DNA of 64,000 bases, from NCBI RefSeq assembly GCF_002844235.1, contig NZ_PGTS01000003.1, forward strand, positions 62,001 through 126,000, written 5' to 3'. Positions 1 to 64,000 of this stretch are shown here, in pieces (within the stretch, counting starts at the first letter, position 1; each line of letters starts with the position of its first letter). The position numbers and the translations under genes were made by a program. Below the pieces are notes generated by a model. The model searched no databases. It saw nothing but the letters and a program-made list of their open reading frames with translations, and had not been told where the DNA came from. This stretch comes from Thalassospira povalilytica. Its GTDB lineage: Bacteria > Pseudomonadota > Alphaproteobacteria > Rhodospirillales > Thalassospiraceae.

Positions 1-852
1 GGCAACACCGCACGGGTTGGCATGCTTGATGATCGCAACAGCCGGTTTTTCGTCAAACTCGGAAACCAGTTCAAACGCGGCATCGGTGTCGTTCAGGTTG
101 TTGAATGACAGTTCCTTGCCCTGAAGCTGGGTCGCGGTTGCCACACCCGGGCGGTTTTTACCGTTGGTGTAGAACGCGGCCTGCTGGTGCGGGTTTTCGC
201 CATAACGCAGGGTCTGTTTCAGTTCGGCCGAAACATTCAGGCGCTGCGGGAAGGTTTCACCAAGCTGACCGGCAAACCAGCTTGAAATCGCCGAGTCATA
301 AGCGCCGGTGCGGGCAAAGGCCTTGGCGGCCAAAACGCGACGGGTTTCAGCGGTGGTGGCACCGGCATTGTCATTCATTTCGGCGAGAACACGGTCATAA
401 TCGGACGGATCGACAACCACGGTAACCGATTCATGGTTTTTCGCCGCCGAGCGGATCATGCTTGGACCGCCGATATCGATATTTTCGATGCAGGTGTCGA
501 AATCGGCACCCTTGGCAACGGTTTCTTCGAACGGGTACAGATTCACACATACCAGATCGATCGGGGAAATGTCGTTATCTTCCATCGCCTGCATGTGGCT
601 GGAAAGAGAACGGCGGCCCAGAAGGCCGCCGTGAATCTTCGGATGAAGAGTCTTGACACGACCGTCCATGATTTCGGGAAAACCGGTGTGATCGGCAACT
701 TCCTTGACCGGAATACCGGCAGCTTCGATCGCCTTGGCGGAGCCGCCAGTCGACAGGATTTCAACACCCTGGGCGTGAAGGGATTTGGCAAATTCGACCA
801 GACCGGTCTTGTCGGAAACGGAAATAAGCGCGCGCGCAATACGAGCAGTCAT
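1..852 (-). CDS. purH: PurH, bifunctional AICAR formyltransferase / IMP cyclohydrolase (N-terminal part, truncated by window)
   Basis: The reverse strand reads open from ATG at 852 to the window edge, giving 284 codons without a stop. The protein begins with the methylglyoxal-synthase-like IMP cyclohydrolase domain: ISVSDKTG near residue 11, STGGSAK near 34, [12 protein letters not shown] near 65, and [16 protein letters not shown] near 130. It ends at KHANPCGVA, at the start of the formyltransferase domain. PurH performs the last two steps of IMP synthesis in the cytoplasm. The family is about 520-530 residues, so roughly 240 residues lie outside the window. No gene lies within 340 bp upstream, so it probably has its own promoter in that gap. 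Identification is secure from sequence. Confidence 0.97.
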
Positions 853-1199
853 TGGGTTCGCTTTCATGCATCAATGTGATGAAGGTTGCGGACCCATTGA
901 TGATATATCGGCCCACAATATCAGAAATGCGCATGGCTGCTCGTGCATGCGACGTGACAGTGTTGCGGGCAAGACCGGCCTTTTAACGGGACAGAAATGA
1001 CATCATTTCGATCCGGGCCGACACATGATCAATGAGTCCGAACCATGTTTCGCGCGGAGCTTTATCATGTGCGGCGCAAAATGTGGACCCCGAATTCTTG
1101 CATGGCGGCCTTTTGCAAACCCGCCAACTGTCCGGGCATCCGATACTGAAAACGGGGTGTTACAGTGACCACCCCGTATCGGTTTTGCCAACTATCGGA
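853..1199. other. Intergenic region between purH and hglS
   Basis: About 350 bp without a convincing gene. The short reading frames here have no family-like sequence and no good ribosome-binding sites. It should hold the purH promoter (transcription leftwards) and contains a hairpin at 1140-1182 placed just past the hglS stop codon. I saw no other structure. Confidence 0.6.
1140..1182 (-). terminator. Probable terminator after hglS
   Basis: ACGGGGTG (1152-1159) pairs with CACCCCGT (1170-1177). Outer arms CCGATA and TATCGG (1140-1145, 1177-1182) can add a second helix. Read leftwards it lies 18 bases beyond the hglS stop. The run of T after the stem is short, so it may be a weak terminator. 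Confidence 0.45.
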
Positions 1200-2606
1200 T
1201 CAGGCGACGTTTTTCCGAATACCCAATGTTTCGAACGCCTGATCAATAGATGCCTGTTGATGGGCGGCATAAAGCGCCAATTCATCGGCAACAGATGCGC
1301 CAAGGCATTTCTCGAACACATCCTGATTGGACTGTTCGGCGTAGTTTTTCTGTTCGTCACTGCCAAGATTCGACTGGAAGATGCCCGCCGCACTGACCGG
1401 CAGGAAATCTTCATAGATGATCGGGTCTGCATGCAGGTATCCCTGATCAACCAGCTCGTCTACCGAAACATCACGATCAACCTTACCCGCCGCATCGCGA
1501 CCTGCGTCCGTCACGCTGTAACGGAAGAAAGCCAGCTTTTCGACACGGAGCGTCTCGTAATCATCGGGGAAGGCGGCAAAACGTTCGGCCAGTTCGGTTT
1601 CATAATCGCGTGCGTTTGATCCGCCCGCACTGACCTGGACCGCGTGGCGCACCGATGCCAGAAGCGTGTCATAAAGTTTGCGCCCCTCGGCGGTCAGGGC
1701 AATACCGCGCTGCTCGATCTCGCCAAAGCGTGCGGTGTGGGTGCCCGCCGTTCCCTTCGGATTGCTCCCGACGAAATAGACCTGTTCTTCGAGCGCCTTG
1801 AAGCTGGTTTGGCGCAAAAGGATCGGACATTTGCGTGATGGCGGACCTTCGACAATTGCTTTGGGCGAAATGCCGCGTTCGGGCATGGCACGCTGAACCG
1901 CATCAATATCAAGGGTCCGCGGCGTCAGATGGTTGATATGCGGCCCCTTGAAGCAGACAACATCGGCAATCAGGCGGTGCGCATCATGAAGCTTCTGATA
2001 GGTTTCAAGTGACACCGTGGCATCACTGTGCCAGCGGAAGGTTTCCAGTGCCTCGGCCACAAACTGTTCGGCCTGAACACGATCAAGCCCGCCGTTCTTT
2101 TCAGCCAGATAAATCAGTTTCAGCGCATCTGGGGTAAAGATTTCACGCTTTGCCAGGATTGCTTCGGCCTCTGTACGCAGTTGCGCATCCTCAATCAGTT
2201 CAAGGCGCAGGAGCGAGGTGAAAACACGGAACGGATTGCGGCGCAGGGCTTCGTCATCAATCGGGCGAAATGCCGTTGAATGCACCGGCACACCGGCAAC
2301 CGACAGATCGTAATACCCGACCGGATGCATGCCCATCACCGCAAACAGGCGGCGCATGTTGAACAGTTCTTCGGGCTTGCCCAGACGGATTGCGCCATGA
2401 CGTTCAAGATCAATACGATCAAGGTCATCACTGCGTACAAGTCCGTCACGAAGCACAGGATCAGCAGCAAGTCTTTCCTGATTGATGTCCGAAACGAGTT
2501 CCATCAGGGTGCCATATTGCGGCACTTCGGCACGGTACATGTCCGACATCGCGCCGGAAAACATCGAACGGATTTCATCAGGGTGGACAAAAGCATCTGC
2601 CGACAT
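1200..2606 (-). CDS. hglS: 2-oxoadipate dioxygenase/decarboxylase (HglS/YdcJ, DUF1338 family)
   Basis: A 468-residue protein of the DUF1338 (YdcJ) family. Characterised members (HglS) are Fe(II) enzymes that turn 2-oxoadipate into D-2-hydroxyglutarate in lysine catabolism. The residues I recall for metal and substrate binding in HglS are present: His70 and Arg74 in the ERHGAIR stretch, His226 in NHLTPR, and a glutamate at 296 in FGEIEQRG. Length matches the family. The gene is alone, with a terminator behind it and paired inverted repeats in its upstream region (2668-2757). An ALDH7 dehydrogenase and an aminotransferase that could supply 2-oxoadipate lie at 19.5-22.5 kb. Activity is inferred from family and residues. 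Confidence 0.9.
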   Translation of the reverse strand: MSADAFVHPDEIRSMFSGAMSDMYRAEVPQYGTLMELVSDINQERLAADPVLRDGLVRSDDLDRIDLERHGAIRLGKPEELFNMRRLFAVMGMHPVGYYDLSVAGVPVHSTAFRPIDDEALRRNPFRVFTSLLRLELIEDAQLRTEAEAILAKREIFTPDALKLIYLAEKNGGLDRVQAEQFVAEALETFRWHSDATVSLETYQKLHDAHRLIADVVCFKGPHINHLTPRTLDIDAVQRAMPERGISPKAIVEGPPSRKCPILLRQTSFKALEEQVYFVGSNPKGTAGTHTARFGEIEQRGIALTAEGRKLYDTLLASVRHAVQVSAGGSNARDYETELAERFAAFPDDYETLRVEKLAFFRYSVTDAGRDAAGKVDRDVSVDELVDQGYLHADPIIYEDFLPVSAAGIFQSNLGSDEQKNYAEQSNQDVFEKCLGASVADELALYAAHQQASIDQAFETLGIRKNVA

Positions 2607-2667
2607 GCGGGGCCTCCAATAGACGGATCGTCAGGAAAATCGGTGAACCATCAACAAGGTCATTCCG

Positions 2668-2757
2668 ATTTGTCATTCTGAGCGCAAGATATGGCCCGCA
2701 TTTGGCAATGACAAACGACAATTCCGCACAAGTTCATTCATTGAAGGAATGAACTTG
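2668..2757. promoter_or_regulatory. Two inverted repeats upstream of hglS (candidate operators)
   Basis: A perfect 11-bp inverted repeat, CAAGTTCATTC (2729-2739) and GAATGAACTTG (2747-2757), is separated by 7 bases. A second, wider one, TTTGTCATT (2669-2677) and AATGACAAA (2707-2715), is separated by 29 bases. Both lie 60-150 bp upstream of the hglS start, between it and the end of the polysaccharide gene. They could be regulator sites for hglS, or the first could be a hairpin behind the neighbouring leftward gene's region. The regulator is unknown. Confidence 0.4.
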
Positions 2758-2801
2758 CATCACCATTGCTCGGCTGTGGATGATTGAAAATGGCCCGATA
2801 A

Positions 2802-4763
2802 CTAGGCCGTATCACCGGTCACTTGATTGGCCGTTTCCGCCGGGGTGTCGGCAAAGATCGATTTGACACCAATTTCGGGCGGCTGGAATTCCGGCACCAG
2901 CTTGCTGATCAATTCGAGTGTCTGGTGGGTATTGCGGTTGGTTGCACTGTCTTCAAGCGCATCGAAAACCTGTTTGATTTCGGCATAATCAACCACACGC
3001 GGGCTTGCCAGCATGACGCCATCGGTTTCGGTGGGAACCGGCGGTTCGCTGTCATGGAACAGTTCTTCATACAGCTTTTCACCCGGGCGAAGTCCAGTAA
3101 CCTTGATCTCGACATCCTTGCCCGGACGAAGTCCCGAAAGCAGGATCATCTGACGGGCGAGATCAATGATCTTGACCGGACGCCCCATATCAAGAACGAA
3201 AATCTTTCCGCCATCGGTCACGCCATGGCGACCAAGTTCCGCTGATTGCAGGACAAGTTCGACAGCCTCGGCAATGGTCATGAAATATCGAGTGATGCCT
3301 TCATGCGTTACGGTCAGCGGCCCACCGGCTTCAAGCTGGCGGCGGAACAATGGTACAACCGATCCGGTCGATCCCAGAACATTCCCAAACCGCACAGTGA
3401 CAAAACGGGTCGGACCGCGCTGATCAAGCGGCAATGTCTCCAACGCCTGACAATAACATTCTGCCAGACGCTTGGACGCCCCCATGACATTGGCCGGGTT
3501 TACCGCCTTGTCCGTCGAAATCAGAACCATGGTCGCAACACCGGCTGCACGGCAGGCCTCGGCAACATTTCGGGTGCCAAGGGTATTGGTCAGAATACCT
3601 TCATTGGGATTGTGTTCGACCAGCGGGACATGCTTGTAGGCCGCTGCATGAAACACGATTTCAGGTGCCACATGGTCAAATACCTGACCGATCCGGACAC
3701 GATCGCGAACATCGCCCAGAATGCTTTCGCGTGGCAGATCAGGGAACTTTTCTGCCATTTCCATGTCGATGGCATAAAGATTATATTCCCCCGCATCGAC
3801 CAGGGTCAGGCTGGCCGGACCATAAGAAGCAATCTGGCGCACCAGTTCTGATCCGATCGAGCCCCCCGCACCGGTTACCAGAACCCGCTTGCCCCCGATC
3901 ATTTCACGCACACGATCACGATCCAGACGCGCTTGTGGCCGGCCCAGCAAATCTTCGATGGCGACCGGGCGAATTTGCAGCGGATCGGCAAGACCTTCGC
4001 GCAGATCACCGAGTTTCGGCAAACGCGCCAGTGTCATACCGTAACGATCAGCAATTTCCACCCATTTGACATTGTCTTCGTGGCGCAGCGCATCACCGGT
4101 CAGAACAAGACGACGCGGAACGCCATGGCGGCTCATTTCCAGTTTTTTGATGACGTCTTCAAGTTTATCAGCGGTGGCGAGCACATCAACGCCATGCATG
4201 TTGCGCCCGACCCGTCCTTCGGTCAGAGACACAATGCCGACAACCTTGAACGGGGTATCTGCCGATCGTTCGGTTTCACGAATAAAGGCCTCGGCCTCGT
4301 CACCGGCACCAATCAGCAAAACAGGCAGACGCGTTGTTCCCTGACGAACCAGTGCGCGTGCGGTGGATTTATCCTTGGCAATACGGTAGGTCAGCCGCGA
4401 TCCACCCAGCAACGCCATCAGCAGGAACCACTGGATTATAGGTGCTGAACGGGGCATCCAGTCCAGACGCGTGGTCAAAAACAGCACAAGGAACAAAACA
4501 GCCACGGCAACCGAAACCGCCTTGGCAATACGGGTCAGATCATTAAGCGACGCATAACGCCAGATGCCGCGGTAAAGCCCGAAATACCAGAATGATGCCG
4601 CTGCAATCAGGGTAAACAAGGCAGCCGAAAACAGGATATTGTCAGCCTGATAAAACCGCACACCATCGCCAACCCGAAGATAAAGGGCCAACGGGAACGA
4701 AATCGCAGCCATGAAGACATCATGGACAAAGGCAATATGGCTTCGCTGTAAAATGCGCGACAT
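2802..4763 (-). CDS. Membrane-bound nucleoside-diphosphate-sugar epimerase/dehydratase (CapD/WbpM/FlaA1 type)
   Basis: A 653-residue protein with four predicted membrane segments in the first ~125 residues, a CoA-binding-like Rossmann domain (near 147-260) and a C-terminal SDR domain. The SDR NAD motif TGAGGSIGSE is at 297-306. The catalytic region reads MGASKR, with Met427 and Lys431. Long membrane CapD/WbpM proteins use this Met in place of the usual SDR tyrosine. Such proteins are usually UDP-GlcNAc 4,6-dehydratases or C6 dehydratase/epimerases making deoxy-amino sugars for O-antigen or capsule. The next gene in the same direction, a WecA-like transferase upstream, fits this job. The exact sugar substrate cannot be read from sequence. 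Confidence 0.88.
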   Translation of the reverse strand: MSRILQRSHIAFVHDVFMAAISFPLALYLRVGDGVRFYQADNILFSAALFTLIAAASFWYFGLYRGIWRYASLNDLTRIAKAVSVAVAVLFLVLFLTTRLDWMPRSAPIIQWFLLMALLGGSRLTYRIAKDKSTARALVRQGTTRLPVLLIGAGDEAEAFIRETERSADTPFKVVGIVSLTEGRVGRNMHGVDVLATADKLEDVIKKLEMSRHGVPRRLVLTGDALRHEDNVKWVEIADRYGMTLARLPKLGDLREGLADPLQIRPVAIEDLLGRPQARLDRDRVREMIGGKRVLVTGAGGSIGSELVRQIASYGPASLTLVDAGEYNLYAIDMEMAEKFPDLPRESILGDVRDRVRIGQVFDHVAPEIVFHAAAYKHVPLVEHNPNEGILTNTLGTRNVAEACRAAGVATMVLISTDKAVNPANVMGASKRLAECYCQALETLPLDQRGPTRFVTVRFGNVLGSTGSVVPLFRRQLEAGGPLTVTHEGITRYFMTIAEAVELVLQSAELGRHGVTDGGKIFVLDMGRPVKIIDLARQMILLSGLRPGKDVEIKVTGLRPGEKLYEELFHDSEPPVPTETDGVMLASPRVVDYAEIKQVFDALEDSATNRNTHQTLELISKLVPEFQPPEIGVKSIFADTPAETANQVTGDTA

Positions 4764-4887
4764 GCGGTCCCTAGTGGCAGTTTTCTGTTTTTAAAAGGAT
4801 ATACCTGTCTGCCCAAAAGACGGACAAGGCATTCTTTTCGCGCCCGTCCGGGCACAAGTCAAGCAATGCGCAACTTCCGTGCGATAC

Positions 4888-5901
4888 TTAACTGTCCGTG
4901 CGTCCCTTGACCGGCATCCGCACCATCATTCCGACCAGTGAAAACACCACAATCAGGGCGGCAAATACCCGCATCCAGCCGGGCGTTTCGCTTTGTGCAA
5001 AACACACCGCAATCAGGATCAGATTGCTGATTGCAATCATGGTCGAAACCCGCGCATGGGAAAAGCCGCGCTGGGTTGCCAACTGATAGAAATGTTCTCG
5101 GTGGGCCTGCCAGATTTTTTCACGACGAAGCGCACGTTTGACCAGGGTAAAGGTCGCATCAAAAAGATAATAGGATGGCAGAATCAACGCGACGACCCAT
5201 GCCCCTTCTGACGCTGTCTTAAGCAACACCCAGCCCAGAACAAAGCCAAGCGGCACGGATCCGACATCACCCAGAAACAGTTTGGCCGGATGCCAGTTCC
5301 AGATCAGAAACCCGATCATGATGGCCAGGATACCAAGCCCGATATAGCCAAGCCCGATGAATTGCGGCAATGGCATCAGAAGCGCCAGAATAAAAATGCC
5401 CAGCCCGATCGAGCCGGCTTCGACCCCGGAAATGCCGTCAATGCCATCCATGAAGTTGAACAGATTGATAAACCAGACCCAGGCAAATACCACCAGAACG
5501 TGATCGAGCCACACAGGCACCAAACCACCCAAAACCGGTTTGTCGATGGCAAAAACGCCGACAATCACCGCAACAAATTGCATGGCAAAGCGTATGGCAG
5601 CCGAAAGATCGTGACGATCATCAAGCCAGCTGAGCAATCCAAGCCCGGCTGCTGCTGCCAGCATCAACCAATGACTGACCGAAGTGACCCCGGTATGGAT
5701 AAACACAACCGCAACCAAAAGGATCAAAAGCGGTGTGACCGCAAGCCCGCCACCGCGCGGCGTCGGCACGGCATGGCTGGAACGGTGGTTGGGCATATCA
5801 AGGATCGCCTTGCGTCGCAGATAGTTCAAAACCACCCAGGTCAGCAACATCGAGCCAATCAGAAAGATGCTCGAAAAGGTCGCAAGGCCGGTGAAAGTCA
5901 T
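4888..5901 (-). CDS. Undecaprenyl-phosphate sugar-1-phosphate transferase (MraY/WecA family, glycosyltransferase 4)
   Basis: An integral membrane protein of about 337 residues. I chose the ATG at 5901, which follows an AGGA and begins a hydrophobic segment. The frame stays open to 5973 but that extension is hydrophilic and unlike the family. Polyprenyl-phosphate transferase landmarks are present: HAVPTPRGGGLAVTP near the N-terminus, SWLDDRHDLSA, FMDGIDGISG and FLGDVGSVPLG. The family moves a sugar-1-phosphate from UDP-sugar onto undecaprenyl phosphate, starting O-antigen or capsule units on the inner face of the membrane. It lies 124 bp upstream of the CapD-like gene and is probably co-transcribed with it. 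Which UDP-sugar is used is not known. Confidence 0.87.
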   Translation of the reverse strand: MTFTGLATFSSIFLIGSMLLTWVVLNYLRRKAILDMPNHRSSHAVPTPRGGGLAVTPLLILLVAVVFIHTGVTSVSHWLMLAAAAGLGLLSWLDDRHDLSAAIRFAMQFVAVIVGVFAIDKPVLGGLVPVWLDHVLVVFAWVWFINLFNFMDGIDGISGVEAGSIGLGIFILALLMPLPQFIGLGYIGLGILAIMIGFLIWNWHPAKLFLGDVGSVPLGFVLGWVLLKTASEGAWVVALILPSYYLFDATFTLVKRALRREKIWQAHREHFYQLATQRGFSHARVSTMIAISNLILIAVCFAQSETPGWMRVFAALIVVFSLVGMMVRMPVKGRTDS

Positions 5902-6037
5902 GGTTCTGGCGTTCCTGTCACTATCGACGTCAAATGATCCGTCTGGATTAGCCGGACCGCACATCCATCGCAAGGCTTTTCAAACCTTAAGCCAAACCCT
6001 AAGCAAGGTAATCTGCCCCCTCATCTGCCCGATAACA

Positions 6038-6070
6038 CAAGGCAGCCATGCCACCTATTCGGGTGCTTGG
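6038..6070. repeat. Copy 1 of a short repeated element flanking rsmB
   Basis: ACAAGGCAGCCATG, six variable bases, then ATTCGGGTG. The same two blocks with the same spacing recur after rsmB at 7512-7540, where they form part of a hairpin terminator. This upstream copy does not form the full stem. It could be a decayed terminator for an older upstream gene. Confidence 0.4.
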
Positions 6071-6133
6071 TGCTTTACACTTTGCCACGCGACGCTTAAC
6101 TAACCTTCATAACACGAAACCGGAGATATCCCT

Positions 6134-7480
6134 TTGACAGAACGCCGTTCCCGTCCAGCACATCGCAACGCCCCGCGCAAACAGCCGGTCGAGACACCCG
6201 ATCCGCGGATGCTTGCACTCAAAACCTTGCAGGAACTGCGCGGCGGTGAAGTGACCCTGGACGAACTTCTGTCAAAACATGGCTATGGCCTGCCATCGCT
6301 TGATCGCAATTTCCTGCGTCAGCTGCTTGGCACCACATTACGCCATTTGGGTGAAATCGATGCGGTTCTGGCCCCGCGTTATCAGCCACCGCAAGACCGG
6401 GTTGCCGCCCGCCTGACCAATATTCTGCGCCTTGGCGTCGCACAGCTGTTCTTCATGGACACATCCGATTACGGTGCGGTCGACAGTACGGTCAATCTGG
6501 CCCGCGACGCAGGCCTGCATAAATACACCAAACTGATCAACGCCGTGCTGCGTGGATTGCAGCGTGATGGATTTGAATGGCCCGAAGGTGTCGAAGACTG
6601 GCAGCTTAACATCCCGGCATGGCTGCGCGGGTCATGGAAAAAGGCCTATGGGGCGGAAATCAGCCAAGCCATTGCCGAGGCATGCCTTGGCCATGCCATG
6701 CTCGATCTGTCGATCAAGGATCGAAGCACATCGGCCGACTGGGCGGAAAAGATGGATGGCCTTGTCCTGCCGACCGGTTCGGTCCGCCTTGAAAGTGGTC
6801 GTCGCATTCGTGATCTTCCGGGCTATCGCGATGGTGACTGGTGGGTTCAGGACGCAGCCGCGGCCATTCCGGCAACCCTGTTTTCCGCCTATCAGGGCAA
6901 AACGATCTATGACCTTTGTGCTGCCCCCGGTGGCAAAACCATGCAATTGGCGTCCCTTGGTGCCAGTGCGATCGCCGTTGATAAATCCGAAGGCCGCCTG
7001 AAACGGGTGTTTGAGAATCTTGAGCGCGTGTCCCTTGGTGCCGCAGTTGTCACCGGCGATGCCACCGATCTTGCACCCGATACCCCGCGTGCGGATGCGG
7101 TCCTTCTTGACGCACCCTGTTCGGCAACCGGTACCATTCGTCGTCATCCAGACATTTTGCTGCGTCAAAATGACAAATTGATGCGGTCGCTGCTGCCGAT
7201 CCAGACCAAGCTGCTTAATCAGGCCGACAAGCTTTTGAATGTTGGTGGCGAGCTGATCTATTGCACCTGTTCCCTGCAGCCCGAAGAAGGCGAACATCAG
7301 GTCAAATCGTTCCTGGCCGACCATCCCAATTACGAACGCAAACCGATCACGGCGGACGAACTTGGTGGCTGGGATGAAGCCATCAACAAGGATGGTGAAT
7401 TGCGGGTTCTGCCGATCCATATGGCCGATTTCGGCGGCATGGATGGGTTTTTCTGCGCCCGGCTTGTCAAAAAGTCCTGA
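6134..7480 (+). CDS. rsmB: 16S rRNA (cytosine-967-C5)-methyltransferase RsmB (Sun/NOL1/NOP2 family)
   Basis: A 448-residue protein with a TTG start preceded by GGAG at 6122-6125. The N-terminal ~140 residues are the NusB-like RNA-binding domain. The C-terminal half is a Rossmann methyltransferase with the SAM motif DLCAAPGGKT near residue 258. Both family cysteines are present: Cys329 in DAPCSATG and Cys379 in CTCSLQ, which carry the catalytic relay that methylates C967 of 16S rRNA. Rpe follows, as in many alphaproteobacteria, but with a hairpin terminator in between. Identification is firm. The start codon is the least certain part. Confidence 0.95.
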   Translation: MTERRSRPAHRNAPRKQPVETPDPRMLALKTLQELRGGEVTLDELLSKHGYGLPSLDRNFLRQLLGTTLRHLGEIDAVLAPRYQPPQDRVAARLTNILRLGVAQLFFMDTSDYGAVDSTVNLARDAGLHKYTKLINAVLRGLQRDGFEWPEGVEDWQLNIPAWLRGSWKKAYGAEISQAIAEACLGHAMLDLSIKDRSTSADWAEKMDGLVLPTGSVRLESGRRIRDLPGYRDGDWWVQDAAAAIPATLFSAYQGKTIYDLCAAPGGKTMQLASLGASAIAVDKSEGRLKRVFENLERVSLGAAVVTGDATDLAPDTPRADAVLLDAPCSATGTIRRHPDILLRQNDKLMRSLLPIQTKLLNQADKLLNVGGELIYCTCSLQPEEGEHQVKSFLADHPNYERKPITADELGGWDEAINKDGELRVLPIHMADFGGMDGFFCARLVKKS

Positions 7481-7513
7481 TTTCACGTCAGAATAGCCGT
7501 CAAACCTGCAAAC

Positions 7514-7556
7514 AAGGCAGCCATGAGCCCCATTCGGGTGACAGGGCTGCCTTTTT
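7514..7556 (+). terminator. Rho-independent terminator after rsmB (and copy 2 of the short repeat)
   Basis: AAGGCAGCC (7514-7522) pairs with GGCTGCCTT (7545-7553), with an inner CCC/GGG step, and is followed by a T-run to 7556. It lies 34 bases past the rsmB stop. Confidence 0.8.
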
Positions 7557-7612
7557 ACGTTATGAGATGCGCGAATTTCCCATATCCCGCATTGCTTCAG
7601 GACCCGTGACGC

Positions 7613-8278
7613 ATGACCACGTCGAACATTAAAATCGCACCTTCGATCCTTTCGGCCGATTTCGCCCAGTTGGGCGTTGATGTCCGCGCTGTTGACGCAG
7701 CAGGCGCCGACTATATCCACATTGATGTGATGGATGGCCATTACGTACCCAACATCACCATCGGACCGGATGTGGTCAAAGCACTGCGCCCGCATTCCGA
7801 CAAGGTATTTGACGTGCATCTGATGATCGCGCCGGTCGACCCGTATATCGAAGCATTCGCCAATGCCGGTTCCGACATCATCACCATCCATGCCGAAGCA
7901 GGCCCGCACCTGCATCGTTCGCTTCAACTGATCAAGTCACTGGGTAAAAAAGCCGGTGTGTCTCTGAACCCGTCGACTCCGGAAAGTGTCATTGAATATG
8001 TCATGGATCTGGTTGATCTGGTTCTGGTCATGACCGTGAACCCGGGCTTTGGCGGCCAGAAATTCATCCCAAGCCAGCTTGAGAAGATCAAACGCATCCG
8101 CAAGATGATCGATGCGACCGGCCGCGATATCGATCTTGAAGTCGATGGTGGTGTAAACCCGGAAATCGCCCCGCAAGTCATCGAAGCTGGCGCCAACGTT
8201 CTGGTTGCCGGTTCTGCGACCTTCAAAGGCGGTCCGTCGGAATATGCCAACAATATCAAAGCTATTCGCGGCGCGTAA
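7613..8278 (+). CDS. rpe: Ribulose-phosphate 3-epimerase
   Basis: A 221-residue TIM-barrel enzyme converting ribulose 5-phosphate and xylulose 5-phosphate in the pentose phosphate pathway. Family signatures are all present: [10 protein letters not shown] at the N-terminus, [12 protein letters not shown] around residue 36, VHLMI around 68, TVNPGFGGQ around 141 and LEVDGGV around 176, ending with the phosphate-binding GSATFKG stretch. Length is typical. It stands between two hairpin terminators and so is probably transcribed on its own. Confidence 0.97.
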
Positions 8279-8308
8279 TTTGCGTTAAAGGCAGCATCAA
8301 AGATTGTT

Positions 8309-8350
8309 CGGGGTCGGAATCACCACAGGGTTCCGGCCCCGATTGCATTT
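8309..8350 (+). terminator. Probable terminator after rpe
   Basis: CGGGGTCGGAA (8309-8319) pairs with TTCCGGCCCCG (8331-8341) with one G-T pair, followed by a T-rich stretch containing TTTT. It begins 31 bases after the rpe stop. Confidence 0.65.
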
Positions 8351-8404
8351 TGAACACATTCAAATCATTGCCGGAACTCTTTGATAAATTTTTTCTATCG
8401 ACCG

Positions 8405-8429
8405 ATTAGGTATGCATACTTGACCTAAT
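8405..8429. promoter_or_regulatory. Inverted repeat upstream of the ydeP-like gene (candidate operator)
   Basis: ATTAGGT (8405-8411), 11 bases, then ACCTAAT (8423-8429). Flanking CCG and CGG extend the symmetry. It ends 26 bp before the start codon at 8456, a position suited to repressor control. The small winged-helix protein encoded downstream is one possible ligand, but this is inference. Confidence 0.45.
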
Positions 8430-8455
8430 TTCGGTTCTGGCAAATAGATGCCTGC

Positions 8456-10764
<2,309 letters not shown>

Positions 10765-10768
<4 letters not shown>

Positions 10769-11115
10769 ACAACCACGCCCGAAATCCTGTGGATGGCGAT
10801 CTTGCACCGGATGCAGCGATGTTTCTGCATCTGGTCGAACGCCTGATGGCAACGCAGCCGGAACTTACCCCTGTTCAAGCGGGCATTCTTGTCGCCGCGC
10901 GTGAAGATATCGCCCGTGACAGCCGGACCTTTGCCCGGCTGTTCGGGATGGCGCATGCCATTGTATTGCGCGAACTTAATGCGCTTGTGCAGTCAGGCGA
11001 TCTGTTAACCGTAACCAAGCGCGATGCACGCACGCTGCGCACCCATTATCTACCAACAACCGGCCGTGCAAGCCCAGACAACCCGGACCTACCGCCCCAC
11101 AGCCCGGCCGGGTAA
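10765..11115 (+). CDS. Small winged-helix-like protein overlapping ydeP
   Basis: A 116-residue protein whose TTG start (10765) overlaps the ydeP stop, so the two are translationally coupled. The central part, from LTPVQAGILVAAREDIARD through RELNALVQSGDLL to KRDARTLRTHY, looks like a winged-helix fold: helices, a turn, then a basic wing. It is MarR-like in feel but shorter, and the last ~20 residues are proline-rich and probably disordered. It could be a DNA-binding regulator of the ydeP promoter (see 8405-8429) or a partner protein. I do not recognise a named family, and the function is inference. Confidence 0.6.
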
Positions 11116-11122
11116 GGTCGCA

Positions 11123-11395
11123 TCAGAAATCGATGCAGCGCCCCTTGTTTTCCCAATCGCCAAAGCGGGTCGGTTCCGGGCCTTTGGGGCCACCGATTTC
11201 CCGGGCCTTGGCAGCCGCTTCCTTGAAGGCCTTTGCTTCGGCCAGCGCATTGATCGCATCTTGCGACAATTGCGGGGCTGTGTCGGCACCTGCGATTTCG
11301 CCGGCTGCGCTATCTGCTGCTGCATCGGTTTGCGGTTCGGCTTTTTCTTTGGGCTCTACGTTATGAATGACGGTCTCGCGGAATTTGCCGGCCAT
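11123..11395 (-). CDS. DUF1674 protein (SDHAF4-like succinate dehydrogenase assembly factor)
   Basis: A 90-residue protein ending in the DUF1674 signature: GGPKGPEPTRFGDW followed by NKGRCIDF. This family includes mitochondrial SDHAF4/Sdh8, which assists flavinylated SdhA during assembly of succinate dehydrogenase. The N-terminal half is acidic, alanine-rich and likely disordered. I chose ATG at 11395 because AGGAG lies eight bases upstream. The frame stays open to 11503 but the extension has no ribosome site. It converges on the ydeP pair, with only 7 bp between the stop codons. Function is by family. Confidence 0.85.
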   Translation of the reverse strand: MAGKFRETVIHNVEPKEKAEPQTDAAADSAAGEIAGADTAPQLSQDAINALAEAKAFKEAAAKAREIGGPKGPEPTRFGDWENKGRCIDF

Positions 11396-11640
11396 CCGAA
11401 TTCTCCTGCTTGGGCGCATCGCCCCTGAAATCACATTTGCCAAAGAAATAACGTCATCGGCCACCACTCGCAACCCTTGGCGCCGGGCGATCGAACCGGC
11501 CAAAAGACATTGGATTTCAGTCCCTTGGAATCAAACACGGAATCCTGATCCAGAGTTTGGGAAAAATTTGGAAAAACTGACTCTTTTCGATCACGCCCAA
11601 AGCCGCTATTTCAGGCATACGAGCAAAACAAGGAGAAACC

Positions 11641-13998
11641 ATGCGTCCAATTCCCCAGCGTATCGCCGAAGAACTTTCGGTTCGTCCGGAACAGGTCATT
11701 GCCACCATCGAGATGCTTAACGAAGGCTCTACCGTTCCGTTTATCGCCCGTTACCGCAAAGAAAAGACTGGTGGGCTTGATGACACCCAATTGCGTACGC
11801 TGGAAGAACGCCTTCGCTATCTGACCGAGCTTGAAGAACGGCGCGCATCGGTGCTTGACAGCATCCGTGAACAGGAAAAACTGACCCCGGAACTTGAAGC
11901 CCAGATCAACGAAGCCGATACCAAGACGCGTCTGGAAGATCTTTATCTGCCCTATAAGAAAAAGCGTCGCACCAAGGCCCAGATCGCCCGCGAAGCAGGG
12001 TTGGAGCCGCTGGCAGATGGCCTGTTCAATGATCCGACCCTTGATCCGGAAACCGAGGCCGCCAAGTTTGTTGATGCCGAAAAGGGCGTCGAAGATACCA
12101 AGGCCGCCCTTGATGGCGCCCGTCAGATCCTGATGGAACGCTTTGCCGAGGATGCCGACCTTGTCGCCAAACTGCGTGACCATTTGTGGAACGAAGGCGA
12201 AATCACCGCAACCGTGGTCGAAGGCAAACAGGCCGAAGGCGCGAAATTCTCCGACTATTTCGAACATTCCGAAAAAATCAAAACCTGCCCGTCGCACCGT
12301 GCGCTCGCACTTTTCCGCGGTCGCAACGAAGATATCCTTCAGCTGAAACTGACCCTTGGCAAAGAGGACGAAGACCGTCCGCGCAGTCAGCCGGGCCGCG
12401 CTGAAATCATGATCGCCGCCCATGTCGGCATTGCCGATAAGGGCCGGGCAGCCGACAAATGGCTGCTTGATACGGTACGCTGGGCCTGGCGCGTCAAACT
12501 GTCGCTGTCGATCGAGCTTGATCTGTTTGGCACCTTGCGCGACAGCGCCGAAGAAGGCGCGATCAAGGTCTTTGCCGATAACCTCAAGGATCTTCTGCTG
12601 GCCGCACCAGCCGGGCAAAAGGCCACCATGGGCCTTGATCCCGGGGTTCGTACCGGCGTTAAGGTCGCGGTTGTCGATGCCACCGGCAAGCTGGTCGATA
12701 CCGCAACGGTTTACCCGTTCCAGCCGCGCAATGACGTCGAAGGGGCACTTAATACCCTTGCAGCCCTTGCCGCCCGTCACAAGATCGAACTGATCGCGAT
12801 CGGCAATGGCACGTTCTCGCGCGAGACGGATGAACTTGCCGGTCAGCTTCTCAAACGCTTCCCGGCCCTTAAGGCCACCAAGGTCATCGTTAACGAAGCC
12901 GGCGCATCGGTCTATTCGGCATCGCAATTCGCCGCCGAAGAATTCCCCGATCTGGACGTATCTCTGCGCGGGGCAGCATCAATTGCCCGGCGTTTGCAGG
13001 ACCCGCTGGCGGAACTGGTCAAAATCGAACCGAAATCCATTGGTGTCGGCCAGTATCAGCACGATGTATCGGAAACCAAACTGGCGCGATCCCTTGATGC
13101 CGTGGTTGAGGATTGCGTGAACGGTGTTGGCGTTGACCTGAATACGGCATCCATACCGCTTTTGACACGTGTTGCCGGTCTGACCGAAACGCTGGCGCGC
13201 AATATCGTCAGCTATCGCGATTCAAACGGTGCGTTCCAGTCCCGTGCCGACCTGAAAAAGGTCGAACGTCTGGGACCAAAGGCGTTTGAACAATGTGCCG
13301 GCTTCTTGCGTATTCGTGGCGCCCAAAACCCGCTTGATGCATCGGCCGTGCACCCGGAAGCCTATCCGCTGGTCGAAAAAATCAGTGCAAAGGCATCAAA
13401 ACCGCTGGCGACCCTGATTGGCGACTCGGCCTTTATCAAGACCCTGCGCGCCGAAGACTTCGCTGACGACACGTTTGGTGTCCCGACCATCCGCGACATT
13501 CTGGCCGAACTTGACAAGCCCGGCCGCGATCCGCGCCCGGAATTCAAAACCGCGAAATTTGCCGATGGTGTGAATGAAATCAAAGACCTTCGCACCGGCA
13601 TGAAGCTTGAAGGAACGGTGACCAACGTCACCAATTTCGGGGCATTTGTCGATATCGGTGTCCATCAGGACGGTCTGGTTCACATTTCCCAGTTGGCCGA
13701 CAAATTCGTCGAAGATCCGCGCCAGGTGGTCAAGGCCGGTCAGATCGTCTCGGTGACGGTGATGGAAGTTGACGCACCGCGCAAACGTATCGGGCTTTCG
13801 ATGAAATCGGCCCCGGATTACGAAGCTGTGCGTGAAAAACGGTCCGACAACCGTGGGCAGGCACCACGCGGTGGCCATGGCGGTCGCCCGCAGCACACAT
13901 CTGGTGGCGGGAATCGCGGTAATGCCAGCGGAAATTCCGGCGGCGACGGCGGTGCGATGGCAGCCGCCCTTAAGGCTGCGATGGAACGTCGCAAATAG
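11641..13998 (+). CDS. tex: Tex, S1-domain RNA-binding transcription accessory protein
   Basis: A 785-residue Tex protein with the family's order: N-terminal helical Tex domain ([11 protein letters not shown]...[15 protein letters not shown]), a YqgF/RNase H-like domain ([17 protein letters not shown] near residue 328), helix-hairpin-helix repeats ([18 protein letters not shown] near 496) and an S1 domain near residues 650-725 ([17 protein letters not shown]). After S1 comes a ~45-residue Gly/Asn/His/Arg-rich tail. Tex is a conserved nucleic-acid-binding protein affecting transcription and stress survival. AGGAG precedes the ATG by seven bases. A strong hairpin follows. Confidence 0.95.
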
Positions 13999-14021
13999 TC
14001 GCAACGAACCAACGACATTTT

Positions 14022-14064
14022 CAAACGGCGGGATGGCGAAAGCTGCCCCGCCGTTTGCATTTTG
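14022..14064 (+). terminator. Terminator after tex
   Basis: CAAACGGCGGG (14022-14032) and CCCGCCGTTTG (14047-14057) form a perfect 11-bp stem with CATTTT after it, 24 bases beyond the tex stop. Confidence 0.75.
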
Positions 14065-14132
14065 GTCCCTGATCATGCTGTGACCGACAGGATGAATTGA
14101 CAGAAAGCGCATTAAAACCCATTTTGGGCATT

Positions 14133-14221
14133 CACCAAGGGGAGCCCCGTCAGGGGGCTGAGAAACTGCCGCGCAGTGACCCTTTGAACCTGATCCAGTT
14201 CATACTGGCGTAGGGACGGTG
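14133..14221 (+). promoter_or_regulatory. TPP riboswitch (THI element)
   Basis: The conserved thiamine pyrophosphate aptamer core is readable: AGGGGAGCC at 14138, GGGGGCTGAGAA at 14153-14164, then CTTTGAACCTGATCCAGTT at 14182-14200 and ACTGGCGTAGGGA up to 14216. CACC at 14133-14136 closes with GGTG at 14218-14221 as P1. It lies 89 bp before thiM, so TPP should lower expression of the salvage operon. Confidence 0.95.
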
Positions 14222-14268
14222 CGAACGCGAAATCTTCGGCGTTCTCCATCTTTCCGACTTCGAACTGG

Positions 14269-14304
14269 GTCTCCAAACGCACTTGAGTTTGCTGCATTGG
14301 AGCC
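14269..14304 (+). promoter_or_regulatory. Shine-Dalgarno-sequestering hairpin (expression platform of the TPP riboswitch)
   Basis: CTCCAA (14271-14276) is complementary to TTGGAG (14297-14302), which contains the thiM ribosome-binding site. GG and CC extend the stem with a one-base bulge. There is no T-run, so control looks translational. Confidence 0.55.
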
Positions 14305-14309
14305 TCGAC

Positions 14310-15119
14310 ATGACGACTGATCTTTCCACCACCGCGACCGGGCTGTTTGAAAAAATGCGTGCGACCAATCCGCTGGTCCATTGCATCACCAACTATGTCG
14401 CGATGAACTATGCTGCCAATGTCCTTCTGGCGGCCGGCGCATCACCGGCAATGGTCCATACACCCGAAGAAGCCGGGGAATTTGCCGCAATCGCAGGCGC
14501 ACTGACCGTCAATATCGGCACACTTTCCCCCCATTGGGTCGAAGGCATGATTGCCGCGGCCAAATCGGCAAATGATGCGGGCAAACCATGGGTTCTTGAT
14601 CCCGTGGCACATTTCGCCACCACATATCGCCGCGATACGGTTGCCCGGTTGCTGAAACTGAACCCGACCGTTATTCGCGGTAACGCATCCGAAATCATCG
14701 CCCTTGGCGGCGGCCAAAGTGCCGGTCAGGGCGTTGACAGTGGCGATCCGGTCGAACAGGCCGAAGAAGCCGCCCGCACCCTTGCCTCCGCACAGAAGGC
14801 CATCGTTGCCGTCACGGGCGAGGTTGATTTTGTCACAGATGGAACACGCAATGTCCGCATTGCCGGTGGTTCGGACCTGATGCCGAAAATCACGGCCATG
14901 GGCTGTTCGCTGACCGCACTTGTTGGCGCCTATACCGCAATCGCCAAAGATCAGGCATTTGAAGCCACCATCGCCGCCCTGACCAATTTCGCCGTTGCGG
15001 GAAGCATCGCGGCAAAATCAGCCAACGGTCCGGCATCCTTCATGACGGCCTTTGTTGACGGGCTGCATAATCTTGATGCTGCCACCTTTGCCGGCACTGC
15101 ACGTATCGAGGCCCTATGA
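14310..15119 (+). CDS. thiM: Hydroxyethylthiazole kinase
   Basis: A protein of about 269 residues that phosphorylates 4-methyl-5-(2-hydroxyethyl)thiazole for thiamine salvage. Ribokinase-like fold signatures are present: RATNPLVHCITNYVAMNYAAN near the N-terminus, KPWVLDPVA near 91, NPTVIRGNASEI near 116, and the anion-hole and catalytic stretch KITAMGCSLTALVGAY near 193. I chose ATG at 14310 because GGAG lies seven bases before it; an in-frame ATG at 14283 has no ribosome site. It overlaps thiE by four bases (ATGA) and is governed by the TPP riboswitch just upstream. Confidence 0.95.
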   Translation: MTTDLSTTATGLFEKMRATNPLVHCITNYVAMNYAANVLLAAGASPAMVHTPEEAGEFAAIAGALTVNIGTLSPHWVEGMIAAAKSANDAGKPWVLDPVAHFATTYRRDTVARLLKLNPTVIRGNASEIIALGGGQSAGQGVDSGDPVEQAEEAARTLASAQKAIVAVTGEVDFVTDGTRNVRIAGGSDLMPKITAMGCSLTALVGAYTAIAKDQAFEATIAALTNFAVAGSIAAKSANGPASFMTAFVDGLHNLDAATFAGTARIEAL

Positions 15120-15748
15120 CATCCTTTGATCTGTCCCTTTATCTGGTGCTTGATCCCGAGCTGTGCCGAACGCATTCGATGGTCGAAACCACCCAGGCAG
15201 CGATTGCAGGCGGGGCAACCATCGTCCAGTTGCGCGACAAAAGAGCCGGTACCGAAGGTCTGATACGCATCGGGCGCGAACTGATGGATGCGATGCGCGG
15301 TACCGGTGTGCCGCTGATTGTGAATGACGATATCGACGCCGCAATCGCCATTGGTGCTGATGGATTGCATGTCGGTCAGGATGACCTGCCGACAAAAACG
15401 GCGCGCGACCGGCTTGGCCCGGACAAGATCATTGGTCTGTCGATCGAAGACGAAACTGTTGCCCGCAAGGTTGATCGGTCGATTGTCGATTATGTCGGTA
15501 TTGGACCGGTCTTTGCCACACCGACCAAACCCGATCACAAACCGGCCATCGGGTTTGATGGCCTTGCCAGTCTGGTTCGGATCGCCGGTTTGCCGTCCGT
15601 TGCGATCGGCGGGTTGAAACGCGATCACGTCGACCCGGTATTTGAAGCCGGTGCGAACGGCATTGCGGTTGTATCGGCAATTTGCGGACAACCCGATCCC
15701 GAAGGCGCCACCCGCAAGATTTCTGATGCCATCAAAGCCCGGAAATAA
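15116..15748 (+). CDS. thiE: Thiamine-phosphate synthase
   Basis: A 210-residue TIM-barrel enzyme that joins HMP pyrophosphate and thiazole phosphate into thiamine phosphate. Motifs include TIVQLRDKRAGTEGL near residue 38, PLIVNDDIDAAIAIGADGLHVGQDD near 64-88, VDYVGIGPVFATPTK near 123-137 and AIGGL near 162. It is translationally coupled to thiM. No thiD lies in this operon, so HMP phosphorylation must be encoded elsewhere. A terminator follows at 15786. Confidence 0.95.
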   Translation: MTSFDLSLYLVLDPELCRTHSMVETTQAAIAGGATIVQLRDKRAGTEGLIRIGRELMDAMRGTGVPLIVNDDIDAAIAIGADGLHVGQDDLPTKTARDRLGPDKIIGLSIEDETVARKVDRSIVDYVGIGPVFATPTKPDHKPAIGFDGLASLVRIAGLPSVAIGGLKRDHVDPVFEAGANGIAVVSAICGQPDPEGATRKISDAIKARK

Positions 15749-15785
15749 TCGGTTAAATCAGATACCTGACCCGAAATTCATCGTG

Positions 15786-15824
15786 AAACCCCCCGCTCGA
15801 TTTTCCGGTCTGGCGGGGGTTTTG
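15786..15824 (+). terminator. Terminator after thiE
   Basis: AAACCCCCCGC (15786-15796) pairs with GCGGGGGTTT (15813-15822), followed by a further T. It lies 38 bases after the thiE stop. Confidence 0.75.
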
Positions 15825-15959
15825 ATGGCAGTGACGCATGGCTGTCCCCCGCCCCGCGCAGCAAACCGCACGGAAATGCCGCAATTGCGCCGCTAATTCT
15901 CCGGCTTCGGGGTGCATCTTGTTTCCATGAGATCGATGCACACAAGCGCGAGGGATATC

Positions 15960-16265
15960 ATGTTGAGATCTATGCGCAGCAAACCGGTCGCCATCGCCCT
16001 GATCTGTATCCTGACCGGAACGACCGCGGCTGTGGCAGCCATCCGGATTGCCCCGAAACCGACGACCGACAGTGTTACTATCAGCTCTGAAAAGCCGGCT
16101 GGTGAAGTCATTCTGACACACCAGGACGGTACCATTGCGCTTGATCGTGACTGTCATACCTTCCCGTGCAAACTGGATATTTCGTCCCTGCCAAAGGGCG
16201 AATATGACGTCATGATCCGCAACGGGACGGATATCGAACATCGCACCGGCCTGTATAAGGAATAG
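15960..16265 (+). CDS. Small secreted protein of unknown function
   Basis: A protein of about 101 residues from the ATG at 15960, which follows GAGGGA by five bases; two earlier in-frame ATGs (from 15912) have no ribosome site. The N-terminus (LRSMRSKP then a hydrophobic run ending TAAVAA) is a typical Sec signal peptide. The mature part is about 75 residues, with two cysteines in DCHTFPCKLD that could form a disulphide, and a C-terminal stretch, LPKGEYDVMIRNG, suggesting a beta-rich fold. I do not recognise a family. It is probably periplasmic or exported. Confidence 0.65.
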   Translation: MLRSMRSKPVAIALICILTGTTAAVAAIRIAPKPTTDSVTISSEKPAGEVILTHQDGTIALDRDCHTFPCKLDISSLPKGEYDVMIRNGTDIEHRTGLYKE

Positions 16266-16543
16266 CCGGGGCCACCGATTTTTTTGGCGAGTCCCCGGAA
16301 CGTTTTCCCGGCCGGGATGTTCAGTGAACAGGGCCAGGCGATATCATATTGCCAAACGGCGCATTGCATAAAATGCCAGCCGACCTAGATTATGGCCCAG
16401 AGGCACCCCTCCCTGCCCGGTGAAGTGGCCCTGCAACAAAGGTTTCCAACAGGTTGCACGGGATTTTCACTTTCACCAAAGGTGGAAAAAGGGATATGTT
16501 GCGTTACCGCACAGACCAATAATGAAAGTCGAGGAACTGTATC

Positions 16544-17149
16544 ATGGCATTTGAACTCCCAGCACTTCCGTATGCATATGACGCACTTGCGCCGGTCATG
16601 TCGGCTGAAACTCTTGAGTTTCACCATGACAAACACCACAACGCCTATGTTGTGAACGGCAACAAGCTGCTCGAAGGTTCGGGCCTTGAAGGCAAGTCGC
16701 TTGAAGAAATCGTTGTTGCATCTTACGGCGACGCATCCAAAGCCGGCCTGTTCAACAACGCTGCCCAGCACTGGAACCACATCGAGTTCTGGCAGATGAT
16801 GAAAGGCAACGGCGGCGGTGCCATTCCGGGTGAACTGGAAAAGAAAATCGTCGAAGATTTCGGCTCTGTTGATGCCTTCAAAGAAGCCTTCATTCAGGCT
16901 GGCGTTACCCAGTTCGGTTCGGGCTGGTGCTGGCTGGCACTCGACAAATCCGGCAAACTGGTTGTGACCAAGACCCCGAACGCGGAAAACCCGCTTGTTC
17001 ACGGTCAGACCCCGCTGCTCGGTTGTGATGTTTGGGAACACTCCTACTACATCGATTACCGCAACGCGCGCCCGGACTATGTCAAAGCCTTCCTCGACAG
17101 CCTGGTTAACTGGGAATATGTCGCAGAGCGCTTCTCCAAAGCCGGCTAA
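16544..17149 (+). CDS. sodB: Superoxide dismutase, Fe type
   Basis: A 201-residue Fe/Mn superoxide dismutase that converts superoxide to oxygen and hydrogen peroxide. Metal ligands are His27 (EFHHDKHH), His79 (QHWNHIEFW), Asp162 and His166 (CDVWEHSYY). Gln75 in AAQHWNH and the overall wording match the iron form. No signal peptide is present, so it is cytoplasmic. GAGGA lies upstream of the ATG. A strong terminator follows, and the next gene is of quite different base composition. Confidence 0.96.
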   Translation: MAFELPALPYAYDALAPVMSAETLEFHHDKHHNAYVVNGNKLLEGSGLEGKSLEEIVVASYGDASKAGLFNNAAQHWNHIEFWQMMKGNGGGAIPGELEKKIVEDFGSVDAFKEAFIQAGVTQFGSGWCWLALDKSGKLVVTKTPNAENPLVHGQTPLLGCDVWEHSYYIDYRNARPDYVKAFLDSLVNWEYVAERFSKAG

Positions 17150-17177
17150 TCAGCCCGGCTTTGAGACGAGATTAAAG

Positions 17178-17207
17178 AAAGCGGCTCCTTTTTGGGGCCG
17201 CTTTTTT
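17178..17207 (+). terminator. Terminator after sodB
   Basis: AAAGCGGCTCC (17178-17188) pairs with GGGGCCGCTTT (17194-17204) around a TTTTT loop, then T-rich. It marks the left limit of the A+T-rich segment. Confidence 0.88.
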
Positions 17208-17236
17208 CTTTATATCCAAGACAATTGCAACAGTAA

Positions 17237-19369
17237 TTATTGGGTAACCGACAAATCGATTCCTAATTTTTCTTTGTATACACCAATTCTCTTTTTAGCC
17301 CGATCCACAACGTCTTCGTAGAAAAGAACCTCTTGATAAAGTTCTCCTAGATTCTGTGAACTCTCGGGGTCTTCTAATGGACTTGTGCGAAAATAGCCCT
17401 TGCCAGTTGGAAATCTAGTCCAGCCCGCTATGCGTAAAGGGTTCAACGTGTCACCGATAATATACCCATAGAATTTTTTGATTCTGCCTTTAGATTTGGC
17501 AGCGAGTATATGAGCATATTCAGACAAGTCACCAATGTGATCATCCATGCTAACGCCCGGCGCCTTGAATTCAATAATTATCGCTGAGCCCTCTTCACTG
17601 AAAAGAGCAATATCTGGTCGCAACTTTGAATTATCATCCGTTCTTTTTGCGAGGATTTTTTCAAATGCAACATCAATTTCAGGATCGAATAACGCCGATC
17701 CATCCTCCCACTCTATCTGTGCGAGTGGTTTATCGGATGAAATATACTCGTAATAGTGGTACTCTTCATTTAGCAGCCAAATGTCGTGATCAGCTACCTC
17801 TTTGCTATCCTTCTTCATAGGAAAGAAAACGCTATGAATGATTTTTTCGTCCTTACGCCGCCCCTCAACATCAGGTGCTTGAAAATTCAGTTGCTTTCGG
17901 TGGGCTAAGCTCAGGACCTCGACGATTGCAGCCCTTCTCACGACCAGCTGCGACAGGTTGGCCATATCAAAGTTTTTCAACGACGCAGTATACATCCAAG
18001 AAAGGTCATTGATTTTCTGTCTGAAATCCTCCGAATCTGGTTCCAAATTGAGAATTTCATCCTTTAAATCAACTATGTTCTCTGTCTCAACAACAACCCT
18101 TTCCTGATACTTCTTCAATACTCGATCAACGACAGAATGCGCTGTATCGCCATATCTCACCCGCGTACCTGTATCAGCAAGCATCGCCTCAGAAATCCCA
18201 AAGTGCCTCGCAGCACTATCCATCACTTTTTCTTTATTCCAGTCGGGGGGAGTTACGAATTCTGCAATAACGTCGTCAATTACATCGTAAATATCTTGAT
18301 ACGAAATGGGCGCACCTGACACCAAGTCACCACCTTCCAGTTCTTCTGGAAGATCATCAAAATCATCCCGTTGTTCATTGACGCGGTTATCTAGAAAATC
18401 ACCCTCAATCAAAACGATATGATGGAATTTTCCAACCGGATTATTTTGTTCAGTTTTGGTTCTTAGGTATCTCTTAGTGATGTCTTTAACGGGCGAGGAC
18501 TTCGCGCAAAAAGCAATGGCGTTCTTTGGAAGGTCATACGCATTTTTATCAAGTTTGTAATGAGACACAGTGAACTGCTGTTCAGTTTGAGTTTTCTCTC
18601 CAGTAAGAGGGTCACGCTCCTTAACCATAACCGAACGAACCTCAGACACCGAGGGTAGGTCTGATTTTTTCAACGAGGCCTTAGCTGGGTTGCCGTCCTT
18701 CCCCACTTTTGTTTCAAAGGTGATTTTGAAATCACCGATTTGCTCTTCAAGACCAATCAACCTTTGAAGAAAAGATACGAGAACAGTCTTTTTGAGGGAA
18801 CTTGCTGAGAAGATTTCAGACAAATCTTGCGCTAAAAACTTTCTATTCCGCGCAGTTTCCTTCAAATCTGATAGTGTGATGACGGTTCCGCTTCTTGTGG
18901 CATTCGATGGTGAAGCGGAGAACATATCAGGACTAATCTGTTTTTGATCTTCGTGAAACTCTAAGGTTCTCTCTCGAAAAGACCCATCTTCTTGAAAAAT
19001 TGAAGAAACATTTACGCGGGAGAAGTGGTGGAAGTATTGAATCCTACCCGCTCCCTTACATTTTCCAATCCCTATTACGTCCAAATCATCCTTATATGAC
19101 GTATCTTTAGTCAAAAATGCGAGAGCTTGATCCTCTCCGATACCGCAACCATTGTCGCTACATGTGATTTGGCAGTCGTGCGCTTCTGCGCCCAACAAAT
19201 CTATATCCCAAAACTCAACCTTAAAGTGCACCTCCAAAGGTTCTGCACCAGGCTCTTCGTGCTTACGAATTAAGTACGAATCAATAGAGTTCGACAGAAG
19301 TTCATCAAAGACAACATAAGGGTTTGAACTAAGCTTAGTGTTCTTGAGGCTTCCACGAACATCTAGCAT
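17237..19369 (-). CDS. Solitary GHKL (Hsp90/MORC-like) ATPase with C-terminal PD-(D/E)XK-like nuclease module; candidate defence gene
   Basis: A 710-residue protein. Residues 15-190 are a GHKL ATPase: N-box Glu23, Asn27, Asp30 (FDELLSNSID), G1 box SDNGCGI at 71-77, G2 box GIGKCKGAG at 100-108 and a later SGTVITLSD. A helical middle follows (about 380-490). Near 520-600 comes FFPMKKDS, then DIWLLNEEYHYYEYISSDK, then RPDIALFS and IIIEFKAP, giving Asp586, Glu600 and Lys602 in the D-(X)n-E-X-K order of PD-(D/E)XK nucleases. The gene is strikingly A+T-rich beside its neighbours and uses codons rare around it, which suggests transfer. GHKL ATPases with nuclease partners occur in MORC-like and restriction-type defence proteins. 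The nuclease assignment and the defence role are inference; there is no nearby partner gene. Confidence 0.75.
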   Translation of the reverse strand: MLDVRGSLKNTKLSSNPYVVFDELLSNSIDSYLIRKHEEPGAEPLEVHFKVEFWDIDLLGAEAHDCQITCSDNGCGIGEDQALAFLTKDTSYKDDLDVIGIGKCKGAGRIQYFHHFSRVNVSSIFQEDGSFRERTLEFHEDQKQISPDMFSASPSNATRSGTVITLSDLKETARNRKFLAQDLSEIFSASSLKKTVLVSFLQRLIGLEEQIGDFKITFETKVGKDGNPAKASLKKSDLPSVSEVRSVMVKERDPLTGEKTQTEQQFTVSHYKLDKNAYDLPKNAIAFCAKSSPVKDITKRYLRTKTEQNNPVGKFHHIVLIEGDFLDNRVNEQRDDFDDLPEELEGGDLVSGAPISYQDIYDVIDDVIAEFVTPPDWNKEKVMDSAARHFGISEAMLADTGTRVRYGDTAHSVVDRVLKKYQERVVVETENIVDLKDEILNLEPDSEDFRQKINDLSWMYTASLKNFDMANLSQLVVRRAAIVEVLSLAHRKQLNFQAPDVEGRRKDEKIIHSVFFPMKKDSKEVADHDIWLLNEEYHYYEYISSDKPLAQIEWEDGSALFDPEIDVAFEKILAKRTDDNSKLRPDIALFSEEGSAIIIEFKAPGVSMDDHIGDLSEYAHILAAKSKGRIKKFYGYIIGDTLNPLRIAGWTRFPTGKGYFRTSPLEDPESSQNLGELYQEVLFYEDVVDRAKKRIGVYKEKLGIDLSVTQ

Positions 19370-19514
19370 GCAAATATCTCTCAGGCTAACAAAACAACCA
19401 GAAATAATCTAAATCAACTATTTCACTATTCGACCGCTTAGCACAATGCAAATTAATCAATATCACCTTCTATCATGCAATTTGAAAAATTAGACTGCTA
19501 TCGTTGCCGGAAAG
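19370..19514. other. A+T-rich upstream region of the GHKL-nuclease gene
   Basis: About 145 bp of markedly A+T-rich sequence between the start of the GHKL gene and the terminator of the lysine-type operon. It should hold the gene's promoter. I found no attachment site, inverted-repeat end or direct repeat matching the other edge near 17208-17236. Confidence 0.5.
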
Positions 19515-19547
19515 ACAAAAACCCCGCCGGCGAACCGGCGGGGTTTG
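19515..19547 (-). terminator. Terminator of the oxidase-aminotransferase-dehydrogenase operon
   Basis: ACCCCGCCGG (19521-19530), loop CGAA, CCGGCGGGGT (19535-19544). Read leftwards it ends in a T-run (AAAAA at 19517-19521 on the plus strand), 25 bases past the ALDH stop. Confidence 0.88.
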
Positions 19548-19571
19548 GATCGAACCTGATCGGGCGAGTGA

Positions 19572-21071
19572 TCAGATGTCGAATTTGATGCCCTGAGCCA
19601 GCGGCAGCTCGCGGGAATAGTTGATGGTGTTGGTTGCACGGCGCATATAGGCCTTCCAGGCGTCCGAACCGGATTCACGACCACCACCGGTTTCTTTCTC
19701 GCCGCCGAACGCACCGCCGATTTCTGCACCGGACGGGCCGATATTGACATTGGCAATACCGCAATCGGAACCGACAGCCGACAGGAACAGTTCGGTTTCG
19801 CGCACATCGGTCGAGAAGATGCACGAAGACAACCCTTGCGGCACGCCGTTCTGAAGCGCGATGGCTTCTTCAAGGGTTTCATAGGTCATGACATACAGGA
19901 TCGGCGCGAAGGTTTCGTTGCGCACGGTATCGGTCTGACCCGGCATTTCAACGACCGACGGGGTGACATAGAAGGCGTTCGGATATTCGGATTCCAGCAC
20001 ACGTTCGCCACCATGAACAACACCGCCATCCTTTTTGGCATTGGCAAGGGCGGTCTGCATGTTGTTGAAGCTGTCTTCATCGATTAGCGGACCAACAAGG
20101 GTGCCATCGGCAAGCGGATCACCGATTTTGACCGACTTGTAAGCGGCAATGATTTTCGGAAGCAACTGATCCTTGACGTCTTTATGGACGATCAGGCGAC
20201 GAAGCGAGGTACAACGCTGACCACAGGTGCCAACAGCCGAGAACACAACCGCACGAACAGTCATATCAAGATCGGCCGACGGGGTCACGATCATGGCGTT
20301 GTTGCCGCCAAGTTCCAGAATGGTACGCCCGAACCGTTCGGCAACACGCGGGGCAACTTCGCGGCCCATGCGGGTCGAACCGGTTGCCGAGACCAGAGCC
20401 ACATCATGGCTGTCGGTCATGGCTTCGCCGATCTTGCGATCGCCGATCACGACCTGATGCAGGCCTTCGGGTGCATCACCGAATTTCGCCAGCGCCTTTT
20501 CAAAGATTTTCTGGCAGGCAAGGGCGGTCAACGGGGTCTTTTCCGACGGTTTCCAGATCACGGAGTTACCGCACACAAGCGCAAGCGCGGTGTTCCAGGA
20601 CCAGACAGCAACCGGGAAGTTGAACGCGGAAATCACGCCAACAACGCCCAGCGGATGCCAGGTTTCCATCATTTTGTGGCCCGGGCGTTCGGATGCGATG
20701 GTCAGACCGTAAAGCTGACGCGACAGACCGACTGCGAAGTCGCAGATATCGATCATTTCCTGAACTTCACCAAGACCTTCCTGATAGATTTTGCCGCATT
20801 CAAGCGACACCAGACGACCCAGCGGTTCTTTTGCTGCGCGCAATTCTTCGCCCAGAAGACGGGCCAGTTCACCGCGACGCGGACCCGGAACCTGACGCCA
20901 TTCACCGAATGCCTTTTTGGCATTGCCGATGATGTCGGTCATTGCCGCCGGATCGGTTTCGGCAACAGATGCGATTTCCGAACCGTCAACCGGGGTCTGG
21001 ACCTTAAGCGTGCCATTGGCGATCTCGGCGTCAGACAGACCAAGCTCGGTCAGGATGGATTTGAAACTCAC
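19572..21071 (-). CDS. amaB: ALDH7-family aldehyde dehydrogenase, probable alpha-aminoadipic semialdehyde / piperideine-6-carboxylate dehydrogenase
   Basis: A 499-residue NAD-dependent aldehyde dehydrogenase with catalytic Cys287 (GTCGQRCT) and general base Glu253 (LELGGNNAM). The wording (ISAFNFPVAVWSWN, CGKIYQEGLGEVQEMID, GGAFGGEKETGGGRESGSD) is that of ALDH7/AmaB. These oxidise alpha-aminoadipic semialdehyde to 2-aminoadipate in lysine breakdown. A good ribosome site (AAGAAGGGAG) precedes the start. It is the last gene of a leftward three-gene operon with an aminotransferase (58 bp upstream) and a FAD oxidase, and a terminator follows. The aldehyde specificity is inferred from subfamily and context. 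Confidence 0.88.
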   Translation of the reverse strand: MSFKSILTELGLSDAEIANGTLKVQTPVDGSEIASVAETDPAAMTDIIGNAKKAFGEWRQVPGPRRGELARLLGEELRAAKEPLGRLVSLECGKIYQEGLGEVQEMIDICDFAVGLSRQLYGLTIASERPGHKMMETWHPLGVVGVISAFNFPVAVWSWNTALALVCGNSVIWKPSEKTPLTALACQKIFEKALAKFGDAPEGLHQVVIGDRKIGEAMTDSHDVALVSATGSTRMGREVAPRVAERFGRTILELGGNNAMIVTPSADLDMTVRAVVFSAVGTCGQRCTSLRRLIVHKDVKDQLLPKIIAAYKSVKIGDPLADGTLVGPLIDEDSFNNMQTALANAKKDGGVVHGGERVLESEYPNAFYVTPSVVEMPGQTDTVRNETFAPILYVMTYETLEEAIALQNGVPQGLSSCIFSTDVRETELFLSAVGSDCGIANVNIGPSGAEIGGAFGGEKETGGGRESGSDAWKAYMRRATNTINYSRELPLAQGIKFDI

Positions 21072-21129
21072 AGTAAAACTCCCTTCTTTTTAAACTTTCC
21101 GGTGATCCCACCGGCATTTCCCGTGATAC

Positions 21130-22479
21130 CTATTGCGTTACCTGCGCCACTTTGGGCAGAAGTCTGGCGATGATGGCAAAGGCCTCATCAACCTGATCAA
21201 ACGGAATGGTCAAAGGTGCCAGCAGGCGCACCACATTGGCGTGTTCACCACTTGGCATTAACAATAGCCCGCTTTCACGGGCCAGTTGCAACAAGCTTTG
21301 CAGACGTTTGGGTGACGGTTTGCCGTCATCTGCAATCACCTCGAACGCGCGCATGGCGCCAATTCCGCGCATATTGCCGATCACATGCCCGCCGGGCAGA
21401 TCACGCAACCATGCGATATGGGTCGCATATTTCTCGCCAAGCTGCTTGGCACGACCAAGAATGTTGTCTTTTTCCAGAACCTCGAACACACCTTTTGCCG
21501 CCGCACAGGCAACCGGATTACCCGAATAGGTTCCGCCAAGGCCACCGGGTGCCAGCGCGCTCATCACGTCCTCTGCCCCGGTGATCGCGGCCAGCGGGAA
21601 ACCACCGCCGATCCCCTTGCCCATGACAAGGATATCAGGTGCAACACCGGCATGTTCGATGGCAAACATCTTGCCCGTACGGGCAAAGCCCGACTGGATT
21701 TCATCGGCAATCAGAACCATGCCGTTTTCATCACAAAGCCGGCACAATGCGACAAGGAATTCACCGTCACAGGCACGAAAACCGCCCTCGCCCTGAACCG
21801 GTTCGATCACGATGGCGCCAACCGATTTCGGATCGGCAGAAACCGAAAACAGCTTGGCAATTGCCGCCATTGCATCCTCAACCGATATACCGGTTTCCGG
21901 GCAAGGATATGGCAGATGCCAGACCGGCCCCGGAAGCGGCCCAAGACCGGTTTTATAGGGCTTGGTCTTCCCGGTCAGTGCCAGGGTCGCAAGCGTTCTG
22001 CCATGAAAGGCCCCTTCGAAAGCAATCACTCCGGTCCGGCCGGTAAAGGCGCGGGCCAGTTTCAGGGCGTTTTCCATCGCCTCGGCCCCGGAATTGGTCA
22101 GCATCGATTTTGCCGGACCTTCAATCGGGCAGTTTTTCGCAAGCCAGTCGGTCACCGCAACATAGGGCTCATGGGGCAGTGCGTTAAAACAGCTGTGGGT
22201 AAAACGGTCGCACTGGGCAATCACCCGGTCCATCACAACCGGGTTGCGATGGCCGACTGTCAAAACACCGATCCCGCCAACGAAATCGATATAGCGATTG
22301 CCATCACTGTCCCAGGCTTCGGCATTCAGCGCCCGATCAAGATAGACCGGGTGCACATTGCGCACCCCGCTTGAAACCGAGACGGCCTGACGGTCACGAA
22401 TGGAAGTCCCAAGCGTTTCAGCAGTTTTGTTGGCATCATCACGGGGCATTGGGGCCTGCTCCGACAATTGGTTTAACAT
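21130..22479 (-). CDS. Class III aminotransferase (GabT-like)
   Basis: A 449-residue PLP enzyme of the omega-aminotransferase group. Features are YIDFVGGIGVLTVGH near residue 64, TNSGAEAMENALKLAR near 128, AFHGRT for PLP stacking, the cofactor Asp in IADEIQSGFARTG near 257, the Schiff-base Lys in LVMGKGIGGGFPLAA near 289, and GGTYSGNPVACAAA. GabT relatives act on 4-aminobutyrate, 5-aminovalerate, lysine or 2-aminoadipate. Between a FAD amine oxidase and an ALDH7 dehydrogenase, lysine 6-aminotransferase or 2-aminoadipate aminotransferase activity is the best guess, but the sequence does not decide. The oxidase gene ends 31 bp upstream. Confidence 0.85.
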   Translation of the reverse strand: MLNQLSEQAPMPRDDANKTAETLGTSIRDRQAVSVSSGVRNVHPVYLDRALNAEAWDSDGNRYIDFVGGIGVLTVGHRNPVVMDRVIAQCDRFTHSCFNALPHEPYVAVTDWLAKNCPIEGPAKSMLTNSGAEAMENALKLARAFTGRTGVIAFEGAFHGRTLATLALTGKTKPYKTGLGPLPGPVWHLPYPCPETGISVEDAMAAIAKLFSVSADPKSVGAIVIEPVQGEGGFRACDGEFLVALCRLCDENGMVLIADEIQSGFARTGKMFAIEHAGVAPDILVMGKGIGGGFPLAAITGAEDVMSALAPGGLGGTYSGNPVACAAAKGVFEVLEKDNILGRAKQLGEKYATHIAWLRDLPGGHVIGNMRGIGAMRAFEVIADDGKPSPKRLQSLLQLARESGLLLMPSGEHANVVRLLAPLTIPFDQVDEAFAIIARLLPKVAQVTQ

Positions 22480-22510
22480 GTTGATTTCGCATTATCGTTT
22501 CGAAATCGAA

Positions 22511-23698
22511 TTAAATAACATTCAGCTCGAAAACCGTGGTGTTATCGCGGATACGCTCATACCCGAATACCGACAGATCAAGGGTCTGATAACTGCCCGT
22601 GGTGACAAGTTCGGCAATCCCGCGACCAACAGCCGGGCTTTGCTGCAACCCGTGGCCTGAGAACCCGTTGGCAAAGACGAAGTTCTTCACATCGGTATGG
22701 CGCCCCAGGATCGCGTTTTGATCAAGCAGGTTATAGGAATAGTGACCAGCCCAGGCATTGACGACCTTGATCGCCTCAAACCGTTCGCAGCGCTCGTACA
22801 GGCCCGGCCAGATGATGTCGTCAAACAGGCTGTGATCAACTTCGAAATCCCAGCATTCCGGGTCACGATCCTTGGGCGGGGCGATCCCGGTGATAAAGAA
22901 TTCGCCTTCGGGACGGACATAAAGCCCGCTTGGATCAATCAGCATCGGACAGGACGCACTGATATCTTCGGCATCTCGGCAATTGAACACGAAGATGCAA
23001 CGTTTGCGCGGCTCGACCGGGATTTCAAGACCCGCCATTGCTGCAAGTTTCGAACAACCGGTTCCCGCCGCATTGATCAGGGTTCCACAGCCAAACCTGC
23101 GCCCGTCTTTCAGGATAACCCCGGTAATCTGATCGCCTTGACGGGTAAGTTCGACAACTTCGCCGTCAATATATTCTGCTCCGCGCCGGCGGGCCTGTTT
23201 GCGGAATGACTGCATCAGGCAATAGGCATCAAACCAGCCTTCACCCGTTCGGCCCCAGCACCCCGCAGACAGATCGGATGTATTCATCCACGGATATTTG
23301 GCGGCCAGTTCATCGGGCTCCATCCAAACGATATCCGCACCGAATTCGATCTGGGTCGCGTGGTTCTGTTTCAGGATATCGCGCCCCTGATCGGTTGCCA
23401 GAATCAGATAACCCTTTTCATGCAGGGCAATATCGACATCGGGATCAAGGTCACGTTTCAGATTGCGCAGGAAATCGATGCCATAGGCCGACATTTCGAT
23501 ATTCACCGGGGTCGAGAATTGCTGACGGATTGATGCCGCCGACAGGGCCGTTGAACAGAATTCGTAATTGGGATCTTTTTCAATCACCAGAACCCGGCCC
23601 GTGAAATCATCCCGGCCGGTCAAATGCCACGCGATGGAGCTGCCAATAACCGCCCCACCGACAATGATCACATCATAATTTGCGTCAACAGAACCCAT
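22511..23698 (-). CDS. FAD-dependent oxidoreductase, DAO/sarcosine oxidase family (possible L-pipecolate oxidase)
   Basis: A 395-residue protein with an N-terminal FAD-binding Rossmann motif (VIIVGGAVIGSSIAWHL, residues 10-26), the glutamate of VIEKD near 39, and the C-terminal FANGFSGHGLQQSPAVGRGIAEL near 340. This matches the D-amino-acid-oxidase/sarcosine-oxidase superfamily, which oxidises secondary amines or amino acids. As first gene of the operon with the aminotransferase and ALDH7 enzyme it could be the L-pipecolate oxidase (AmaA role) giving piperideine-6-carboxylate. Other amine substrates remain possible. The LysR gene at 23990 is divergent. Confidence 0.83.
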   Translation of the reverse strand: MGSVDANYDVIIVGGAVIGSSIAWHLTGRDDFTGRVLVIEKDPNYEFCSTALSAASIRQQFSTPVNIEMSAYGIDFLRNLKRDLDPDVDIALHEKGYLILATDQGRDILKQNHATQIEFGADIVWMEPDELAAKYPWMNTSDLSAGCWGRTGEGWFDAYCLMQSFRKQARRRGAEYIDGEVVELTRQGDQITGVILKDGRRFGCGTLINAAGTGCSKLAAMAGLEIPVEPRKRCIFVFNCRDAEDISASCPMLIDPSGLYVRPEGEFFITGIAPPKDRDPECWDFEVDHSLFDDIIWPGLYERCERFEAIKVVNAWAGHYSYNLLDQNAILGRHTDVKNFVFANGFSGHGLQQSPAVGRGIAELVTTGSYQTLDLSVFGYERIRDNTTVFELNVI

Positions 23699-23989
23699 TC
23701 TTGCCTTCTACCCGATAAATTGTTGAAGCCCTGGCCAATGGCCGAACGCCTTCTTCCCGGACATTTTTGTTTTTATGCGCTGGATGCCATCCAAGTCCGA
23801 AACGGGGGAGACATCCTTCCGAAACATTACAAACTGACGGCAATCCAGCGCGATGGCTCTTGGCCTGAACGCTTCATATGGTGGCGCGAGGAGGCTTGGA
23901 ACCGTTTAAAACGTTACGCCTTGGCTGCACAGCAAACAAACGATATATTCGCACCAAATCATTCCATTTTGTTATGAACTGGATCCTTT
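23699..23989. other. Divergent promoter region between the FAD oxidase operon and lysR
   Basis: About 290 bp. It should carry the promoters of both directions and LysR-type sites. I see A+T-rich stretches close to lysR (23940-23980) but no clear repeated motif. A 117-codon frame at 23624-23977 overlaps the oxidase gene and has no protein-like pattern. Confidence 0.45.
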
Positions 23990-24904
23990 ATGCGTCGCGT
24001 CCTGCCATCGCTGACTGCCCTGCAATTTTTTGAAAGTTCGGCCCGCCATCTGTCCTTTACCCGGGCTGCCGAAGAACTGAACGTCACGCAAAGCGCAATC
24101 AGCCGCCAGATCCGTGCGCTTGAGGAATATCTGGGTCGTGATCTGTTTCGCCGGGTGAAAAAACGCCTGAAACTGACTGCTGCGGGCGAAGCCTATGCCG
24201 CACAGGTTCGCGATCTTCTGGACCGGGCAGAAGCCGCCACCCTTCAGGTCATGGCCTATTCCGATGCCGGCGGGATGCTGAATGTCGGGACTTTGCCGAC
24301 ATTTGGTGCGCGCTGGCTTGTGCCGCGCCTTGGGGATTTCAAGGCAACCTGGCCTGATATCCAGCTTAATCTGATCACCCAGACGCGCGAGTTCAATTTC
24401 GACCGCGAAGGCATCGATATTGCCATTCATTTCGGGGATGACAATCTGCCCGGCTGTGTGTCCCATCGCCTGATGGGTGAAACGCTTATTGCGGTTTGCG
24501 CCCCCAAACTGCTTAAGGAAAATGACGATCTGCCGATTGCGCGCGAACGGGTGCGCAACTGCACGCTGTTGCAACATTCCACCCGCCCGCGCGCCTGGCA
24601 GGATTGGCTGGCCGCAACCGGAGTGGCTGTGGTCGATGAACTGGCCGGGCCACGGTTTGAGCATTTCCACATGGTCATCCAGGCTGCGGTCGCCGGACTG
24701 GGTCTGGCATTATTGCCGGAGTTTCTGGTGCGCGAAGAACTCGAAAGCGGGCGTCTGGTTGCGCCCTTTGATGTCTCGATCCCCAATCAGCACGCCTATT
24801 ACGTTGTCTATCCCAAGGAAAAGGAAAACAACTTTGCAGTGCGGGCTTTTCGGGACTGGCTGATCGCGACCTGCAAAACCGAACAGGAAGCCCGCCCGGG
24901 CTGA
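23990..24904 (+). CDS. LysR-family transcriptional regulator
   Basis: A 304-residue LysR protein of the GcvA-like branch. The N-terminal winged helix-turn-helix is clear: LTALQFFESSARHLSFTRAA, then NVTQSAISRQIRALEEYLG, and FRRVKKRLKLTAAGEAY. The effector domain runs from about residue 90 to 295. It is transcribed away from the oxidase-aminotransferase-ALDH7 operon, the usual arrangement for a LysR regulator and its target, so control of that operon by lysine, pipecolate or aminoadipate is a fair inference. Confidence 0.9.
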   Translation: MRRVLPSLTALQFFESSARHLSFTRAAEELNVTQSAISRQIRALEEYLGRDLFRRVKKRLKLTAAGEAYAAQVRDLLDRAEAATLQVMAYSDAGGMLNVGTLPTFGARWLVPRLGDFKATWPDIQLNLITQTREFNFDREGIDIAIHFGDDNLPGCVSHRLMGETLIAVCAPKLLKENDDLPIARERVRNCTLLQHSTRPRAWQDWLAATGVAVVDELAGPRFEHFHMVIQAAVAGLGLALLPEFLVREELESGRLVAPFDVSIPNQHAYYVVYPKEKENNFAVRAFRDWLIATCKTEQEARPG

Positions 24905-25104
24905 TCCCACCCGAACAAAACCCAGATACTATTCTTGTGGACAGAAAATTGATTGCCGATTGAACCAGCGATCCCTAAAGTTTCCGCATCCGGGGGTCGG
25001 GGCCGCATTTTTGCGCGCAATCCCCATATAGAAAAATGCTTTCAAAAGCATATTCGGGAGCAGTCCGGCAAACTGGCCGGGGGTGGGAGAAGGGAATTCA
25101 ATCC

Positions 25105-26814
25105 GTGTCGTTACTTGAAGACCGCCTGGAACGCTACGACGTCTTGCCAGCCACATTTGGCATTTTGCGTAAGGCATCCAAGGACATTCACGATGGGGCG
25201 GCCAAACGCGCCAGGACATTTTACAAGATCATCGCCCAAAAAGCCGGTCCTGATCAGCCCTCCCTTTCCGATAGCGTGACAGCACAGCTGACCGACGCCC
25301 TTCAATCCCACTGGCAAAAGCTGTTTGATGGCAAGATTGATGATGATTTTGTGCGGCAATCCATTGCCATCGGGAAACGCCACGAAGAATACGCCATCAC
25401 CCCCAAACTTTATATTTCCGCTTATAACGCGGTTACCGATGCGCTGATCGAAACCATTATTGTCAAATTCCGCTGGCGTGCCGGCGAAGCCGGGAAAATC
25501 GTCACGGCCCTGACATCGGTCATGCTGCTTGATATCGAATTGACCCTGACGGCCTATTGCGATGCCAGTGCCGAAAACCGGCACAAGGCATCGGAAAACG
25601 CCTTTGCCGATCAACAGCTTGACCGCACGATGGATTTGTCAGTCGCGATCAATGAAAGTGCAATTTCAAATGCACGGATGATGAACGTGATCAGCGATGT
25701 CGACCGGCAAGCCCAGTCGATTTCAGCGGCGGTCGATCAGATGGTATCGGGTATCAGTCACATTGCGGAAAACGGTCGGGTTGCTGCCGACAATGCCGAA
25801 GACGCCATCAATGTCACCCGCAACGGTCAGGAAACCGTCAATGGCGCAGTCGACAGCATGAATGCCATTGCCAACGCGGTTCAGGATGCGTCGCGCCGGG
25901 TCGATATCCTTGCCGATGCATCGGCAAAGATCGGGGAAATTGTCCAGTCGATCGAAGCCATTGCATCGGAAACCAATCTTTTGGCGCTTAATGCCACCAT
26001 TGAAGCCGCCCGTGCTGGCGAAGCCGGCAAGGGATTTGCCGTCGTCGCCAACGAGGTCAAGGCACTGAGCCAGCAAACCGCACGTGCAACCGAGGAAATC
26101 CGAACCCGTATCACCAACCTTCAGGACGAAACGCGCGGCATTGTCGATGCGATGAATCTCGGCACCGAAGCAGTATCGCGCGGGCAGGAAGTCATGGGTG
26201 AGGTCGCCCATGACATCAGTGAAATCGGCAACAAAATGGAAGACACCACCCAACGCATTGCCGACATTTCCAACATTCTTGATGAACAAAACCGCGCCAC
26301 AGACGCCGTACGCACCGGCATCAGTGGCATTGCCAACCAGACCGGCGGACAGGTTACGGCCATCAAATCGGCAATCGCAACCGTTGGTGAAGTCGAACAA
26401 CTGATCGAACAACAGGTTTCCGAACTTGTGCGGTATGACATTCCCAACCGCACCATCCGAAGTGCCCGGGCTGAGCACGCCGTCTATTTCAAGGCCGTCG
26501 CCGAAGTTCTGGCCGGGCTTGCCGATCCTGCCAATGTTGAAATCGGTGCCGCCACCAGTTGCCGGTTTGGCAAATGGTATGACAGCGACGCCAGCAAACC
26601 CTTCCGGGACCTGCCGGGATTTGCTGCCGTGCGCCAACCTCATGAAAATCAGCACAAAGCCGGGCATGACGCAATTGCGGCCTATGCCAATAATGACATT
26701 CCGGCTGCCGAAGCGGCCTTTGCCAGGATGGAGGCCGCAACGACCGATGTGCTTGCAGCCCTTAAGCAGCTTGCCGATGAAGCATCGCAAACAGTTTCAA
26801 AAAGCAGCACCTGA
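25105..26814 (+). CDS. Soluble globin-coupled methyl-accepting chemotaxis protein with C-terminal CZB domain
   Basis: About 569 residues from the GTG at 25105, preceded by AAGGGA; an ATG at 25036 in the same frame has no ribosome site. Residues ~10-165 are a protoglobin sensor domain of the HemAT type with the proximal haem histidine in [19 protein letters not shown] (His93). The middle is a chemoreceptor signalling domain with the hairpin tip [31 protein letters not shown]. The C-terminus is a chemoreceptor zinc-binding domain with His458, Cys486 (SCRFGKWY), His513 and His517 (HENQH). There are no membrane segments. It should sense oxygen (haem) and zinc or redox in the cytoplasm and signal to CheA. 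No che genes are nearby. Confidence 0.88.
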
Positions 26815-26826
26815 CGGAAAAACCGG

Positions 26827-27651
26827 TCAACCGGCCTGACTGACCAGAACGCTACCGCCTTCGGGATCAGGGATGGCGCGGATCGGGCTTTTAAACACGG
26901 CCGACAACAAATCCGGGCGCATGACATCGTCAACCGCACCCTTTGCAACCATTTCCCCGTTTTGCAAAACAACAACCCGGTCGGCATAGGCCGTGACCTG
27001 ATTGAAATCATGCAAGATCATCAGAACACCAACCCTGTTTTGATGGGCTTCGCGCCGGGCAACGCCAAGCAACGCATGCTGATGGGAAACATCCAGACCC
27101 GATGTCGGCTCATCAAGCAACAAAAACCGGTCACGATCCTCATGACCGGTTTTGGGAACCATATTGCGTTCCGGCCCATCCATTCCCCAGACCTGAACCA
27201 AGGCACGGGCCAGATGCACGCGCTGTTTTTCCCCGCCCGACAATGCCGGATAGGCACGGTCGGCAAGGTGATCAATATCGGCAAGCCTGATCGCATGGCG
27301 AACCAGCTTCTGATCAAGTTGCCTGGTTGATATCTTGCGAAATGGTGCACGACCCAGCGCAACCACATCGCGCACTGCAAACGGAAAGGTCATCGAGGCG
27401 GCCTGTGGCATCACGGCGCGCGACTGGGCCAGCGCCAATGCCGTGGTTTCCGTGATGTCCTGACCACTTTGCCGTATGGTCCCCTTGGTTGCCCGATATT
27501 CACCGGCCAATACCCGAAGCAGGGTCGATTTGCCCGCCCCGTTTGGCCCCAGCACGGCCAGCACCTCGCCCGGTGTGACTTCAAGCGAAATATCACGCAG
27601 CAAATAACGGCCACGCGCCACAAAGCTAACGTCTTGTGCCACCAAACTCAT
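26827..27651 (-). CDS. hmuV: Haemin ABC transporter ATP-binding protein
   Basis: About 274 residues from the ATG at 27651, which overlaps the hmuU stop by four bases. The frame is open to 27798 but that extension lies inside hmuU. ABC motifs are present: Walker A GPNGAGKST, Q-loop region RAVMPQAA, signature LSGGEKQRV, Walker B FLLLDEPTSGLD and the H-loop ILHDFN. A ~20-residue insertion (WGMDGPERNMVPKTGHEDRD) sits between signature helix and Walker B. It powers haem import across the inner membrane with HmuU and HmuT. It is the last gene of the haem operon. Confidence 0.93.
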   Translation of the reverse strand: MSLVAQDVSFVARGRYLLRDISLEVTPGEVLAVLGPNGAGKSTLLRVLAGEYRATKGTIRQSGQDITETTALALAQSRAVMPQAASMTFPFAVRDVVALGRAPFRKISTRQLDQKLVRHAIRLADIDHLADRAYPALSGGEKQRVHLARALVQVWGMDGPERNMVPKTGHEDRDRFLLLDEPTSGLDVSHQHALLGVARREAHQNRVGVLMILHDFNQVTAYADRVVVLQNGEMVAKGAVDDVMRPDLLSAVFKSPIRAIPDPEGGSVLVSQAG

Positions 27652-28733
27652 AGGCGACGCCTTTTCTTTTCGCGCATCAGCAATCCAAGGAAAAACGGCC
27701 CGCCGACAATCCCGGTCACAAGACCGATCGGCAGTTCGGCCGGAAGAACAATGATCCGTGCCACCGCATCGGCCCCGGTCAGCATGATCGCCCCGCAAAT
27801 TGCCGATGCCGGCAGGACATAACGGTTATCAGGCCCGGTAACCAGCCGCACAAGATGCGGTGCCACCAGCCCGACAAATCCGATAATGCCCGAAACAGCC
27901 ACGGCTGCACCGACCACAAGGGCCGTTACCACCGTCGCCCGGCGTTTAAGATGTTCGACCTCGACGCCAAGATGGCGTGCTTCGGCCTCGCCCAGTAAGA
28001 ACAGGTTAAGCGGCGTGCCAAGCGTCATCAGATAGGCAATGCCCAGTGCCATGATGAACAGTGCTGGTGTATCGGTCGGGCCGTTCCCGGCAAGTGCCCC
28101 CATCTGCCAGAAGGTCAGGCTGCGTAACTGGGCGTCATCGGCCATATAGGTAAAGACACCGACACCGGCAAAGGCCATCGCATTGATGGCAACCCCGATC
28201 AGCAACATGATTGCGGCATCTGTCTGGCCATCCTGACGTGACAGAATCCGGATGAAGGCAGTTGCGATCACCGCCCCGCCAAAGGCCGCGAGCGGAACAC
28301 CATAAGGCCCGACAACCGGATAATAACTGCCCAGAATGATATGGCCGGTCACGATCATTGCAACCGCCCCCAGGGCCGCACTGGCAGATACCCCGATGAT
28401 GCCCGGATCCGCGATCGGATTGCGAAACAGACTTTGCATCACCGCCCCGGCAAGACCAAGTCCCGCACCAATCACAATCGCACGCGCAATCCGGGGCAAC
28501 CGCAAGGTATCAAGGACACGCGCATCAAATGCATCAATGCCGACACCCGCGACACCAATCCGGTGCGCGATATGCGCAACCACATCACCAAGTTCGATGC
28601 GCGCCCCGCCGGTGCCCAGCGAAATGATCACCAGAACCAGCAGCGCAACCATCAAAAGAACCAGAACCATCACCGGCCGATTGATTTGCCAGTATTGCCG
28701 AAGCGATGTTTCCACCTGCCTCACAGACTTCAT
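27648..28733 (-). CDS. hmuU: Haemin ABC transporter permease
   Basis: A 361-residue FecCD/BtuC-type permease with about ten hydrophobic segments. Landmarks are LRLPRIARAIVIGAGLGLAG near residue 77, QSLFRNPIADPGIIGVSAS near 100, the ATPase-contact loop EAEARHLGVEVEHLKRRA near 250 and GFVGLVAPHLVR near 285. It overlaps hmuT by four bases and hmuV by four bases, which shows tight coupling. It forms the inner-membrane channel of the haem importer. Confidence 0.93.
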   Translation of the reverse strand: MKSVRQVETSLRQYWQINRPVMVLVLLMVALLVLVIISLGTGGARIELGDVVAHIAHRIGVAGVGIDAFDARVLDTLRLPRIARAIVIGAGLGLAGAVMQSLFRNPIADPGIIGVSASAALGAVAMIVTGHIILGSYYPVVGPYGVPLAAFGGAVIATAFIRILSRQDGQTDAAIMLLIGVAINAMAFAGVGVFTYMADDAQLRSLTFWQMGALAGNGPTDTPALFIMALGIAYLMTLGTPLNLFLLGEAEARHLGVEVEHLKRRATVVTALVVGAAVAVSGIIGFVGLVAPHLVRLVTGPDNRYVLPASAICGAIMLTGADAVARIIVLPAELPIGLVTGIVGGPFFLGLLMREKKRRRL

Positions 28734-29587
28734 TGACCGTGTTCTTGTTGATGAAGGGATTTCGCCACATCACGGATTTCTGACGCCGATTCCGGTCCGA
28801 AACCAAGAATGGTCGAAGACGAAACCGTCAAAACCTTGCCATTGGCAACCGCCTTGTTCAGACCAAGAACCGGGTCGGATTTCAAACCGTCCAGGCCACC
28901 GAAATGGTCAACCGTCGACTGCGGCACCAGCACATAATCAGACTGATCGGCAGCAATGATTTCCGGTGAAACCGGTTTGAACCCGTCAAAACTTGCCATC
29001 GGATTGGTCCCGCCAATCAGATCGATGATTTCTGAAGCCGTCGTGTGGCTTCCTGCCGAAAGCGGTTTGCCATGACCAACCGCCATCAGAAAGATGATGC
29101 TTGGACGTCCGGCTTCATCACGTGCAGCAAGACCCGAAATATCGTCACGGACTTTCTGGATCAGTGACTTCGCATCTTCGTCGCGCCCAAGAGCCTTGCC
29201 CGCAACCGCGATTGCATCTGGCAGGTTCTTGATCTCGTCCAAAGACGGCAATTTGACGACCGGTATTCCCAGATTGCCAAGTTCCTGCAACACGTTTTCG
29301 GGTCCGGATTTTTCAACAGCAACAACAAGGTCGGGCTTCAGGCTGATGATCCCCTCTGATGCCAGTTGCCGCATATAGCCAACCTTGGGCAAAGTCGGCA
29401 CGGGATCGGGTCGGGTACTGGTGGTGTCGGTTGCAACCACGCTGTCCCCGGCACCAAGTGCAAAGACGATTTCAGTTGCCGGTGCACCGACAGTAATGAC
29501 ACGCGCCGGACGCTCGTCGGCATGGCTTGGCACAGCAAGACCGGTACCGGACATCAGGACAATCAGGAATGCGATAAAACGACGCAT
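28730..29587 (-). CDS. hmuT: Periplasmic haemin-binding protein
   Basis: A 285-residue substrate-binding protein of the haem/cobalamin/siderophore class with a Sec signal (RRFIAFLIVLMSGTGLAVPSHA). Then come RVITVGAPATEIVFALGAGDSVVATDTTS, the HmuT-typical GYMRQLASEGIISLKPDLVVA and a C-terminal domain. The conserved tyrosine ligand is likely Tyr71 in VGYMR. It carries haem from the outer-membrane receptor to HmuUV. It begins three bases after hmuS ends. Confidence 0.92.
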   Translation of the reverse strand: MRRFIAFLIVLMSGTGLAVPSHADERPARVITVGAPATEIVFALGAGDSVVATDTTSTRPDPVPTLPKVGYMRQLASEGIISLKPDLVVAVEKSGPENVLQELGNLGIPVVKLPSLDEIKNLPDAIAVAGKALGRDEDAKSLIQKVRDDISGLAARDEAGRPSIIFLMAVGHGKPLSAGSHTTASEIIDLIGGTNPMASFDGFKPVSPEIIAADQSDYVLVPQSTVDHFGGLDGLKSDPVLGLNKAVANGKVLTVSSSTILGFGPESASEIRDVAKSLHQQEHGQ

Positions 29588-29590
29588 CAG

Positions 29591-30664
29591 TTACTCCGCA
29601 ACAGCTTGTTTAGCGGCATCAAATCGCGGAAGTCCTTCCGCCAGTTTCTGCCAGGCAGGGTTTTCGGGTTCTTTTGGCGCGCGTTCACCACAGAAGATCG
29701 CGAAGTTGTTAAGGTCCGCGTCATACAATTCAACAGTGGTCACCACACCTTCGCGGATCGGTTTGCGCACGATCCAGGCTTCGGCGATCATATCCATGCG
29801 CAGATGCAGGGTGAAACGCGGGTCCATGACATTGATCCAGTCCCCCATTTCACGGATGGTGTTCACGGGGCCGGTGTGAATCTGGATCGCACCGGCATTG
29901 CCGACAAACACCATGATCGGCAAACCGCTTTCGGATGCCGATTCCAGCATGGTTTTAAGGGAATCGTTGGTCAGTCGTTCGGCAAACTCGGTGCCGACAA
30001 GACGCATGCCCTGCTGACGCCCGACATTGAAATCCTTAAGCAGACCGTGGAACTGATGCACATCGGTCATTTTGCGCCAGTGGGCGCGCAGGTTCTCGAC
30101 ATCGACATCTTCATCCTTGCGGGTCACGGCCTTGGGCAATGGCGGCAGGGTCTCGATACCCGGTTGCTGATTCCCGGCACGGAATTCCGCAATCAGCGCC
30201 TCGTAACCCGCTGCGTTTGAGTTGTCGGTCAGGAAAATCTTGTGGATCGCTTTGCCTTCATGATCGAAGAACTGCAAGCTGCGGCGACGCCCTGCGCGCG
30301 GATTGTTGGTTTCAACCGCAAATCCGTGCCCCCAGCGCCCCAAAAACAGGCGAAGGTCCACATCGCCGTTCAGGACAAGGCCCATTTCGCCATTGATGCT
30401 GACCTTGCCAAAGGTTCCGATCTTTTCATGAACAACACTGGGATTGCGGGTCAGGATCTTGACCTCGCCCAGTTCTTCTAGGCGCTTGATCAGATCCCCC
30501 CAATCAGCATCCAGACGCACGACATTGTTGCCAATACCCGCTGCAACCAGCTCACCTTCGGTCAGGCCAAGCTCGGCTGCGATATCCACCGCATAGCCCT
30601 TTGCCTCCCCGGCAGAAAAGGCCGACCAGGCTTCAAGCGGTGTTTTGAAATTGTTTTCACTCAT
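29591..30664 (-). CDS. hmuS: Haemin-degrading factor / haem-trafficking protein HmuS
   Basis: About 357 residues of the HmuS/ChuS/HemS family, with two similar halves; each half carries a GxxxxxxxGxV-type motif (HEKIGTFGKVSI; NAGAIQIHTGPV). Such proteins bind or break down haem in the cytoplasm and release iron. I chose the ATG at 30664: GAGGAGG is at 30677-30683, 12 bases upstream. A TTG-started extension to 30685 would contain that ribosome site. A strong hairpin (30687-30719) separates it from the receptor gene. Confidence 0.92.
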   Translation of the reverse strand: MSENNFKTPLEAWSAFSAGEAKGYAVDIAAELGLTEGELVAAGIGNNVVRLDADWGDLIKRLEELGEVKILTRNPSVVHEKIGTFGKVSINGEMGLVLNGDVDLRLFLGRWGHGFAVETNNPRAGRRRSLQFFDHEGKAIHKIFLTDNSNAAGYEALIAEFRAGNQQPGIETLPPLPKAVTRKDEDVDVENLRAHWRKMTDVHQFHGLLKDFNVGRQQGMRLVGTEFAERLTNDSLKTMLESASESGLPIMVFVGNAGAIQIHTGPVNTIREMGDWINVMDPRFTLHLRMDMIAEAWIVRKPIREGVVTTVELYDADLNNFAIFCGERAPKEPENPAWQKLAEGLPRFDAAKQAVAE

Positions 30665-30686
30665 GGCGTTTAAATACCTCCTCAAA

Positions 30687-30719
30687 GATCAGACGATGCA
30701 AAAGCTGCATCGTCTGATC
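30687..30719 (-). promoter_or_regulatory. Intercistronic hairpin between the haem receptor gene and hmuS
   Basis: GATCAGACGATGCA (30687-30700), loop of five, TGCATCGTCTGATC (30706-30719): a perfect 14-bp stem. In the leftward transcript it lies just after the receptor stop and only three bases before the GAGGAGG of hmuS, followed by TTTG. It could be a partial terminator, a processing site or a translation control element setting receptor against hmuSTUV levels. Confidence 0.65.
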
Positions 30720-30727
30720 CCGTGACA

Positions 30728-32797
30728 TCAGAATTTCATGCTTGCAGAAATTTTCAGATTGCGGCCCGGCTCATACAGGCCCTGATCAGCTGTCTGATAA
30801 TTGTGATCAAGAATGTTATCGATCCCGGCATTGACGGTCAGGCCGGGCACTGTTTCATGTGCATCCCAGCTGACAAAAACGTCAAAGGTTGCATATCCCG
30901 GAACCTCGCTGCCCGATGCGATCCGGGTCAACCGATCAACCAGATTGGCCCGTCCACCAAGCTCGACACCGTGATCCTGGAAACGGTAGCCGCCTGACAA
31001 GGCAACCTTGTCAGCGGGAATGTCGGAAAGATTTGCACCCGTGCGGGTATTTTCCCCGCGAATGCGCGATGCAGCCAATCCGCCAAAGATCACACCGGTA
31101 TCGTAAGTCAGCTCTGCTTCGAACCCTTGAATCTCGGCTTCGGGAACGTTGACGCTTTTGGTTTCCGAACTGCCAAACGTTGCGCCTTGCTGTTCGATAT
31201 AGTCTTCGATTTTGTTGTGGAAATAGGCGACCTTGGCGCGGAACGCATCACCATGTGTCAACAGATTGTCGGATTTGAAGTTCGTCCCGAATTCCCACGT
31301 TTTGGCCTTTTCGGCTTCGAGATCGGGGTTGGCGACAAAATTATTCCCCGGGAAATGATAGCCGCTTGCATACATTTCAGTCATTGCCGGCGCGCGGAAC
31401 GCCTCGGCGTAACTGACATAGGGCTGCATCCAGGATGTCAGGCGATAACTTGCCGAAAAGCGCGGTGAAATGGCGCTGTCTTCGCGGGCACGCTGCCCGT
31501 CCGCGGAAAGATCGTAGGAATCAAAACGAACCCCGGCGGTCACATCAAGCGCATCGGTCAGCGCCAATGCATTATCGACATAGACGCCATAAATGGTCAT
31601 TTCGGCATCAGGAAACAGGTTGGAAACGGCGACACCGTTACGACGGCCTTCCTGGGAATCCTGATAGATTTCACCACCGACGGTCACCGCCAGATCGCGT
31701 CCCGCCAGATCAAAGCGCGATGTGTTGCTGCCATCCAGACCAATGGTATCAAGGGTACGTTCATCGTGACGACCGTCACTGACCCGTTTTTCATCCAGAT
31801 CCGTGCGCATGCCATAGGCATTCAAATTGGCATCAATCCAGTCATTTGCGGAGTCATGGTAACGATAGCCAAGCACCATTGATGTTTCTTCGCTTTCGCG
31901 ATTCACAAGATAGTTGCTGGTACTCAGTGCAGCACCGCTATCGGGTGCCGACGGCAGGCGATGGTCATCGTTATAACGCTGCACGGTCAGGGTCAGCCGG
32001 CTAGCATCATTGATGTCGATACCACCTTTGAGCATCCCGTTAATGTAGTCATCATCGGTGTAGGGTTGCTTGTCGCCATCACCGGATTCAAAATTGCCGG
32101 TACTTTCGCGGGTCACGCTTACAAGCAGATCGGTGTTATCGGACGGACGGCCATACGCCATGCCATTGGTCGTCAGGCCGTGATCAACCGATGCGTAGCC
32201 AACCTTTACCCGCGCACCCAATGTCTGACCGGGATCAAGAAGATCGTTGGCATCTTTGGTGGTCAGGGCGATCACACCCCCCAGTGCCCCGGTGCCCTGC
32301 ATGGTCGATGCCGCACCACGATACACCTCGACCGATTTCAGAACCTCCGGATCAAAGAAGAACCGACCCTTGTGACCGACACTCATATTGGCGCGTGCAC
32401 CATCCACGCGCACAACAACCCGGTCACCGGTCAATCCGCGAATGATCGGTTCCTGTACAGTGCTGCGCGGACCACCATGAATTTCAACCCCCGGCATTCC
32501 GCGTAAAATATCGGAAAGATCAGATGCCTGACGGCGTTCAAGTTCTTCTTCATCGACCACAGAAATGGATGCCGGGGCATCAATAACCGACGTTTCCAGT
32601 TTGTTGGCGGTAATCGTGATGGCATCAAGTGCGACGACGGCGACTGTTCCGGTTTGCGCGGAAGTTTCCGCAGTCGTTTCGGTTTCGGTCGGCTGGCCGT
32701 TTGTTGACGATGCCGCGTCCTGGGCCTGGACCGCTGTTGCAAGCGCAAATGTGGATACTGTCGCCATAAGCAGGCGCGCAGAATTGCTAAGAGCCAT
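30728..32797 (-). CDS. hmuR: TonB-dependent haem/haemoglobin outer-membrane receptor
   Basis: A 689-residue outer-membrane receptor. It has a signal peptide (to about residue 25), a TonB-box-like stretch DAITITANK near 57, a plug domain (DLSDILRGMPGVEIHGG, PIIRGLTGDRVVVRVDGAR) and a ~22-strand beta-barrel ending in Phe (SASMKF). The haem-receptor motif is visible as FRAP ... His ... NPDL (EAFRAPAMTEM, GYHFPGNN, ANPDLEAEK) near residues 470-500. It takes haem or haemoproteins across the outer membrane using TonB energy. GGGGA precedes the start. It lies between hemP and hmuS. Confidence 0.93.
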   Translation of the reverse strand: MALSNSARLLMATVSTFALATAVQAQDAASSTNGQPTETETTAETSAQTGTVAVVALDAITITANKLETSVIDAPASISVVDEEELERRQASDLSDILRGMPGVEIHGGPRSTVQEPIIRGLTGDRVVVRVDGARANMSVGHKGRFFFDPEVLKSVEVYRGAASTMQGTGALGGVIALTTKDANDLLDPGQTLGARVKVGYASVDHGLTTNGMAYGRPSDNTDLLVSVTRESTGNFESGDGDKQPYTDDDYINGMLKGGIDINDASRLTLTVQRYNDDHRLPSAPDSGAALSTSNYLVNRESEETSMVLGYRYHDSANDWIDANLNAYGMRTDLDEKRVSDGRHDERTLDTIGLDGSNTSRFDLAGRDLAVTVGGEIYQDSQEGRRNGVAVSNLFPDAEMTIYGVYVDNALALTDALDVTAGVRFDSYDLSADGQRAREDSAISPRFSASYRLTSWMQPYVSYAEAFRAPAMTEMYASGYHFPGNNFVANPDLEAEKAKTWEFGTNFKSDNLLTHGDAFRAKVAYFHNKIEDYIEQQGATFGSSETKSVNVPEAEIQGFEAELTYDTGVIFGGLAASRIRGENTRTGANLSDIPADKVALSGGYRFQDHGVELGGRANLVDRLTRIASGSEVPGYATFDVFVSWDAHETVPGLTVNAGIDNILDHNYQTADQGLYEPGRNLKISASMKF

Positions 32798-32911
32798 GAT
32801 CTTCCCCTAAGGCAGCTTTTTTCCGATTTCGGCTGGCTGGCTGGCTTGTGCAGGGCACTGGCGCGCTGGCTGGCAAATCTGGTGATTTGATTGTCGGGCG
32901 TCGGGCGACGC

Positions 32912-33079
32912 CTACTTCGTAAGAATAAGTTTGTTGTTTGACGTCATGCGCAGGCGGTATTCATCCCCCTGATGAAGAATGATGATCTCGCGATCCATTC
33001 CCATCAGATCTTCCACCTGGATCTGTCTTGCCTGACCGGTTTTTCCCGGCTTTTCTGATTTGGCTGCGATGTCAGGCAT
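32912..33079 (-). CDS. hemP: Haemin uptake protein HemP
   Basis: A 55-residue protein with the HemP family core: DLMGMDREIIILHQGDEYRL then SNNKLILTK at the C-terminus. I chose ATG at 33079, which has AAGGAG six bases upstream. HemP/HmuP is a small protein needed for expression or function of haem uptake, reported in rhizobia and Burkholderia as an activator of the receptor gene. It is first in the haem locus, right behind a Fur-like box and 115 bp upstream of the receptor gene. Confidence 0.9.
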   Translation of the reverse strand: MPDIAAKSEKPGKTGQARQIQVEDLMGMDREIIILHQGDEYRLRMTSNNKLILTK

Positions 33080-33111
33080 CGCAAACTCCTTGTCCAAATG
33101 ACACCTTAATT

Positions 33112-33130
33112 GATAATGATTTGCATTCTT
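33112..33130 (-). promoter_or_regulatory. Fur-type box upstream of hemP
   Basis: Read on the minus strand the site ends in AATCATTATC, which equals the 3' half of the classic Fur consensus, preceded by AAGAATGC. It lies about 33 bp before the hemP start and is A+T-rich on both sides. Iron-Fur (or Irr) repression of the haem locus is expected. Confidence 0.65.
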
Positions 33131-33286
33131 ATAGAATTTTGCGAAAGCAAGTCAACTGCGCAATTGCGTCGAATTCGCAACTTCTACCCCCAAAGCCGGC
33201 TCAATGTGAAAAAGGCCACATTTCCACACAGGAAATGCAGCCTCATGATCGGGATCAGGGTCTTTTTGGTCGTTTGATTTGCGCGC

Positions 33287-34513
33287 TCAGGCTTCGCCGA
33301 TTTTGTTTGGTGATCCGGCACGCATCGATGCCACAAGCTGAATCGCCACGACAACAAACAGGAAATAAAGCGCGACCTGCCAATCCCCAAGCAGGTCGTG
33401 AAGAGCACCAAACAATACCGGGCCAATCGCCGCAAACAGATATCCGACCGATTGCGCCATGCCTGACAAACGTGCCGATGTTTGCGGGTCCGCGCCGCGC
33501 ATCCCCACCAGCGTTAACGCAATACTGATCATGCTGCCCTGTCCCAGACCAAGACATACCGCCCATATATAGGGAAGTTCGGTTGTGGCAAAAACGAACC
33601 CGGGAATGGCGATGATCAACGGGATATGCAACACCAGCATTGCCAGCTTCTTGTTGGCAATTTTCGAATAGATCAGCGGTGCGGCAAAGGCTGCGGGAAT
33701 CCCAAATACGTTAAAGATCGACAAAAGTGTCGCGGCCTCGGCCTCGGTGATTCCGTGATCAATAAAGACCTTCGCTAGCCATGCGACCCCTGTGTAAAAC
33801 ATCAGGGACTGACAACCAAAGAACAGGGCAAGCCACCAGGCTTCTACATTTTTCCAAAGCGATATTTTGGCCGTCAATGCCGGTGCAGCAGCCTTGTGCC
33901 GGTATCGCAGCATCGGCAACCAGCACACAAAGGCGATTGCCGCAAACACCGCCCAAACGCCAAGCGACCAGCGCCAATCCCCGCCGGCTGCATTGCGGAT
34001 CGGAATAGAAATGAATGCAGCGACGGTGGCCCCGGTTGACATGGTGAAGGTATAAAGGGCTGTCACAAAAGCCACATGGGTCGGAAAGCTCCGCCGCACC
34101 AGTGACGGGGTAAGAACATTCATCACCGCGATCGCCGCACCCAGAATGATGGTCCCGATCACCATGATGTCATAGGCCCCGCTGGCCCGAAGCCCCTGCC
34201 CCACCGCAATGAACAGCAACATGGTCATCAAGGTTGCCTCAAGACCGAATTTCTGGCCCAGACGCGGCGCAAAGATCGACAAGACACCGAAGCTCAGAAC
34301 CGGCAATGTGGTCAACAGGCCAAGCTCCGTTCCCGAAAGAGACAAATCGGTGCCGATAATTTCGGCGAGCGGGCCAAGCCCGACGATGCTTCCACGCATA
34401 TTGGCCGCCAAAAGCAACACAGCCAGCAAAAAGCCGATATGCGCACCAAGGCGGTTAAACCCGCGTCCCGCATCATGGGCTGGATCGGTGGTCGGGGCAG
34501 TTTTGTCAGTCAT
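33287..34513 (-). CDS. MFS transporter of the CynX/NimT type
   Basis: A 408-residue carrier with about twelve hydrophobic segments and no signal peptide. The N-terminal ANMRGSIVGLGPLAEIIGTDL and GLLTTLPVLSFGVLSIFAPRLGQ match the CynX (cyanate/2-nitroimidazole) branch of the major facilitator superfamily. Substrates of this branch are mostly unknown. It is probably an exporter or anion carrier. It stands alone between the haem locus and a LysE gene, both in the same direction. Confidence 0.85.
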   Translation of the reverse strand: MTDKTAPTTDPAHDAGRGFNRLGAHIGFLLAVLLLAANMRGSIVGLGPLAEIIGTDLSLSGTELGLLTTLPVLSFGVLSIFAPRLGQKFGLEATLMTMLLFIAVGQGLRASGAYDIMVIGTIILGAAIAVMNVLTPSLVRRSFPTHVAFVTALYTFTMSTGATVAAFISIPIRNAAGGDWRWSLGVWAVFAAIAFVCWLPMLRYRHKAAAPALTAKISLWKNVEAWWLALFFGCQSLMFYTGVAWLAKVFIDHGITEAEAATLLSIFNVFGIPAAFAAPLIYSKIANKKLAMLVLHIPLIIAIPGFVFATTELPYIWAVCLGLGQGSMISIALTLVGMRGADPQTSARLSGMAQSVGYLFAAIGPVLFGALHDLLGDWQVALYFLFVVVAIQLVASMRAGSPNKIGEA

Positions 34514-34607
34514 CGGAAAACTCCGTCAGGATCACACACGATCCGCGTTACGTCGTGATGGTGGCACGATCTGATCATCTTGATTACAGGTTGGAAGAAC
34601 CCGTTCT

Positions 34608-35243
34608 TTATCCAAATGCGGTAACACCCCACAAAACCCGAAGGGCGATCAGCACAAACAGAATGGCGATAATTCGTTCAATCCAGGCAGCATGATCGCG
34701 CAGCCATGGCAATACCGCACCATGGGACAAACCGATCGCCACCAGGCAATACCAGCCCGCATCAATTGCCGCTGCGGTAAATGCCAACAGGAACTTGCCG
34801 CTCCATTCGAATTCGGGGGATACAAACTGGCTAAACAAGGCCAGGAAAAACAGCGCGATCTTGGGGTTGAGAAACGCGATCATAAACCCGTCACGCGCCG
34901 CCTGCCCGATTGATCCGGAAAGCTTGGCTGTGCCGTCAACATTGAACTTTGCTCCTGATCCTGCCGCACGCCATGCCTTGATCGCAAGCCAGATCAGATA
35001 AAGCGCCCCCAGAATGCTGACTGCATTGTGAAATACCGGTACGGTCTGAAACAGGATGCCAAGCCCGGTCATGGAGATCACGGCATAAAAGCCGATACCA
35101 AGACCATGCGCCAATGCACAGGCGAAACCTGCCTGACGGGACTGCCCGACCGAATAGCGCAGAACAACAGCCAGGCTCGGCCCCGGGGTCATCGCCCCCA
35201 GAACACAAATGGTTGCCACAGACAACCAGGCGGCAAAACTCAT
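34608..35243 (-). CDS. LysE/RhtB-family amino-acid exporter
   Basis: About 211 residues from ATG at 35243, with AAGGAA five bases upstream; the frame is open to 35294 but that part has no ribosome site. The N-terminal LGAMTPGPSLAVVLRYSVGQSRQAG and ALAHGLGIGFYA are LysE/RhtB landmarks, and about six hydrophobic segments follow. The family exports amino acids such as lysine, threonine or homoserine lactones. It is divergent from the isoaspartyl dipeptidase gene, with which it might share control. Confidence 0.88.
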   Translation of the reverse strand: MSFAAWLSVATICVLGAMTPGPSLAVVLRYSVGQSRQAGFACALAHGLGIGFYAVISMTGLGILFQTVPVFHNAVSILGALYLIWLAIKAWRAAGSGAKFNVDGTAKLSGSIGQAARDGFMIAFLNPKIALFFLALFSQFVSPEFEWSGKFLLAFTAAAIDAGWYCLVAIGLSHGAVLPWLRDHAAWIERIIAILFVLIALRVLWGVTAFG

Positions 35244-35404
35244 GACGTTTCCTTTTGGTGGCGCGGGCTTGGGTCCCGCCTTGTTTGCCTGCAAAGCTAT
35301 ATACTTGGCAGAACCGTTTCAACGGAAATGAAGTGTCGCTATGATGCCCGACTGCGCCACCCTGCACATGACCGGGAATTCCCCGCAAAAGACGGTTTCA
35401 AACG

Positions 35405-36574
35405 ATGTTTCTGCTGCTTAAAAACGCCAATCTGTTCGCCCCTGCCGCACTCGGGATCAATGACATCCTGATCTGTGGTGAGAAGATTATCGCCATTGCC
35501 CCTGATCTTGTGGTCTCGGTTCCGGCCGAAATCAGGACGATTGACCTTCGGGGAAAAACGACAGTACCGGGCTTCATTGACGGTCATGCACATCTGATTG
35601 GCGGTGGCGGTGAAGGCGGATTTGCCACCCGCACCCCCGAAGTGGCGATTGGCGACTTGATCGAAGCCGGTATCACGTCAATTTGCGGGTTGCTGGGCAC
35701 GGATGCCGCAACCCGCCATATCGCGTCCCTTTATGCCAAAACCAAAGCCCTGCGCACCGAAGGCCTTTCGGCCTGGTTCTTTACCGGCGGGTATCGTGTT
35801 CCATCGCCAACGCTGACCGGAAATATCGGCGATGACGTCACATTCCTTGATGCCTGTATCGGCCTTAAGACCGCAATTTCGGACCATCGCAGCAGTCAAA
35901 GCACCGTTGACGAACTGGCCCGCATCGCATCCCAATCACGTATTGGCGGCATGACATCGGGAAAATCCGGCGCCGTGGTCGTTCATCTTGGCGATGGCGA
36001 CGGCCACTTTGATCCATTGATCGGGGTGGTTGAAAATACTGAAATCCCGATTGGTCAGTTCATTCCAACCCACGTAAACCGCAAACGTGCCCTGCTCGAT
36101 GCGGCAAAGGATTGGGCCAAACGTGGTGGCAATATCGATTTCACAACCGGGATTGATGCCGAAAGCGATCCAACCGGGTCGGTCAAGACATCAGCCGGCA
36201 TTGCAGAATGCCTGGCAGATGGCGTGCCCCTTGATCGTATTTCCATGACATCGGACGGAAACGGTTCTTTGCCTGATTTCGACAAGAATGGCAAAATGAT
36301 CGGGCTTTCGGTGGCCGGATTTGACACTGTCGGGCGTGAATTTGCCGATCTTGTCGAATCCGAAAAGCTTGATATCCCTACCGCACTTGCGCCGATTACC
36401 TGCAATCCGGCAAGGATGCTGGGGCTTGGCGGTTCAAAAGGGTACCTTGGGTGCGGGCATGATGCCGATATTCTGGTTCTTGATGATGCGCTGGCACCTG
36501 AAACGGTCATCGCGCGCGGCAAAGTGGCAATGATCGGCAAGGAACGGCTGTTGCGTGGTACTTTTGAGCGATAA
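35405..36574 (+). CDS. iadA: Isoaspartyl dipeptidase (beta-aspartyl-peptidase)
   Basis: A 389-residue amidohydrolase that cleaves beta-aspartyl dipeptides from damaged proteins. The two-metal site is complete: His61 and His63 (DGHAHL), bridging Lys155 (GLKTAISD), His194 (VVHLGDG), His223 (PTHVNR) and Asp284 (MTSDGNG). The substrate loop GGGGEGGFATRTPE matches IadA. Length is typical. The cytoplasmic enzyme probably stands alone; the LysE-type exporter is divergent. Confidence 0.94.
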   Translation: MFLLLKNANLFAPAALGINDILICGEKIIAIAPDLVVSVPAEIRTIDLRGKTTVPGFIDGHAHLIGGGGEGGFATRTPEVAIGDLIEAGITSICGLLGTDAATRHIASLYAKTKALRTEGLSAWFFTGGYRVPSPTLTGNIGDDVTFLDACIGLKTAISDHRSSQSTVDELARIASQSRIGGMTSGKSGAVVVHLGDGDGHFDPLIGVVENTEIPIGQFIPTHVNRKRALLDAAKDWAKRGGNIDFTTGIDAESDPTGSVKTSAGIAECLADGVPLDRISMTSDGNGSLPDFDKNGKMIGLSVAGFDTVGREFADLVESEKLDIPTALAPITCNPARMLGLGGSKGYLGCGHDADILVLDDALAPETVIARGKVAMIGKERLLRGTFER

Positions 36575-36771
36575 GTCCCCGGTTCTTGAGAAAACCGACC
36601 TTAAAAGGCATCAAACCGCCGCGTTACCGGGATTTGATGCCTTTTTATTGTCATATCTGCCCGAATTATCCCCCAATAAGGTCAAACCTCTCTCGCAATT
36701 GTCGGTCACGATCCAGTCAGGAGACAGGCTTTCAAACGATCTGTTCCAAATTGACGGAAAGGACACGGGAA

Positions 36772-37005
36772 ATGCGACAGGCAGCCATTGTCTTGGCCGT
36801 TGCAAGCGCATTGGGGCTTTCAGCTTGTAGCGGATTGAATGACCGAAATCAGAAAATGCTAAGTGGTGCCGCCATCGGTGCAGGTGTTGGTGCAGTCGGC
36901 ACCGTTATCACTGGTGGATGCGTCACCTGTGGTGCCGTGATCGGCGGCGCGGTAGGTACCGGTGTCGGTTACATCATGCATGAAAACGAACAGGCCCGGA
37001 AATGA
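36772..37005 (+). CDS. Small glycine-zipper lipoprotein
   Basis: A 77-residue protein starting at the ATG at 36772, an internal start of a longer open frame; GGA-rich sequence precedes it. The N-terminus is a lipoprotein signal (hydrophobic run then LSACSG, Cys19). The rest is a glycine zipper (GAAIGAGVGAVGTVITGG ... CGAVIGGAVGTGVGY), as in small osmotically induced or Rickettsia 17-kDa-like outer membrane lipoproteins. Its stop overlaps the start of the next gene (ATGA), so the two are coupled and probably work together in the envelope. Confidence 0.78.
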   Translation: MRQAAIVLAVASALGLSACSGLNDRNQKMLSGAAIGAGVGAVGTVITGGCVTCGAVIGGAVGTGVGYIMHENEQARK

Positions 37006-37598
37006 TCAGAAAATCGATCATGATCGCTGCGGCACTGGGCCTTGCGATACCGGTCGGTATTGCCGACGTCGCCCGGGCCGATCCACCGCCATGGGCCCCG
37101 GCGCATGGTTATCGCACCAAACACCATGATGGCCGTGGCGACAAACATCACCCCAAACAAAGACCCGATCAGGACATCTTTGTGTCCAATGGCAGCTATC
37201 TGCGCTGCAACCGCGACATGATCGGTGCGGTGATCGGGGCCGGGTCCGGTGCGGCGCTCGGCTCAACCATTGGTAAGGGTGACGGTCGTACTGCTGCGAT
37301 GATTGGCGGGGCAATTCTGGGAATGCTGGGCGGCTATAATATTGGTCAGACCCTTGATCAAAGCGATGTGGCCTGTACCGGATATACCTTGCAAACTGTG
37401 CCCGATGGGCGGCCGGTGCGGTGGCTTAATCCGGAGTCGGGGAACAGCTATAACGTTGTGCCGACAAGAAGCTGGCAAAACAGCGATGGCCGCTATTGCC
37501 GTGAATATACTGCAACCGCAGATATTGGCGGAACACCGCACGAAACCTATGGCACCGCATGCCGTCAGGCTGACGGATCCTGGCAAATCGTATCCTGA
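37002..37598 (+). CDS. Glycine-zipper surface-antigen-like exported protein
   Basis: A 198-residue protein with a Sec signal ending in DVARA near residue 26, a His/Lys-rich linker, then a glycine zipper (MIGAVIGAGSGAALGSTIGKGDGRTAAMIGG). The C-terminal part resembles the 17-kDa surface antigen / RT0821-Lpp0805 domain: RWLNPESGNSYNVVPTRSW, RYCREYTATADIGG, ETYGTACRQADGSWQIV. These proteins sit in the outer membrane or periplasm; function is unclear. Coupled to the preceding lipoprotein gene and followed by a terminator. Confidence 0.8.
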   Translation: MIRKSIMIAAALGLAIPVGIADVARADPPPWAPAHGYRTKHHDGRGDKHHPKQRPDQDIFVSNGSYLRCNRDMIGAVIGAGSGAALGSTIGKGDGRTAAMIGGAILGMLGGYNIGQTLDQSDVACTGYTLQTVPDGRPVRWLNPESGNSYNVVPTRSWQNSDGRYCREYTATADIGGTPHETYGTACRQADGSWQIVS

Positions 37599-37642
37599 AT
37601 GTGCTGCGCATCCTTCTTCTAAAACCTGATCACCAAACATAC

Positions 37643-37671
37643 AAAGACCCGGTATTTCCGGGTCTTTTTTT
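37643..37671 (+). terminator. Terminator after the glycine-zipper pair
   Basis: AAAGACCCGG (37643-37652), loop TATTT, CCGGGTCTTT (37658-37667), then further T. It lies 44 bases after the stop codon. Confidence 0.88.
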
Positions 37672-37728
37672 ATATTCAGCCCTTGAAAATACGCATCTTA
37701 AAATCACTTGAAATCAATGCCTTATTCG

Positions 37729-37782
37729 TTGACGAAGTGTCCATATCGTAATTTGATTTACGTTAACGTCACTTTGTATTAC
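37729..37782 (+). promoter_or_regulatory. Promoter with LiuR-like operator before the SCP2-DUF6134-FadL operon
   Basis: The palindrome TTTACGTTAACGTCAC is at 37757-37772 (core ACGTTAACGT 37760-37769). Two promoter readings are possible: TTGACG (37729) with 17 bp to TTTGAT (37752), placing the operator at the start point, or TTGATT (37753) with 18 bp to TATTAC (37777), placing it in the spacer as MerR-type regulators prefer. The same core occurs at 40266 and 42032. Confidence 0.7.
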
Positions 37783-37816
37783 AGTCTGATCACAATCATA
37801 AGAAAAATACGTCCAA

Positions 37817-38128
37817 ATGAGGGAGGCGTTCGTGGATGACATCCTCGAAACCGTAAAAGAAAAGCTGCCACAGCTTCGCGGACTTAATGCCGTTGTCGCA
37901 TTTGATTGCGGGGATGACGGTCATATTGTTGTCGATGCCACCGGTGACGAGCCGGTCATCAGCGATGATGATCTTTCGGATGCGGATTGCATCTTGAAAA
38001 TCAAAAAAGCCAACCTCGAAAAACTGATCGCCGGAAAACTTGACCCGATGCTTGCCTTCACGCTTGGCAAACTCAAAATCAAGGGATCCATGGGAATAGC
38101 GGCAAAATTGTCATCCATGCTGGATTGA
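37817..38128 (+). CDS. SCP2 sterol-binding-domain protein
   Basis: A 103-residue protein made of a single SCP-2 lipid-binding domain: GLNAVVAFDCGDDGHIVVDATG, then DADCILKIKKANLEKLIAGKLDPMLAFTLGKLKIKGSMGIAAKL, the most conserved part. Small SCP2 proteins bind fatty acids, acyl-CoAs or sterols in the cytoplasm. It heads an operon with a DUF6134 protein and a FadL porin behind a LiuR-like operator, so handling of imported acyl chains is likely. The GAGG just inside/near the start makes the exact start slightly unsure. Confidence 0.88.
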   Translation: MREAFVDDILETVKEKLPQLRGLNAVVAFDCGDDGHIVVDATGDEPVISDDDLSDADCILKIKKANLEKLIAGKLDPMLAFTLGKLKIKGSMGIAAKLSSMLD

Positions 38129-38160
38129 CGCGGCCGGATGATCCGTTCTGCGGGGGAAAC

Positions 38161-38829
38161 ATGCGCCAACACAACTGGAAGCGCACCGTATCGGGGTTGA
38201 TAGCAGGCATACTCGCCCAATCTGCCATTGTTTCAATGGCATCAGCAGGCGAGACCCTTAATTTTCGCGTCCTCAAGGACGGCGAACCGATTGGTCACGA
38301 GACAGTCGAAATCACACCGACAGATACGGGACATACCGTCAGGATAGAAACCCTGACCGATGTCAGCGTGCTGTTCCTGAAGTTCCATTACGACCATCAG
38401 CGCACCGAGATTTGGCAAAACGACGCGCTGGCTTCGGTCGAAACCACCACCAATGATGACGGCACACACTATAGCTGGCAGGCAAGCTATGATGGTGATT
38501 GTTACCAGCTTGTCGGCAAGGGTGTCGGAAAACGCGACGCCTGTGACGGTGCCTGGCCCCTAAGTTTGTGGTCCGAAGACGTCACAACCAAAACCAGCCT
38601 CTATAGCGTCATTGATGCCGAACCTTATGGCGTAGAAATCCGGAAGGTCGGCACAGAAAATGTAATGATCGAAAACCGGGAAACACCGGCGACACATTAC
38701 ATCATGTCAGGGGATGTCCAGCGCGACCTTTGGTACGGTCCTGACAAAAAACTGCTGAAAACCAGCTTCAAACGAAAGGGTTACGACATCGACTTCATTC
38801 GGGTTGATGCGATGAGCCTTCACAAATAA
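38161..38829 (+). CDS. DUF6134-family exported protein
   Basis: About 222 residues from ATG at 38161, with GGGGGA five bases upstream. A Sec signal runs to about VSMASAG, so the protein is periplasmic or outer-membrane-associated. The mature part matches DUF6134: LNFRVLKDGEPIGHETVEI near the N-terminus, VLFLKFHYDHQRTEIWQNDALAS, TTTNDDGTHY and a C-terminal RDLWYGPDKKLLKTSFKRKGYDI. The family is beta-rich and of unknown function. It lies 32 bp after the SCP2 gene and 54 bp before fadL, in one operon, which suggests a part in lipid uptake at the cell surface. That role is inference. Confidence 0.82.
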   Translation: MRQHNWKRTVSGLIAGILAQSAIVSMASAGETLNFRVLKDGEPIGHETVEITPTDTGHTVRIETLTDVSVLFLKFHYDHQRTEIWQNDALASVETTTNDDGTHYSWQASYDGDCYQLVGKGVGKRDACDGAWPLSLWSEDVTTKTSLYSVIDAEPYGVEIRKVGTENVMIENRETPATHYIMSGDVQRDLWYGPDKKLLKTSFKRKGYDIDFIRVDAMSLHK

Positions 38830-38883
38830 AAGCGGGCGTTTCGAATTAAGAATTTGAAGCGTTTAAGATTAAGGGAGAAACTG

Positions 38884-40194
38884 ATGTCAAAGCTCAAGAT
38901 GAGCTGCCTCTGGGGGGCAGCTTCGGGTACTGCAATTTTGTGTGCATTGGCAACCATTGGCACTGCACACGCTTCGGGTTTCCAGGTCCGCGAAACCAGC
39001 GGCACACTGCAAGGGTCAAGCTTTGCAGGGATGTCGACACTGACCACCGATGCTTCCACAATGTCCTACAACCCCGGCTCGGTCGGACAATACACCGAGA
39101 CAACATACAGTGCCGGCGTCACCGTAATTCGGCCAGTCGCAAAAGCGACCAATACTGTCGCAACAGATGGTGCACGTACAACCATTGCCCAAACTGGCGG
39201 CGGCTATAAGGACATGGCAGAAGATGCTGCTGTTCCGAATGCCCATGCAGTCTGGAAACTCAACGAACAAATTAATCTCGGTGTATCAATCACTGCCCCT
39301 TGGGGTCTGGTAACAGATAACGACTCAGATTTCGCAGGGCGTTTCTTTGGTACAACATCCAAAATCAAAACCGTCAATATCAAGCCCGTGATGGCGTATC
39401 GCTTTGACAACGGCCTGAGCATCGGAGCTGGGCCGCAAATTCAGCGTTTTGAAGCAAGATTGGACAAAGCTGTTCCATCTTTGGCCGGTGCCAAGACGGA
39501 AGGGAACTCATCGCTTAAAGGCGATGATATCGGGTATGGCTGGACAGCTGGCCTTAACTGGGAGCTTACCGACGCAACCCGCCTTGGTCTGTCCTACAAT
39601 TCCGAAGTCGATCACAAACTCGAAGGCAAGATCAAGTTTGACAGCGCTGCGAAAGGCCTTCTGACCCCTTATACTGATCGCAATGCTTCGGCAAAGATCA
39701 CAACCCCAGAAGCCATTGCATTCGGGATGTCCCACGATATCGACGATCAATGGACAATTATGGGCGACGTCCAATGGACGAACTGGAACTCGGTGAGTGA
39801 GCTGGTCTTTAACTATGACGGCCTAATCAACAGCAACCTTTCCACCAGCGGCAGCACAACCGAATATTACAACTGGGGATCGTCATGGTTCGGGGCACTC
39901 GGTGCACGTTACCAGCATGATGAAAACTGGGCCTTCACCGGGGGTATTGCTTATGACGAGACCCCGATCAAAACCCGCAACCGTAATGTGCGCTTACCCG
40001 ATTCCGATCGTTATTGGGTATCGTTTGGCACCACCTACAAGGTTGCTGACTGGGTGGATGTGAATCTTGGATACACCCACATTTTCGCTAAGTCTGCACG
40101 GGTAGATCACACCTCTGCAGCACTTGGTAACTATGCAGCAGACTATGATGCAAAAGTCGACATCATCGCTCTGCAGGCGAATTTCAAGTTCTGA
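38884..40194 (+). CDS. fadL: FadL-family outer-membrane long-chain fatty-acid transporter
   Basis: About 436 residues from ATG at 38884, with GGGAG before it. The signal peptide ends near AHA, and the mature protein begins SGFQVRETSGTLQGSSFAGMST, the FadL N-terminal hatch motif (usually NAF-type), followed by a 14-strand-type barrel ending in Phe (LQANFKF). FadL carries hydrophobic compounds, chiefly long-chain fatty acids, through the outer membrane. It is the last gene of the SCP2-DUF6134-fadL operon, immediately upstream of fadD. Confidence 0.9.
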   Translation: MSKLKMSCLWGAASGTAILCALATIGTAHASGFQVRETSGTLQGSSFAGMSTLTTDASTMSYNPGSVGQYTETTYSAGVTVIRPVAKATNTVATDGARTTIAQTGGGYKDMAEDAAVPNAHAVWKLNEQINLGVSITAPWGLVTDNDSDFAGRFFGTTSKIKTVNIKPVMAYRFDNGLSIGAGPQIQRFEARLDKAVPSLAGAKTEGNSSLKGDDIGYGWTAGLNWELTDATRLGLSYNSEVDHKLEGKIKFDSAAKGLLTPYTDRNASAKITTPEAIAFGMSHDIDDQWTIMGDVQWTNWNSVSELVFNYDGLINSNLSTSGSTTEYYNWGSSWFGALGARYQHDENWAFTGGIAYDETPIKTRNRNVRLPDSDRYWVSFGTTYKVADWVDVNLGYTHIFAKSARVDHTSAALGNYAADYDAKVDIIALQANFKF

Positions 40195-40262
40195 TCTGCT
40201 ATAATGCCTGGCATGGGGCGGCAATAGCCGCCCCGACCGGGTTGCTTTTTTTTGCCCGCAAA

Positions 40263-40278
40263 GTGACGTTAACGTAAT
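40263..40278. promoter_or_regulatory. LiuR-like operator in front of fadD
   Basis: GTGACGTTAACGTAAT with core ACGTTAACGT at 40266-40275. It ends within the ribosome-site region of fadD, so a bound regulator would block transcription starting upstream of it. A partial second copy, GAGTTAACGC, follows at 40281. Confidence 0.7.
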
Positions 40279-40291
40279 GGAGTTAACGCAA

Positions 40292-41983
40292 GTGAACAAA
40301 GTAAACGTTCAAGAATCCCCTATCCTGATAAACGGCGTTGATGTCAGCACGCCCATTCAGACGCGTCTGGTTCACGAGATTTTTGATTCCGCGGCCAAGC
40401 GGTTTCCGCAACGCCCGTGTCTGGATTTTCTGGGAAGGATCTATGATTACAAAACCATCGCCGAGCAGGTTGATCGTGCCGCCGAAGGGTTCAAGCAACT
40501 GGGCGTGCGCAAAGGCGACAAGGTCGGCCTTTGCCTGCCAAACACGCCTTATTATGTCGTATGTTATTACGCGATTTTGAAATGCGGCGGCGTGGTGGTC
40601 AATTTCAACCCGCTTTATGCCAAGCGTGAAATTGCCTATCAGATCGAGGATTCCGGCTGTCGCATGATGGTGACGCTGAACCTCAAACAGATTTACCCCA
40701 AGGTTGCTGCCTGCCTGGATGAAACCTGTCTCAAACGCATTGTTGTTTGCGAGATGAGCGACATCCTTCCGCCGGTCAAAAGCGTTCTGTTTTCGCTGTT
40801 CAAACGCAGCGAACTGGCCGAAGTCCCGAATGATCTGCGTCATATTGCCTATGAGCGGGTCATTGGCTGCAAGCCGGTTGAAACTGTAGCCGATGTGTCG
40901 GTCGAAGACCTTGCCGTTCTGCAATATACCGGCGGAACCACCGGTCGCCCCAAAGGGGCAATGCTGACCCACGCTAATCTGAGCGCCAATGTCGATCAGT
41001 TGACCCGCTGGATGCCCGATGCCCATCCCGGACACGAAGTCACGCTTTGTGTTCTGCCGTTTTTCCACGTGTTCGCAATGACAGTGGCACTCAATACTTC
41101 AATCAATCTTGGAGCAGAACTTGTACTGCATCCAAGGTTTGAGCTCGGCGCCCTTCTGAAGTCGCTCGACAAGAAAAAGGTCACCATCTTCCCGGGGGTT
41201 CCGACCATCTATACGGCGATCAACAATTCGCCTGAAACACCCAAACACGATCTGTCACATATCCGGTGCTGCATTTCCGGTGGTGCCCCCCTGCCGGTCG
41301 AGGTCAAGCACCGCTTTGAAGACATCACCGGCTCGAAAGTGGTTGAAGGATACGGACTTTCCGAAGCCAGCCCGGTTTGCACCTGCAACCCGGTCAAAGG
41401 CGAAAACAAGGAAGGGTCCATCGGCTTGCCATTGCCAGGTACCGAAATCGAAATAAGGTCACTTGCCAACCCGTCCCAGACCATGCCGGTCGGCGAGAAA
41501 GGCGAAGTCTGCATTCGCGGTGCACAGGTTATGCCGGGTTACTGGCAGAACAACGCCGCAACGCAAGATGCCTTCATCGACGGATGGCTCCGAACCGGCG
41601 ATGTCGGATATCAGGATGATCAGGGATATACTTTCCTTGTTGATCGCCTGAAGGATGTCATTCTGTGCAGCGGCTATAACGTATATCCTCGTGCGATTGA
41701 GGAAGCACTGTATCTGCATGAACAGATTGCAGAAGTCACCTGTATCGGTGTTCCCGATCAATATCGCGGTCAGGCCCCAAAAGCCTTTGTCCGGCTGAAA
41801 GACGGTGTCACCGATGTGACCCCTGATGATTTGCGTGCCTTTCTGGATGACAAGATTTCAAGAATCGAGATGCCCCGCGAAATCGAAATTCGCGAGGAAC
41901 TTCCAAAAACCATGGTCGGCAAACTGTCGAAAAAAGAACTGGTCGAGGAAGAACGCCTGAAGCGAGAGGGAAAAACGTCTTAG
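40292..41983 (+). CDS. fadD: Long-chain fatty-acid CoA ligase
   Basis: About 563 residues from GTG at 40292, which has TGGAG nine bases upstream. An ATG at 40277 in the same frame has no ribosome site and overlaps the operator. AMP-binding enzyme motifs are clear: P-loop YTGGTTGRPKGAMLTH near residue 214, GYGLSEASPV near 350, GWLRTGDVGY near 433 and DRLKDVILCSGYNVYP near 455, with the catalytic Lys in TMVGKLSKKEL. It activates fatty acids with ATP and CoA as they enter the cell. It precedes the merR gene by 105 bp. Confidence 0.93.
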   Translation: MNKVNVQESPILINGVDVSTPIQTRLVHEIFDSAAKRFPQRPCLDFLGRIYDYKTIAEQVDRAAEGFKQLGVRKGDKVGLCLPNTPYYVVCYYAILKCGGVVVNFNPLYAKREIAYQIEDSGCRMMVTLNLKQIYPKVAACLDETCLKRIVVCEMSDILPPVKSVLFSLFKRSELAEVPNDLRHIAYERVIGCKPVETVADVSVEDLAVLQYTGGTTGRPKGAMLTHANLSANVDQLTRWMPDAHPGHEVTLCVLPFFHVFAMTVALNTSINLGAELVLHPRFELGALLKSLDKKKVTIFPGVPTIYTAINNSPETPKHDLSHIRCCISGGAPLPVEVKHRFEDITGSKVVEGYGLSEASPVCTCNPVKGENKEGSIGLPLPGTEIEIRSLANPSQTMPVGEKGEVCIRGAQVMPGYWQNNAATQDAFIDGWLRTGDVGYQDDQGYTFLVDRLKDVILCSGYNVYPRAIEEALYLHEQIAEVTCIGVPDQYRGQAPKAFVRLKDGVTDVTPDDLRAFLDDKISRIEMPREIEIREELPKTMVGKLSKKELVEEERLKREGKTS

Positions 41984-42028
41984 TTGCAGTGCGTTAGCGT
42001 CATCAAACACACACTGGAAAAAATCCAA

Positions 42029-42076
42029 GTGACGTTAACGTAAACTAATTGACGTTAAGATAAAAATATATACGAT
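42029..42076 (+). promoter_or_regulatory. Promoter and double LiuR-like operator before the merR/beta-oxidation operon
   Basis: GTGACGTTAACGTAAA (42029-42044) is followed one turn or so later by TTGACGTTAAGATAAA (42049-42064). The second overlaps a likely -35 TTGACG (42049) with a TATA-rich -10 near 42067-42076. The arrangement suggests autoregulation of the MerR protein and control of the genes behind it. A weaker match, GCGTTAGCGT, lies at 41991-42000. Confidence 0.7.
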
Positions 42077-42088
42077 TAGGGGCGAAAA

Positions 42089-42493
42089 ATGACCAAACTT
42101 GATGACCGGTTTTACACCGTTCCCGAACTGGCCAAGGATTTGGGGATCACGCCGCGCACCATCCGGTTTTACGAGCAAAAGGGCCTTGTAAATCCGCAGC
42201 GTGCCGGCACCACCCGGGTCTATACCCGCCAGGACCGTGCGAAGCTTCTGATCATTTTGCGCGGCAAACGACTGGGGTTCAGCCTGAACGAGATTGCAGA
42301 TTATCTGGATCTCTATGGCGCGGATCCCACACAGGCAGAACAGATCAAAATGTTGCTGCGTCGTGTCCGGGGACGGATTTCCGATCTGGAGGAACAGCGC
42401 CAGGCACTGGACGTCACGTTGGATGAATTGCGCGACATCGAACAACAATCGATTGATGCGCTTGAAGAAAAAGGAATCAATCCGGATTCGTAA
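42089..42493 (+). CDS. liuR: MerR-family transcriptional regulator, LiuR-like
   Basis: A 134-residue MerR protein: winged helix-turn-helix FYTVPELAKDLGITPRTIRFYEQKGLV, TRVYTRQDRAKLLIILRGKRLGFSLNEI, then a long dimerisation helix (QIKMLLRRVRGRISDLEEQRQALD). No metal-binding cysteines are present, so it is not a metal sensor. LiuR-type MerR proteins control branched-chain amino-acid and fatty-acid degradation and bind palindromes like the one repeated three times here. It is first in the operon with thiolase, FadB and acyl-CoA dehydrogenase; its own promoter carries two sites. The ligand is probably an acyl-CoA, by inference. Confidence 0.82.
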   Translation: MTKLDDRFYTVPELAKDLGITPRTIRFYEQKGLVNPQRAGTTRVYTRQDRAKLLIILRGKRLGFSLNEIADYLDLYGADPTQAEQIKMLLRRVRGRISDLEEQRQALDVTLDELRDIEQQSIDALEEKGINPDS

Positions 42494-42538
42494 CAAGATC
42501 CCCGGATCAGAGGACAGCTCAGGAAGGAAGACATAGCC

Positions 42539-43675
42539 ATGACCAACGCCGTTATTGCCGGATATGTCCGGTCGCCATTCACCCCGGCCCGCAAAGGGGC
42601 CCTTGCCAAGGTCCGTCCTGATGACCTGGCGGCACAGGTCGTAAAAGGTCTGGTCGAAAAGACCGGCATTGATCCCAAAGCAATCGAAGATTTGATTCTT
42701 GGTTGCGCCTTTCCGGAAGGCGAACAGGGCTTCAACGTTGCCCGGCTGGTCACCTTCCTTGCAGGTCTTCCGCGCTCTGTTGCCGGTGTCACAGTCAACC
42801 GGTTCTGCGGATCGTCGATGCAATCGATCCATCAGGCTGCCGGCGCAATTGCCATTGGTGCAGGCGAAGCATTTATCTGTGCCGGTGTTGAAAGCATGAC
42901 CCGTGTCCCGATGATGGGCTTTAACCCGCTTCCCAACCCGGAACTTTATAAAACCATGCCCGAAGCCTATATGGGCATGGGCGATACCGCCGAAAACGTT
43001 GCCGCCAAATACAGCCTAAGCCGTGCCGATCAGGAAGCTTTTGCGGTCGAAAGCCACAAACGCGCGGCGAGCGCGCAGGCTGCCGGAAAGTTCGTTGATG
43101 AAATCATCCCGATCCAGACCAAAGATGGCGTCGTTTCCGAAGATGGCTGCATTCGTGGTGACACAACGGCCGAAGGTCTCGCAGACCTGAAACCGGCCTT
43201 CCGCGCTGATGGTGTGGTGACTGCCGGTACCTCGTCGCCACTGACCGATGGTGCATCTGCGGTTCTGGTATGCTCCGAAGAATTTGCAGCCAAAAACGGT
43301 CTGACCCCGCTTGCCCGCATCAAATCGGTTGCGGTTGACGGTTGCCTGCCCGAAATCATGGGCATTGGTCCGGTTGGCGCGTCGAAAAAGGCATTGGCAC
43401 GTGCCGGCCTGACATCGGCGGACATTGACGTTACCGAACTGAACGAAGCGTTTTCGTCCCAGGCAATGGCAAGCATTTCCGATCTCGGACTTGATGGTGC
43501 CAAGGTCAATATCGATGGCGGTGCATTGGCCATCGGTCATCCACTGGGGGCGACCGGTGCGCGTATCGTCGGCAAGGCGGCAAGCATCCTGAAACGTGAC
43601 GGCGGCAAATATGCGCTGGCCTCGCAATGCATTGGCGGGGGTCAGGGGATCGCGACCATTCTGGAGGCGATGTAA
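42539..43675 (+). CDS. fadA: Acetyl-CoA C-acyltransferase (3-ketoacyl-CoA thiolase)
   Basis: A 378-residue thiolase with nucleophile Cys90 (NRFCGSSMQS), His334 (IGHPLGATG) and the second Cys364 (SQCIGGGQG). It performs the last step of beta-oxidation, splitting 3-ketoacyl-CoA. Length is slightly short of the usual 390 but complete. AGGAAGG precedes the start. Its stop overlaps the fadB start by one base (TAATG), the usual fadA-fadB coupling. Confidence 0.94.
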   Translation: MTNAVIAGYVRSPFTPARKGALAKVRPDDLAAQVVKGLVEKTGIDPKAIEDLILGCAFPEGEQGFNVARLVTFLAGLPRSVAGVTVNRFCGSSMQSIHQAAGAIAIGAGEAFICAGVESMTRVPMMGFNPLPNPELYKTMPEAYMGMGDTAENVAAKYSLSRADQEAFAVESHKRAASAQAAGKFVDEIIPIQTKDGVVSEDGCIRGDTTAEGLADLKPAFRADGVVTAGTSSPLTDGASAVLVCSEEFAAKNGLTPLARIKSVAVDGCLPEIMGIGPVGASKKALARAGLTSADIDVTELNEAFSSQAMASISDLGLDGAKVNIDGGALAIGHPLGATGARIVGKAASILKRDGGKYALASQCIGGGQGIATILEAM

Positions 43676-45999
43676 TGACCACCATCAAACAGGTTGCCGT
43701 TATCGGCGCCGGTGTGATGGGCGCGGGGATCGCTGCCCATATCGCCAATTCCGGGACCCCGGTCCTGCTGCTTGATATCGTTCCCGACGGGGCAAAAAAC
43801 CGCAACGCGGTTGCCGAAGGCGCGGTTGCCAAAATGCTGAAAACCGATCCGGCCCCGTTCATGTCCAAACGGGTCGCCAAGCTGATCACATGCGGCAATA
43901 TCGAGGATGACCTTGATAAAATCGCCAAGTGTGACTGGATCATCGAGGCCGTCATTGAACGCCTTGATATCAAGCAGGATCTGTATCGCAAGATTGATGC
44001 CGTCCGCGCCAAGGGATCGGTCGTTTCATCCAACACCTCGACCATTCCGCTTGCCACCCTGATTGGCGGCATGGATGACAGCTTTGCCCAGGACTTCATC
44101 ATCACCCATTTCTTCAACCCGCCGCGCTATATGCGTTTGCTGGAACTGGTTGGATCGGGTGTCACCCGTGATGGCGTTATTGACATGGTTGCCGATTTTG
44201 CTGATCGCAAACTGGGCAAGACCTGTGTTACCTGCCATGACGAGCCGGGCTTTATTGCCAACCGTCTGGGTGTCTACTGGATTCAGGCGGCCATGGTCGA
44301 AGCCATGGATCGCAAACTGACCGTCGAGGAAGCCGACAGCGTCATTGGCCGCCCGTTTGGCATTCCCAAAACCGGTGTTTTCGGCCTGATGGATCTTGTT
44401 GGTCTGGATCTGATGCCCCATGTGCAGTCGAGCATGGCGGGGCTTCTCGATAAATCAGATCCGTTCCATGCCATTTACCGCGAAAGTGAACTGGTCGGCA
44501 AACTGATTGCCGATGGTTATACCGGTCGCAAGGGCAAAGGCGGGTTCTATCGCCTGAACCGTGATGGCGGTGAAAAGATCAAGGAATCGGTTGATCTGCA
44601 AACCGGCGAATTTTCCCAATCTGAAAAGGCTCGCATCAGCAGTGTTCGCGCCGCCGGCAAGGACCCGCGCAAGATGATGGAAGCAACCGACAAGGGCGGT
44701 CAATATGGCCGTGCCGTTATGGGTAAAACCCTTGCCTATGCTGCCTTTATTGCCGAGTCCGCGGCAAACTCCATCCTTGATGTCGATGATGCGATGAAGC
44801 TCGGCTATGCATGGAAAACCGGTCCGTTTGAGCTGATTGATGCCATTGGCGTTGATGTCCTGATTTCAATGCTCGAAGAAGACGGCATTGAAGTCCCGGC
44901 CCTGCTGAAAAAGGCTGCTGGCAAATCGTTCTACAAGGTCGAAGACGGTGAACTTTATTACCTCGGCTTTGATGGCGACTACACCAAGGTCACCCGCCCG
45001 GACGGCGTTCTTTTGCTTGAAGACATCAAACGCAAATCCGAACCGGTTGCCGGTAACCGTGCGGCATCGCTTTGGGATATTGGCGATGGTGTCGCCTGCC
45101 TTGAATTCCATACCAAGATGAATGCACTTGATGCGGACGTTCTTGGTGCGATCAAGACATCGATCCGGGCTGTGAAAAAGCAGTTCAAGGCCATGGTGAT
45201 CTATAATGAAGCCAGCAATTTCTCGGCCGGTGCAAACCTTGGTCTGGCATTGTTTGCCGCCAATATCGCCGCATGGCCGGAAATCGAAAACCTCGTTGAA
45301 ACCGGTCAGGAAACCTACAAGGCGCTGAAATATTCGCCTTTCCCGGTGGTTGGTGCGCCAAGTGGCCTTGCCCTTGGGGGTGGCTGTGAAGTGCTGCTTC
45401 ATTGCGATGCGGTTCAGGCGCACGGGGAAACCTATATCGGGCTGGTTGAACCCGGTGTTGGCCTGATCCCGGCCTGGGGCGGGTGTAAGGAAATGATCCG
45501 TCGCTGGGCGGAAAATCCGAAATTCGTCAAAGGCCCGATGGCCCCGAGTGCCAAGGCGTTTGAAATCATCTCGGTCGCGACTGTTGCCAAATCGGCGATG
45601 GAAGCCAAGGAAAACCTGTTCTTCCGCGAAACGGATGGCATCACCATGAACCGTAACCGTTTGCTGGCCGATGCCAAGGAACGCGCACTTTCGATGGTCG
45701 ATGGGTACGACGCCCCCGAAGAATTCACCTATCGCCTGCCGGGCGAGTCTGCACGGGTTGCCTTTGAAATGGCTGTCGATGGTTTCCATCGTCTTGGCAA
45801 GGCAACCGATTATGACCGCGTGGTGGCCGGTGAGTTGGCCAAGGTTCTTGCCGGTGGTGACACCGACGTGACCGAGGAACTGTCCGAAGACGACATTCTT
45901 GAACTGGAACGCGAAGGTTTCATGCGTCTGGTCCGCAACGAAGGCACCATGGCCCGGGTGGAGCATATGCTTCTGACCGGCAAGCCGTTGCGCAACTAA
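43675..45999 (+). CDS. fadB: 3-hydroxyacyl-CoA dehydrogenase / enoyl-CoA hydratase (FadB/FadJ-like)
   Basis: A 774-residue multifunctional enzyme from ATG at 43675, with GGAGG eight bases before it; the open frame begins earlier inside fadA. Domain order is dehydrogenase first (NAD motif IGAGVMGAGIAAHIA at ~9-23, HFFNPPRYMRLLELV near 143), then the C-terminal dehydrogenase repeat, then an enoyl-CoA hydratase domain from about 475 (FSAGANLGLALFAA, LALGGGCEVLLHCD, IGLVEPGVGLIPAWGG). This order is the reverse of E. coli FadB and is common in alphaproteobacteria. It performs hydration and oxidation of enoyl-CoA, working with the thiolase before it. Confidence 0.93.
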   Translation: MTTIKQVAVIGAGVMGAGIAAHIANSGTPVLLLDIVPDGAKNRNAVAEGAVAKMLKTDPAPFMSKRVAKLITCGNIEDDLDKIAKCDWIIEAVIERLDIKQDLYRKIDAVRAKGSVVSSNTSTIPLATLIGGMDDSFAQDFIITHFFNPPRYMRLLELVGSGVTRDGVIDMVADFADRKLGKTCVTCHDEPGFIANRLGVYWIQAAMVEAMDRKLTVEEADSVIGRPFGIPKTGVFGLMDLVGLDLMPHVQSSMAGLLDKSDPFHAIYRESELVGKLIADGYTGRKGKGGFYRLNRDGGEKIKESVDLQTGEFSQSEKARISSVRAAGKDPRKMMEATDKGGQYGRAVMGKTLAYAAFIAESAANSILDVDDAMKLGYAWKTGPFELIDAIGVDVLISMLEEDGIEVPALLKKAAGKSFYKVEDGELYYLGFDGDYTKVTRPDGVLLLEDIKRKSEPVAGNRAASLWDIGDGVACLEFHTKMNALDADVLGAIKTSIRAVKKQFKAMVIYNEASNFSAGANLGLALFAANIAAWPEIENLVETGQETYKALKYSPFPVVGAPSGLALGGGCEVLLHCDAVQAHGETYIGLVEPGVGLIPAWGGCKEMIRRWAENPKFVKGPMAPSAKAFEIISVATVAKSAMEAKENLFFRETDGITMNRNRLLADAKERALSMVDGYDAPEEFTYRLPGESARVAFEMAVDGFHRLGKATDYDRVVAGELAKVLAGGDTDVTEELSEDDILELEREGFMRLVRNEGTMARVEHMLLTGKPLRN

Positions 46000-46021
46000 C
46001 CGGTCCGGGAGGAAAAGTAAA

Positions 46022-47806
46022 ATGGCTGAATATAAAGCACCCCTGCGCGACATGCGCTTCGTCCTGACCGAACTGTTTGATTACAACGATATCAATCAGT
46101 TGCCCGGTTGCGAGGATTTCACCCCCGACGTCGTTGACGCCGTTCTCGAAGAAGCCGCCAAGGTCTGTGAAGAAATCCTGTTCCCGATCAACCGGTCGGG
46201 CGACGAGGAAGGCTGTACCTGGGATGACGGCGTTGTCACCACCCCCAAGGGTTTCAAGGAAGCCTATCAGACCTTTGCCGAAGGCGGCTGGACCGGCATT
46301 GCCTGTGACCCGGCCTATGGTGGTCAAGGCGCACCGAAATCGATCAATGCCTTGGTCGAGGAAATGATTTGTTCGACCAACCTGTCATTCGGGATGTATC
46401 CGGGTCTTTCGTTTGGTGCCTATGCCGCCATGCATGCCCATGCGTCCGACGAACTTAAGGACAAATACCTTCCGAAAATGGTCGAAGGCACTTGGTCCGG
46501 GACGATGTGTCTGACCGAACCCCATTGCGGTACCGATCTTGGCATCATCAAGTCCAAGGCCGAACCGCTCGATGACGGGTCCTATGCCATCACGGGAACC
46601 AAGATTTTCATCTCCGCAGGTGAACATGACCTGACGGAAAACATCATCCATCTGGTCCTGGCAAAATTACCCGATGCCCCAAAGGGCACCAAGGGCATCT
46701 CGCTTTTCCTTGTTCCGAAATTCATGGTCAATGATGACGGATCGCTTGGGGATCGAAATGCGGTAAAATGCGGCTCCATCGAACACAAGATGGGCATCAA
46801 GGCATCTGCCACCTGTGTCATGAACTTTGATGGCGCAATTGGCTATCTGGTCGGTGAACCCCATCAGGGCATGCCCGCCATGTTCACCATGATGAACCAG
46901 GAACGTCTGTCAGTCGGCATTCAGGGACTTGGTCTTGGCGAAGCCGCCTATCAGGGCGCGCGTGCCTATGCCAAGGACCGCCTTCAGGGCCGTGCTCTGA
47001 CCGGTGCAAAATCGCCCGACAAGGCCGCCGATTCCATCATCGTGCATCCCGATGTGCGCCGTATGCTCCTGACCGCGAAGGCCACCAATGAAGGCTGCCG
47101 TGCGATGGGCATGTGGGTTGCCCGTGCCCTTGATACCGCCAAACATCATGAAGACCCGGTCAAACGCGAAGAAGCCGACGAATTCGTTCAGCTGATGACA
47201 CCGATCGTCAAGGCACTGTTCACCGACTGGGGCTTTGACAATACCAACCTTGGTGTGCAGGTCTTTGGCGGTCACGGTTACATCCGCGAATGGGGCATGG
47301 AGCAATATGTCCGTGACGCCCGTATCGCCCAGATTTACGAAGGTACAAACGGTATTCAGGCGCTTGACCTTGTCGGTCGTAAAATGCCGACAAAGGCCGG
47401 CCGTTATCTTCGCCGTTTCTTCCACCCGGTTCAGGAATATATCGAAGCCAATGTCTCCAAGGACGGTCTTGGCGACTATGTCCAGCCGCTGGCAAAGGCG
47501 TTCATGCGCCTGCAACAGGCTACGGGTGAACTGGCACAGCGCGGCATGAAAAACCCGAACGAAGCCGGGGCCGCCGCAACCGAATTCCTGCGTCTGTTCG
47601 GTCTGGTGGCAGTTGGCTTCATGTGGGCCCGGATGGCCGAAGTCGCATTGGCAAAACAGGATGATGACCCGGACGGCTTCTATAAGGCCAAACTGATCAC
47701 GGCGAAGTTCTATATGGAACGTATCCTGCCGCAATCAGGTGCCCTGTTCAGTCAGATGATGTCAGGGTCTTCGACCATGATGGCACTCGACGAGGAGCTG
47801 TTCTGA
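46022..47806 (+). CDS. Acyl-CoA dehydrogenase with C-terminal extension
   Basis: A 594-residue acyl-CoA dehydrogenase that oxidises acyl-CoA to trans-2-enoyl-CoA with FAD. Motifs: GTMCLTEPHCGTDLG for FAD near 161-175, GIKASATCVMNFDGA near 260, QVFGGHGYIREWGMEQ near 415 and catalytic Glu440 in IYEGTNGIQALD. It has the N-terminal (MAEYKAPLRDMRFVL) and C-terminal (~120 residue) extensions of the large bacterial class, sometimes called DmdC-like. It follows fadB by 22 bp and supplies the first step of the cycle encoded in this operon. Confidence 0.92.
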   Translation: MAEYKAPLRDMRFVLTELFDYNDINQLPGCEDFTPDVVDAVLEEAAKVCEEILFPINRSGDEEGCTWDDGVVTTPKGFKEAYQTFAEGGWTGIACDPAYGGQGAPKSINALVEEMICSTNLSFGMYPGLSFGAYAAMHAHASDELKDKYLPKMVEGTWSGTMCLTEPHCGTDLGIIKSKAEPLDDGSYAITGTKIFISAGEHDLTENIIHLVLAKLPDAPKGTKGISLFLVPKFMVNDDGSLGDRNAVKCGSIEHKMGIKASATCVMNFDGAIGYLVGEPHQGMPAMFTMMNQERLSVGIQGLGLGEAAYQGARAYAKDRLQGRALTGAKSPDKAADSIIVHPDVRRMLLTAKATNEGCRAMGMWVARALDTAKHHEDPVKREEADEFVQLMTPIVKALFTDWGFDNTNLGVQVFGGHGYIREWGMEQYVRDARIAQIYEGTNGIQALDLVGRKMPTKAGRYLRRFFHPVQEYIEANVSKDGLGDYVQPLAKAFMRLQQATGELAQRGMKNPNEAGAAATEFLRLFGLVAVGFMWARMAEVALAKQDDDPDGFYKAKLITAKFYMERILPQSGALFSQMMSGSSTMMALDEELF

Positions 47807-47861
47807 TCATGGCTGCGGGCCGCATAAATCGTCAGACCACATCAGAAAACGGAGACATGTC

Positions 47862-48392
47862 GTGAACCTGATTTTCCGGCTGATCCGTGTGGTGATCCTG
47901 TCGCTGTTGCGGCCCCGCCTGCATCCGCTTGATCCATCCTGCCTGCATTTCCGGGCATGGCCACTGGATCTTGATATCAATGTCCATATGACCAATTCGC
48001 GCTATTTCGCGCTTATGGATCTGGGCCGGACCGAACTTATTGTCCGCAATGGCATCGCCAAACAGATGTTGAAACGCAAATGGCAACCGGTGGTGTCGGG
48101 ATCAACAATGCGGTTCAAGCGCGCGATCAAGCCGTTCCAGAAATTCGCCCTCGAAACCCAGGCACTCTATTGGGATGACAAGGGTTTTTATCTTGAACAA
48201 CGCTTTGTTTCTGATGGCAAAACCCTGGCGCTTGGCGTGGTCAAGGCCGTGTTTGTCGGTCCGGAAGGTATCGTCACCCCGCAAGAAGTCTGTCGTCTGG
48301 TCGGGGCGGACCAGAATTCGCCTGTCATGCCCGACTGGCTATCGGGCTGGCCCGATATGGAAAGCGCAATAGAAGCCCGGCTTGCGATTTAA
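47862..48392 (+). CDS. Thioesterase-family (4HBT-like, hot-dog) protein
   Basis: A 176-residue protein with GTG start and GGAG eight bases upstream. After a hydrophobic N-terminus comes the hot-dog thioesterase region: FRAWPLDLDINVHMTNSRYFALMDLGRTEL (the D-x-N-x-H-M-T-N-S pattern), then VVSGSTMRFKRAIKPFQKF. This matches the THEM6/YbgC-like group. It probably hydrolyses acyl-CoAs to free CoA during beta-oxidation. Substrate is not readable. It is in the same direction and close spacing as its neighbours, so it is part of the operon. Confidence 0.83.
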   Translation: MNLIFRLIRVVILSLLRPRLHPLDPSCLHFRAWPLDLDINVHMTNSRYFALMDLGRTELIVRNGIAKQMLKRKWQPVVSGSTMRFKRAIKPFQKFALETQALYWDDKGFYLEQRFVSDGKTLALGVVKAVFVGPEGIVTPQEVCRLVGADQNSPVMPDWLSGWPDMESAIEARLAI

Positions 48393-48453
48393 TACCGGCC
48401 CAATCCACGATAGCCGGAACAAAAAAAGCGGCAACCCCGCGGGAGGAAATCAC

Positions 48454-49260
48454 ATGACATCGACCGACGCCGTATTGCTGAACATCACCGATGACATCGC
48501 GACGATCACGCTAAACCGGCCAGACCGGATGAATGCACTTGATCACGCAATGATCGCCGGTTTCTCCGATGCGCTTGACAAGATCGAAGCTCAAAGCAGC
48601 CAAATCGGTGCTGTGATCCTTGAAGGATCGGGTGGCACTTTCATGGCAGGCGGCGATGTCAAATTCTTCTATCAGATGACGCAATCATCTGCCGAGGAAA
48701 CCCGTTCGGTGATTGATGCCATGATCAGCCGCGTGCATGACATTGTTATCCGCCTGACTGCCCTTCCCTGTCCGGTGATTGCCAAGCTTGAAGGTGCGGT
48801 TGCCGGGTTTGGCGTCAGCCTGATGAATGCCTGCGATCTTGCCATCGCTGCGGAAGAAACCGTTTTCACCCTGGCCTATATCCATATCGGCACCTCGCCC
48901 GATGGCGGTTCGACCCATTCGCTTACCCGGTTGGTCGGCATGAAAAAGGCCAAGGAAATTGCCCTGTTCGGTGATCGTTTCGGCGCGGACGAAGCCCATG
49001 ATTGCGGCCTGATCAACAAGGTTGTGCCCGCCGATCAACTGGCATCGGCGACGGCGAATTATGCAGCCCGTCTGGCATCCGGTCCGCGCGGTGCCATTGC
49101 ACGTACCAAGGCGCTTCTGAATGCCGCCCCACAGGCAACCCTGACAGAACAACTGACAGCCGAAGCCAAATCATTTGCCGAGTGCGCCGTCAGTGCCGAT
49201 TTCCGCGAAGGCGTTACCGCCTTTGTTGAAAAACGCAATCCGCGCTTTGGCAAATCATAA
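48454..49260 (+). CDS. Enoyl-CoA hydratase/isomerase family protein (PaaG/isomerase-like active site)
   Basis: About 268 residues from ATG at 48454, after GGGAGGAAATC; an in-frame ATG at 48382 lies inside the thioesterase gene. The crotonase fold is plain: TLNRPDRMNALD, SGGTFMAGGDVKFF for the oxyanion hole, and LEGAVAGFGVSLMNACDLAIA. The catalytic stretch reads GTSPDGGST, with Asp where hydratases have the second Glu. This is typical of PaaG-type and enoyl-CoA isomerases, so delta3-delta2 enoyl-CoA isomerisation of unsaturated acids is more likely than plain hydration. Confidence 0.87.
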   Translation: MTSTDAVLLNITDDIATITLNRPDRMNALDHAMIAGFSDALDKIEAQSSQIGAVILEGSGGTFMAGGDVKFFYQMTQSSAEETRSVIDAMISRVHDIVIRLTALPCPVIAKLEGAVAGFGVSLMNACDLAIAAEETVFTLAYIHIGTSPDGGSTHSLTRLVGMKKAKEIALFGDRFGADEAHDCGLINKVVPADQLASATANYAARLASGPRGAIARTKALLNAAPQATLTEQLTAEAKSFAECAVSADFREGVTAFVEKRNPRFGKS

Positions 49261-49282
49261 AAAGAACCCAGGGAAATAAACG

Positions 49283-50176
49283 ATGACTAGTCTTAAAGGC
49301 AAAACACTGTTCATCACCGGTGCATCTCGCGGTATCGGCAAGGAAATTGCCCTTCGCGCAGCCCGCGACGGTGCCAATGTCGCGATCATCGCCAAAACCG
49401 ATGAACCTCACCCCAAACTTCCCGGCACGATCCATTCGGCTGCTGCCGAGATCGAGGAAGCGGGTGGCAAGGCCCTGGCCCTTAAGACCGACATTCGCGA
49501 CGAAGAACAGATTGCCGACGCTGTTGCCAAAACGGTCGCAACATTCGGTGGCATCGATATCCTGATCAACAATGCCAGCGCGATCAATCTGACCCCGACC
49601 TTGCAAACACCCATGAAGCGGTTTGATCTGATGCATCAGGTCAATACACGGGCGACTTTTGCCTGCGCACAGGCCTGCCTGCCGCATCTTTTGAAGTCGG
49701 ATAACCCGCATATCCTGACCATGTCGCCACCGCCCAACCTGTCACCACAATGGTTTGCCAATCACACGGCCTATACCATTTCGAAATACGGCATGAGCCT
49801 GGTGACCCTTGGTCTGGCGGCCGAATTTGCTGATGACGGGGTGGCCGTCAATTCGCTTTGGCCGGTCACCGTGATTGAAACTGCCGCCCTTAATATGATC
49901 CCCGGTCTGGAACAGGGCCGCGCGCGCACCCCGCAAATTCTGGCCGATGCCGCACACGCCATCCTGACCGCGCCCGCACGCGAAGTGACCGGCGGCTTCT
50001 TTACCGATGAATCCGTGCTTGAAGCCATCGGAATTACCGATTTCGAACCCTACAACCTGACACCGGGCAAACCGCCCTATCCGGATTTCTTCCTTGAGCT
50101 TGATCGCAACGGAAAGAACGATCCCGCGGTTGCAGGGCTTCTTGAAAAACTGGGCCGCTTTCACAAAGCAGCCTGA
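49283..50176 (+). CDS. Short-chain dehydrogenase of the HSDL2 type
   Basis: A 297-residue SDR with NAD(P) motif TGASRGIGKEIA at 11-22, NNASAINLTPT near 96, and catalytic Tyr and Lys in AYTISKYGMSL near 165. The wording AIIAKTDEPHPKLPGTIHSAAAEIEEAG is characteristic of HSDL2-like SDRs, linked in animals to peroxisomal lipid metabolism. It lacks the C-terminal SCP2 domain of animal HSDL2; a free SCP2 protein heads the first operon of this region. Last gene of the beta-oxidation cluster. Confidence 0.87.
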   Translation: MTSLKGKTLFITGASRGIGKEIALRAARDGANVAIIAKTDEPHPKLPGTIHSAAAEIEEAGGKALALKTDIRDEEQIADAVAKTVATFGGIDILINNASAINLTPTLQTPMKRFDLMHQVNTRATFACAQACLPHLLKSDNPHILTMSPPPNLSPQWFANHTAYTISKYGMSLVTLGLAAEFADDGVAVNSLWPVTVIETAALNMIPGLEQGRARTPQILADAAHAILTAPAREVTGGFFTDESVLEAIGITDFEPYNLTPGKPPYPDFFLELDRNGKNDPAVAGLLEKLGRFHKAA

Positions 50177-50179
50177 AGA

Positions 50180-50312
50180 TTTGGCGTCGGGGAAGTGTGT
50201 GTCCCGGCGTCTGGTAGGGGCCTGATTTGACGAGCGTGGAAACCCCACACGGAAAATCGGGCTCTCTCGCCCGCTGAACTAAACCCGCCCTTTTGGGGCG
50301 GGTTCTTTTTTT
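50180..50312 (+). ncRNA. Possible structured RNA in the 3' region of the SDR gene, ending in a terminator
   Basis: Several nested helices can be drawn: GTCGGGG with CCCGGC (about 50186-50207), and CCTGATTT (50221-50228) with AAATCGGG (50254-50261) enclosing CGTGG / CCACACG. The terminator at 50281 closes it. The region has no reading frame of its own. It could be a 3'-UTR-derived or independent small RNA. I do not match it to a known family. Confidence 0.35.
50281..50312 (+). terminator. Terminator of the beta-oxidation operon
   Basis: AACCCGCCC (50282-50290), loop TTTTG, GGGCGGGTT (50296-50304), then C and a run of seven T. Confidence 0.9.
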
Positions 50313-50337
50313 GAAAATCTTTGGCCGTTACACATAA

Positions 50338-50365
50338 AGACACCGCCAAATTGCTGGCGGTGTCT
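50338..50365 (-). terminator. Perfect inverted repeat, probable terminator for the leftward gene
   Basis: AGACACCGCCA (50338-50348), loop of six, TGGCGGTGTCT (50355-50365): an 11-bp perfect stem. Read leftwards it is followed by TTTATG, a weak T-run, 65 bases beyond the stop of the leftward gene at 50431. Confidence 0.55.
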
Positions 50366-50430
50366 ACCTTCGCAAAACGCATTAACGTTGAGGGTAAAGA
50401 TGAAAAAGCGTGGGCGAAGGATTTACCGGG

Positions 50431-50928
50431 TTACGATGCCCGGCGTTCGAGTGCCCGTTTTTCCAGTGTCTGGCGCGGCATCTCACAGGCCTTAAGGCTG
50501 GGTGTCGGCAGCATCATCTGAACCGAAAGTGCCATGGCAAGATCACGATGATCACCATCCTGATCAAGGAACCGGCTCGACCAGATGCCGTCACGGTTTG
50601 CCGACAGGAAAGCGCAGCGCAACATGGAAAATGACGCCGATCCATAGCAATCCTGCTGACCGGTCACACGGGCAAGCCATCCGGCAATCGCGTCATGTGC
50701 GGCCTGATCGAGGATATCCTGCATGCTTGCCCGGTCATGACTTGCAACACTGTCTGCGGCCAGCGCATCGCGCAGGGCATTGATCAGACGCTGATTGGCC
50801 TGTGCATCGGACATGATTCCAAATGACCGAAGCCAGGCGCGTGCTGTGTCTTCGATCAGACGGGTCATTGCGGCCGACTCAAATGCGGCATAGGAAAAAC
50901 CCTGTGATGCAACGGTCATATCAGTCAT
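50431..50928 (-). CDS. Hypothetical protein downstream of opgGH
   Basis: A 165-residue protein with GGAGG about nine bases before its ATG. No signal peptide, membrane segment or familiar motif is seen. It is mostly helical: an alanine-rich N-terminal half (AAFESAAMTRLIEDTARAWL, LINALRDALAADS) and a basic C-terminus. It lies 159 bp beyond opgH in the same direction. The frame has normal codon use for the region. I do not recognise the family. Confidence 0.6.
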   Translation of the reverse strand: MTDMTVASQGFSYAAFESAAMTRLIEDTARAWLRSFGIMSDAQANQRLINALRDALAADSVASHDRASMQDILDQAAHDAIAGWLARVTGQQDCYGSASFSMLRCAFLSANRDGIWSSRFLDQDGDHRDLAMALSVQMMLPTPSLKACEMPRQTLEKRALERRAS

Positions 50929-51087
50929 GTGTTTGGCCCTCCGGGCAGTAAACGATCATCGGCGATTAACGCTTCGTTAAGGATAAGCATCGCTGAAAAA
51001 ACGCGGGATAATTTGCTCGAATCTGGGCGTTTTTGTGGCGCACAAGATTCTTTTAAAACAATTGGTTAGACAAAGCGCTTTTGAAAA

Positions 51088-53172
51088 TCAGGACCCGTTG
51101 ACATCCCGGCCCGCCATGATCTGGTCAAGCGGTTTGACCGGCCAGGACAGGATCAGGATTTTTTCATCACGTGTCAGACTTTCGATGCCCAGCCGGGCAA
51201 GCTTTTCATAGATGATGCCGATCTCGATCGTGGTCCGCGCATCGGGTTTGCGGACCGGAAGCAATGCTGAATGCAGGGCATTGGCATACGGGTCCTCGAT
51301 CAGGCGCATCAGGCCATCCTTGACGTCCCCGTCGACCAGCTCGGCGCTGATCCGCGCCAAACCGCGCAGTTCATCGGGGCTGTCATATTCTTCCGGCGTC
51401 AGGAAAAGCTTCATCCGGCGTGCGGCCTTGCCGATTGCAAGACTGCTCGAATAATGGGTCAGCCACGGCGACAGAACCAGTCCAGCCAGAATCGGTGACA
51501 GCCACCAGAAGAACGCCGTATCGACAAAGACGGCAACCGCCCCCCAGACCAGACCGATGACAATGATCGTCCGATGGGTTTTAAGCGCTGCCTTGAACGG
51601 CACACCGGCATCGTCACGTTCCTGCGCATCCCAGCCAACCTGATTGCCGGTCAAAACCGAAAACACGAACTGGGAATGCAGCATCATCATGATCGGGGCC
51701 TGCAAGGCCGAATAGATCGTTTCGAACAAGCCACTGAACAGAACCATGACCCCGCCATACTTCTTGCGGTCACGGCCCAGACACACCATCAGGATCGAGA
51801 TGATTTTCGGCAAAACCAGCATCCCGATGGTAAAGATCAGCAACACCAGCATCTCGAACGACCGGTCCACCGGCCATTGCGGAAACATGGTGAAATGCCC
51901 CGGAAAGAAGCTGTATGTCAGCTGTGTGTTTTGCAGCGTCGCAATGGTCGAACTCAGCAACAGCAACAGCCAAAGCGGCGATGAGACAAAACTCATCACC
52001 CCCATAAAGAAGTGCAAACGACTAAGCGGTTTGAAACCGGGTGCAACCATCAGGCGCGCATGCTGCATATTGCCCTGGCACCATCGACGGTCACGGATGG
52101 CAAAATCGATCAGGTTGGGCGGCAATTCTTCCCAGCTGCCTTCCAGCTGTGGGATCAGCCAGCACCGCCAGCCTGCCTTGCGCATGAAGGCGGCCTCGAC
52201 GAAATCATGGCTCAGGATATGGCCACCCATCGGCGGTTTGCCCGACAGAACCGGAAGCCCGCAACATTCAATGAATGCCTTGGTGCGAATGATCGCGTTA
52301 TGGCCCCAATAGTTCGAACTGCCCATGCACCAGAATGACAAACCCGCCGACATGGTCGGACCATGCACACGCGAAATGAACTGCAAGATTCGGGCAAACA
52401 GGGTCTGGCGACCGGTCGGTTGCGGCGGGCTCTGGATAATACCGGCATCCGGATTGTTTTCCATCAGATAGGCCATATTCACCATGGCCTCGCCCGACAT
52501 CACACTATCGGCATCGAAAACGATCATGTGATCGTAATTGGCCGCATAGGTTTCGCAGAATTCCTTGAGGTTGCCCGATTTGCGTTCGGTGTTTTCCGGA
52601 CGACGGCGGAAAAAGATTTTCCCGCGCGCATTCAAATCCGTACAGGCCTTTGCCCATGCCAGTTCCTCGGCGATCCAGATATCGGGATCGCGGGTATCAG
52701 ACAGAACAAAAAAGTCAAAGGCTTCAAGCTCGCCGGTTTTGGCAAGACTTTCATAGCTTGCACGCAAACCGGCAAAGACCCGGTTGGGGTCTTCGTTATA
52801 AACCGGAATCACGACAACGTTTTTGGAACGCAGCGGTCCCTTGCGCACGATCGGTTTCAGGCGCTTTAACGTGATGGCATCAAGCTTGAGCCCGCGCAGG
52901 ATCAACCCGACAATCCCGGTAAAGAACGAAAGTGAAATCCAGGCAAAGTTGATGGTAAAGAATGCCACCACCACCATTTCCATGATGGTCAGTTGATCGG
53001 CACCCAGAACATCTGTCATCAGCCATGCGGCATAGGCCGTGGCAGCAATCGACGCTCCGAACAAAAACAGACGCCGCTGACCAACACCGGGGCCACGTAA
53101 CTGGACCGTCGGGTCATACTGGGTCTCTGAAATGTTTTCGTTTCTATGGTCAGACTTCTGACTCATCTGCAT
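51088..53172 (-). CDS. opgH: Glucans biosynthesis glucosyltransferase OpgH (MdoH)
   Basis: A 694-residue inner-membrane processive glucosyltransferase (GT2) that builds the linear glucan backbone of osmoregulated periplasmic glucans from UDP-glucose. Two hydrophobic segments lie near the N-terminus. The catalytic domain shows VVVIPVYNEDPNRVFAG near 120, FFVLSDTRDPDIW near 156, IVFDADSVMSG near 218 and DRRWCQGNMQHARL near 360 (the Q/R-x-x-R-W motif), with several membrane segments after. It follows opgG by 50 bp, the usual opgGH order. The N-terminal cytoplasmic tail is shorter than in E. coli. Confidence 0.94.
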   Translation of the reverse strand: MQMSQKSDHRNENISETQYDPTVQLRGPGVGQRRLFLFGASIAATAYAAWLMTDVLGADQLTIMEMVVVAFFTINFAWISLSFFTGIVGLILRGLKLDAITLKRLKPIVRKGPLRSKNVVVIPVYNEDPNRVFAGLRASYESLAKTGELEAFDFFVLSDTRDPDIWIAEELAWAKACTDLNARGKIFFRRRPENTERKSGNLKEFCETYAANYDHMIVFDADSVMSGEAMVNMAYLMENNPDAGIIQSPPQPTGRQTLFARILQFISRVHGPTMSAGLSFWCMGSSNYWGHNAIIRTKAFIECCGLPVLSGKPPMGGHILSHDFVEAAFMRKAGWRCWLIPQLEGSWEELPPNLIDFAIRDRRWCQGNMQHARLMVAPGFKPLSRLHFFMGVMSFVSSPLWLLLLLSSTIATLQNTQLTYSFFPGHFTMFPQWPVDRSFEMLVLLIFTIGMLVLPKIISILMVCLGRDRKKYGGVMVLFSGLFETIYSALQAPIMMMLHSQFVFSVLTGNQVGWDAQERDDAGVPFKAALKTHRTIIVIGLVWGAVAVFVDTAFFWWLSPILAGLVLSPWLTHYSSSLAIGKAARRMKLFLTPEEYDSPDELRGLARISAELVDGDVKDGLMRLIEDPYANALHSALLPVRKPDARTTIEIGIIYEKLARLGIESLTRDEKILILSWPVKPLDQIMAGRDVNGS

Positions 53173-53222
53173 CTACCTGAATGTCGCATCTGTGTGAACG
53201 GCACGGTCCGGAAAATCCGGGA

Positions 53223-54998
53223 TCAAAAAACCCACGGCATGGTCCAGGTTTCACTAAGGACCCTGTCCTTGTGAAGAAGAAATACCCGAAGGTTGCTTGA
53301 ACGCGCCTCGCCATCATTGACCAGATCAAAGAACACGCGCACACCGCCGTTTTCCGAATCCGGCATCACACGGATGTTTTCAATCTTGCCTTCGGACGCG
53401 CTGACATCTGCCCGCATGTTTTTGGCATCGCCAATGAAATAGTCCAGATCACCACCGGCAAAATTCAAGACGAACCGGGTACGGCCGGCATCATCATCGC
53501 CCTGGGATGCGATGCGCATGATCCGCGTATCGGTCGCCTGGGCCAGATCGTGCAAACCGCCGCCATCACGGGTCGCTGTGATGCTGTATTCAATTTCCAT
53601 CTCGCCACCGGCCACCGGTTTGGTTTCCGGCACCCAATAGGCAACGATATTGTCATTGGTTTCAGACGGGCTTGGAATTTCCACCAGTTCGACATGGCCC
53701 TTGCCCCAATTGCCTTTGGGGGTGACCCAGTAACCGGGCTGGCGATCAAACCGGCGTTCAAGATCCTGGTAATGATCGAAATTGCGATCCCGCTGCAAAA
53801 GCCCGAAGCCGATCGGATTTTCATCCAGAAACGAGCTCATCTGTAGGTGAACCGGGTTATCAAGCGGCCGCCACAACCATTCGCCACGTCCATTATTGAT
53901 CAGAAGCCCGTCACTGGAATGAACTTCGCCGCGATAATCGTCAAAGGACCGGCGACGCTGTTCACCAAACAGGAACATGCCGTTCAGCGGCGCGATACCG
54001 ATCTTTTCGACACCATCACGGAAAAACAGATTGGCTTTGACATCGGCCTGACTGCGCGTGCCCGGATTGATTTCAAACCGGAAGGCACCGGTTACCCTCG
54101 CACTGTCAAGCAGGCCATAGACCGTAATCGTCTGATCGCCCTTTTTCGGCTCGACAATCCAGAATTCACGAAATACCGGGATTTCTTCGCCAGTCGGGCC
54201 GGCAAGGTCAATGGCAAGTCCACGCGCCATCTGGCCAATCGATTGTCCTTCGCCCTGAAGACGGAAATAGGACGCACCGAGGAAGCGGGTCAGCTCATCG
54301 CTGCTGCCGACATTCGACAACGGATAGCGCAACCGGAACCCGGCATAGCCCTGGGTCGAGAAATCATTGCCCGAAAGTCCGGTCTTGCCGAAATCAAAAA
54401 GACCGGCAGAAAACGGAATGACCTGGATTTCACCGTCGCGCACCAGATTGATGGCGACCGGCACATCATACATGTTGCCCGGGTGAAACAGCTCAAGCGA
54501 GAAGTCCGAATTATCCGGATTGAAGAAGGCGCGCTGCGACTTGAAGCGGATCTGGTCATACGCATCCGAGCTCAGATTGGCCAGTGCATCGGGCAATTCA
54601 CGATGCGGGTTTTCAAACGGCGCATTCGCAAGTGCACGTGCCCGTTCAATCACCATGGCCGGATCAAACATGACCGGTGCGCTGACTGCCGGTTTCTGGC
54701 TGTCTGCCTGATCGGCATTGTCGACCTGTTCTTCGGATGTCTGTTCGGATGCCGCGGTTGCGTCATTGTCGGTCGCAGGCTGCGCGTCGGGGGTTGCCAC
54801 CGGCGCAACGGGTTTGACCTGTGCCTCTGATGCGGGCGCGGGCGCAACATCCGTATTGGCGGGCTGTGCCGCTGCCGGGTCGTTTGACTGTGCTTGTGCC
54901 AGTAACGGGGTGCCAAACACGACTGTTCCGGTCGCGATTGCAACCAGAAGGACATGCTTTAAAACCAGCGCCGTGCGCCGCGGAAAATGATGCGTCAT
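53223..54998 (-). CDS. opgG: Glucan biosynthesis protein OpgG (MdoG family)
   Basis: About 591 residues from ATG at 54998, where a Sec signal begins (THHFPRRTALVLKH then a hydrophobic run to LLAQAQ). The frame is open to a GTG at 55055 but that extension would bury the signal. A ~75-residue Ala/Pro/Asp/Gln-rich linker follows, then the OpgG/OpgD domain: FENPHRELPDALANLSSDAYDQIRF, FELFHPGNMYDVPV-like text and GRGEWLWRPLDNP, ending in FLLHKDRVLSETW. OpgG acts in the periplasm on branching or release of the glucan. The disordered linker is longer than in E. coli OpgG. Confidence 0.92.
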   Translation of the reverse strand: MTHHFPRRTALVLKHVLLVAIATGTVVFGTPLLAQAQSNDPAAAQPANTDVAPAPASEAQVKPVAPVATPDAQPATDNDATAASEQTSEEQVDNADQADSQKPAVSAPVMFDPAMVIERARALANAPFENPHRELPDALANLSSDAYDQIRFKSQRAFFNPDNSDFSLELFHPGNMYDVPVAINLVRDGEIQVIPFSAGLFDFGKTGLSGNDFSTQGYAGFRLRYPLSNVGSSDELTRFLGASYFRLQGEGQSIGQMARGLAIDLAGPTGEEIPVFREFWIVEPKKGDQTITVYGLLDSARVTGAFRFEINPGTRSQADVKANLFFRDGVEKIGIAPLNGMFLFGEQRRRSFDDYRGEVHSSDGLLINNGRGEWLWRPLDNPVHLQMSSFLDENPIGFGLLQRDRNFDHYQDLERRFDRQPGYWVTPKGNWGKGHVELVEIPSPSETNDNIVAYWVPETKPVAGGEMEIEYSITATRDGGGLHDLAQATDTRIMRIASQGDDDAGRTRFVLNFAGGDLDYFIGDAKNMRADVSASEGKIENIRVMPDSENGGVRVFFDLVNDGEARSSNLRVFLLHKDRVLSETWTMPWVF

Positions 54999-55347
54999 GC
55001 CTCTATACGCTACCAACCATTGGATTTTTTCGATTTGTTCAGTGTGCTTGTGCACAAAAAACAGGGCAGGAATATGTCGCCATCAGGGAAAGAATCCGCA
55101 AAACCTGACAAGGCCCCCTGCCATAACTGATCGCTTTATACCTGTCGATGGCCTGTACGAAGCGTCATTTTTGCATGGGCTATCCCCCTGAAATGCGGCA
55201 CTTTCCATCTTGACAGATGCCGGAAATCCCAAGGGGCCCTGTATGTTGAGTCGTCCCGGCCATGCGCAAAGAAAAAGGCCGGCCCATTACTGGGCCGACC
55301 CTGCTTTCAGATGACTGCGAATGCCGATCCGAAAATCTGTTCTTTCA
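54999..55347. other. Intergenic region between ggt and opgG
   Basis: About 350 bp. It should hold the opgG promoter. It contains the ggt terminator at 55271-55300. Short frames here carry no family-like sequence. Confidence 0.5.
55271..55300 (-). terminator. Terminator of the tctCBA-ggt operon
   Basis: GGCCGGCCCA and TGGGCCGACC pair around TTAC (55277-55300). Read leftwards it ends in CTTTTTCTTT, 48 bases past the ggt stop. Confidence 0.88.
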
Positions 55348-56946
55348 TCAATAGCCGACGGCACATCCGTCCTTGCGTGGATCGGAACCGGCGACATATC
55401 CGGCCTCGGTCTTGGCAATCAGCTGGGCACCACCAAAACCGAAATTGGTGCCATCTGGCGTTTCGACCTTGATGGCATGGCCCTTGGCCTTGAGCGCATC
55501 GATAACCTCATGACCAAGCGATGCTTCAACCGCAACATCAAGTCCCGACAGTGCCTGCCAGCGCGGTGCATCGACCGCAGTTTGCGGATCCTGGCCCCAA
55601 AGCTGGGTACGCAGGGTCATTTGCAGATGTCCCTGGGCCTGCATCGGGCCGCCCATCACGCCAAAGCTCATGATCGGGTTTCCGGTATCGCTCATCAGGA
55701 ATGCCGGAATGATGGTCTGGAACGGACGTTTTCCACCTTTGACAAGGTTGGGATGACCGTCTTTCAGGCTGAAACCGTGACCACGGTTTTGCAGGCTGAT
55801 CGAAGTTCCCGGCACCACGACACCGGACCCGAAGCCCATATAGTTCGACTGGATGAACGACACCATCATGCCGTTTTCGTCGGCCGCGGTCACATAAACC
55901 GTCCCGCCATGCTTTGGCGCACCGGCCTTGAAATCCTGTGCCTTGTTGGCATCGATCAATGCCGCACGGGATTTCAGATAATCATCCGACAAAAGATGTT
56001 CCACCGTAACATCGGTCATGTAATCAAGATCGGCGACATAGGCCCGCATATCGGCAAAGGCCAGTTTCATGGCCTCGATCTCAAGATGCAGGGCCTCGGC
56101 CGAATCAGGCTGATAATCGGTGATATTGGTATGACGCAGAATGCCCAGCGCGATCAGGGCTGAAATCCCCTGACCATTTGGCGGGATTTCATGCAGTTTC
56201 ACTTTGCCGAAGCTTTGTGAAATCGTGCCGACCCAATCGGCCTTGTGATTGCCAAGATCATCCTCGGACAGGGCAGCGCCATGTTCCTTGGCAAAAGCTG
56301 CGATCTTCGTGGCAAGCTTGCCGCGATAGAAACTTTCACCTTTGGTTTCGGCAATGTCGATCAGGCTGTCGGCAGCGGCCTTGTTTACAAACAGCTCGCC
56401 CGCCTTGGGGGCCTTGCCATTCGGAAGAAACGCCTCGGCAAAGCCCGGCTGCTTGCCCAGCAATTCCCCACCCTTTTCCCAAAGGGTGGCAATGATCGGC
56501 GACACCGCAAATCCGCGCGATGCATATTCGATGGCCGGTTCAAACAGCTTTTCGAACGGCAATTTGCCAAATTTGGTGGAAATTTCCTGCCATGCGGAAA
56601 CCGCACCCGGGGTGGTTACCGATTCCCAACCACGCTGAGGCATCTTGTCTGCGCCGGCAAATCGTTCGGGGTTCCAGGCCGCCGGTGCGCGACCCGATGC
56701 ATTCAGCCCGTGCAGTTCCTTGCCATCCCAGATGATGGCATAGGCATCCGAACCAAGTCCGTTACCGGTCGGCTCAACCACGGTAAGGGCGATGGCCGAC
56801 GCCAAGGCCGCATCGGCGGCATTGCCACCTGCCAGCAACATGCGCAGGCCTGCCTGTGCGGCCAATGGCTGGGATGTGGAAACCATGTTGCGCGCCAGAA
56901 CCGGTGACCGGCGTGAGGCATAAAGCGCGTCATGACGAAGTTTCAT
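55348..56946 (-). CDS. ggt: Gamma-glutamyltransferase family protein, apparently cytoplasmic
   Basis: A 532-residue Ntn-hydrolase that matures by self-cleavage before Thr349 (PKHGGTVYVTAADENG). Other landmarks are ASAIALTVVEPTGNGLGSDAY near 49-69, LNASGRAP, SVTTPGAVSAW, EIPPNGQG and GVMGGPMQAQGH. It cleaves gamma-glutamyl bonds, for example in glutathione, or transfers the glutamyl group. No signal peptide is visible, unlike the periplasmic E. coli enzyme, so it resembles YwrD-like cytoplasmic members. It lies 23 bp after tctA in the same direction and before a terminator, so it should be co-transcribed with the transporter and act on its cargo. Confidence 0.9.
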   Translation of the reverse strand: MKLRHDALYASRRSPVLARNMVSTSQPLAAQAGLRMLLAGGNAADAALASAIALTVVEPTGNGLGSDAYAIIWDGKELHGLNASGRAPAAWNPERFAGADKMPQRGWESVTTPGAVSAWQEISTKFGKLPFEKLFEPAIEYASRGFAVSPIIATLWEKGGELLGKQPGFAEAFLPNGKAPKAGELFVNKAAADSLIDIAETKGESFYRGKLATKIAAFAKEHGAALSEDDLGNHKADWVGTISQSFGKVKLHEIPPNGQGISALIALGILRHTNITDYQPDSAEALHLEIEAMKLAFADMRAYVADLDYMTDVTVEHLLSDDYLKSRAALIDANKAQDFKAGAPKHGGTVYVTAADENGMMVSFIQSNYMGFGSGVVVPGTSISLQNRGHGFSLKDGHPNLVKGGKRPFQTIIPAFLMSDTGNPIMSFGVMGGPMQAQGHLQMTLRTQLWGQDPQTAVDAPRWQALSGLDVAVEASLGHEVIDALKAKGHAIKVETPDGTNFGFGGAQLIAKTEAGYVAGSDPRKDGCAVGY

Positions 56947-56969
56947 AGGAGTCTCCTCAAAGCAGTGGC

Positions 56970-58493
56970 CTAGTCGCCATCTTGTTCATCGGTGGCAGGA
57001 CGGTCTTTTCGGCGCATCTTGAGAACCGAACGGACGCTGAAGATAACAGACAGAACAGCAGCCGCCAGCAATACAGCCGAAATCGGACGGGTAAAGAATA
57101 CCGTCCAGTCCCCGTCACTCATCAATGCACGGCGCAGGTTGGTTTCGGCAATCGGCCCAAGGATCACACCCAGAACCAGCGGCGCCAACGGATAATCGAG
57201 CGATTTCAGCCCGTATCCGACAAGCCCGATCGCACCAAGCAGATAAAGATCGGTTACCCGGTTATTGAGTGCAAAGGCACCGATCACACAACAGATCATC
57301 ACGGTCGGTACAATGAACTGTTTGGGAATGTCGGTCACCCGCAGGAACAGGCGCATCGACAGAACACAAACCACCAGCATCATCAATGATGCAACAACCA
57401 TGGCAACGAACATGCCATAGGCCAGATCGGCATGATCCATGATCAGACGCGGACCAACCGAAATGCCATGCACCATAAGGGCCGCCATCAGGATCGCATC
57501 AACCGCCGACCCCGGAATACCCAGCGCGATCATCGGGATCAAACCACCACCGGCCGTGGCAGAGTTCCCGGCTTCGGACGCGATCACACCATTTGGCGTG
57601 CCCTTGCCGAATTCTTCCGGGGTTTTGGAGCTGCGCTTGGCCTGGTCATAGGCCAAAAGGTTGGCAATCGACCCGCCCGCACCGGGCAGTGCGCCAATAA
57701 ACACACCGATCAGCGATGAGCGCACCAGATTGACCGGATGCATCAGAACTTCGCGCATCACAGCCCAGGTCTTGAATTCAATCACATCAGGGATCAGCGC
57801 ACCCTTGTTGTCATTCTTCCCATGGTCCTCGACTTCGCCCATCAGCTGACTGATGGCAAAAATGCCGATCAAGACAATCAGGAACGGCAAGCCCGGCATC
57901 AGAATATCAGACTCAAAGGTCAGACGCGGGCGGCCCATCATCGGGTCCGGGCCGATCGTTGCCAGACCAAGACCGATCACACCGGCAATCAGGCCACGCA
58001 TCAATGAATTGCCGACCAGACTTGCAACAATCGTCAGCGCAAACACGATCAGCGAAAAATATTCCCATGGGCCAAGCTTGACCGCAATCAGCGCAAGTGG
58101 CGGGGCTGCAACAATCAGAATGATTGTGGAAATCACCGTGCCAAAGAACGACGCCCAGACACCAAGCGACAATGCACGTCCGGGCTCGCCCCCGCGCGCC
58201 ATCGGAAAGGCATCAAAAGTGGTGGCTACCGAACTTGGCGTTCCGGGAATACCAAGCAACGCGGCACTGATCAGACCGCCGGTATAACCACCGACATAAA
58301 CCGACAACATCACCGAAACCCCCTGAAGCGGTTCCATGGTAAAGGTCAGCGGCAAGGTCAGAATGATGGCCATGGTCACAGTAAAACCGGGAATGGCCGC
58401 TGCAACGATCCCGGCAACGGAACCGATCAGCATGTAAATCAGGGTATCGAATGCGAAAACCTGATGGGCACCGGCAAGAAATGCATCCAACAT
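56970..58493 (-). CDS. tctA: Tripartite tricarboxylate transporter, large permease TctA
   Basis: A 507-residue membrane protein with about eleven to twelve hydrophobic segments. TctA wording: GIVAAAIPGFTVTMAIILTLPLTF, GGYTGGLISAALLGIPGTPSSVATTFD near 78-105, GALPGAGGSIANLLAYDQAKR near 275 and GVIASEAGNSATAGGGLIPMIALGIPGSA near 307. It is the main channel of a TctABC transporter for carboxylates. It begins 15 bp after tctB ends and ggt follows. The substrate is probably a carboxylic acid or gamma-glutamyl compound, by context. Confidence 0.94.
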   Translation of the reverse strand: MLDAFLAGAHQVFAFDTLIYMLIGSVAGIVAAAIPGFTVTMAIILTLPLTFTMEPLQGVSVMLSVYVGGYTGGLISAALLGIPGTPSSVATTFDAFPMARGGEPGRALSLGVWASFFGTVISTIILIVAAPPLALIAVKLGPWEYFSLIVFALTIVASLVGNSLMRGLIAGVIGLGLATIGPDPMMGRPRLTFESDILMPGLPFLIVLIGIFAISQLMGEVEDHGKNDNKGALIPDVIEFKTWAVMREVLMHPVNLVRSSLIGVFIGALPGAGGSIANLLAYDQAKRSSKTPEEFGKGTPNGVIASEAGNSATAGGGLIPMIALGIPGSAVDAILMAALMVHGISVGPRLIMDHADLAYGMFVAMVVASLMMLVVCVLSMRLFLRVTDIPKQFIVPTVMICCVIGAFALNNRVTDLYLLGAIGLVGYGLKSLDYPLAPLVLGVILGPIAETNLRRALMSDGDWTVFFTRPISAVLLAAAVLSVIFSVRSVLKMRRKDRPATDEQDGD

Positions 58494-58508
58494 GATCGTA
58501 AACTTCTT

Positions 58509-59060
58509 TTAGCCCGCGAACAGCATGCCGCGCGGGAGAAACACGTTAAAGACTTCGGCAAACAGCAGATTCAAGCCAACCGAGAAAATCAGGGCGGCGA
58601 TCACGGACTGTATGACGGTCTTTTTCGAAATGCCTGCGATCATAAGCTGGCTGATCAGCAGAAAAACAAAGGTCGCCAGCGAAAAGCCGGCAAAGGGCAA
58701 TGCGCCAAGATAGACAACCAGCAAGCCAAACAGCGCAAAGGATATCCGGCGGACCTTGACCCAGCTGCACAACGCTTCGCCAAGCGCGTCAAGCTGACCG
58801 GCCTTGCGGATATCAATAATCGCCCGGATGGCTGCAATCAGGCACAGACCTGCAAGAACGCCAAAGACCAGCTGCGGGAAAGACCCGGCACCCAGCGGTT
58901 CCCAGCGCGAGGTCGGCAATTCACCTGCCCGCAGGGACAAATAAACCGAACCAGTTCCGAAAACGATATAGGAAACCAGCCGCGCAAATTCTGTTCTTGC
59001 ACGAGAAGCAGCGGGTGCCGATGCACCCGCTGCTGCTGATTTCTCAGCCCCGTTCGTCAT
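58509..59060 (-). CDS. tctB: Tripartite tricarboxylate transporter, small permease TctB
   Basis: A 183-residue protein with four hydrophobic segments after a polar Ala/Ser-rich N-terminus. The TctB pattern is seen in GSGELPTSRWEPLGAGSFPQLV-type wording near residue 48 and the C-terminal FAEVFNVFLPRG. TctB helps TctA in the inner membrane. It overlaps tctC by four bases, so translation is coupled. Confidence 0.88.
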   Translation of the reverse strand: MTNGAEKSAAAGASAPAASRARTEFARLVSYIVFGTGSVYLSLRAGELPTSRWEPLGAGSFPQLVFGVLAGLCLIAAIRAIIDIRKAGQLDALGEALCSWVKVRRISFALFGLLVVYLGALPFAGFSLATFVFLLISQLMIAGISKKTVIQSVIAALIFSVGLNLLFAEVFNVFLPRGMLFAG

Positions 59061-60001
59061 CCTGCGAGCTTGCCGACCAGACGGTTAACCGTGTCAGACA
59101 GCTTGCCGAGATATGCCTTGTAGGCATCCTGGCCAAGGAAGACCGGCTCGGAACCGACATTCTTGATTTTTGCGCGAACGTCTTCGTTCTGCATGACTTT
59201 TTCCAGATGTGCTTCAAGCGCATCTGCAACATCCTGCGGGGTGCCTTTGGGCAGAACAACACCGCGGGTCACAGCCAGATCAAGATCATGACCAAGTTCG
59301 GCAAAGGTACGAACATCAGGCTCATCGGCGGTACGTTCCGGCATGCCGACAGCAGCAAAGATCAGATCGCCGTTTTCAACAAACTGACCAGCCGAGGAAA
59401 CATCACCAATCGCAACGTCGATATTGCCGCCAACCAGCGCACGGATACGCTGACCGGTACCTTCGTAACCGACATAGGAGAACTGGATACCAAATGCGTC
59501 TTCAATCATCGCCATATGAAGGTGCGGAACACCTGCAAGGGTAACACCGGCGCGAACCGCACCCGGATGATCCTTGGCAAAGGCAACCATTTCTTCAAAG
59601 GTCGAGAAGTTCTCGTTCTTCGAGAAGGTCAGATATTGCGGCGACGACGTCACCAGCGCGATCGGCATGAAGCTGTCCCAGTTCAGGTCGGTGATGCCCG
59701 TACCATTGGAAATCAGCAGGCCTTCGTGGATCTGCGAGATGGTGTAGCCGTCAGCCGGACGCTTTGCGAATTCTGCCAGACCAACATTGCCGCCAACGCC
59801 CGGCATGTTGATGACCGGAACAGCCTGACCGGTTTCTTCGGCAAGACCCTGTGCGACCAGACGCATCAGCGTGTCACTGCCGCCACCCGGACCCCAGGGA
59901 ACGATGAATTCAATCGGTTTTTCGGGATAGTCCTGCGCCTGTGCAGGTCCTGCAATGGCAGCCGCCATCAGACCAGCGGCAACAGCAATCTTGCGGAACA
60001 T
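59057..60001 (-). CDS. tctC: Tripartite tricarboxylate transporter substrate-binding protein (Bug/TctC)
   Basis: About 314 residues from ATG at 60001, with AGGAGG seven bases upstream; the frame is open to 60043. A Sec signal ends in AQAQ, followed by DYPEKPIEFIVPWGPGGGSDTLMR, the classic Bug-protein ligand-gripping opening. Later parts include NMPGVGGNVGLAEFAKRPADGYT. It binds a small carboxylate in the periplasm and delivers it to TctAB. First gene of the leftward operon tctC-tctB-tctA-ggt, divergent from the TauE gene. Confidence 0.94.
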   Translation of the reverse strand: MFRKIAVAAGLMAAAIAGPAQAQDYPEKPIEFIVPWGPGGGSDTLMRLVAQGLAEETGQAVPVINMPGVGGNVGLAEFAKRPADGYTISQIHEGLLISNGTGITDLNWDSFMPIALVTSSPQYLTFSKNENFSTFEEMVAFAKDHPGAVRAGVTLAGVPHLHMAMIEDAFGIQFSYVGYEGTGQRIRALVGGNIDVAIGDVSSAGQFVENGDLIFAAVGMPERTADEPDVRTFAELGHDLDLAVTRGVVLPKGTPQDVADALEAHLEKVMQNEDVRAKIKNVGSEPVFLGQDAYKAYLGKLSDTVNRLVGKLAG

Positions 60002-60037
60002 GTCAATGCCTCCTGATAAATCTACTGGATCAATTAA

Positions 60038-60056
60038 AACCAATTATTTTTTGGTT
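60038..60056. promoter_or_regulatory. Inverted repeat in the tctC promoter region
   Basis: AACCAA (60038-60043) and TTGGTT (60051-60056), continuing TTGGTTCG. The TTGGTTCG half recurs upstream of the gntR gene. It lies 37 bp before the tctC start, fitting a GntR operator, by inference. Confidence 0.4.
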
Positions 60057-60215
60057 CGTTCATTTTGTCGACATATTGTTGTCATCGTAACTTGCCATCC
60101 GCAACCCTAAAAACGCGAAACTACGTATTTTTCGCCATAATTATGGATTTCAGGCGCAAAATCATTGCCAAATGGATAGGACTGGCGTTACTACCAATAA
60201 CATATAACCGTAAAA

Positions 60216-60235
60216 ATTGGTTTGGATTGGTTCAA
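60216..60235. repeat. Tandem ATTGGTTYRR direct repeat before the TauE gene
   Basis: ATTGGTTTGG (60216-60225) is followed at once by ATTGGTTCAA (60226-60235). It lies 23 bp before the chosen start at 60258 and shares the TTGGTT half-site with the tctC and gntR regions. Confidence 0.4.
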
Positions 60236-60257
60236 GATGATTGAAATCGAAGGCACC

Positions 60258-61070
60258 ATGAGCCTTTATCTGATCTGGGCCGCTGCAATGCTGTTTGCCG
60301 GCGTTGTCGGCGGCATTATGGCTGGCCTGCTGGGCGTGGGTGGCGGGATCGTGATTGTCCCGGTGCTCTACCATTTTCTGACCACCATGGGCGTTGATGA
60401 ATCGTTGCGCATGCAGGTCGCTGTGGCCACCTCGCTCACGACAATCATTGCAACCGCGATCTCGTCGACTCGCAGCCACTATAAAAAAGGTTCGGTCGAT
60501 ATTGCCCTTCTCAAACACTGGGGTCCGGCAATTGTCGTCGGGGTGATTATCGGCACCGCGATTGGCGGCCTTGCCGATGGTCGCGTCCTGACCATCGTCT
60601 TTGCCGTGGTGGCAATTCTGGTTGCGGCGAACATGATGCTGGTCAAGGACCGCGAAACGGACGAAGCCAAAAACCCGCCGAAATCGGTCTGGGCGGTTCT
60701 GGGCGTCCTGGCCGGAAGCCTGTCGGCAATGATGGGAATTGGCGGGGGAACCATCTGTGTTCCGGTACTCAATTTCCTGGGATATGACATTCGCCGTGCG
60801 GTCGGAACGGCGGCTGCGATCGGCCTGATCATCGCCCTTCCCGGGACCATCGGCTATGCGATGTCGGGGATCGGTGTTGACGGTCGTCCGCCATTTTCGA
60901 TTGGCTATGTCAACGTTCTGGCGGCAGCCCTTTTGATCCCGATGACGGTTCTGTGCGCACCGATCGGGGCACGCATTGCCCACACCATACCGCGACGTGC
61001 ATTGCGCATGTGTTTCGGCCTGTTTCTGGCCATCACATCATTGCGAATGTTCTATGATCTGATTAACTGA
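60258..61070 (+). CDS. TauE/SafE (TSUP) family membrane permease
   Basis: About 270 residues from ATG at 60258, preceded by AAGG; earlier in-frame starts at 60237 and 60222 overlap the repeat upstream and have weaker sites. About eight hydrophobic segments and the two TSUP repeats are seen: GLLGVGGGIVIVPVLYHFL near 30 and GMIGIGGGTICVPVLNFLGYDIRRAVGTAA-like text near 165. The family exports or imports sulfite, sulfoacetate or other small anions. It is divergent from tctCBA-ggt and 111 bp ahead of gntR. The substrate is unknown; sulfur released from glutathione-like compounds would be one possible link. Confidence 0.88.
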   Translation: MSLYLIWAAAMLFAGVVGGIMAGLLGVGGGIVIVPVLYHFLTTMGVDESLRMQVAVATSLTTIIATAISSTRSHYKKGSVDIALLKHWGPAIVVGVIIGTAIGGLADGRVLTIVFAVVAILVAANMMLVKDRETDEAKNPPKSVWAVLGVLAGSLSAMMGIGGGTICVPVLNFLGYDIRRAVGTAAAIGLIIALPGTIGYAMSGIGVDGRPPFSIGYVNVLAAALLIPMTVLCAPIGARIAHTIPRRALRMCFGLFLAITSLRMFYDLIN

Positions 61071-61091
61071 TATCAGAAACAAAGACTTGCG

Positions 61092-61150
61092 ATCCGAACC
61101 AGTCTTCTGGGAGATGGCACCACAAAAAACCGGTGCAGATTGGTTCGGAT
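61092..61150. promoter_or_regulatory. Paired inverted half-sites upstream of gntR
   Basis: ATCCGAACCA (61092-61101) and TGGTTCGGAT (61141-61150) are exact reverse complements separated by 39 bases. The right half ends 31 bp before gntR, so binding of a dimer at both could repress gntR by looping. The core TGGTTCG is also in the tctC promoter. Confidence 0.5.
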
Positions 61151-61181
61151 ACAGGGAACGCCATAATAAAGAACAAAGACC

Positions 61182-61853
61182 ATGAATGACCTTGTGACCC
61201 ACGGATTGGCTGAAAAGCTCAAATCCGGATTTGCCCGCGGCGAATTTGTCAAAGACGGCCGTGTCATTGCCGAACGCAACCTTGCCGAACAGCTTGATGT
61301 CGGACGCAGGGCATTGCGCAAGGCACTTGATCTGCTTGAAGCAGAAGGCCTGATATGGCGCCGCCAGGGTCAGGGAACTTTTGTCGGCACGCCCCCGACA
61401 CCGCGCCTGCGCAAGCTTGAAGGCATCGCCACCAAAACAAGCCCGTTTGAAATCATGGAAGTCCGTCAGGAAATCGAACCGTCCATGGCACGGTTTGCGG
61501 CCCTGCGCGCATCCCAGGGCGACATTGATGCCATGCGGACCATGGTCGAAAATGCCGCACGCGCCACCACCCAGGGCGAATATGAAAAATGGGATGCGGC
61601 CTTTCATCAGAAACTGGCCGAATCGGTCAAGAACACCCTGTTTCTTGCCGTATTCGAAGCCGTAAACGCCGTTCGCCGTGACGCTGCCTGGGCCCGCATG
61701 CGCGAAAGCAGCCATTCCGACAGTCTGATCAATGATCTGAGCGCCCAGCACCGCGACATCGTCAATGCCATTGAACAGCGCGACCCCAAACGCGCCGAAG
61801 AAGCCATGCGCCGCCACCTCGCACAGGTCGAGCAGGCCCTGAAACAAAGCTGA
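61182..61853 (+). CDS. GntR-family transcriptional regulator, FadR/FCD subfamily
   Basis: A 223-residue regulator. The N-terminal winged helix-turn-helix reads FVKDGRVIAERNLAEQLDVGRRALRKALDLLEAEGLIWRRQGQGTFVG. The C-terminal FCD domain carries the usual metal/ligand pattern: Asp and His in KWDAAFHQKLAES near 134, and later histidines in LSAQHRDIVNAIEQRD and RRHLAQVEQAL. FCD regulators answer to small organic acids. Being next to tctCBA-ggt and the TauE gene, with shared TTGGTTCG sites, it probably regulates them and itself. The ligand is unknown. Confidence 0.9.
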   Translation: MNDLVTHGLAEKLKSGFARGEFVKDGRVIAERNLAEQLDVGRRALRKALDLLEAEGLIWRRQGQGTFVGTPPTPRLRKLEGIATKTSPFEIMEVRQEIEPSMARFAALRASQGDIDAMRTMVENAARATTQGEYEKWDAAFHQKLAESVKNTLFLAVFEAVNAVRRDAAWARMRESSHSDSLINDLSAQHRDIVNAIEQRDPKRAEEAMRRHLAQVEQALKQS

Positions 61854-61886
61854 CCGGCAAAATATCGGCTTTAAGCAAACATAAAA

Positions 61887-61911
61887 AAGGCCCGTCACTA
61901 TGCGGGCCTTT
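61887..61911 (-). terminator. Bidirectional hairpin terminator between gntR and the racemase gene
   Basis: AAGGCCCG (61887-61894) pairs with CGGGCCTT (61903-61910). Leftwards it ends in TTTTTTAT, which suits the racemase gene; rightwards it has only a short T-run. Confidence 0.8.
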
Positions 61912-61939
61912 GTTGATTATGGCAGGCGGAAACACCCAA

Positions 61940-62698
61940 TCAGCCTTGCGGCGCAAACCCCGCAAACACGCCGTGATAGGCCTTTGATGGCGGCGCGGCA
62001 TAGGCCCCGGCCTTGCTGGTGCGAATGCCCAGCATTGCCAAGGCTTCGATCATTTTGACCGCCGCACTGACCCCGTCAATCACCGGCACGCCAAGTTCCG
62101 CCTGAAGACGCTGCGCAATATCGGTCATACCCGCACAGCCCAGAACAATTGCTTCGGCATGGTCATTGGCAAGGCAAATCTCGGCCTGTTTCTTTAACGC
62201 GCCATAGGCCATGGCGGCATTTTCACCTTCGAAATCAAGGGTCCGCACACCTGCGGCACGCACCACGCATTGCGATGAAGCCCCGTATTTCGACACCAGA
62301 TGTTCAAGCGGACGCACCGAAACCGGCATCGGTGTCACAATTGCAAAGCGCGACGCAACAACCGCTGCCATGCGAAGGGCTGCTTCGCACAATCCCATCA
62401 CCGGGGCCGCGGTCAAACAGCGTGCCGCATCAACCCCCGTATCATCAAAACACGCCACCACATAACCGCCAACCGGATCGGCAAGCTGTTCGGGCGCCGC
62501 TTCAAGATCACGAATAACTGACAGCAACCCGACACTGGCAAAGGCCTCGTCGTAATAGCCTTCGATGCTGTCCGGACCAAATTGCGGATTAAGGGCAAGC
62601 ACGGCGGTACCGTCCGCCACAATCCGTTTTGCCTGATCACCGACCTTTTTGGTGAATCCCGTCGACAGGTTGGGATTGATGACAGCAATCCGGCTCAT
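61940..62698 (-). CDS. Aspartate/glutamate/hydantoin racemase family protein
   Basis: A 252-residue protein of the Asp/Glu/hydantoin racemase family: SRIAVINPNLSTGFT at the N-terminus, GYVVACFDDTGVDAAR with the first catalytic cysteine near 84, and AIVLGCAGMTDIA with the second near 187. Members racemise hydantoins, allantoin, aspartate or glutamate by a two-cysteine mechanism. Its start overlaps the stop of an ABC permease gene by four bases, so it belongs to a transporter operon whose upstream part is outside the window. Hydantoin- or allantoin-type substrates are likely by context. Confidence 0.87.
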   Translation of the reverse strand: MSRIAVINPNLSTGFTKKVGDQAKRIVADGTAVLALNPQFGPDSIEGYYDEAFASVGLLSVIRDLEAAPEQLADPVGGYVVACFDDTGVDAARCLTAAPVMGLCEAALRMAAVVASRFAIVTPMPVSVRPLEHLVSKYGASSQCVVRAAGVRTLDFEGENAAMAYGALKKQAEICLANDHAEAIVLGCAGMTDIAQRLQAELGVPVIDGVSAAVKMIEALAMLGIRTSKAGAYAAPPSKAYHGVFAGFAPQG

Positions 62699-63522
62699 GC
62701 TTTTTGCCCCTTGCGACGCCGAAGGATCATGACCGATCCCAAGGCAATTCCGATCACCAGGAACGAGAAACCGGTGGTTACTGTACCAAGCGCATAAAGA
62801 ACCGGCGTCGTGACATTGGTGGTCATGCCATAAATCTCAAGCGGCAAGGTATTAAGCGCCCCGGCCGTCATCAGGGTACGGGCAAATTCATCGTAAGACA
62901 GGGTAAAGGAAAACATCGCAACCCCGATCAGGCTCGGCCCCACCATTGGCAGAACCACATACTGGATCGTCTGCCAGTTGCTCGCCCCCAAATCGCGCGC
63001 GGCTTCCTCGTAAGACGGATCAAACCGGTTAAAGACCGCAAACATGATCAAAAGACCAAACGGGAAGGTCCATGTCAGATGCGCACCAAGGGCGGATGTG
63101 AACCATTGCGGCTGCCATTCGATGATATTGAACAGCAACCCGATCCCCAGTGAAATCAGGATCGACGGCACAATCAGACTGGCAATCGCCAGATAGAAAA
63201 TCACACTGTCGCCACGGAAGCGCTTGCGGAATGCCAGACCGGCCATGAACGAAACCACCACAGTCACGACCATGACAATCAGGCCAAGCTTCAGTGACCG
63301 GGTAAATGATCCGCCAAAATCACCCACGGCCTGCTGTTCAAACAGATTGCCAAACCAGTGGAACGAAAACCCGTTCATCGGAAAGGTCAGCCCCCCATTT
63401 TCCCCCTGGAATGACAGGATAAAGATGGTCAGCATCGGCCCGTACAGGAACAGAACGAACAGGGTGAAAAAGGCCGCAAGGATATAAAAGCTTGTCGAGC
63501 GCCGTTCACGCGTGATTGCCAT
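62695..63522 (-). CDS. ABC transporter permease (PotC-like)
   Basis: About 275 residues from ATG at 63522, with GGAG eight bases before; a GTG two codons earlier is too close to that site. Six hydrophobic segments and the permease EAA loop, YEEAARDLGASNWQTIQYVVLPMVGPSLIG near 175, are present. It matches the spermidine/putrescine-type PotC permease. With the next permease and the racemase it forms an uptake operon for an amine, hydantoin or similar nitrogen compound. Confidence 0.9.
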   Translation of the reverse strand: MAITRERRSTSFYILAAFFTLFVLFLYGPMLTIFILSFQGENGGLTFPMNGFSFHWFGNLFEQQAVGDFGGSFTRSLKLGLIVMVVTVVVSFMAGLAFRKRFRGDSVIFYLAIASLIVPSILISLGIGLLFNIIEWQPQWFTSALGAHLTWTFPFGLLIMFAVFNRFDPSYEEAARDLGASNWQTIQYVVLPMVGPSLIGVAMFSFTLSYDEFARTLMTAGALNTLPLEIYGMTTNVTTPVLYALGTVTTGFSFLVIGIALGSVMILRRRKGQKA

Positions 63523-63524
63523 GA

Positions 63525-64000
63525 TCACAGCTCCTTCCGGATATCAACAAGGCGCAAAAGCCCGGTCACAATCAGCAACACCGTGATCAGAAGCACCACC
63601 GCACTTGCCGCCGCGGCCGGGTATTGCAAAAGCCCGATCTCGTTTGAAATCTGCAAACCGACCGACGCACTTTGCCCGCCACTCATCAAACGCACCGTGA
63701 TGAAATCCCCCATCACCACGGTGATGACAAAGATCGAACCAATGGCAATGCCCGGCTTTGACAGCGGCACAATGACCGATTTCAGGGTTTCGAACCCGCT
63801 GGCCCCGGCATCGCGCGCCGCCTCAATCAGGGAACGATCAATCCGCATCATGGAGTTGAAAATCGGCACCACCATGAAAAGCGTATAGAGATGCACATCT
63901 GCCAGCACGACTGCGAAATCGGAAAACAGAAGGAACTCAAGCGGTTGATCGACAATTCCCAGATTGATCAGTGCCGAATTCAAAAGACCGTTGCGACCAA
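63525..64000 (-). CDS. ABC transporter permease (PotB-like), partial
   Basis: The frame runs open to the window end, so the N-terminal part is missing; about 158 residues are visible. NGLLNSALINLGIVDQPLEFL near the visible start, the EAA loop LIEAARDAGASGFETLKSVIVPLSKPGI and the last hydrophobic segments match PotB-type permeases. The TTG at 63983 is an internal codon, not a start. It overlaps or abuts the PotC-like gene and is its partner in the membrane. Confidence 0.88.
   Translation of the reverse strand, partial: GRNGLLNSALINLGIVDQPLEFLLFSDFAVVLADVHLYTLFMVVPIFNSMMRIDRSLIEAARDAGASGFETLKSVIVPLSKPGIAIGSIFVITVVMGDFITVRLMSGGQSASVGLQISNEIGLLQYPAAAASAVVLLITVLLIVTGLLRLVDIRKEL

Follow-up and report, generated by a model that had tools for sequence, protein, structure and literature searches.

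A solitary GHKL ATPase-nuclease gene in Thalassospira povalilytica as a candidate single-gene anti-phage system related to paraMORC3 and GHKL-type Shedu

One gene in the 64,000-nucleotide stretch of Thalassospira povalilytica DNA analysed here (the window) encodes a protein whose N-terminus resembles a GHKL ATPase and whose C-terminus resembles a PD-(D/E)XK nuclease. A first-pass annotation took it for a horizontally acquired, single-gene defence effector. The locus raises the question of whether such a gene is foreign to its surroundings, whether its C-terminal domain is a restriction-endonuclease core and, if so, whether it belongs to a kind of defence system that is already known.

The gene and its insertion site

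The gene, the segment that carries it and the flanking core genes are located in the window as follows.

17237..19369, minus strand: GHKL ATPase-PD-(D/E)XK nuclease gene, an intact single open reading frame of 710 aa with an ATG start
17208..19517, no strand: inserted segment of 2.3 kb, A+T-rich, in the sodB-ALDH intergenic slot; absent from the slot of congeners, with a G+C step at both edges
17175..17207, plus strand: intrinsic terminator 3' of sodB, the left edge of the insert
19519..19546, minus strand: intrinsic terminator 3' of the aldehyde dehydrogenase gene, the right edge of the insert
16544..17149, plus strand: superoxide dismutase gene, core flank, assigned from sequence
19572..21071, minus strand: aldehyde dehydrogenase gene, core flank, assigned from sequence

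The gene fits exactly between the terminators of the convergent core genes sodB and ALDH and is most likely monocistronic. Its G+C content of 0.427 (GC3 0.418) lies below that of nearby genes (0.54-0.58, GC3 0.59-0.63), in keeping with its initial description as A+T-rich, and the A+T-rich insert that holds it begins and ends with a sharp step in G+C. The gene is missing in all 28 other genomes of the genus (present in 1 of 29), and the slot is empty in 10 of these 28 congeners, where the flanks lie 12-47 bp apart. Of the genomes sampled across the phylum, 4 of 398 carry a full-length copy, as does 1 of 289 sampled across the class; both counts include this genome. The gene is horizontally acquired, as had been proposed: its G+C is 43% against 55%, none of the 28 congeners carries it, and ten of them retain an empty slot.

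Elsewhere in the genus the same slot holds other genes. In one congener a gene for a SLATT protein precedes that for an RT-UG17 reverse transcriptase (L062:958-2959; PADLOC DRT models, E 3.5e-40 and 1.6e-139), and another carries a gene with matches to putAbiC (Pfam, 1e-19) and AbiP (PADLOC, 1e-10) (L058:1565-2506). Further congeners hold a PDC-S42 candidate with a ParE/RHH pair or ParDE-like pairs, and one holds a TetR regulator with an anthrone-oxygenase-like protein. The sodB-ALDH site is therefore a swap-in slot in which defence and toxin-antitoxin genes abound, and it could be mined for more systems. Across the region (window 17150-19571; L055-L072) the cargo is varied and often A+T-rich, no integrase was seen, and exchange probably proceeds by recombination in the core flanks. 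Two further occupants lack PADLOC matches. A 545-aa protein with a G+C of about 0.35 (L061:860-2497) combines a concanavalin/LamG-like domain with what may be a PD-(D/E)XK-like C-terminus (VVCYPD...PVEFK), and an A+T-rich gene for a 482-aa P-loop ATPase (GYKGSGKSS; L055:1634-3082) is a candidate single-gene defence ATPase.

Architecture of the 710-residue protein

The predicted domains and motifs map to the window as listed here.

18245..19369, minus strand: GHKL ATP-binding domain plus S5-fold transducer domain, residues 1-375, Hsp90/MORC/TopoVI-B-like (AlphaFold model, Foldseek, VIA-align)
19289..19303, minus strand: GHKL N-box, E23...N27, predicted catalytic base and Mg2+ ligand (conservation)
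19139..19156, minus strand: GHKL G1 box, D72-NGCGI77 (motif, conservation)
19046..19072, minus strand: GHKL G2 box or ATP lid, G100-IGKCKGAG108 (motif, conservation)
17894..18235, minus strand: helical stalk joining the ATPase module to the nuclease, residues 379-492 (AlphaFold model)
17252..17872, minus strand: predicted PD-(D/E)XK restriction-endonuclease-fold domain, residues 500-706 (weak HSDR_N match, homologue domains, model, VIA-align)
17846..17848, minus strand: E508, first acidic residue of the E-D-ExK signature, invariant in both alignments
17729..17785, minus strand: D529 to K547, family hallmark between E508 and D586; W531, S545 and D546 invariant at ~20% identity
17564..17620, minus strand: predicted nuclease active site, R584-P-D586...E600-x-K602; D586, E600 and K602 invariant in both alignments

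An AlphaFold model of the full protein, built from an 18-sequence input (mean pLDDT 73.9), presents residues 1-375 as a GHKL plus transducer module. This region resembles SMCHD1, TopoVI-B, MORC2/3 and Hsp90/TRAP1 (Foldseek, E down to 2.5e-10), and its VIA-align match (Z 15-18) spans the GHKL and transducer/middle domain of Hsp90, MORC and TopoVI-B. Four GHKL ATP motifs are conserved, namely E23/N27, DNGCG, GxGxxxG and G161-T162. The E23/N27, DNGCGI and GIGKCKGAG motifs lie at the residues first reported and are not chance resemblances, since E23, N27, D72, G74, G76, G100, G106 and G108 are invariant across 20 aligned sequences; T162 is invariant in the same alignment. All aligned sequences of this branch share Cys104 (codon at window 19058-19060) in the ATP lid, a residue that the wider group of relatives described below lacks. 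The stalk that follows is modelled as five helices (residues 379-390, 394-400, 410-440, 447-466 and 472-492).

In the model the C-terminal domain takes the form of a PD-(D/E)XK core. The structural scores behind this assignment are individually weak, and it is carried by their consistency, the motif and a profile link to SduA. The putative active site, D586...E600-x-K602, is found where the first-pass annotation placed it, and P585, D586, E600 and K602 are invariant among the 20 sequences. E508, also invariant there, is a fourth conserved element of the nuclease signature that was overlooked at first, and it completes E-D-ExK (E508, D586, E600 and K602). The stretch DIWLLNEEYHYYEYISSDK (residues 529-547), previously singled out as distinctive, is correctly located; it is not peculiar to this protein, however, but belongs to the nuclease module and is common to the wider family. 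We regard it as a hallmark of that module because W531, S545 and D546 are invariant across both groups of relatives.

The fold itself is modelled with modest confidence. Residues 490-540 are of low confidence in the model, and the C-terminal part folded separately reaches a mean pLDDT of 69.7, with its first residues, 1-49, poorly modelled. The predicted order is helix-strand-strand-helix-strand; D586 lies on one strand and E600/K602 on the next. VIA-align ranks the B. cereus Shedu nuclease 8ti9 first (Z 5.5, rmsd 3.8, 112 residues), a weak match whose score is too low to exclude a common arrangement, and the next are many PD-(D/E)XK enzymes, including BspD6I, EndoMS, McrC, SgrAI, Can2, MspJI and Cap4, with some unrelated chains interspersed. 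Foldseek returned nothing for this domain at E <= 0.001 (best E 0.037), and the restriction-endonuclease fold is therefore assigned from VIA-align, motif and profile evidence. A different fold of the C-terminus would have spoken against the original reading, but enzymes with the restriction-endonuclease fold dominate the top structural matches, with weak scores.

Sequence catalogues detect the two domains faintly. Pfam gives sub-threshold matches to HATPase_c (residues 18-82, E 0.0046) and HSDR_N (577-619, E 0.01), and this pair appears again in most of the close relatives scanned, some of which also match HSDR_N_2 and VRR_NUC. PADLOC yields zero matches of any kind to the 710-aa protein, even at E 1, and has no model for the wider group of GHKL nucleases either. 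NCBIfam offers no usable family, its HSP90 equivalog matching at 18.7 bits against a cut-off of 455. A sequence search of the PDB returned chance matches only for this branch and weak, GHKL-only matches for the superfamily.

Relatives and the closest known systems

Full-length relatives with 49-62% identity are found in Rhizobium, Mesorhizobium, Bradyrhizobium, Novosphingobium, Kiloniella, Pseudomonas and Duganella, and plasmids of Sinorhizobium, Sphingomonas, Rhizobium and Tabrizicola carry others. The relatives are spread over alpha-, beta- and gammaproteobacteria, with the beta- and gammaproteobacterial sequences nested among alphaproteobacterial ones in the tree. Beyond this branch lies a wider group of 'ATP-binding proteins' of about 650-700 aa that are ~20% identical to it; profiles of the two groups align over their whole length (probability 100%, E 5.7e-53). 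In 17 sequences from both groups, down to ~20% identity, N27, D72, G74, G76, G106, G108, E508, H512, W531, S545, D546, D586, E600, K602 and P604 are invariant, and E23 is conserved at >=90% across the superfamily. A distant member of the wider group (676 aa; L002:211-2238) is present in another genome of the genus (G020). No match to the protein was found in the phage genomes searched. Viral contigs hold four close relatives of it and none for three queries from the distant group.

Most homologue copies are solitary, and their neighbours do not recur save in one closely related pair. The solitary arrangement described for the window gene holds at nearly all homologue loci, which have no partner. 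Defence genes lie within several kb of some homologues, including Gabija GajA/GajB (L020), type I restriction-modification (R-M) genes (L022) and PDC-S37 (L012); SIR2-HerA-like and DarTG-like genes (L075) and a UvrD-like helicase with a restriction endonuclease (L076) are also found near homologues. At one locus (L015:3518-12103) the homologue is the last of seven genes in an overlapping operon, after a C5 methyltransferase (Dcm), Vsr, an SNF2 helicase, EcoRII-N, a MORC/MzaB-like GHKL protein and HNH. These loci bear out the suggested link to defence regions, and many other homologue loci have no recognised defence neighbour.

Tiamat, a single-gene system reported to contain an Hsp90-like ATPase, had been offered as a comparison; the closest known kind is instead paraMORC3 or GHKL-type Shedu, with paraMORC3 compared by its described features. 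paraMORC3 proteins (PMC2292703) combine an N-terminal GHKL and S5 module with a C-terminal restriction-endonuclease-fold nuclease bearing E-D-ExK, are often encoded by standalone genes and have a sporadic, laterally spread distribution. The 710-aa protein shares the GHKL motifs, the S5-fold domain, the restriction-endonuclease-fold C-terminus (with weak scores) and E-D-ExK. It differs in the signatures of its own branch, TKDTSYKDDL and GIGxCKGxGR, and in its ~20% identity to the commonest relatives. Prokaryotic MORC and MzaB proteins share the GHKL-S5 ATPase module, and an MzaB-like gene shares the L015 operon with a homologue. The MORC-specific S5 motif GhXhhpXXRhl, however, has no match in any family member, as in paraMORC3 and unlike MORC, and the 710-aa protein has a nuclease domain of its own.

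The GHKL Shedu protein VcSduA (type I-D), encoded in V. cholerae VSP-II WASA, is likewise a single-gene system with a GHKL N-terminus and a PD-(D/E)xK C-terminus; it works alone in E. coli, and E27A and K557A each abolish its phage defence (PMC12137116, Nat Microbiol 2025). The spacing of its E27 and K557 is 530 residues, whereas E23 and K602 are 579 apart in the 710-aa protein, which also has no SduA_C/DUF4263 match. In the wider group this spacing is mostly 525-539, which fits VcSduA, and in L107 and L108 it is 477-478; from this spacing we infer that VcSduA is a member of the wider group. L107 and L108, which are GHKL-SduA_C proteins, were considered as the nearest relatives and rejected, their match being confined to the C-terminus and the full-length match being with the wider group.

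The relation to canonical Shedu SduA (B. cereus 8ti8/8ti9; 8ps4/8ps5) is more distant. SduA lacks a GHKL ATPase, and although 8ti9 is the best solved match to the C-terminal fold (weak, Z 5.5), the direct sequence match to this branch is not significant. SduA_C/DUF4263 (PF14082) is absent from the 710-aa protein and six close relatives at E <= 1. Profile comparison with SduA gives a probability of 4% for this branch alone, with one of 60 column shuffles scoring higher, 93% for the wider group and 94% for the combined superfamily C-terminal profile (score 57.8 against <=24.7 in 60 column shuffles). Because the SduA_C signature is lacking, we file the gene as paraMORC3-like and describe it as probably working like VcSduA, rather than as a member of Shedu.

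The gene thus represents an uncatalogued branch of a known kind, paraMORC3 or GHKL-type Shedu, and not a new category. The branch is unnamed in Pfam, NCBIfam and PADLOC, and no catalogue model tried would detect it. A barely explored class of GHKL-nuclease defence proteins, for which we found one experimental validation (VcSduA, 2025), gains a well-conserved branch in alpha-, beta- and gammaproteobacteria.

Proposed function and its alternatives

The combination of domains, distribution and likeness to VcSduA makes it probable that the gene encodes a one-gene anti-phage restriction nuclease of the paraMORC3/GHKL-Shedu type, which would block phage by cutting DNA. In such a mechanism, a dimer would close its N-terminal GHKL modules around DNA on binding ATP, in the manner of MORC, TopoVI-B and MutL. 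This closure would be relayed by the stalk helices to the C-terminal PD-(D/E)XK domains, which would then cut invading DNA, and ATP hydrolysis would reset the clamp. ATP-driven dimerisation may in this way gate the nuclease, and VcSduA provides a published precedent for the mechanism. Given the conserved residues, such ATP gating of a restriction nuclease lends itself to direct testing with a few point mutants. Phage DNA ends serve as the cue for EcSduA (PMC12904381), and a similar cue, or DNA topology, is plausible here. This branch carries the invariant Cys104 and the TKDTSYKDDL signature, neither of which occurs in the other GHKL nucleases seen, and this leaves room for a phage cue different from that of VcSduA. 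Such a cue could be redox state, a metal or DNA topology; that the branch is a class apart among ATP-gated defence nucleases, triggered and regulated in its own way, we consider rather unlikely.

Abortive infection is a frequent mode of action of nuclease effectors in defence islands, and the occupants of the sodB-ALDH slot in other genomes include an Abi-like protein. Once activated, the protein could cleave host DNA and so kill the cell instead of restricting the phage directly, a reading to which we give a minor but real chance; VcSduA argues against it, in that it protects at all tested MOIs and the host survives, which its authors read as direct restriction (PMC12137116). A different possibility is that the protein is an accessory subunit of R-M systems, an ATP-gated nuclease whose cutting depends on the partnership or control of a DNA methyltransferase system encoded elsewhere in the genome. 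The L015 homologue overlaps the end of its Dcm/Vsr/SNF2/EcoRII-N/MORC-like/HNH operon, a distant relative adjoins a type I R-M operon (L073), and MORC and paraMORC genes have been placed in R-M operons like that of L015 (Iyer 2008, PMC2292703). Nearly all other loci, including the window, lack a partner, however, and VcSduA is sufficient alone in E. coli (PMC12137116), so that an accessory role appears quite improbable.

A vertically inherited housekeeping gene for DNA repair (MutL-like) or a chaperone (Hsp90-like) would account for the GHKL and transducer fold, which is common to TopoVI-B, MORC and Hsp90, and for the weak NCBIfam HSP90 match. It is hardly credible for a gene that has a foreign base composition, is carried on plasmids in other genera, scores 18.7 bits against 455 and is limited to one genome out of 29 in the genus and to about 1% of those sampled in the phylum, and on this sporadic distribution a housekeeping role was rejected. 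The restriction nuclease thus stands as the preferred reading.

Two loci of more distant relatives show further arrangements. On a V. fluvialis plasmid (L073:6610-10004), an SduA gene overlaps the start of a wider-group GHKL-nuclease gene, placing two related nucleases next to each other, and the pair sits downstream of type I R-M genes. In Pseudoalteromonas (L074:10091-11728), an intermediate relative is followed directly by a reverse-transcriptase-like open reading frame (FYRYIDDYSCY).

Follow-up and report, generated by a model that had tools for sequence, protein, structure and literature searches.

The window, the whole 64-kb stretch of Thalassospira povalilytica DNA that was analysed, carries on its forward strand a gene for a MerR-family regulator, the neighbours of which are fatty-acid genes. 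An SCP2 domain protein (37832..38128; Pfam PF02036, 4.4e-18) is followed by a DUF6134 protein that apparently carries a signal peptide (38161..38829; PF19630, 2.2e-40), a FadL/TodX-type outer-membrane fatty-acid transporter (38884..40194; PF03349, 5.7e-92) and a FadD-like long-chain acyl-CoA ligase (40292..41983; PF00501, 1.3e-96), for which the NCBIfam long-chain-fatty-acid-CoA ligase models score under their cut-offs. The regulator, here called MerR A, has 134 residues and no cysteine (42089..42493; PF13411, 1e-17; PF09278, 1.2e-13), and downstream of it lie genes for a thiolase (acetyl-CoA acyltransferase; 42539..43675; TIGR01930, 5.5e-131, above cut-off), a FadB-type 3-hydroxyacyl-CoA dehydrogenase/enoyl-CoA hydratase (43675..45999; PF02737, 6.6e-44; PF00725; PF00378) and a 594-residue acyl-CoA dehydrogenase (46022..47806; PF00441, 7.4e-23) with a PF12806 C-terminal domain (2.3e-37). 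The SCP2 gene more likely starts at the GTG at 37832, preceded by an AGGGAGG that is constant in the 29-species alignment, than at the ATG at 37817. For the ligase, the codon at 40292 is a likelier start than the ATG at 40277; it is ATG or GTG in 29/29 rows, and the bases preceding it are near-invariant, third positions included.

The AF2 model of the DUF6134 protein (pLDDT 87.9) shows an all-beta barrel or spiral of periplasmic type. Its closest solved fold is that of DUF1849/EipB (6ntr; Z 14.0, 3.5 Å over 184 residues, 11% identity), described in PMC10787603 as a periplasmic beta-spiral protein of Brucella, and the model can be read as resembling EipB/LolA-like periplasmic proteins. The protein itself gave no DUF1849 match at E up to 1 and, unlike EipB, is encoded beside fadL rather than bamA; a search for DUF6134 in one literature collection returned no papers.

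Three exact copies of the palindrome ACGTTAACGT lie in the window, with cores at 37760-37769, 40266-40275 and 42032-42041. The sequence-only reading had placed a three-copy palindrome at 37757, 40263 and 42029, which are the starts of 16-mers that begin 3 bases before the 10-bp cores, and the exact core is indeed found at each, where about 0.01 copies would be expected in the window (simulated means of 0, 0.01 and 0 copies per 64 kb under Markov models of order 1, 2 and 3, with 200 runs each). As that reading also held, the copies precede lipid genes or merR, standing before SCP2-DUF6134-FadL, the acyl-CoA ligase gene and the merR operon. It had further proposed a genome scan for the motif, a random-like spread of which would count against the idea; in the 4.4-Mb genome the exact core occurs at 6 positions in 5 places, 3 of the positions being those in the window, and all 6 are upstream of acyl-CoA or fatty-acid genes. 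Elsewhere in the genome, the same core stands ahead of a thioesterase-acyl-CoA dehydrogenase-thiolase operon and related sites stand ahead of valine- and leucine-type operons, whose acyl-CoA dehydrogenases we presume to be of the isobutyryl and isovaleryl kinds; no NCBIfam model scored above cut-off for the dehydrogenases at L020:1486 and L022:5193, so these labels are presumptive.

The case for the motif is one of placement and conservation and not of abundance, because the raw genome count of the exact core (6) is lower than that of a reversed control (18). With up to two mismatches the window holds 21 matches against 13.5 expected, which is not significant, and loose motif counts were dropped as evidence, since 5 of 100 shuffles reach that count and the reversed control outnumbers the core. 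The wider pattern TTKACGN4CGTMAA with one mismatch was likewise set aside, its 112 places (59 in the control) including too many probable chance matches for the list to be usable.

Each putative operator sits differently with respect to the predicted signals around it. Operator 1, TTTACGTTAACGTCAC (37757..37772, forward strand), lies inside the putative promoter of SCP2-DUF6134-FadL, such that its left half doubles as a putative -35 box, TTTACG, followed by a 17-bp spacer and TACAGT. This arrangement, as TTTACN-N17-TACANT, is seen at SCP2 in 27/29 Thalassospira species; the operator is the best conserved of the 144 16-mers upstream of SCP2 (0.97 mean identity, where the others average 0.55), and the exact core precedes SCP2-DUF6134-FadL in 23/29 species. 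Operator 2, GTGACGTTAACGTAAT (40263..40278, forward strand), overlies the ribosome-binding region of the ligase gene; the exact core is found before fadD in all 29 species, the 27-mer GTGACGTTAACGTAATGGAGTTAACGC at this site is identical in all of them, and no convincing sigma-70 promoter was found before fadD. Operator 3, GTGACGTTAACGTAAA (42029..42044, forward strand), has the exact core in 29/29 species (16-mer identity 0.987) and stands immediately 5′ of the merR -35 box TTGACG (42049..42054, forward strand), which is followed by a 16-bp spacer and a -10-like TACGAT, the pattern TTGACG-N16-YACNA recurring in all 29 species. A near copy of the palindrome, TTGACGTTAAGATAA, had been noted at 42049 and is present there, but over the 29 species it is constant in its left half, TTGACG, alone, while the right half drifts; as a second operator it was rejected as the likeliest reading, and it probably serves as the merR -35 box instead. 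A degenerate third copy upstream of merR, GCGTTAGCGT (41991..42000, forward strand), is found with at most one mismatch in 11/28 other species and is unrecognisable in the deep branch.

MerR A is a MerR-family protein, with the N-terminal winged helix-turn-helix of that family, by PF13411, PF09278 and PF00376, all above cut-offs, and its AF2 model (pLDDT 90.4) has a helix at 83-127 corresponding to the coiled-coil dimer helix and matches MerR-family structures with Z up to 12.1. It falls outside the metal-sensing branch, being cysteine-free and with the CueR, MerR, CadR and ZntR models far under cut-off. The genome encodes two paralogues, B and C, with 53% and 45% identity to A. In a tree of 93 rows and only 134 columns, built without a characterised LiuR, the window MerR lies in a 65-row fatty-acid clade (90/90), whereas C (C1:336347) groups with the liu/ivd-operon MerRs of L250 and L266 (100/97). 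Row L187 (43 aa, wrong frame) was disregarded, and the best non-overlapping matches were used in place of the ‘fa/liu’ suffixes, which are unreliable because the acyl-CoA dehydrogenase query matches any acyl-CoA dehydrogenase. By this tree MerR A is not the LiuR orthologue; the earlier description of the system as ‘LiuR-like’ holds as a resemblance and does not extend to its being the LiuR of this genome.

A second arrangement of the half-sites is found outside the window. The candidate three-half-site operator ACGTWWACGTWWACGT consists of ACGT half-sites in tandem with a 6-bp period, making two overlapping palindromes; its first half-site doubles as a putative -35 box with the -10 box 17 bp on. 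It occurs twice per genome in 27/29 Thalassospira species, where it marks just two thioesterase promoters, and in other alphaproteobacteria it is often found at promoters of LiuR-side MerR genes. Exact-core places of other species that lie outside the window cluster were examined at 20 places: among the matches listed, 11/20 are thioesterase promoters and 9/20 are not, falling mostly within ORFs. The 20 places come from 6 genomes, leaving out the contig-end places G001 C27 and C30, G003 C18 and G008 3376391, as well as all such places of G002, G005, G006, G007 and G011.

Outside Thalassospira, merR again lies beside a thiolase gene with a related palindrome, TGACGTATASGT, a frequent site in the MerR A clade there. 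Across 35 named loci in which a thiolase gene follows merR, the upstream windows of merR, fadL, fadD and SCP2 take up 21,314 of 380,377 bp and contain 32 of the 35 variant sites (merR 14, fadL 9, fadD 5, SCP2 4), though in 11/35 loci the search patterns find no site, and at fadD they find one in only 5/22. The site is thus conserved from genus to genus ahead of merR and of genes for beta-oxidation or uptake, and in the 29 species as well as in other families it is MerR A, rather than B or C, that synteny links to these operons. Both the 29 Thalassospira species and the variant palindrome at fadL, SCP2 and fadD in other families support the suggestion that the regulon reaches uptake genes, and a single predicted MerR-type regulon of FadL/SCP2/DUF6134, the acyl-CoA ligase and the merR-thiolase-FadB-acyl-CoA dehydrogenase operon is supported.

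From the computed motif, its rarity, placement and conservation, the promoter spacing and the protein family, we infer that the three palindromes are probably operators of MerR A in an acyl-CoA-relieved repression of fatty-acid uptake, activation and beta-oxidation. Without substrate, a MerR A dimer would sit on TKACG-N4-CGTMA, cover both the translation-start region of fadD and, at the SCP2-DUF6134-FadL promoter, the -35 box and spacer, and keep its own operon low. Once fatty acid enters and acyl-CoA is made, binding would be loosened and uptake (FadL), activation (FadD) and beta-oxidation would rise jointly, with DUF6134 as a probable periplasmic and SCP2 as a probable cytosolic carrier alongside FadL.

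That the sites are a chance or unrelated conserved element is barely credible: the two-mismatch motif is not enriched in the window, but the exact core is rare, consistently placed and conserved. MerR, CueR and SoxR activate from an operator inside a 19-20-bp promoter spacer, where the bound dimer twists the over-long spacer and thereby lets RNA polymerase start. MerR A belongs to this family, its model matches the DNA-binding and dimerisation fold of CueR, SoxR, MtaN and other MerR activators (Z 8-12), operator 1 lies over the SCP2 promoter spacer, half-sites lie upstream of the etfB -35 box elsewhere in the genome, and the position of operator 3 is compatible with activation too. However, MerR A differs from CueR, SoxR and MtaN in lacking cysteines and in having spacers of 16-17 bp: 17 bp at SCP2 (27/29), 16 bp at merR (29/29), 17 bp at etfB as read from the alignment, and 17 bp at 35/50 three-half-site promoters. 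Operator 2, over a ribosome site, cannot activate by spacer twisting in any case, and we regard classical activation as quite improbable. With such spacers at the predicted promoters, and operators over a -35 box or a ribosome site, the geometry instead favours repression. The differing site positions on which promoter-specific repression or activation had been proposed are real, and a mixed mode is possible, but none of the sites has a 19-20-bp spacer.

A less remote alternative is that A, B and the LiuR orthologue C all bind TKACG-N4-CGTMA, with fatty-acid/branched-chain cross-regulation, and that the operators in the window belong in part, or for the most part, to LiuR. B or C could bind them, because all three proteins have nearly the same stretch in the recognition helix, T[PT]R[TA]IRFYE, and because the self-sites of B (TTTACGTATGCGTAAA) and C (TTTACGTAAGCGTAAA) are built from the same half-sites; the core also precedes the thioesterase-acyl-CoA dehydrogenase-thiolase operon, a relative of which adjoins a LiuR-clade MerR in L266. 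By the synteny described above, the operons nevertheless go with A and not with B or C, and the C clade, unlike the A clade, often carries three half-sites at its own promoter, which leaves such a shared pool unlikely next to repression by MerR A.

Kazakov et al. in 2009 reportedly predicted that LiuR orthologues control fatty-acid degradation in 22 alphaproteobacterial species. These share class, pathway and MerR family with MerR A and are probably the same regulator group, so the control type was already predicted for related bacteria; the details found here are conserved, and part of them look new. Searches of one literature collection for a MerR with acyl-CoA and beta-oxidation in Alphaproteobacteria, and for LiuR binding-site letters, gave nothing on the subject among the matches listed. 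MerR A resembles LiuR as a MerR-family regulator with palindromic sites ahead of acyl-CoA catabolism operons, but its gene lies among genes of fatty-acid uptake and beta-oxidation, another paralogue in this genome falls with the liu-operon MerRs, and TGACGTATASGT is the form frequent in its clade outside the genus. LiuR has been described as a repressor (PMC3223726), and in R. rubrum a site has been reported ahead of its gene (PMC7238569). PMC5343134 describes FadR (GntR), PsrA and FadP (both TetR) as controlling fatty-acid degradation, and a FadR regulon that takes in fadL; these belong to protein families unrelated to MerR A.

The locus thereby offers a concrete, conserved candidate regulon by which a marine bacterial genus would control the uptake and breakdown of fatty acids, and in which the unstudied family DUF6134 would take part in uptake, its modelled structure hinting at lipid carriage. 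Three MerR paralogues with one half-site also make a good system for how paralogues keep their targets apart. It is conceivable, though rather doubtful, that this MerR group has a second operator type in the three tandem ACGT half-sites, read apart from or coupled to the single-site genes, to which two dimers could attach in offset registers, nearly on opposite faces of the DNA, or for which they could compete. If true, the three-half-site operator would switch more sharply than the window's single palindromes, and the single-site (fatty-acid, A) and triple (LiuR, C) sets would be separated or coupled via the shared half-site.

The exact palindrome ACGTTAACGT lies at 37760, 40266 and 42032 of the window, where sequences simulated to match its composition (Markov models of three orders, 200 runs apiece) give a mean of 0 to 0.01 copies per 64 kb, bearing out the sequence-only reading that one palindrome recurs before lipid genes and the MerR gene. 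The genes that follow all lie on the plus strand: SCP2 (37832-38128), DUF6134 (38161-38829) and FadL (38884-40194); the FadD-like ligase (40292-41983); and the MerR regulator, paralogue A (42089-42493), with a thiolase, a FadB-like protein and an acyl-CoA dehydrogenase downstream, to 47806. The SCP2 and FadD starts were taken from a 29-species alignment instead of the longer ORF starts. Genome-wide (4,439,206 bases in 20 contigs, numbered C1, C2 and so on), ACGTTAACGT occupies six positions in five places, those outside the window being an overlapping pair at C1:861/867 and a single copy at C2:143541. In this genome scan, which had been proposed as a check, both additional places precede PaaI-type thioesterase (4HBT) genes, the former followed by an acyl-CoA dehydrogenase and then a thiolase gene. 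The raw count shows no enrichment of the core, with 6 copies where the reversed pattern has 18. At two mismatches the motif is not significant within the window. Among the first 15 of 32 genomic places of ACGTNNACGT, which were checked against ORFs, 9/10 with a G or C centre fall within one and 4/5 with an A/T centre fall outside, the fifth (L053) being intra-ORF only where the ORF of an acyl-CoA dehydrogenase is extended upstream.

Gene order is identical in 28/28 other Thalassospira species. The exact core is kept before FadD and MerR in 29/29 species each and before SCP2 in 23/29, the remaining six retaining an altered operator, ACCTTTACGT or ACGTATACGT. Across species the operator 16-mers are 97-100% identical to those of the window, against a mean identity of 55% (SCP2) to 71% (FadD) for the surrounding upstream DNA. 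Upstream of FadD a 27-mer is unchanged in 29/29 species, including third positions that would be free were the longer ORF translated.

As had been proposed, the sites sit differently in each promoter. The predicted SCP2 promoter, TTTACN-N17-TACANT in 27/29 species, uses the left half of the operator as its -35 box; the operator stands immediately upstream of the predicted merR promoter (TTGACG-N16-YACNA, 29/29); and the fadD operator overlaps the ribosome-binding region, with no clear promoter seen upstream of fadD. Since the right half of the near copy at 42049 is not conserved across the 29 species, we read it as the merR -35 box. Two further sites are constant in the 29-species alignments. 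TTACGTTTACGTAAAGGAG lies at the ribosome site of a DUF2889 gene (C4:241550-241565), which suggests that DUF2889 belongs to the acyl-CoA network, and at the etfB promoter (C1:228.6-228.8 kb) a CGTTAACGT site and CTTTACGTAAATTGACA lie upstream of TATTGT, the second half-site adjoining the -35. MerR-type activation uses a 19-20-bp promoter spacer, which is absent from the SCP2, merR, fadD, DUF2889 and etfB sites; if A binds the palindromes to regulate fatty-acid catabolism, this argues for repression as its probable mode.

The two thioesterase sites share a three-half-site form, ACGTWWACGTWWACGT, at C1:861-876 (L020 861-876) and C2:143541-143556 (L021 5542-5557). Two copies per genome occur in 27/29 Thalassospira and one in 2/29, while the reversed control is absent from 28/29; in a class sample ACGTWWACGTWWACGT was found in 45/385 genomes (31/276 genera) and the control in 14/385 (by a count of rows). 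Across the extracted loci there are 59 distinct such operators, 50 of them with a MerR, thioesterase or acyl-CoA dehydrogenase start downstream. Among these 50 promoters, many from close relatives, TA follows the left TTKACG-type hexamer by 17 bp in 35 (MerR 20/24, thioesterase 1 14/14, thioesterase 2 0/11, acyl-CoA dehydrogenase 1/1) and at spacers of 14-16 and 18-23 in at most 3; it is also common at 12 bp (11/50) and 13 bp (21/50) because the operator flank itself contains TA. The second thioesterase gene and its operator directly precede a gene pair that we take to encode ribosomal proteins L13 and S9 (C2:143.5-145 kb), so read-through could couple them. Elsewhere, ACGTTTACGT stands directly before an AAA/MoxR-like ATPase gene (C5:305406-305419), followed by a presumably VWA-type gene; we know of no tie of either to lipid metabolism.

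The label 'LiuR-like' stands as a resemblance only. In the passages cited, LiuR belongs to the MerR family and represses the use of branched-chain amino acids (PMC3223726), is given for 103 genomes (PMC5343134) and is reported with an ILV box from Rhodospirillum rubrum, where it is raised on butyrate (PMC7238569). All 29 Thalassospira species carry three close MerR paralogues: A; B (C2:418703, 53% identical to A), with a putative self-site TTTACGTATGCGTAAA at C2:418622; and C (C1:336347, 45%), with TTTACGTAAGCGTAAA at C1:336725. No catabolic operon adjoins B or C. In a MerR tree (134 columns, 93 rows, built without any characterised LiuR), A and B fall in a 65-row clade (support 90/90) whose members mostly adjoin thiolase-FadB-acyl-CoA dehydrogenase or FadD genes, whereas C groups in 7 rows (100/97) with the MerRs of loci L250 and L266, which adjoin liu-type genes; A is thus a LiuR-like sister rather than the genome's own LiuR. 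The three-half-site form precedes merR in 8/80 named loci (any base allowed between half-sites); these 8 all belong to a 20-row clade on the LiuR side, and the 65-row clade has no such locus. At C6:164403-164418, TTGACGCTTACGTAAA precedes an operon of carboxylase, enoyl-CoA hydratase and biotin carboxylase genes, which we read as the liu operon.

Outside Thalassospira, the palindrome before merR in A's clade is often TGACGTATASGT. With the patterns TGACGTATASG and TKACGTNNACGTMA, 35 named loci with a thiolase after merR (one, L254, in the LiuR-side clade) hold 35 sites: 14 upstream of merR, 9 of fadL, 5 of fadD, 4 of SCP2 and 3 elsewhere, the four kinds of upstream window totalling 21,314 of 380,377 bp. 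By window, sites occur in merR 14/35, fadL 9/14, SCP2 4/11 and fadD 5/22; neither pattern occurs in 11/35 loci. The patterns were chosen on merR upstream regions; the 18 fadL, SCP2 and fadD sites played no part in the choice, although such sites had already been listed in 26 loci before this count. The fadL and SCP2 sites support the proposed inclusion of uptake genes and, from these sequences, indicate that this reach is not special to Thalassospira. In a gammaproteobacterial MAG (L203), a perfect palindrome GTTACCTATAGGTAAC before merR shows further half-site drift.

The predicted DUF6134 model is all-beta (pLDDT 87.9, 17 sequences). Its best fold match is DUF1849/EipB (6ntr, Z 14.0, 3.5 A, 184 residues), a likeness of predicted fold at 11% identity, followed by a sperm axoneme structure chain (Z 13.4) and a DUF1089 protein (Z 11.4); lipid-binding/LolA-like proteins match at Z 7-9, a level at which common folds start to appear. 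EipB is described, in the passage cited, as a periplasmic beta-spiral protein shaped like LolA and LolB, its task unknown (PMC10787603). In the mechanism we propose, DUF6134 would act as a fatty-acid carrier linking FadL with the inner membrane.

The literature searched held no earlier report of the three-half-site promoter form or of DUF6134 as a regulon member. Kazakov et al. in 2009 reportedly found LiuR orthologues controlling fatty-acid degradation in 22 alphaproteobacteria, so MerR control of this pathway is already known in kind, and the regulon of the window adds a member to it.
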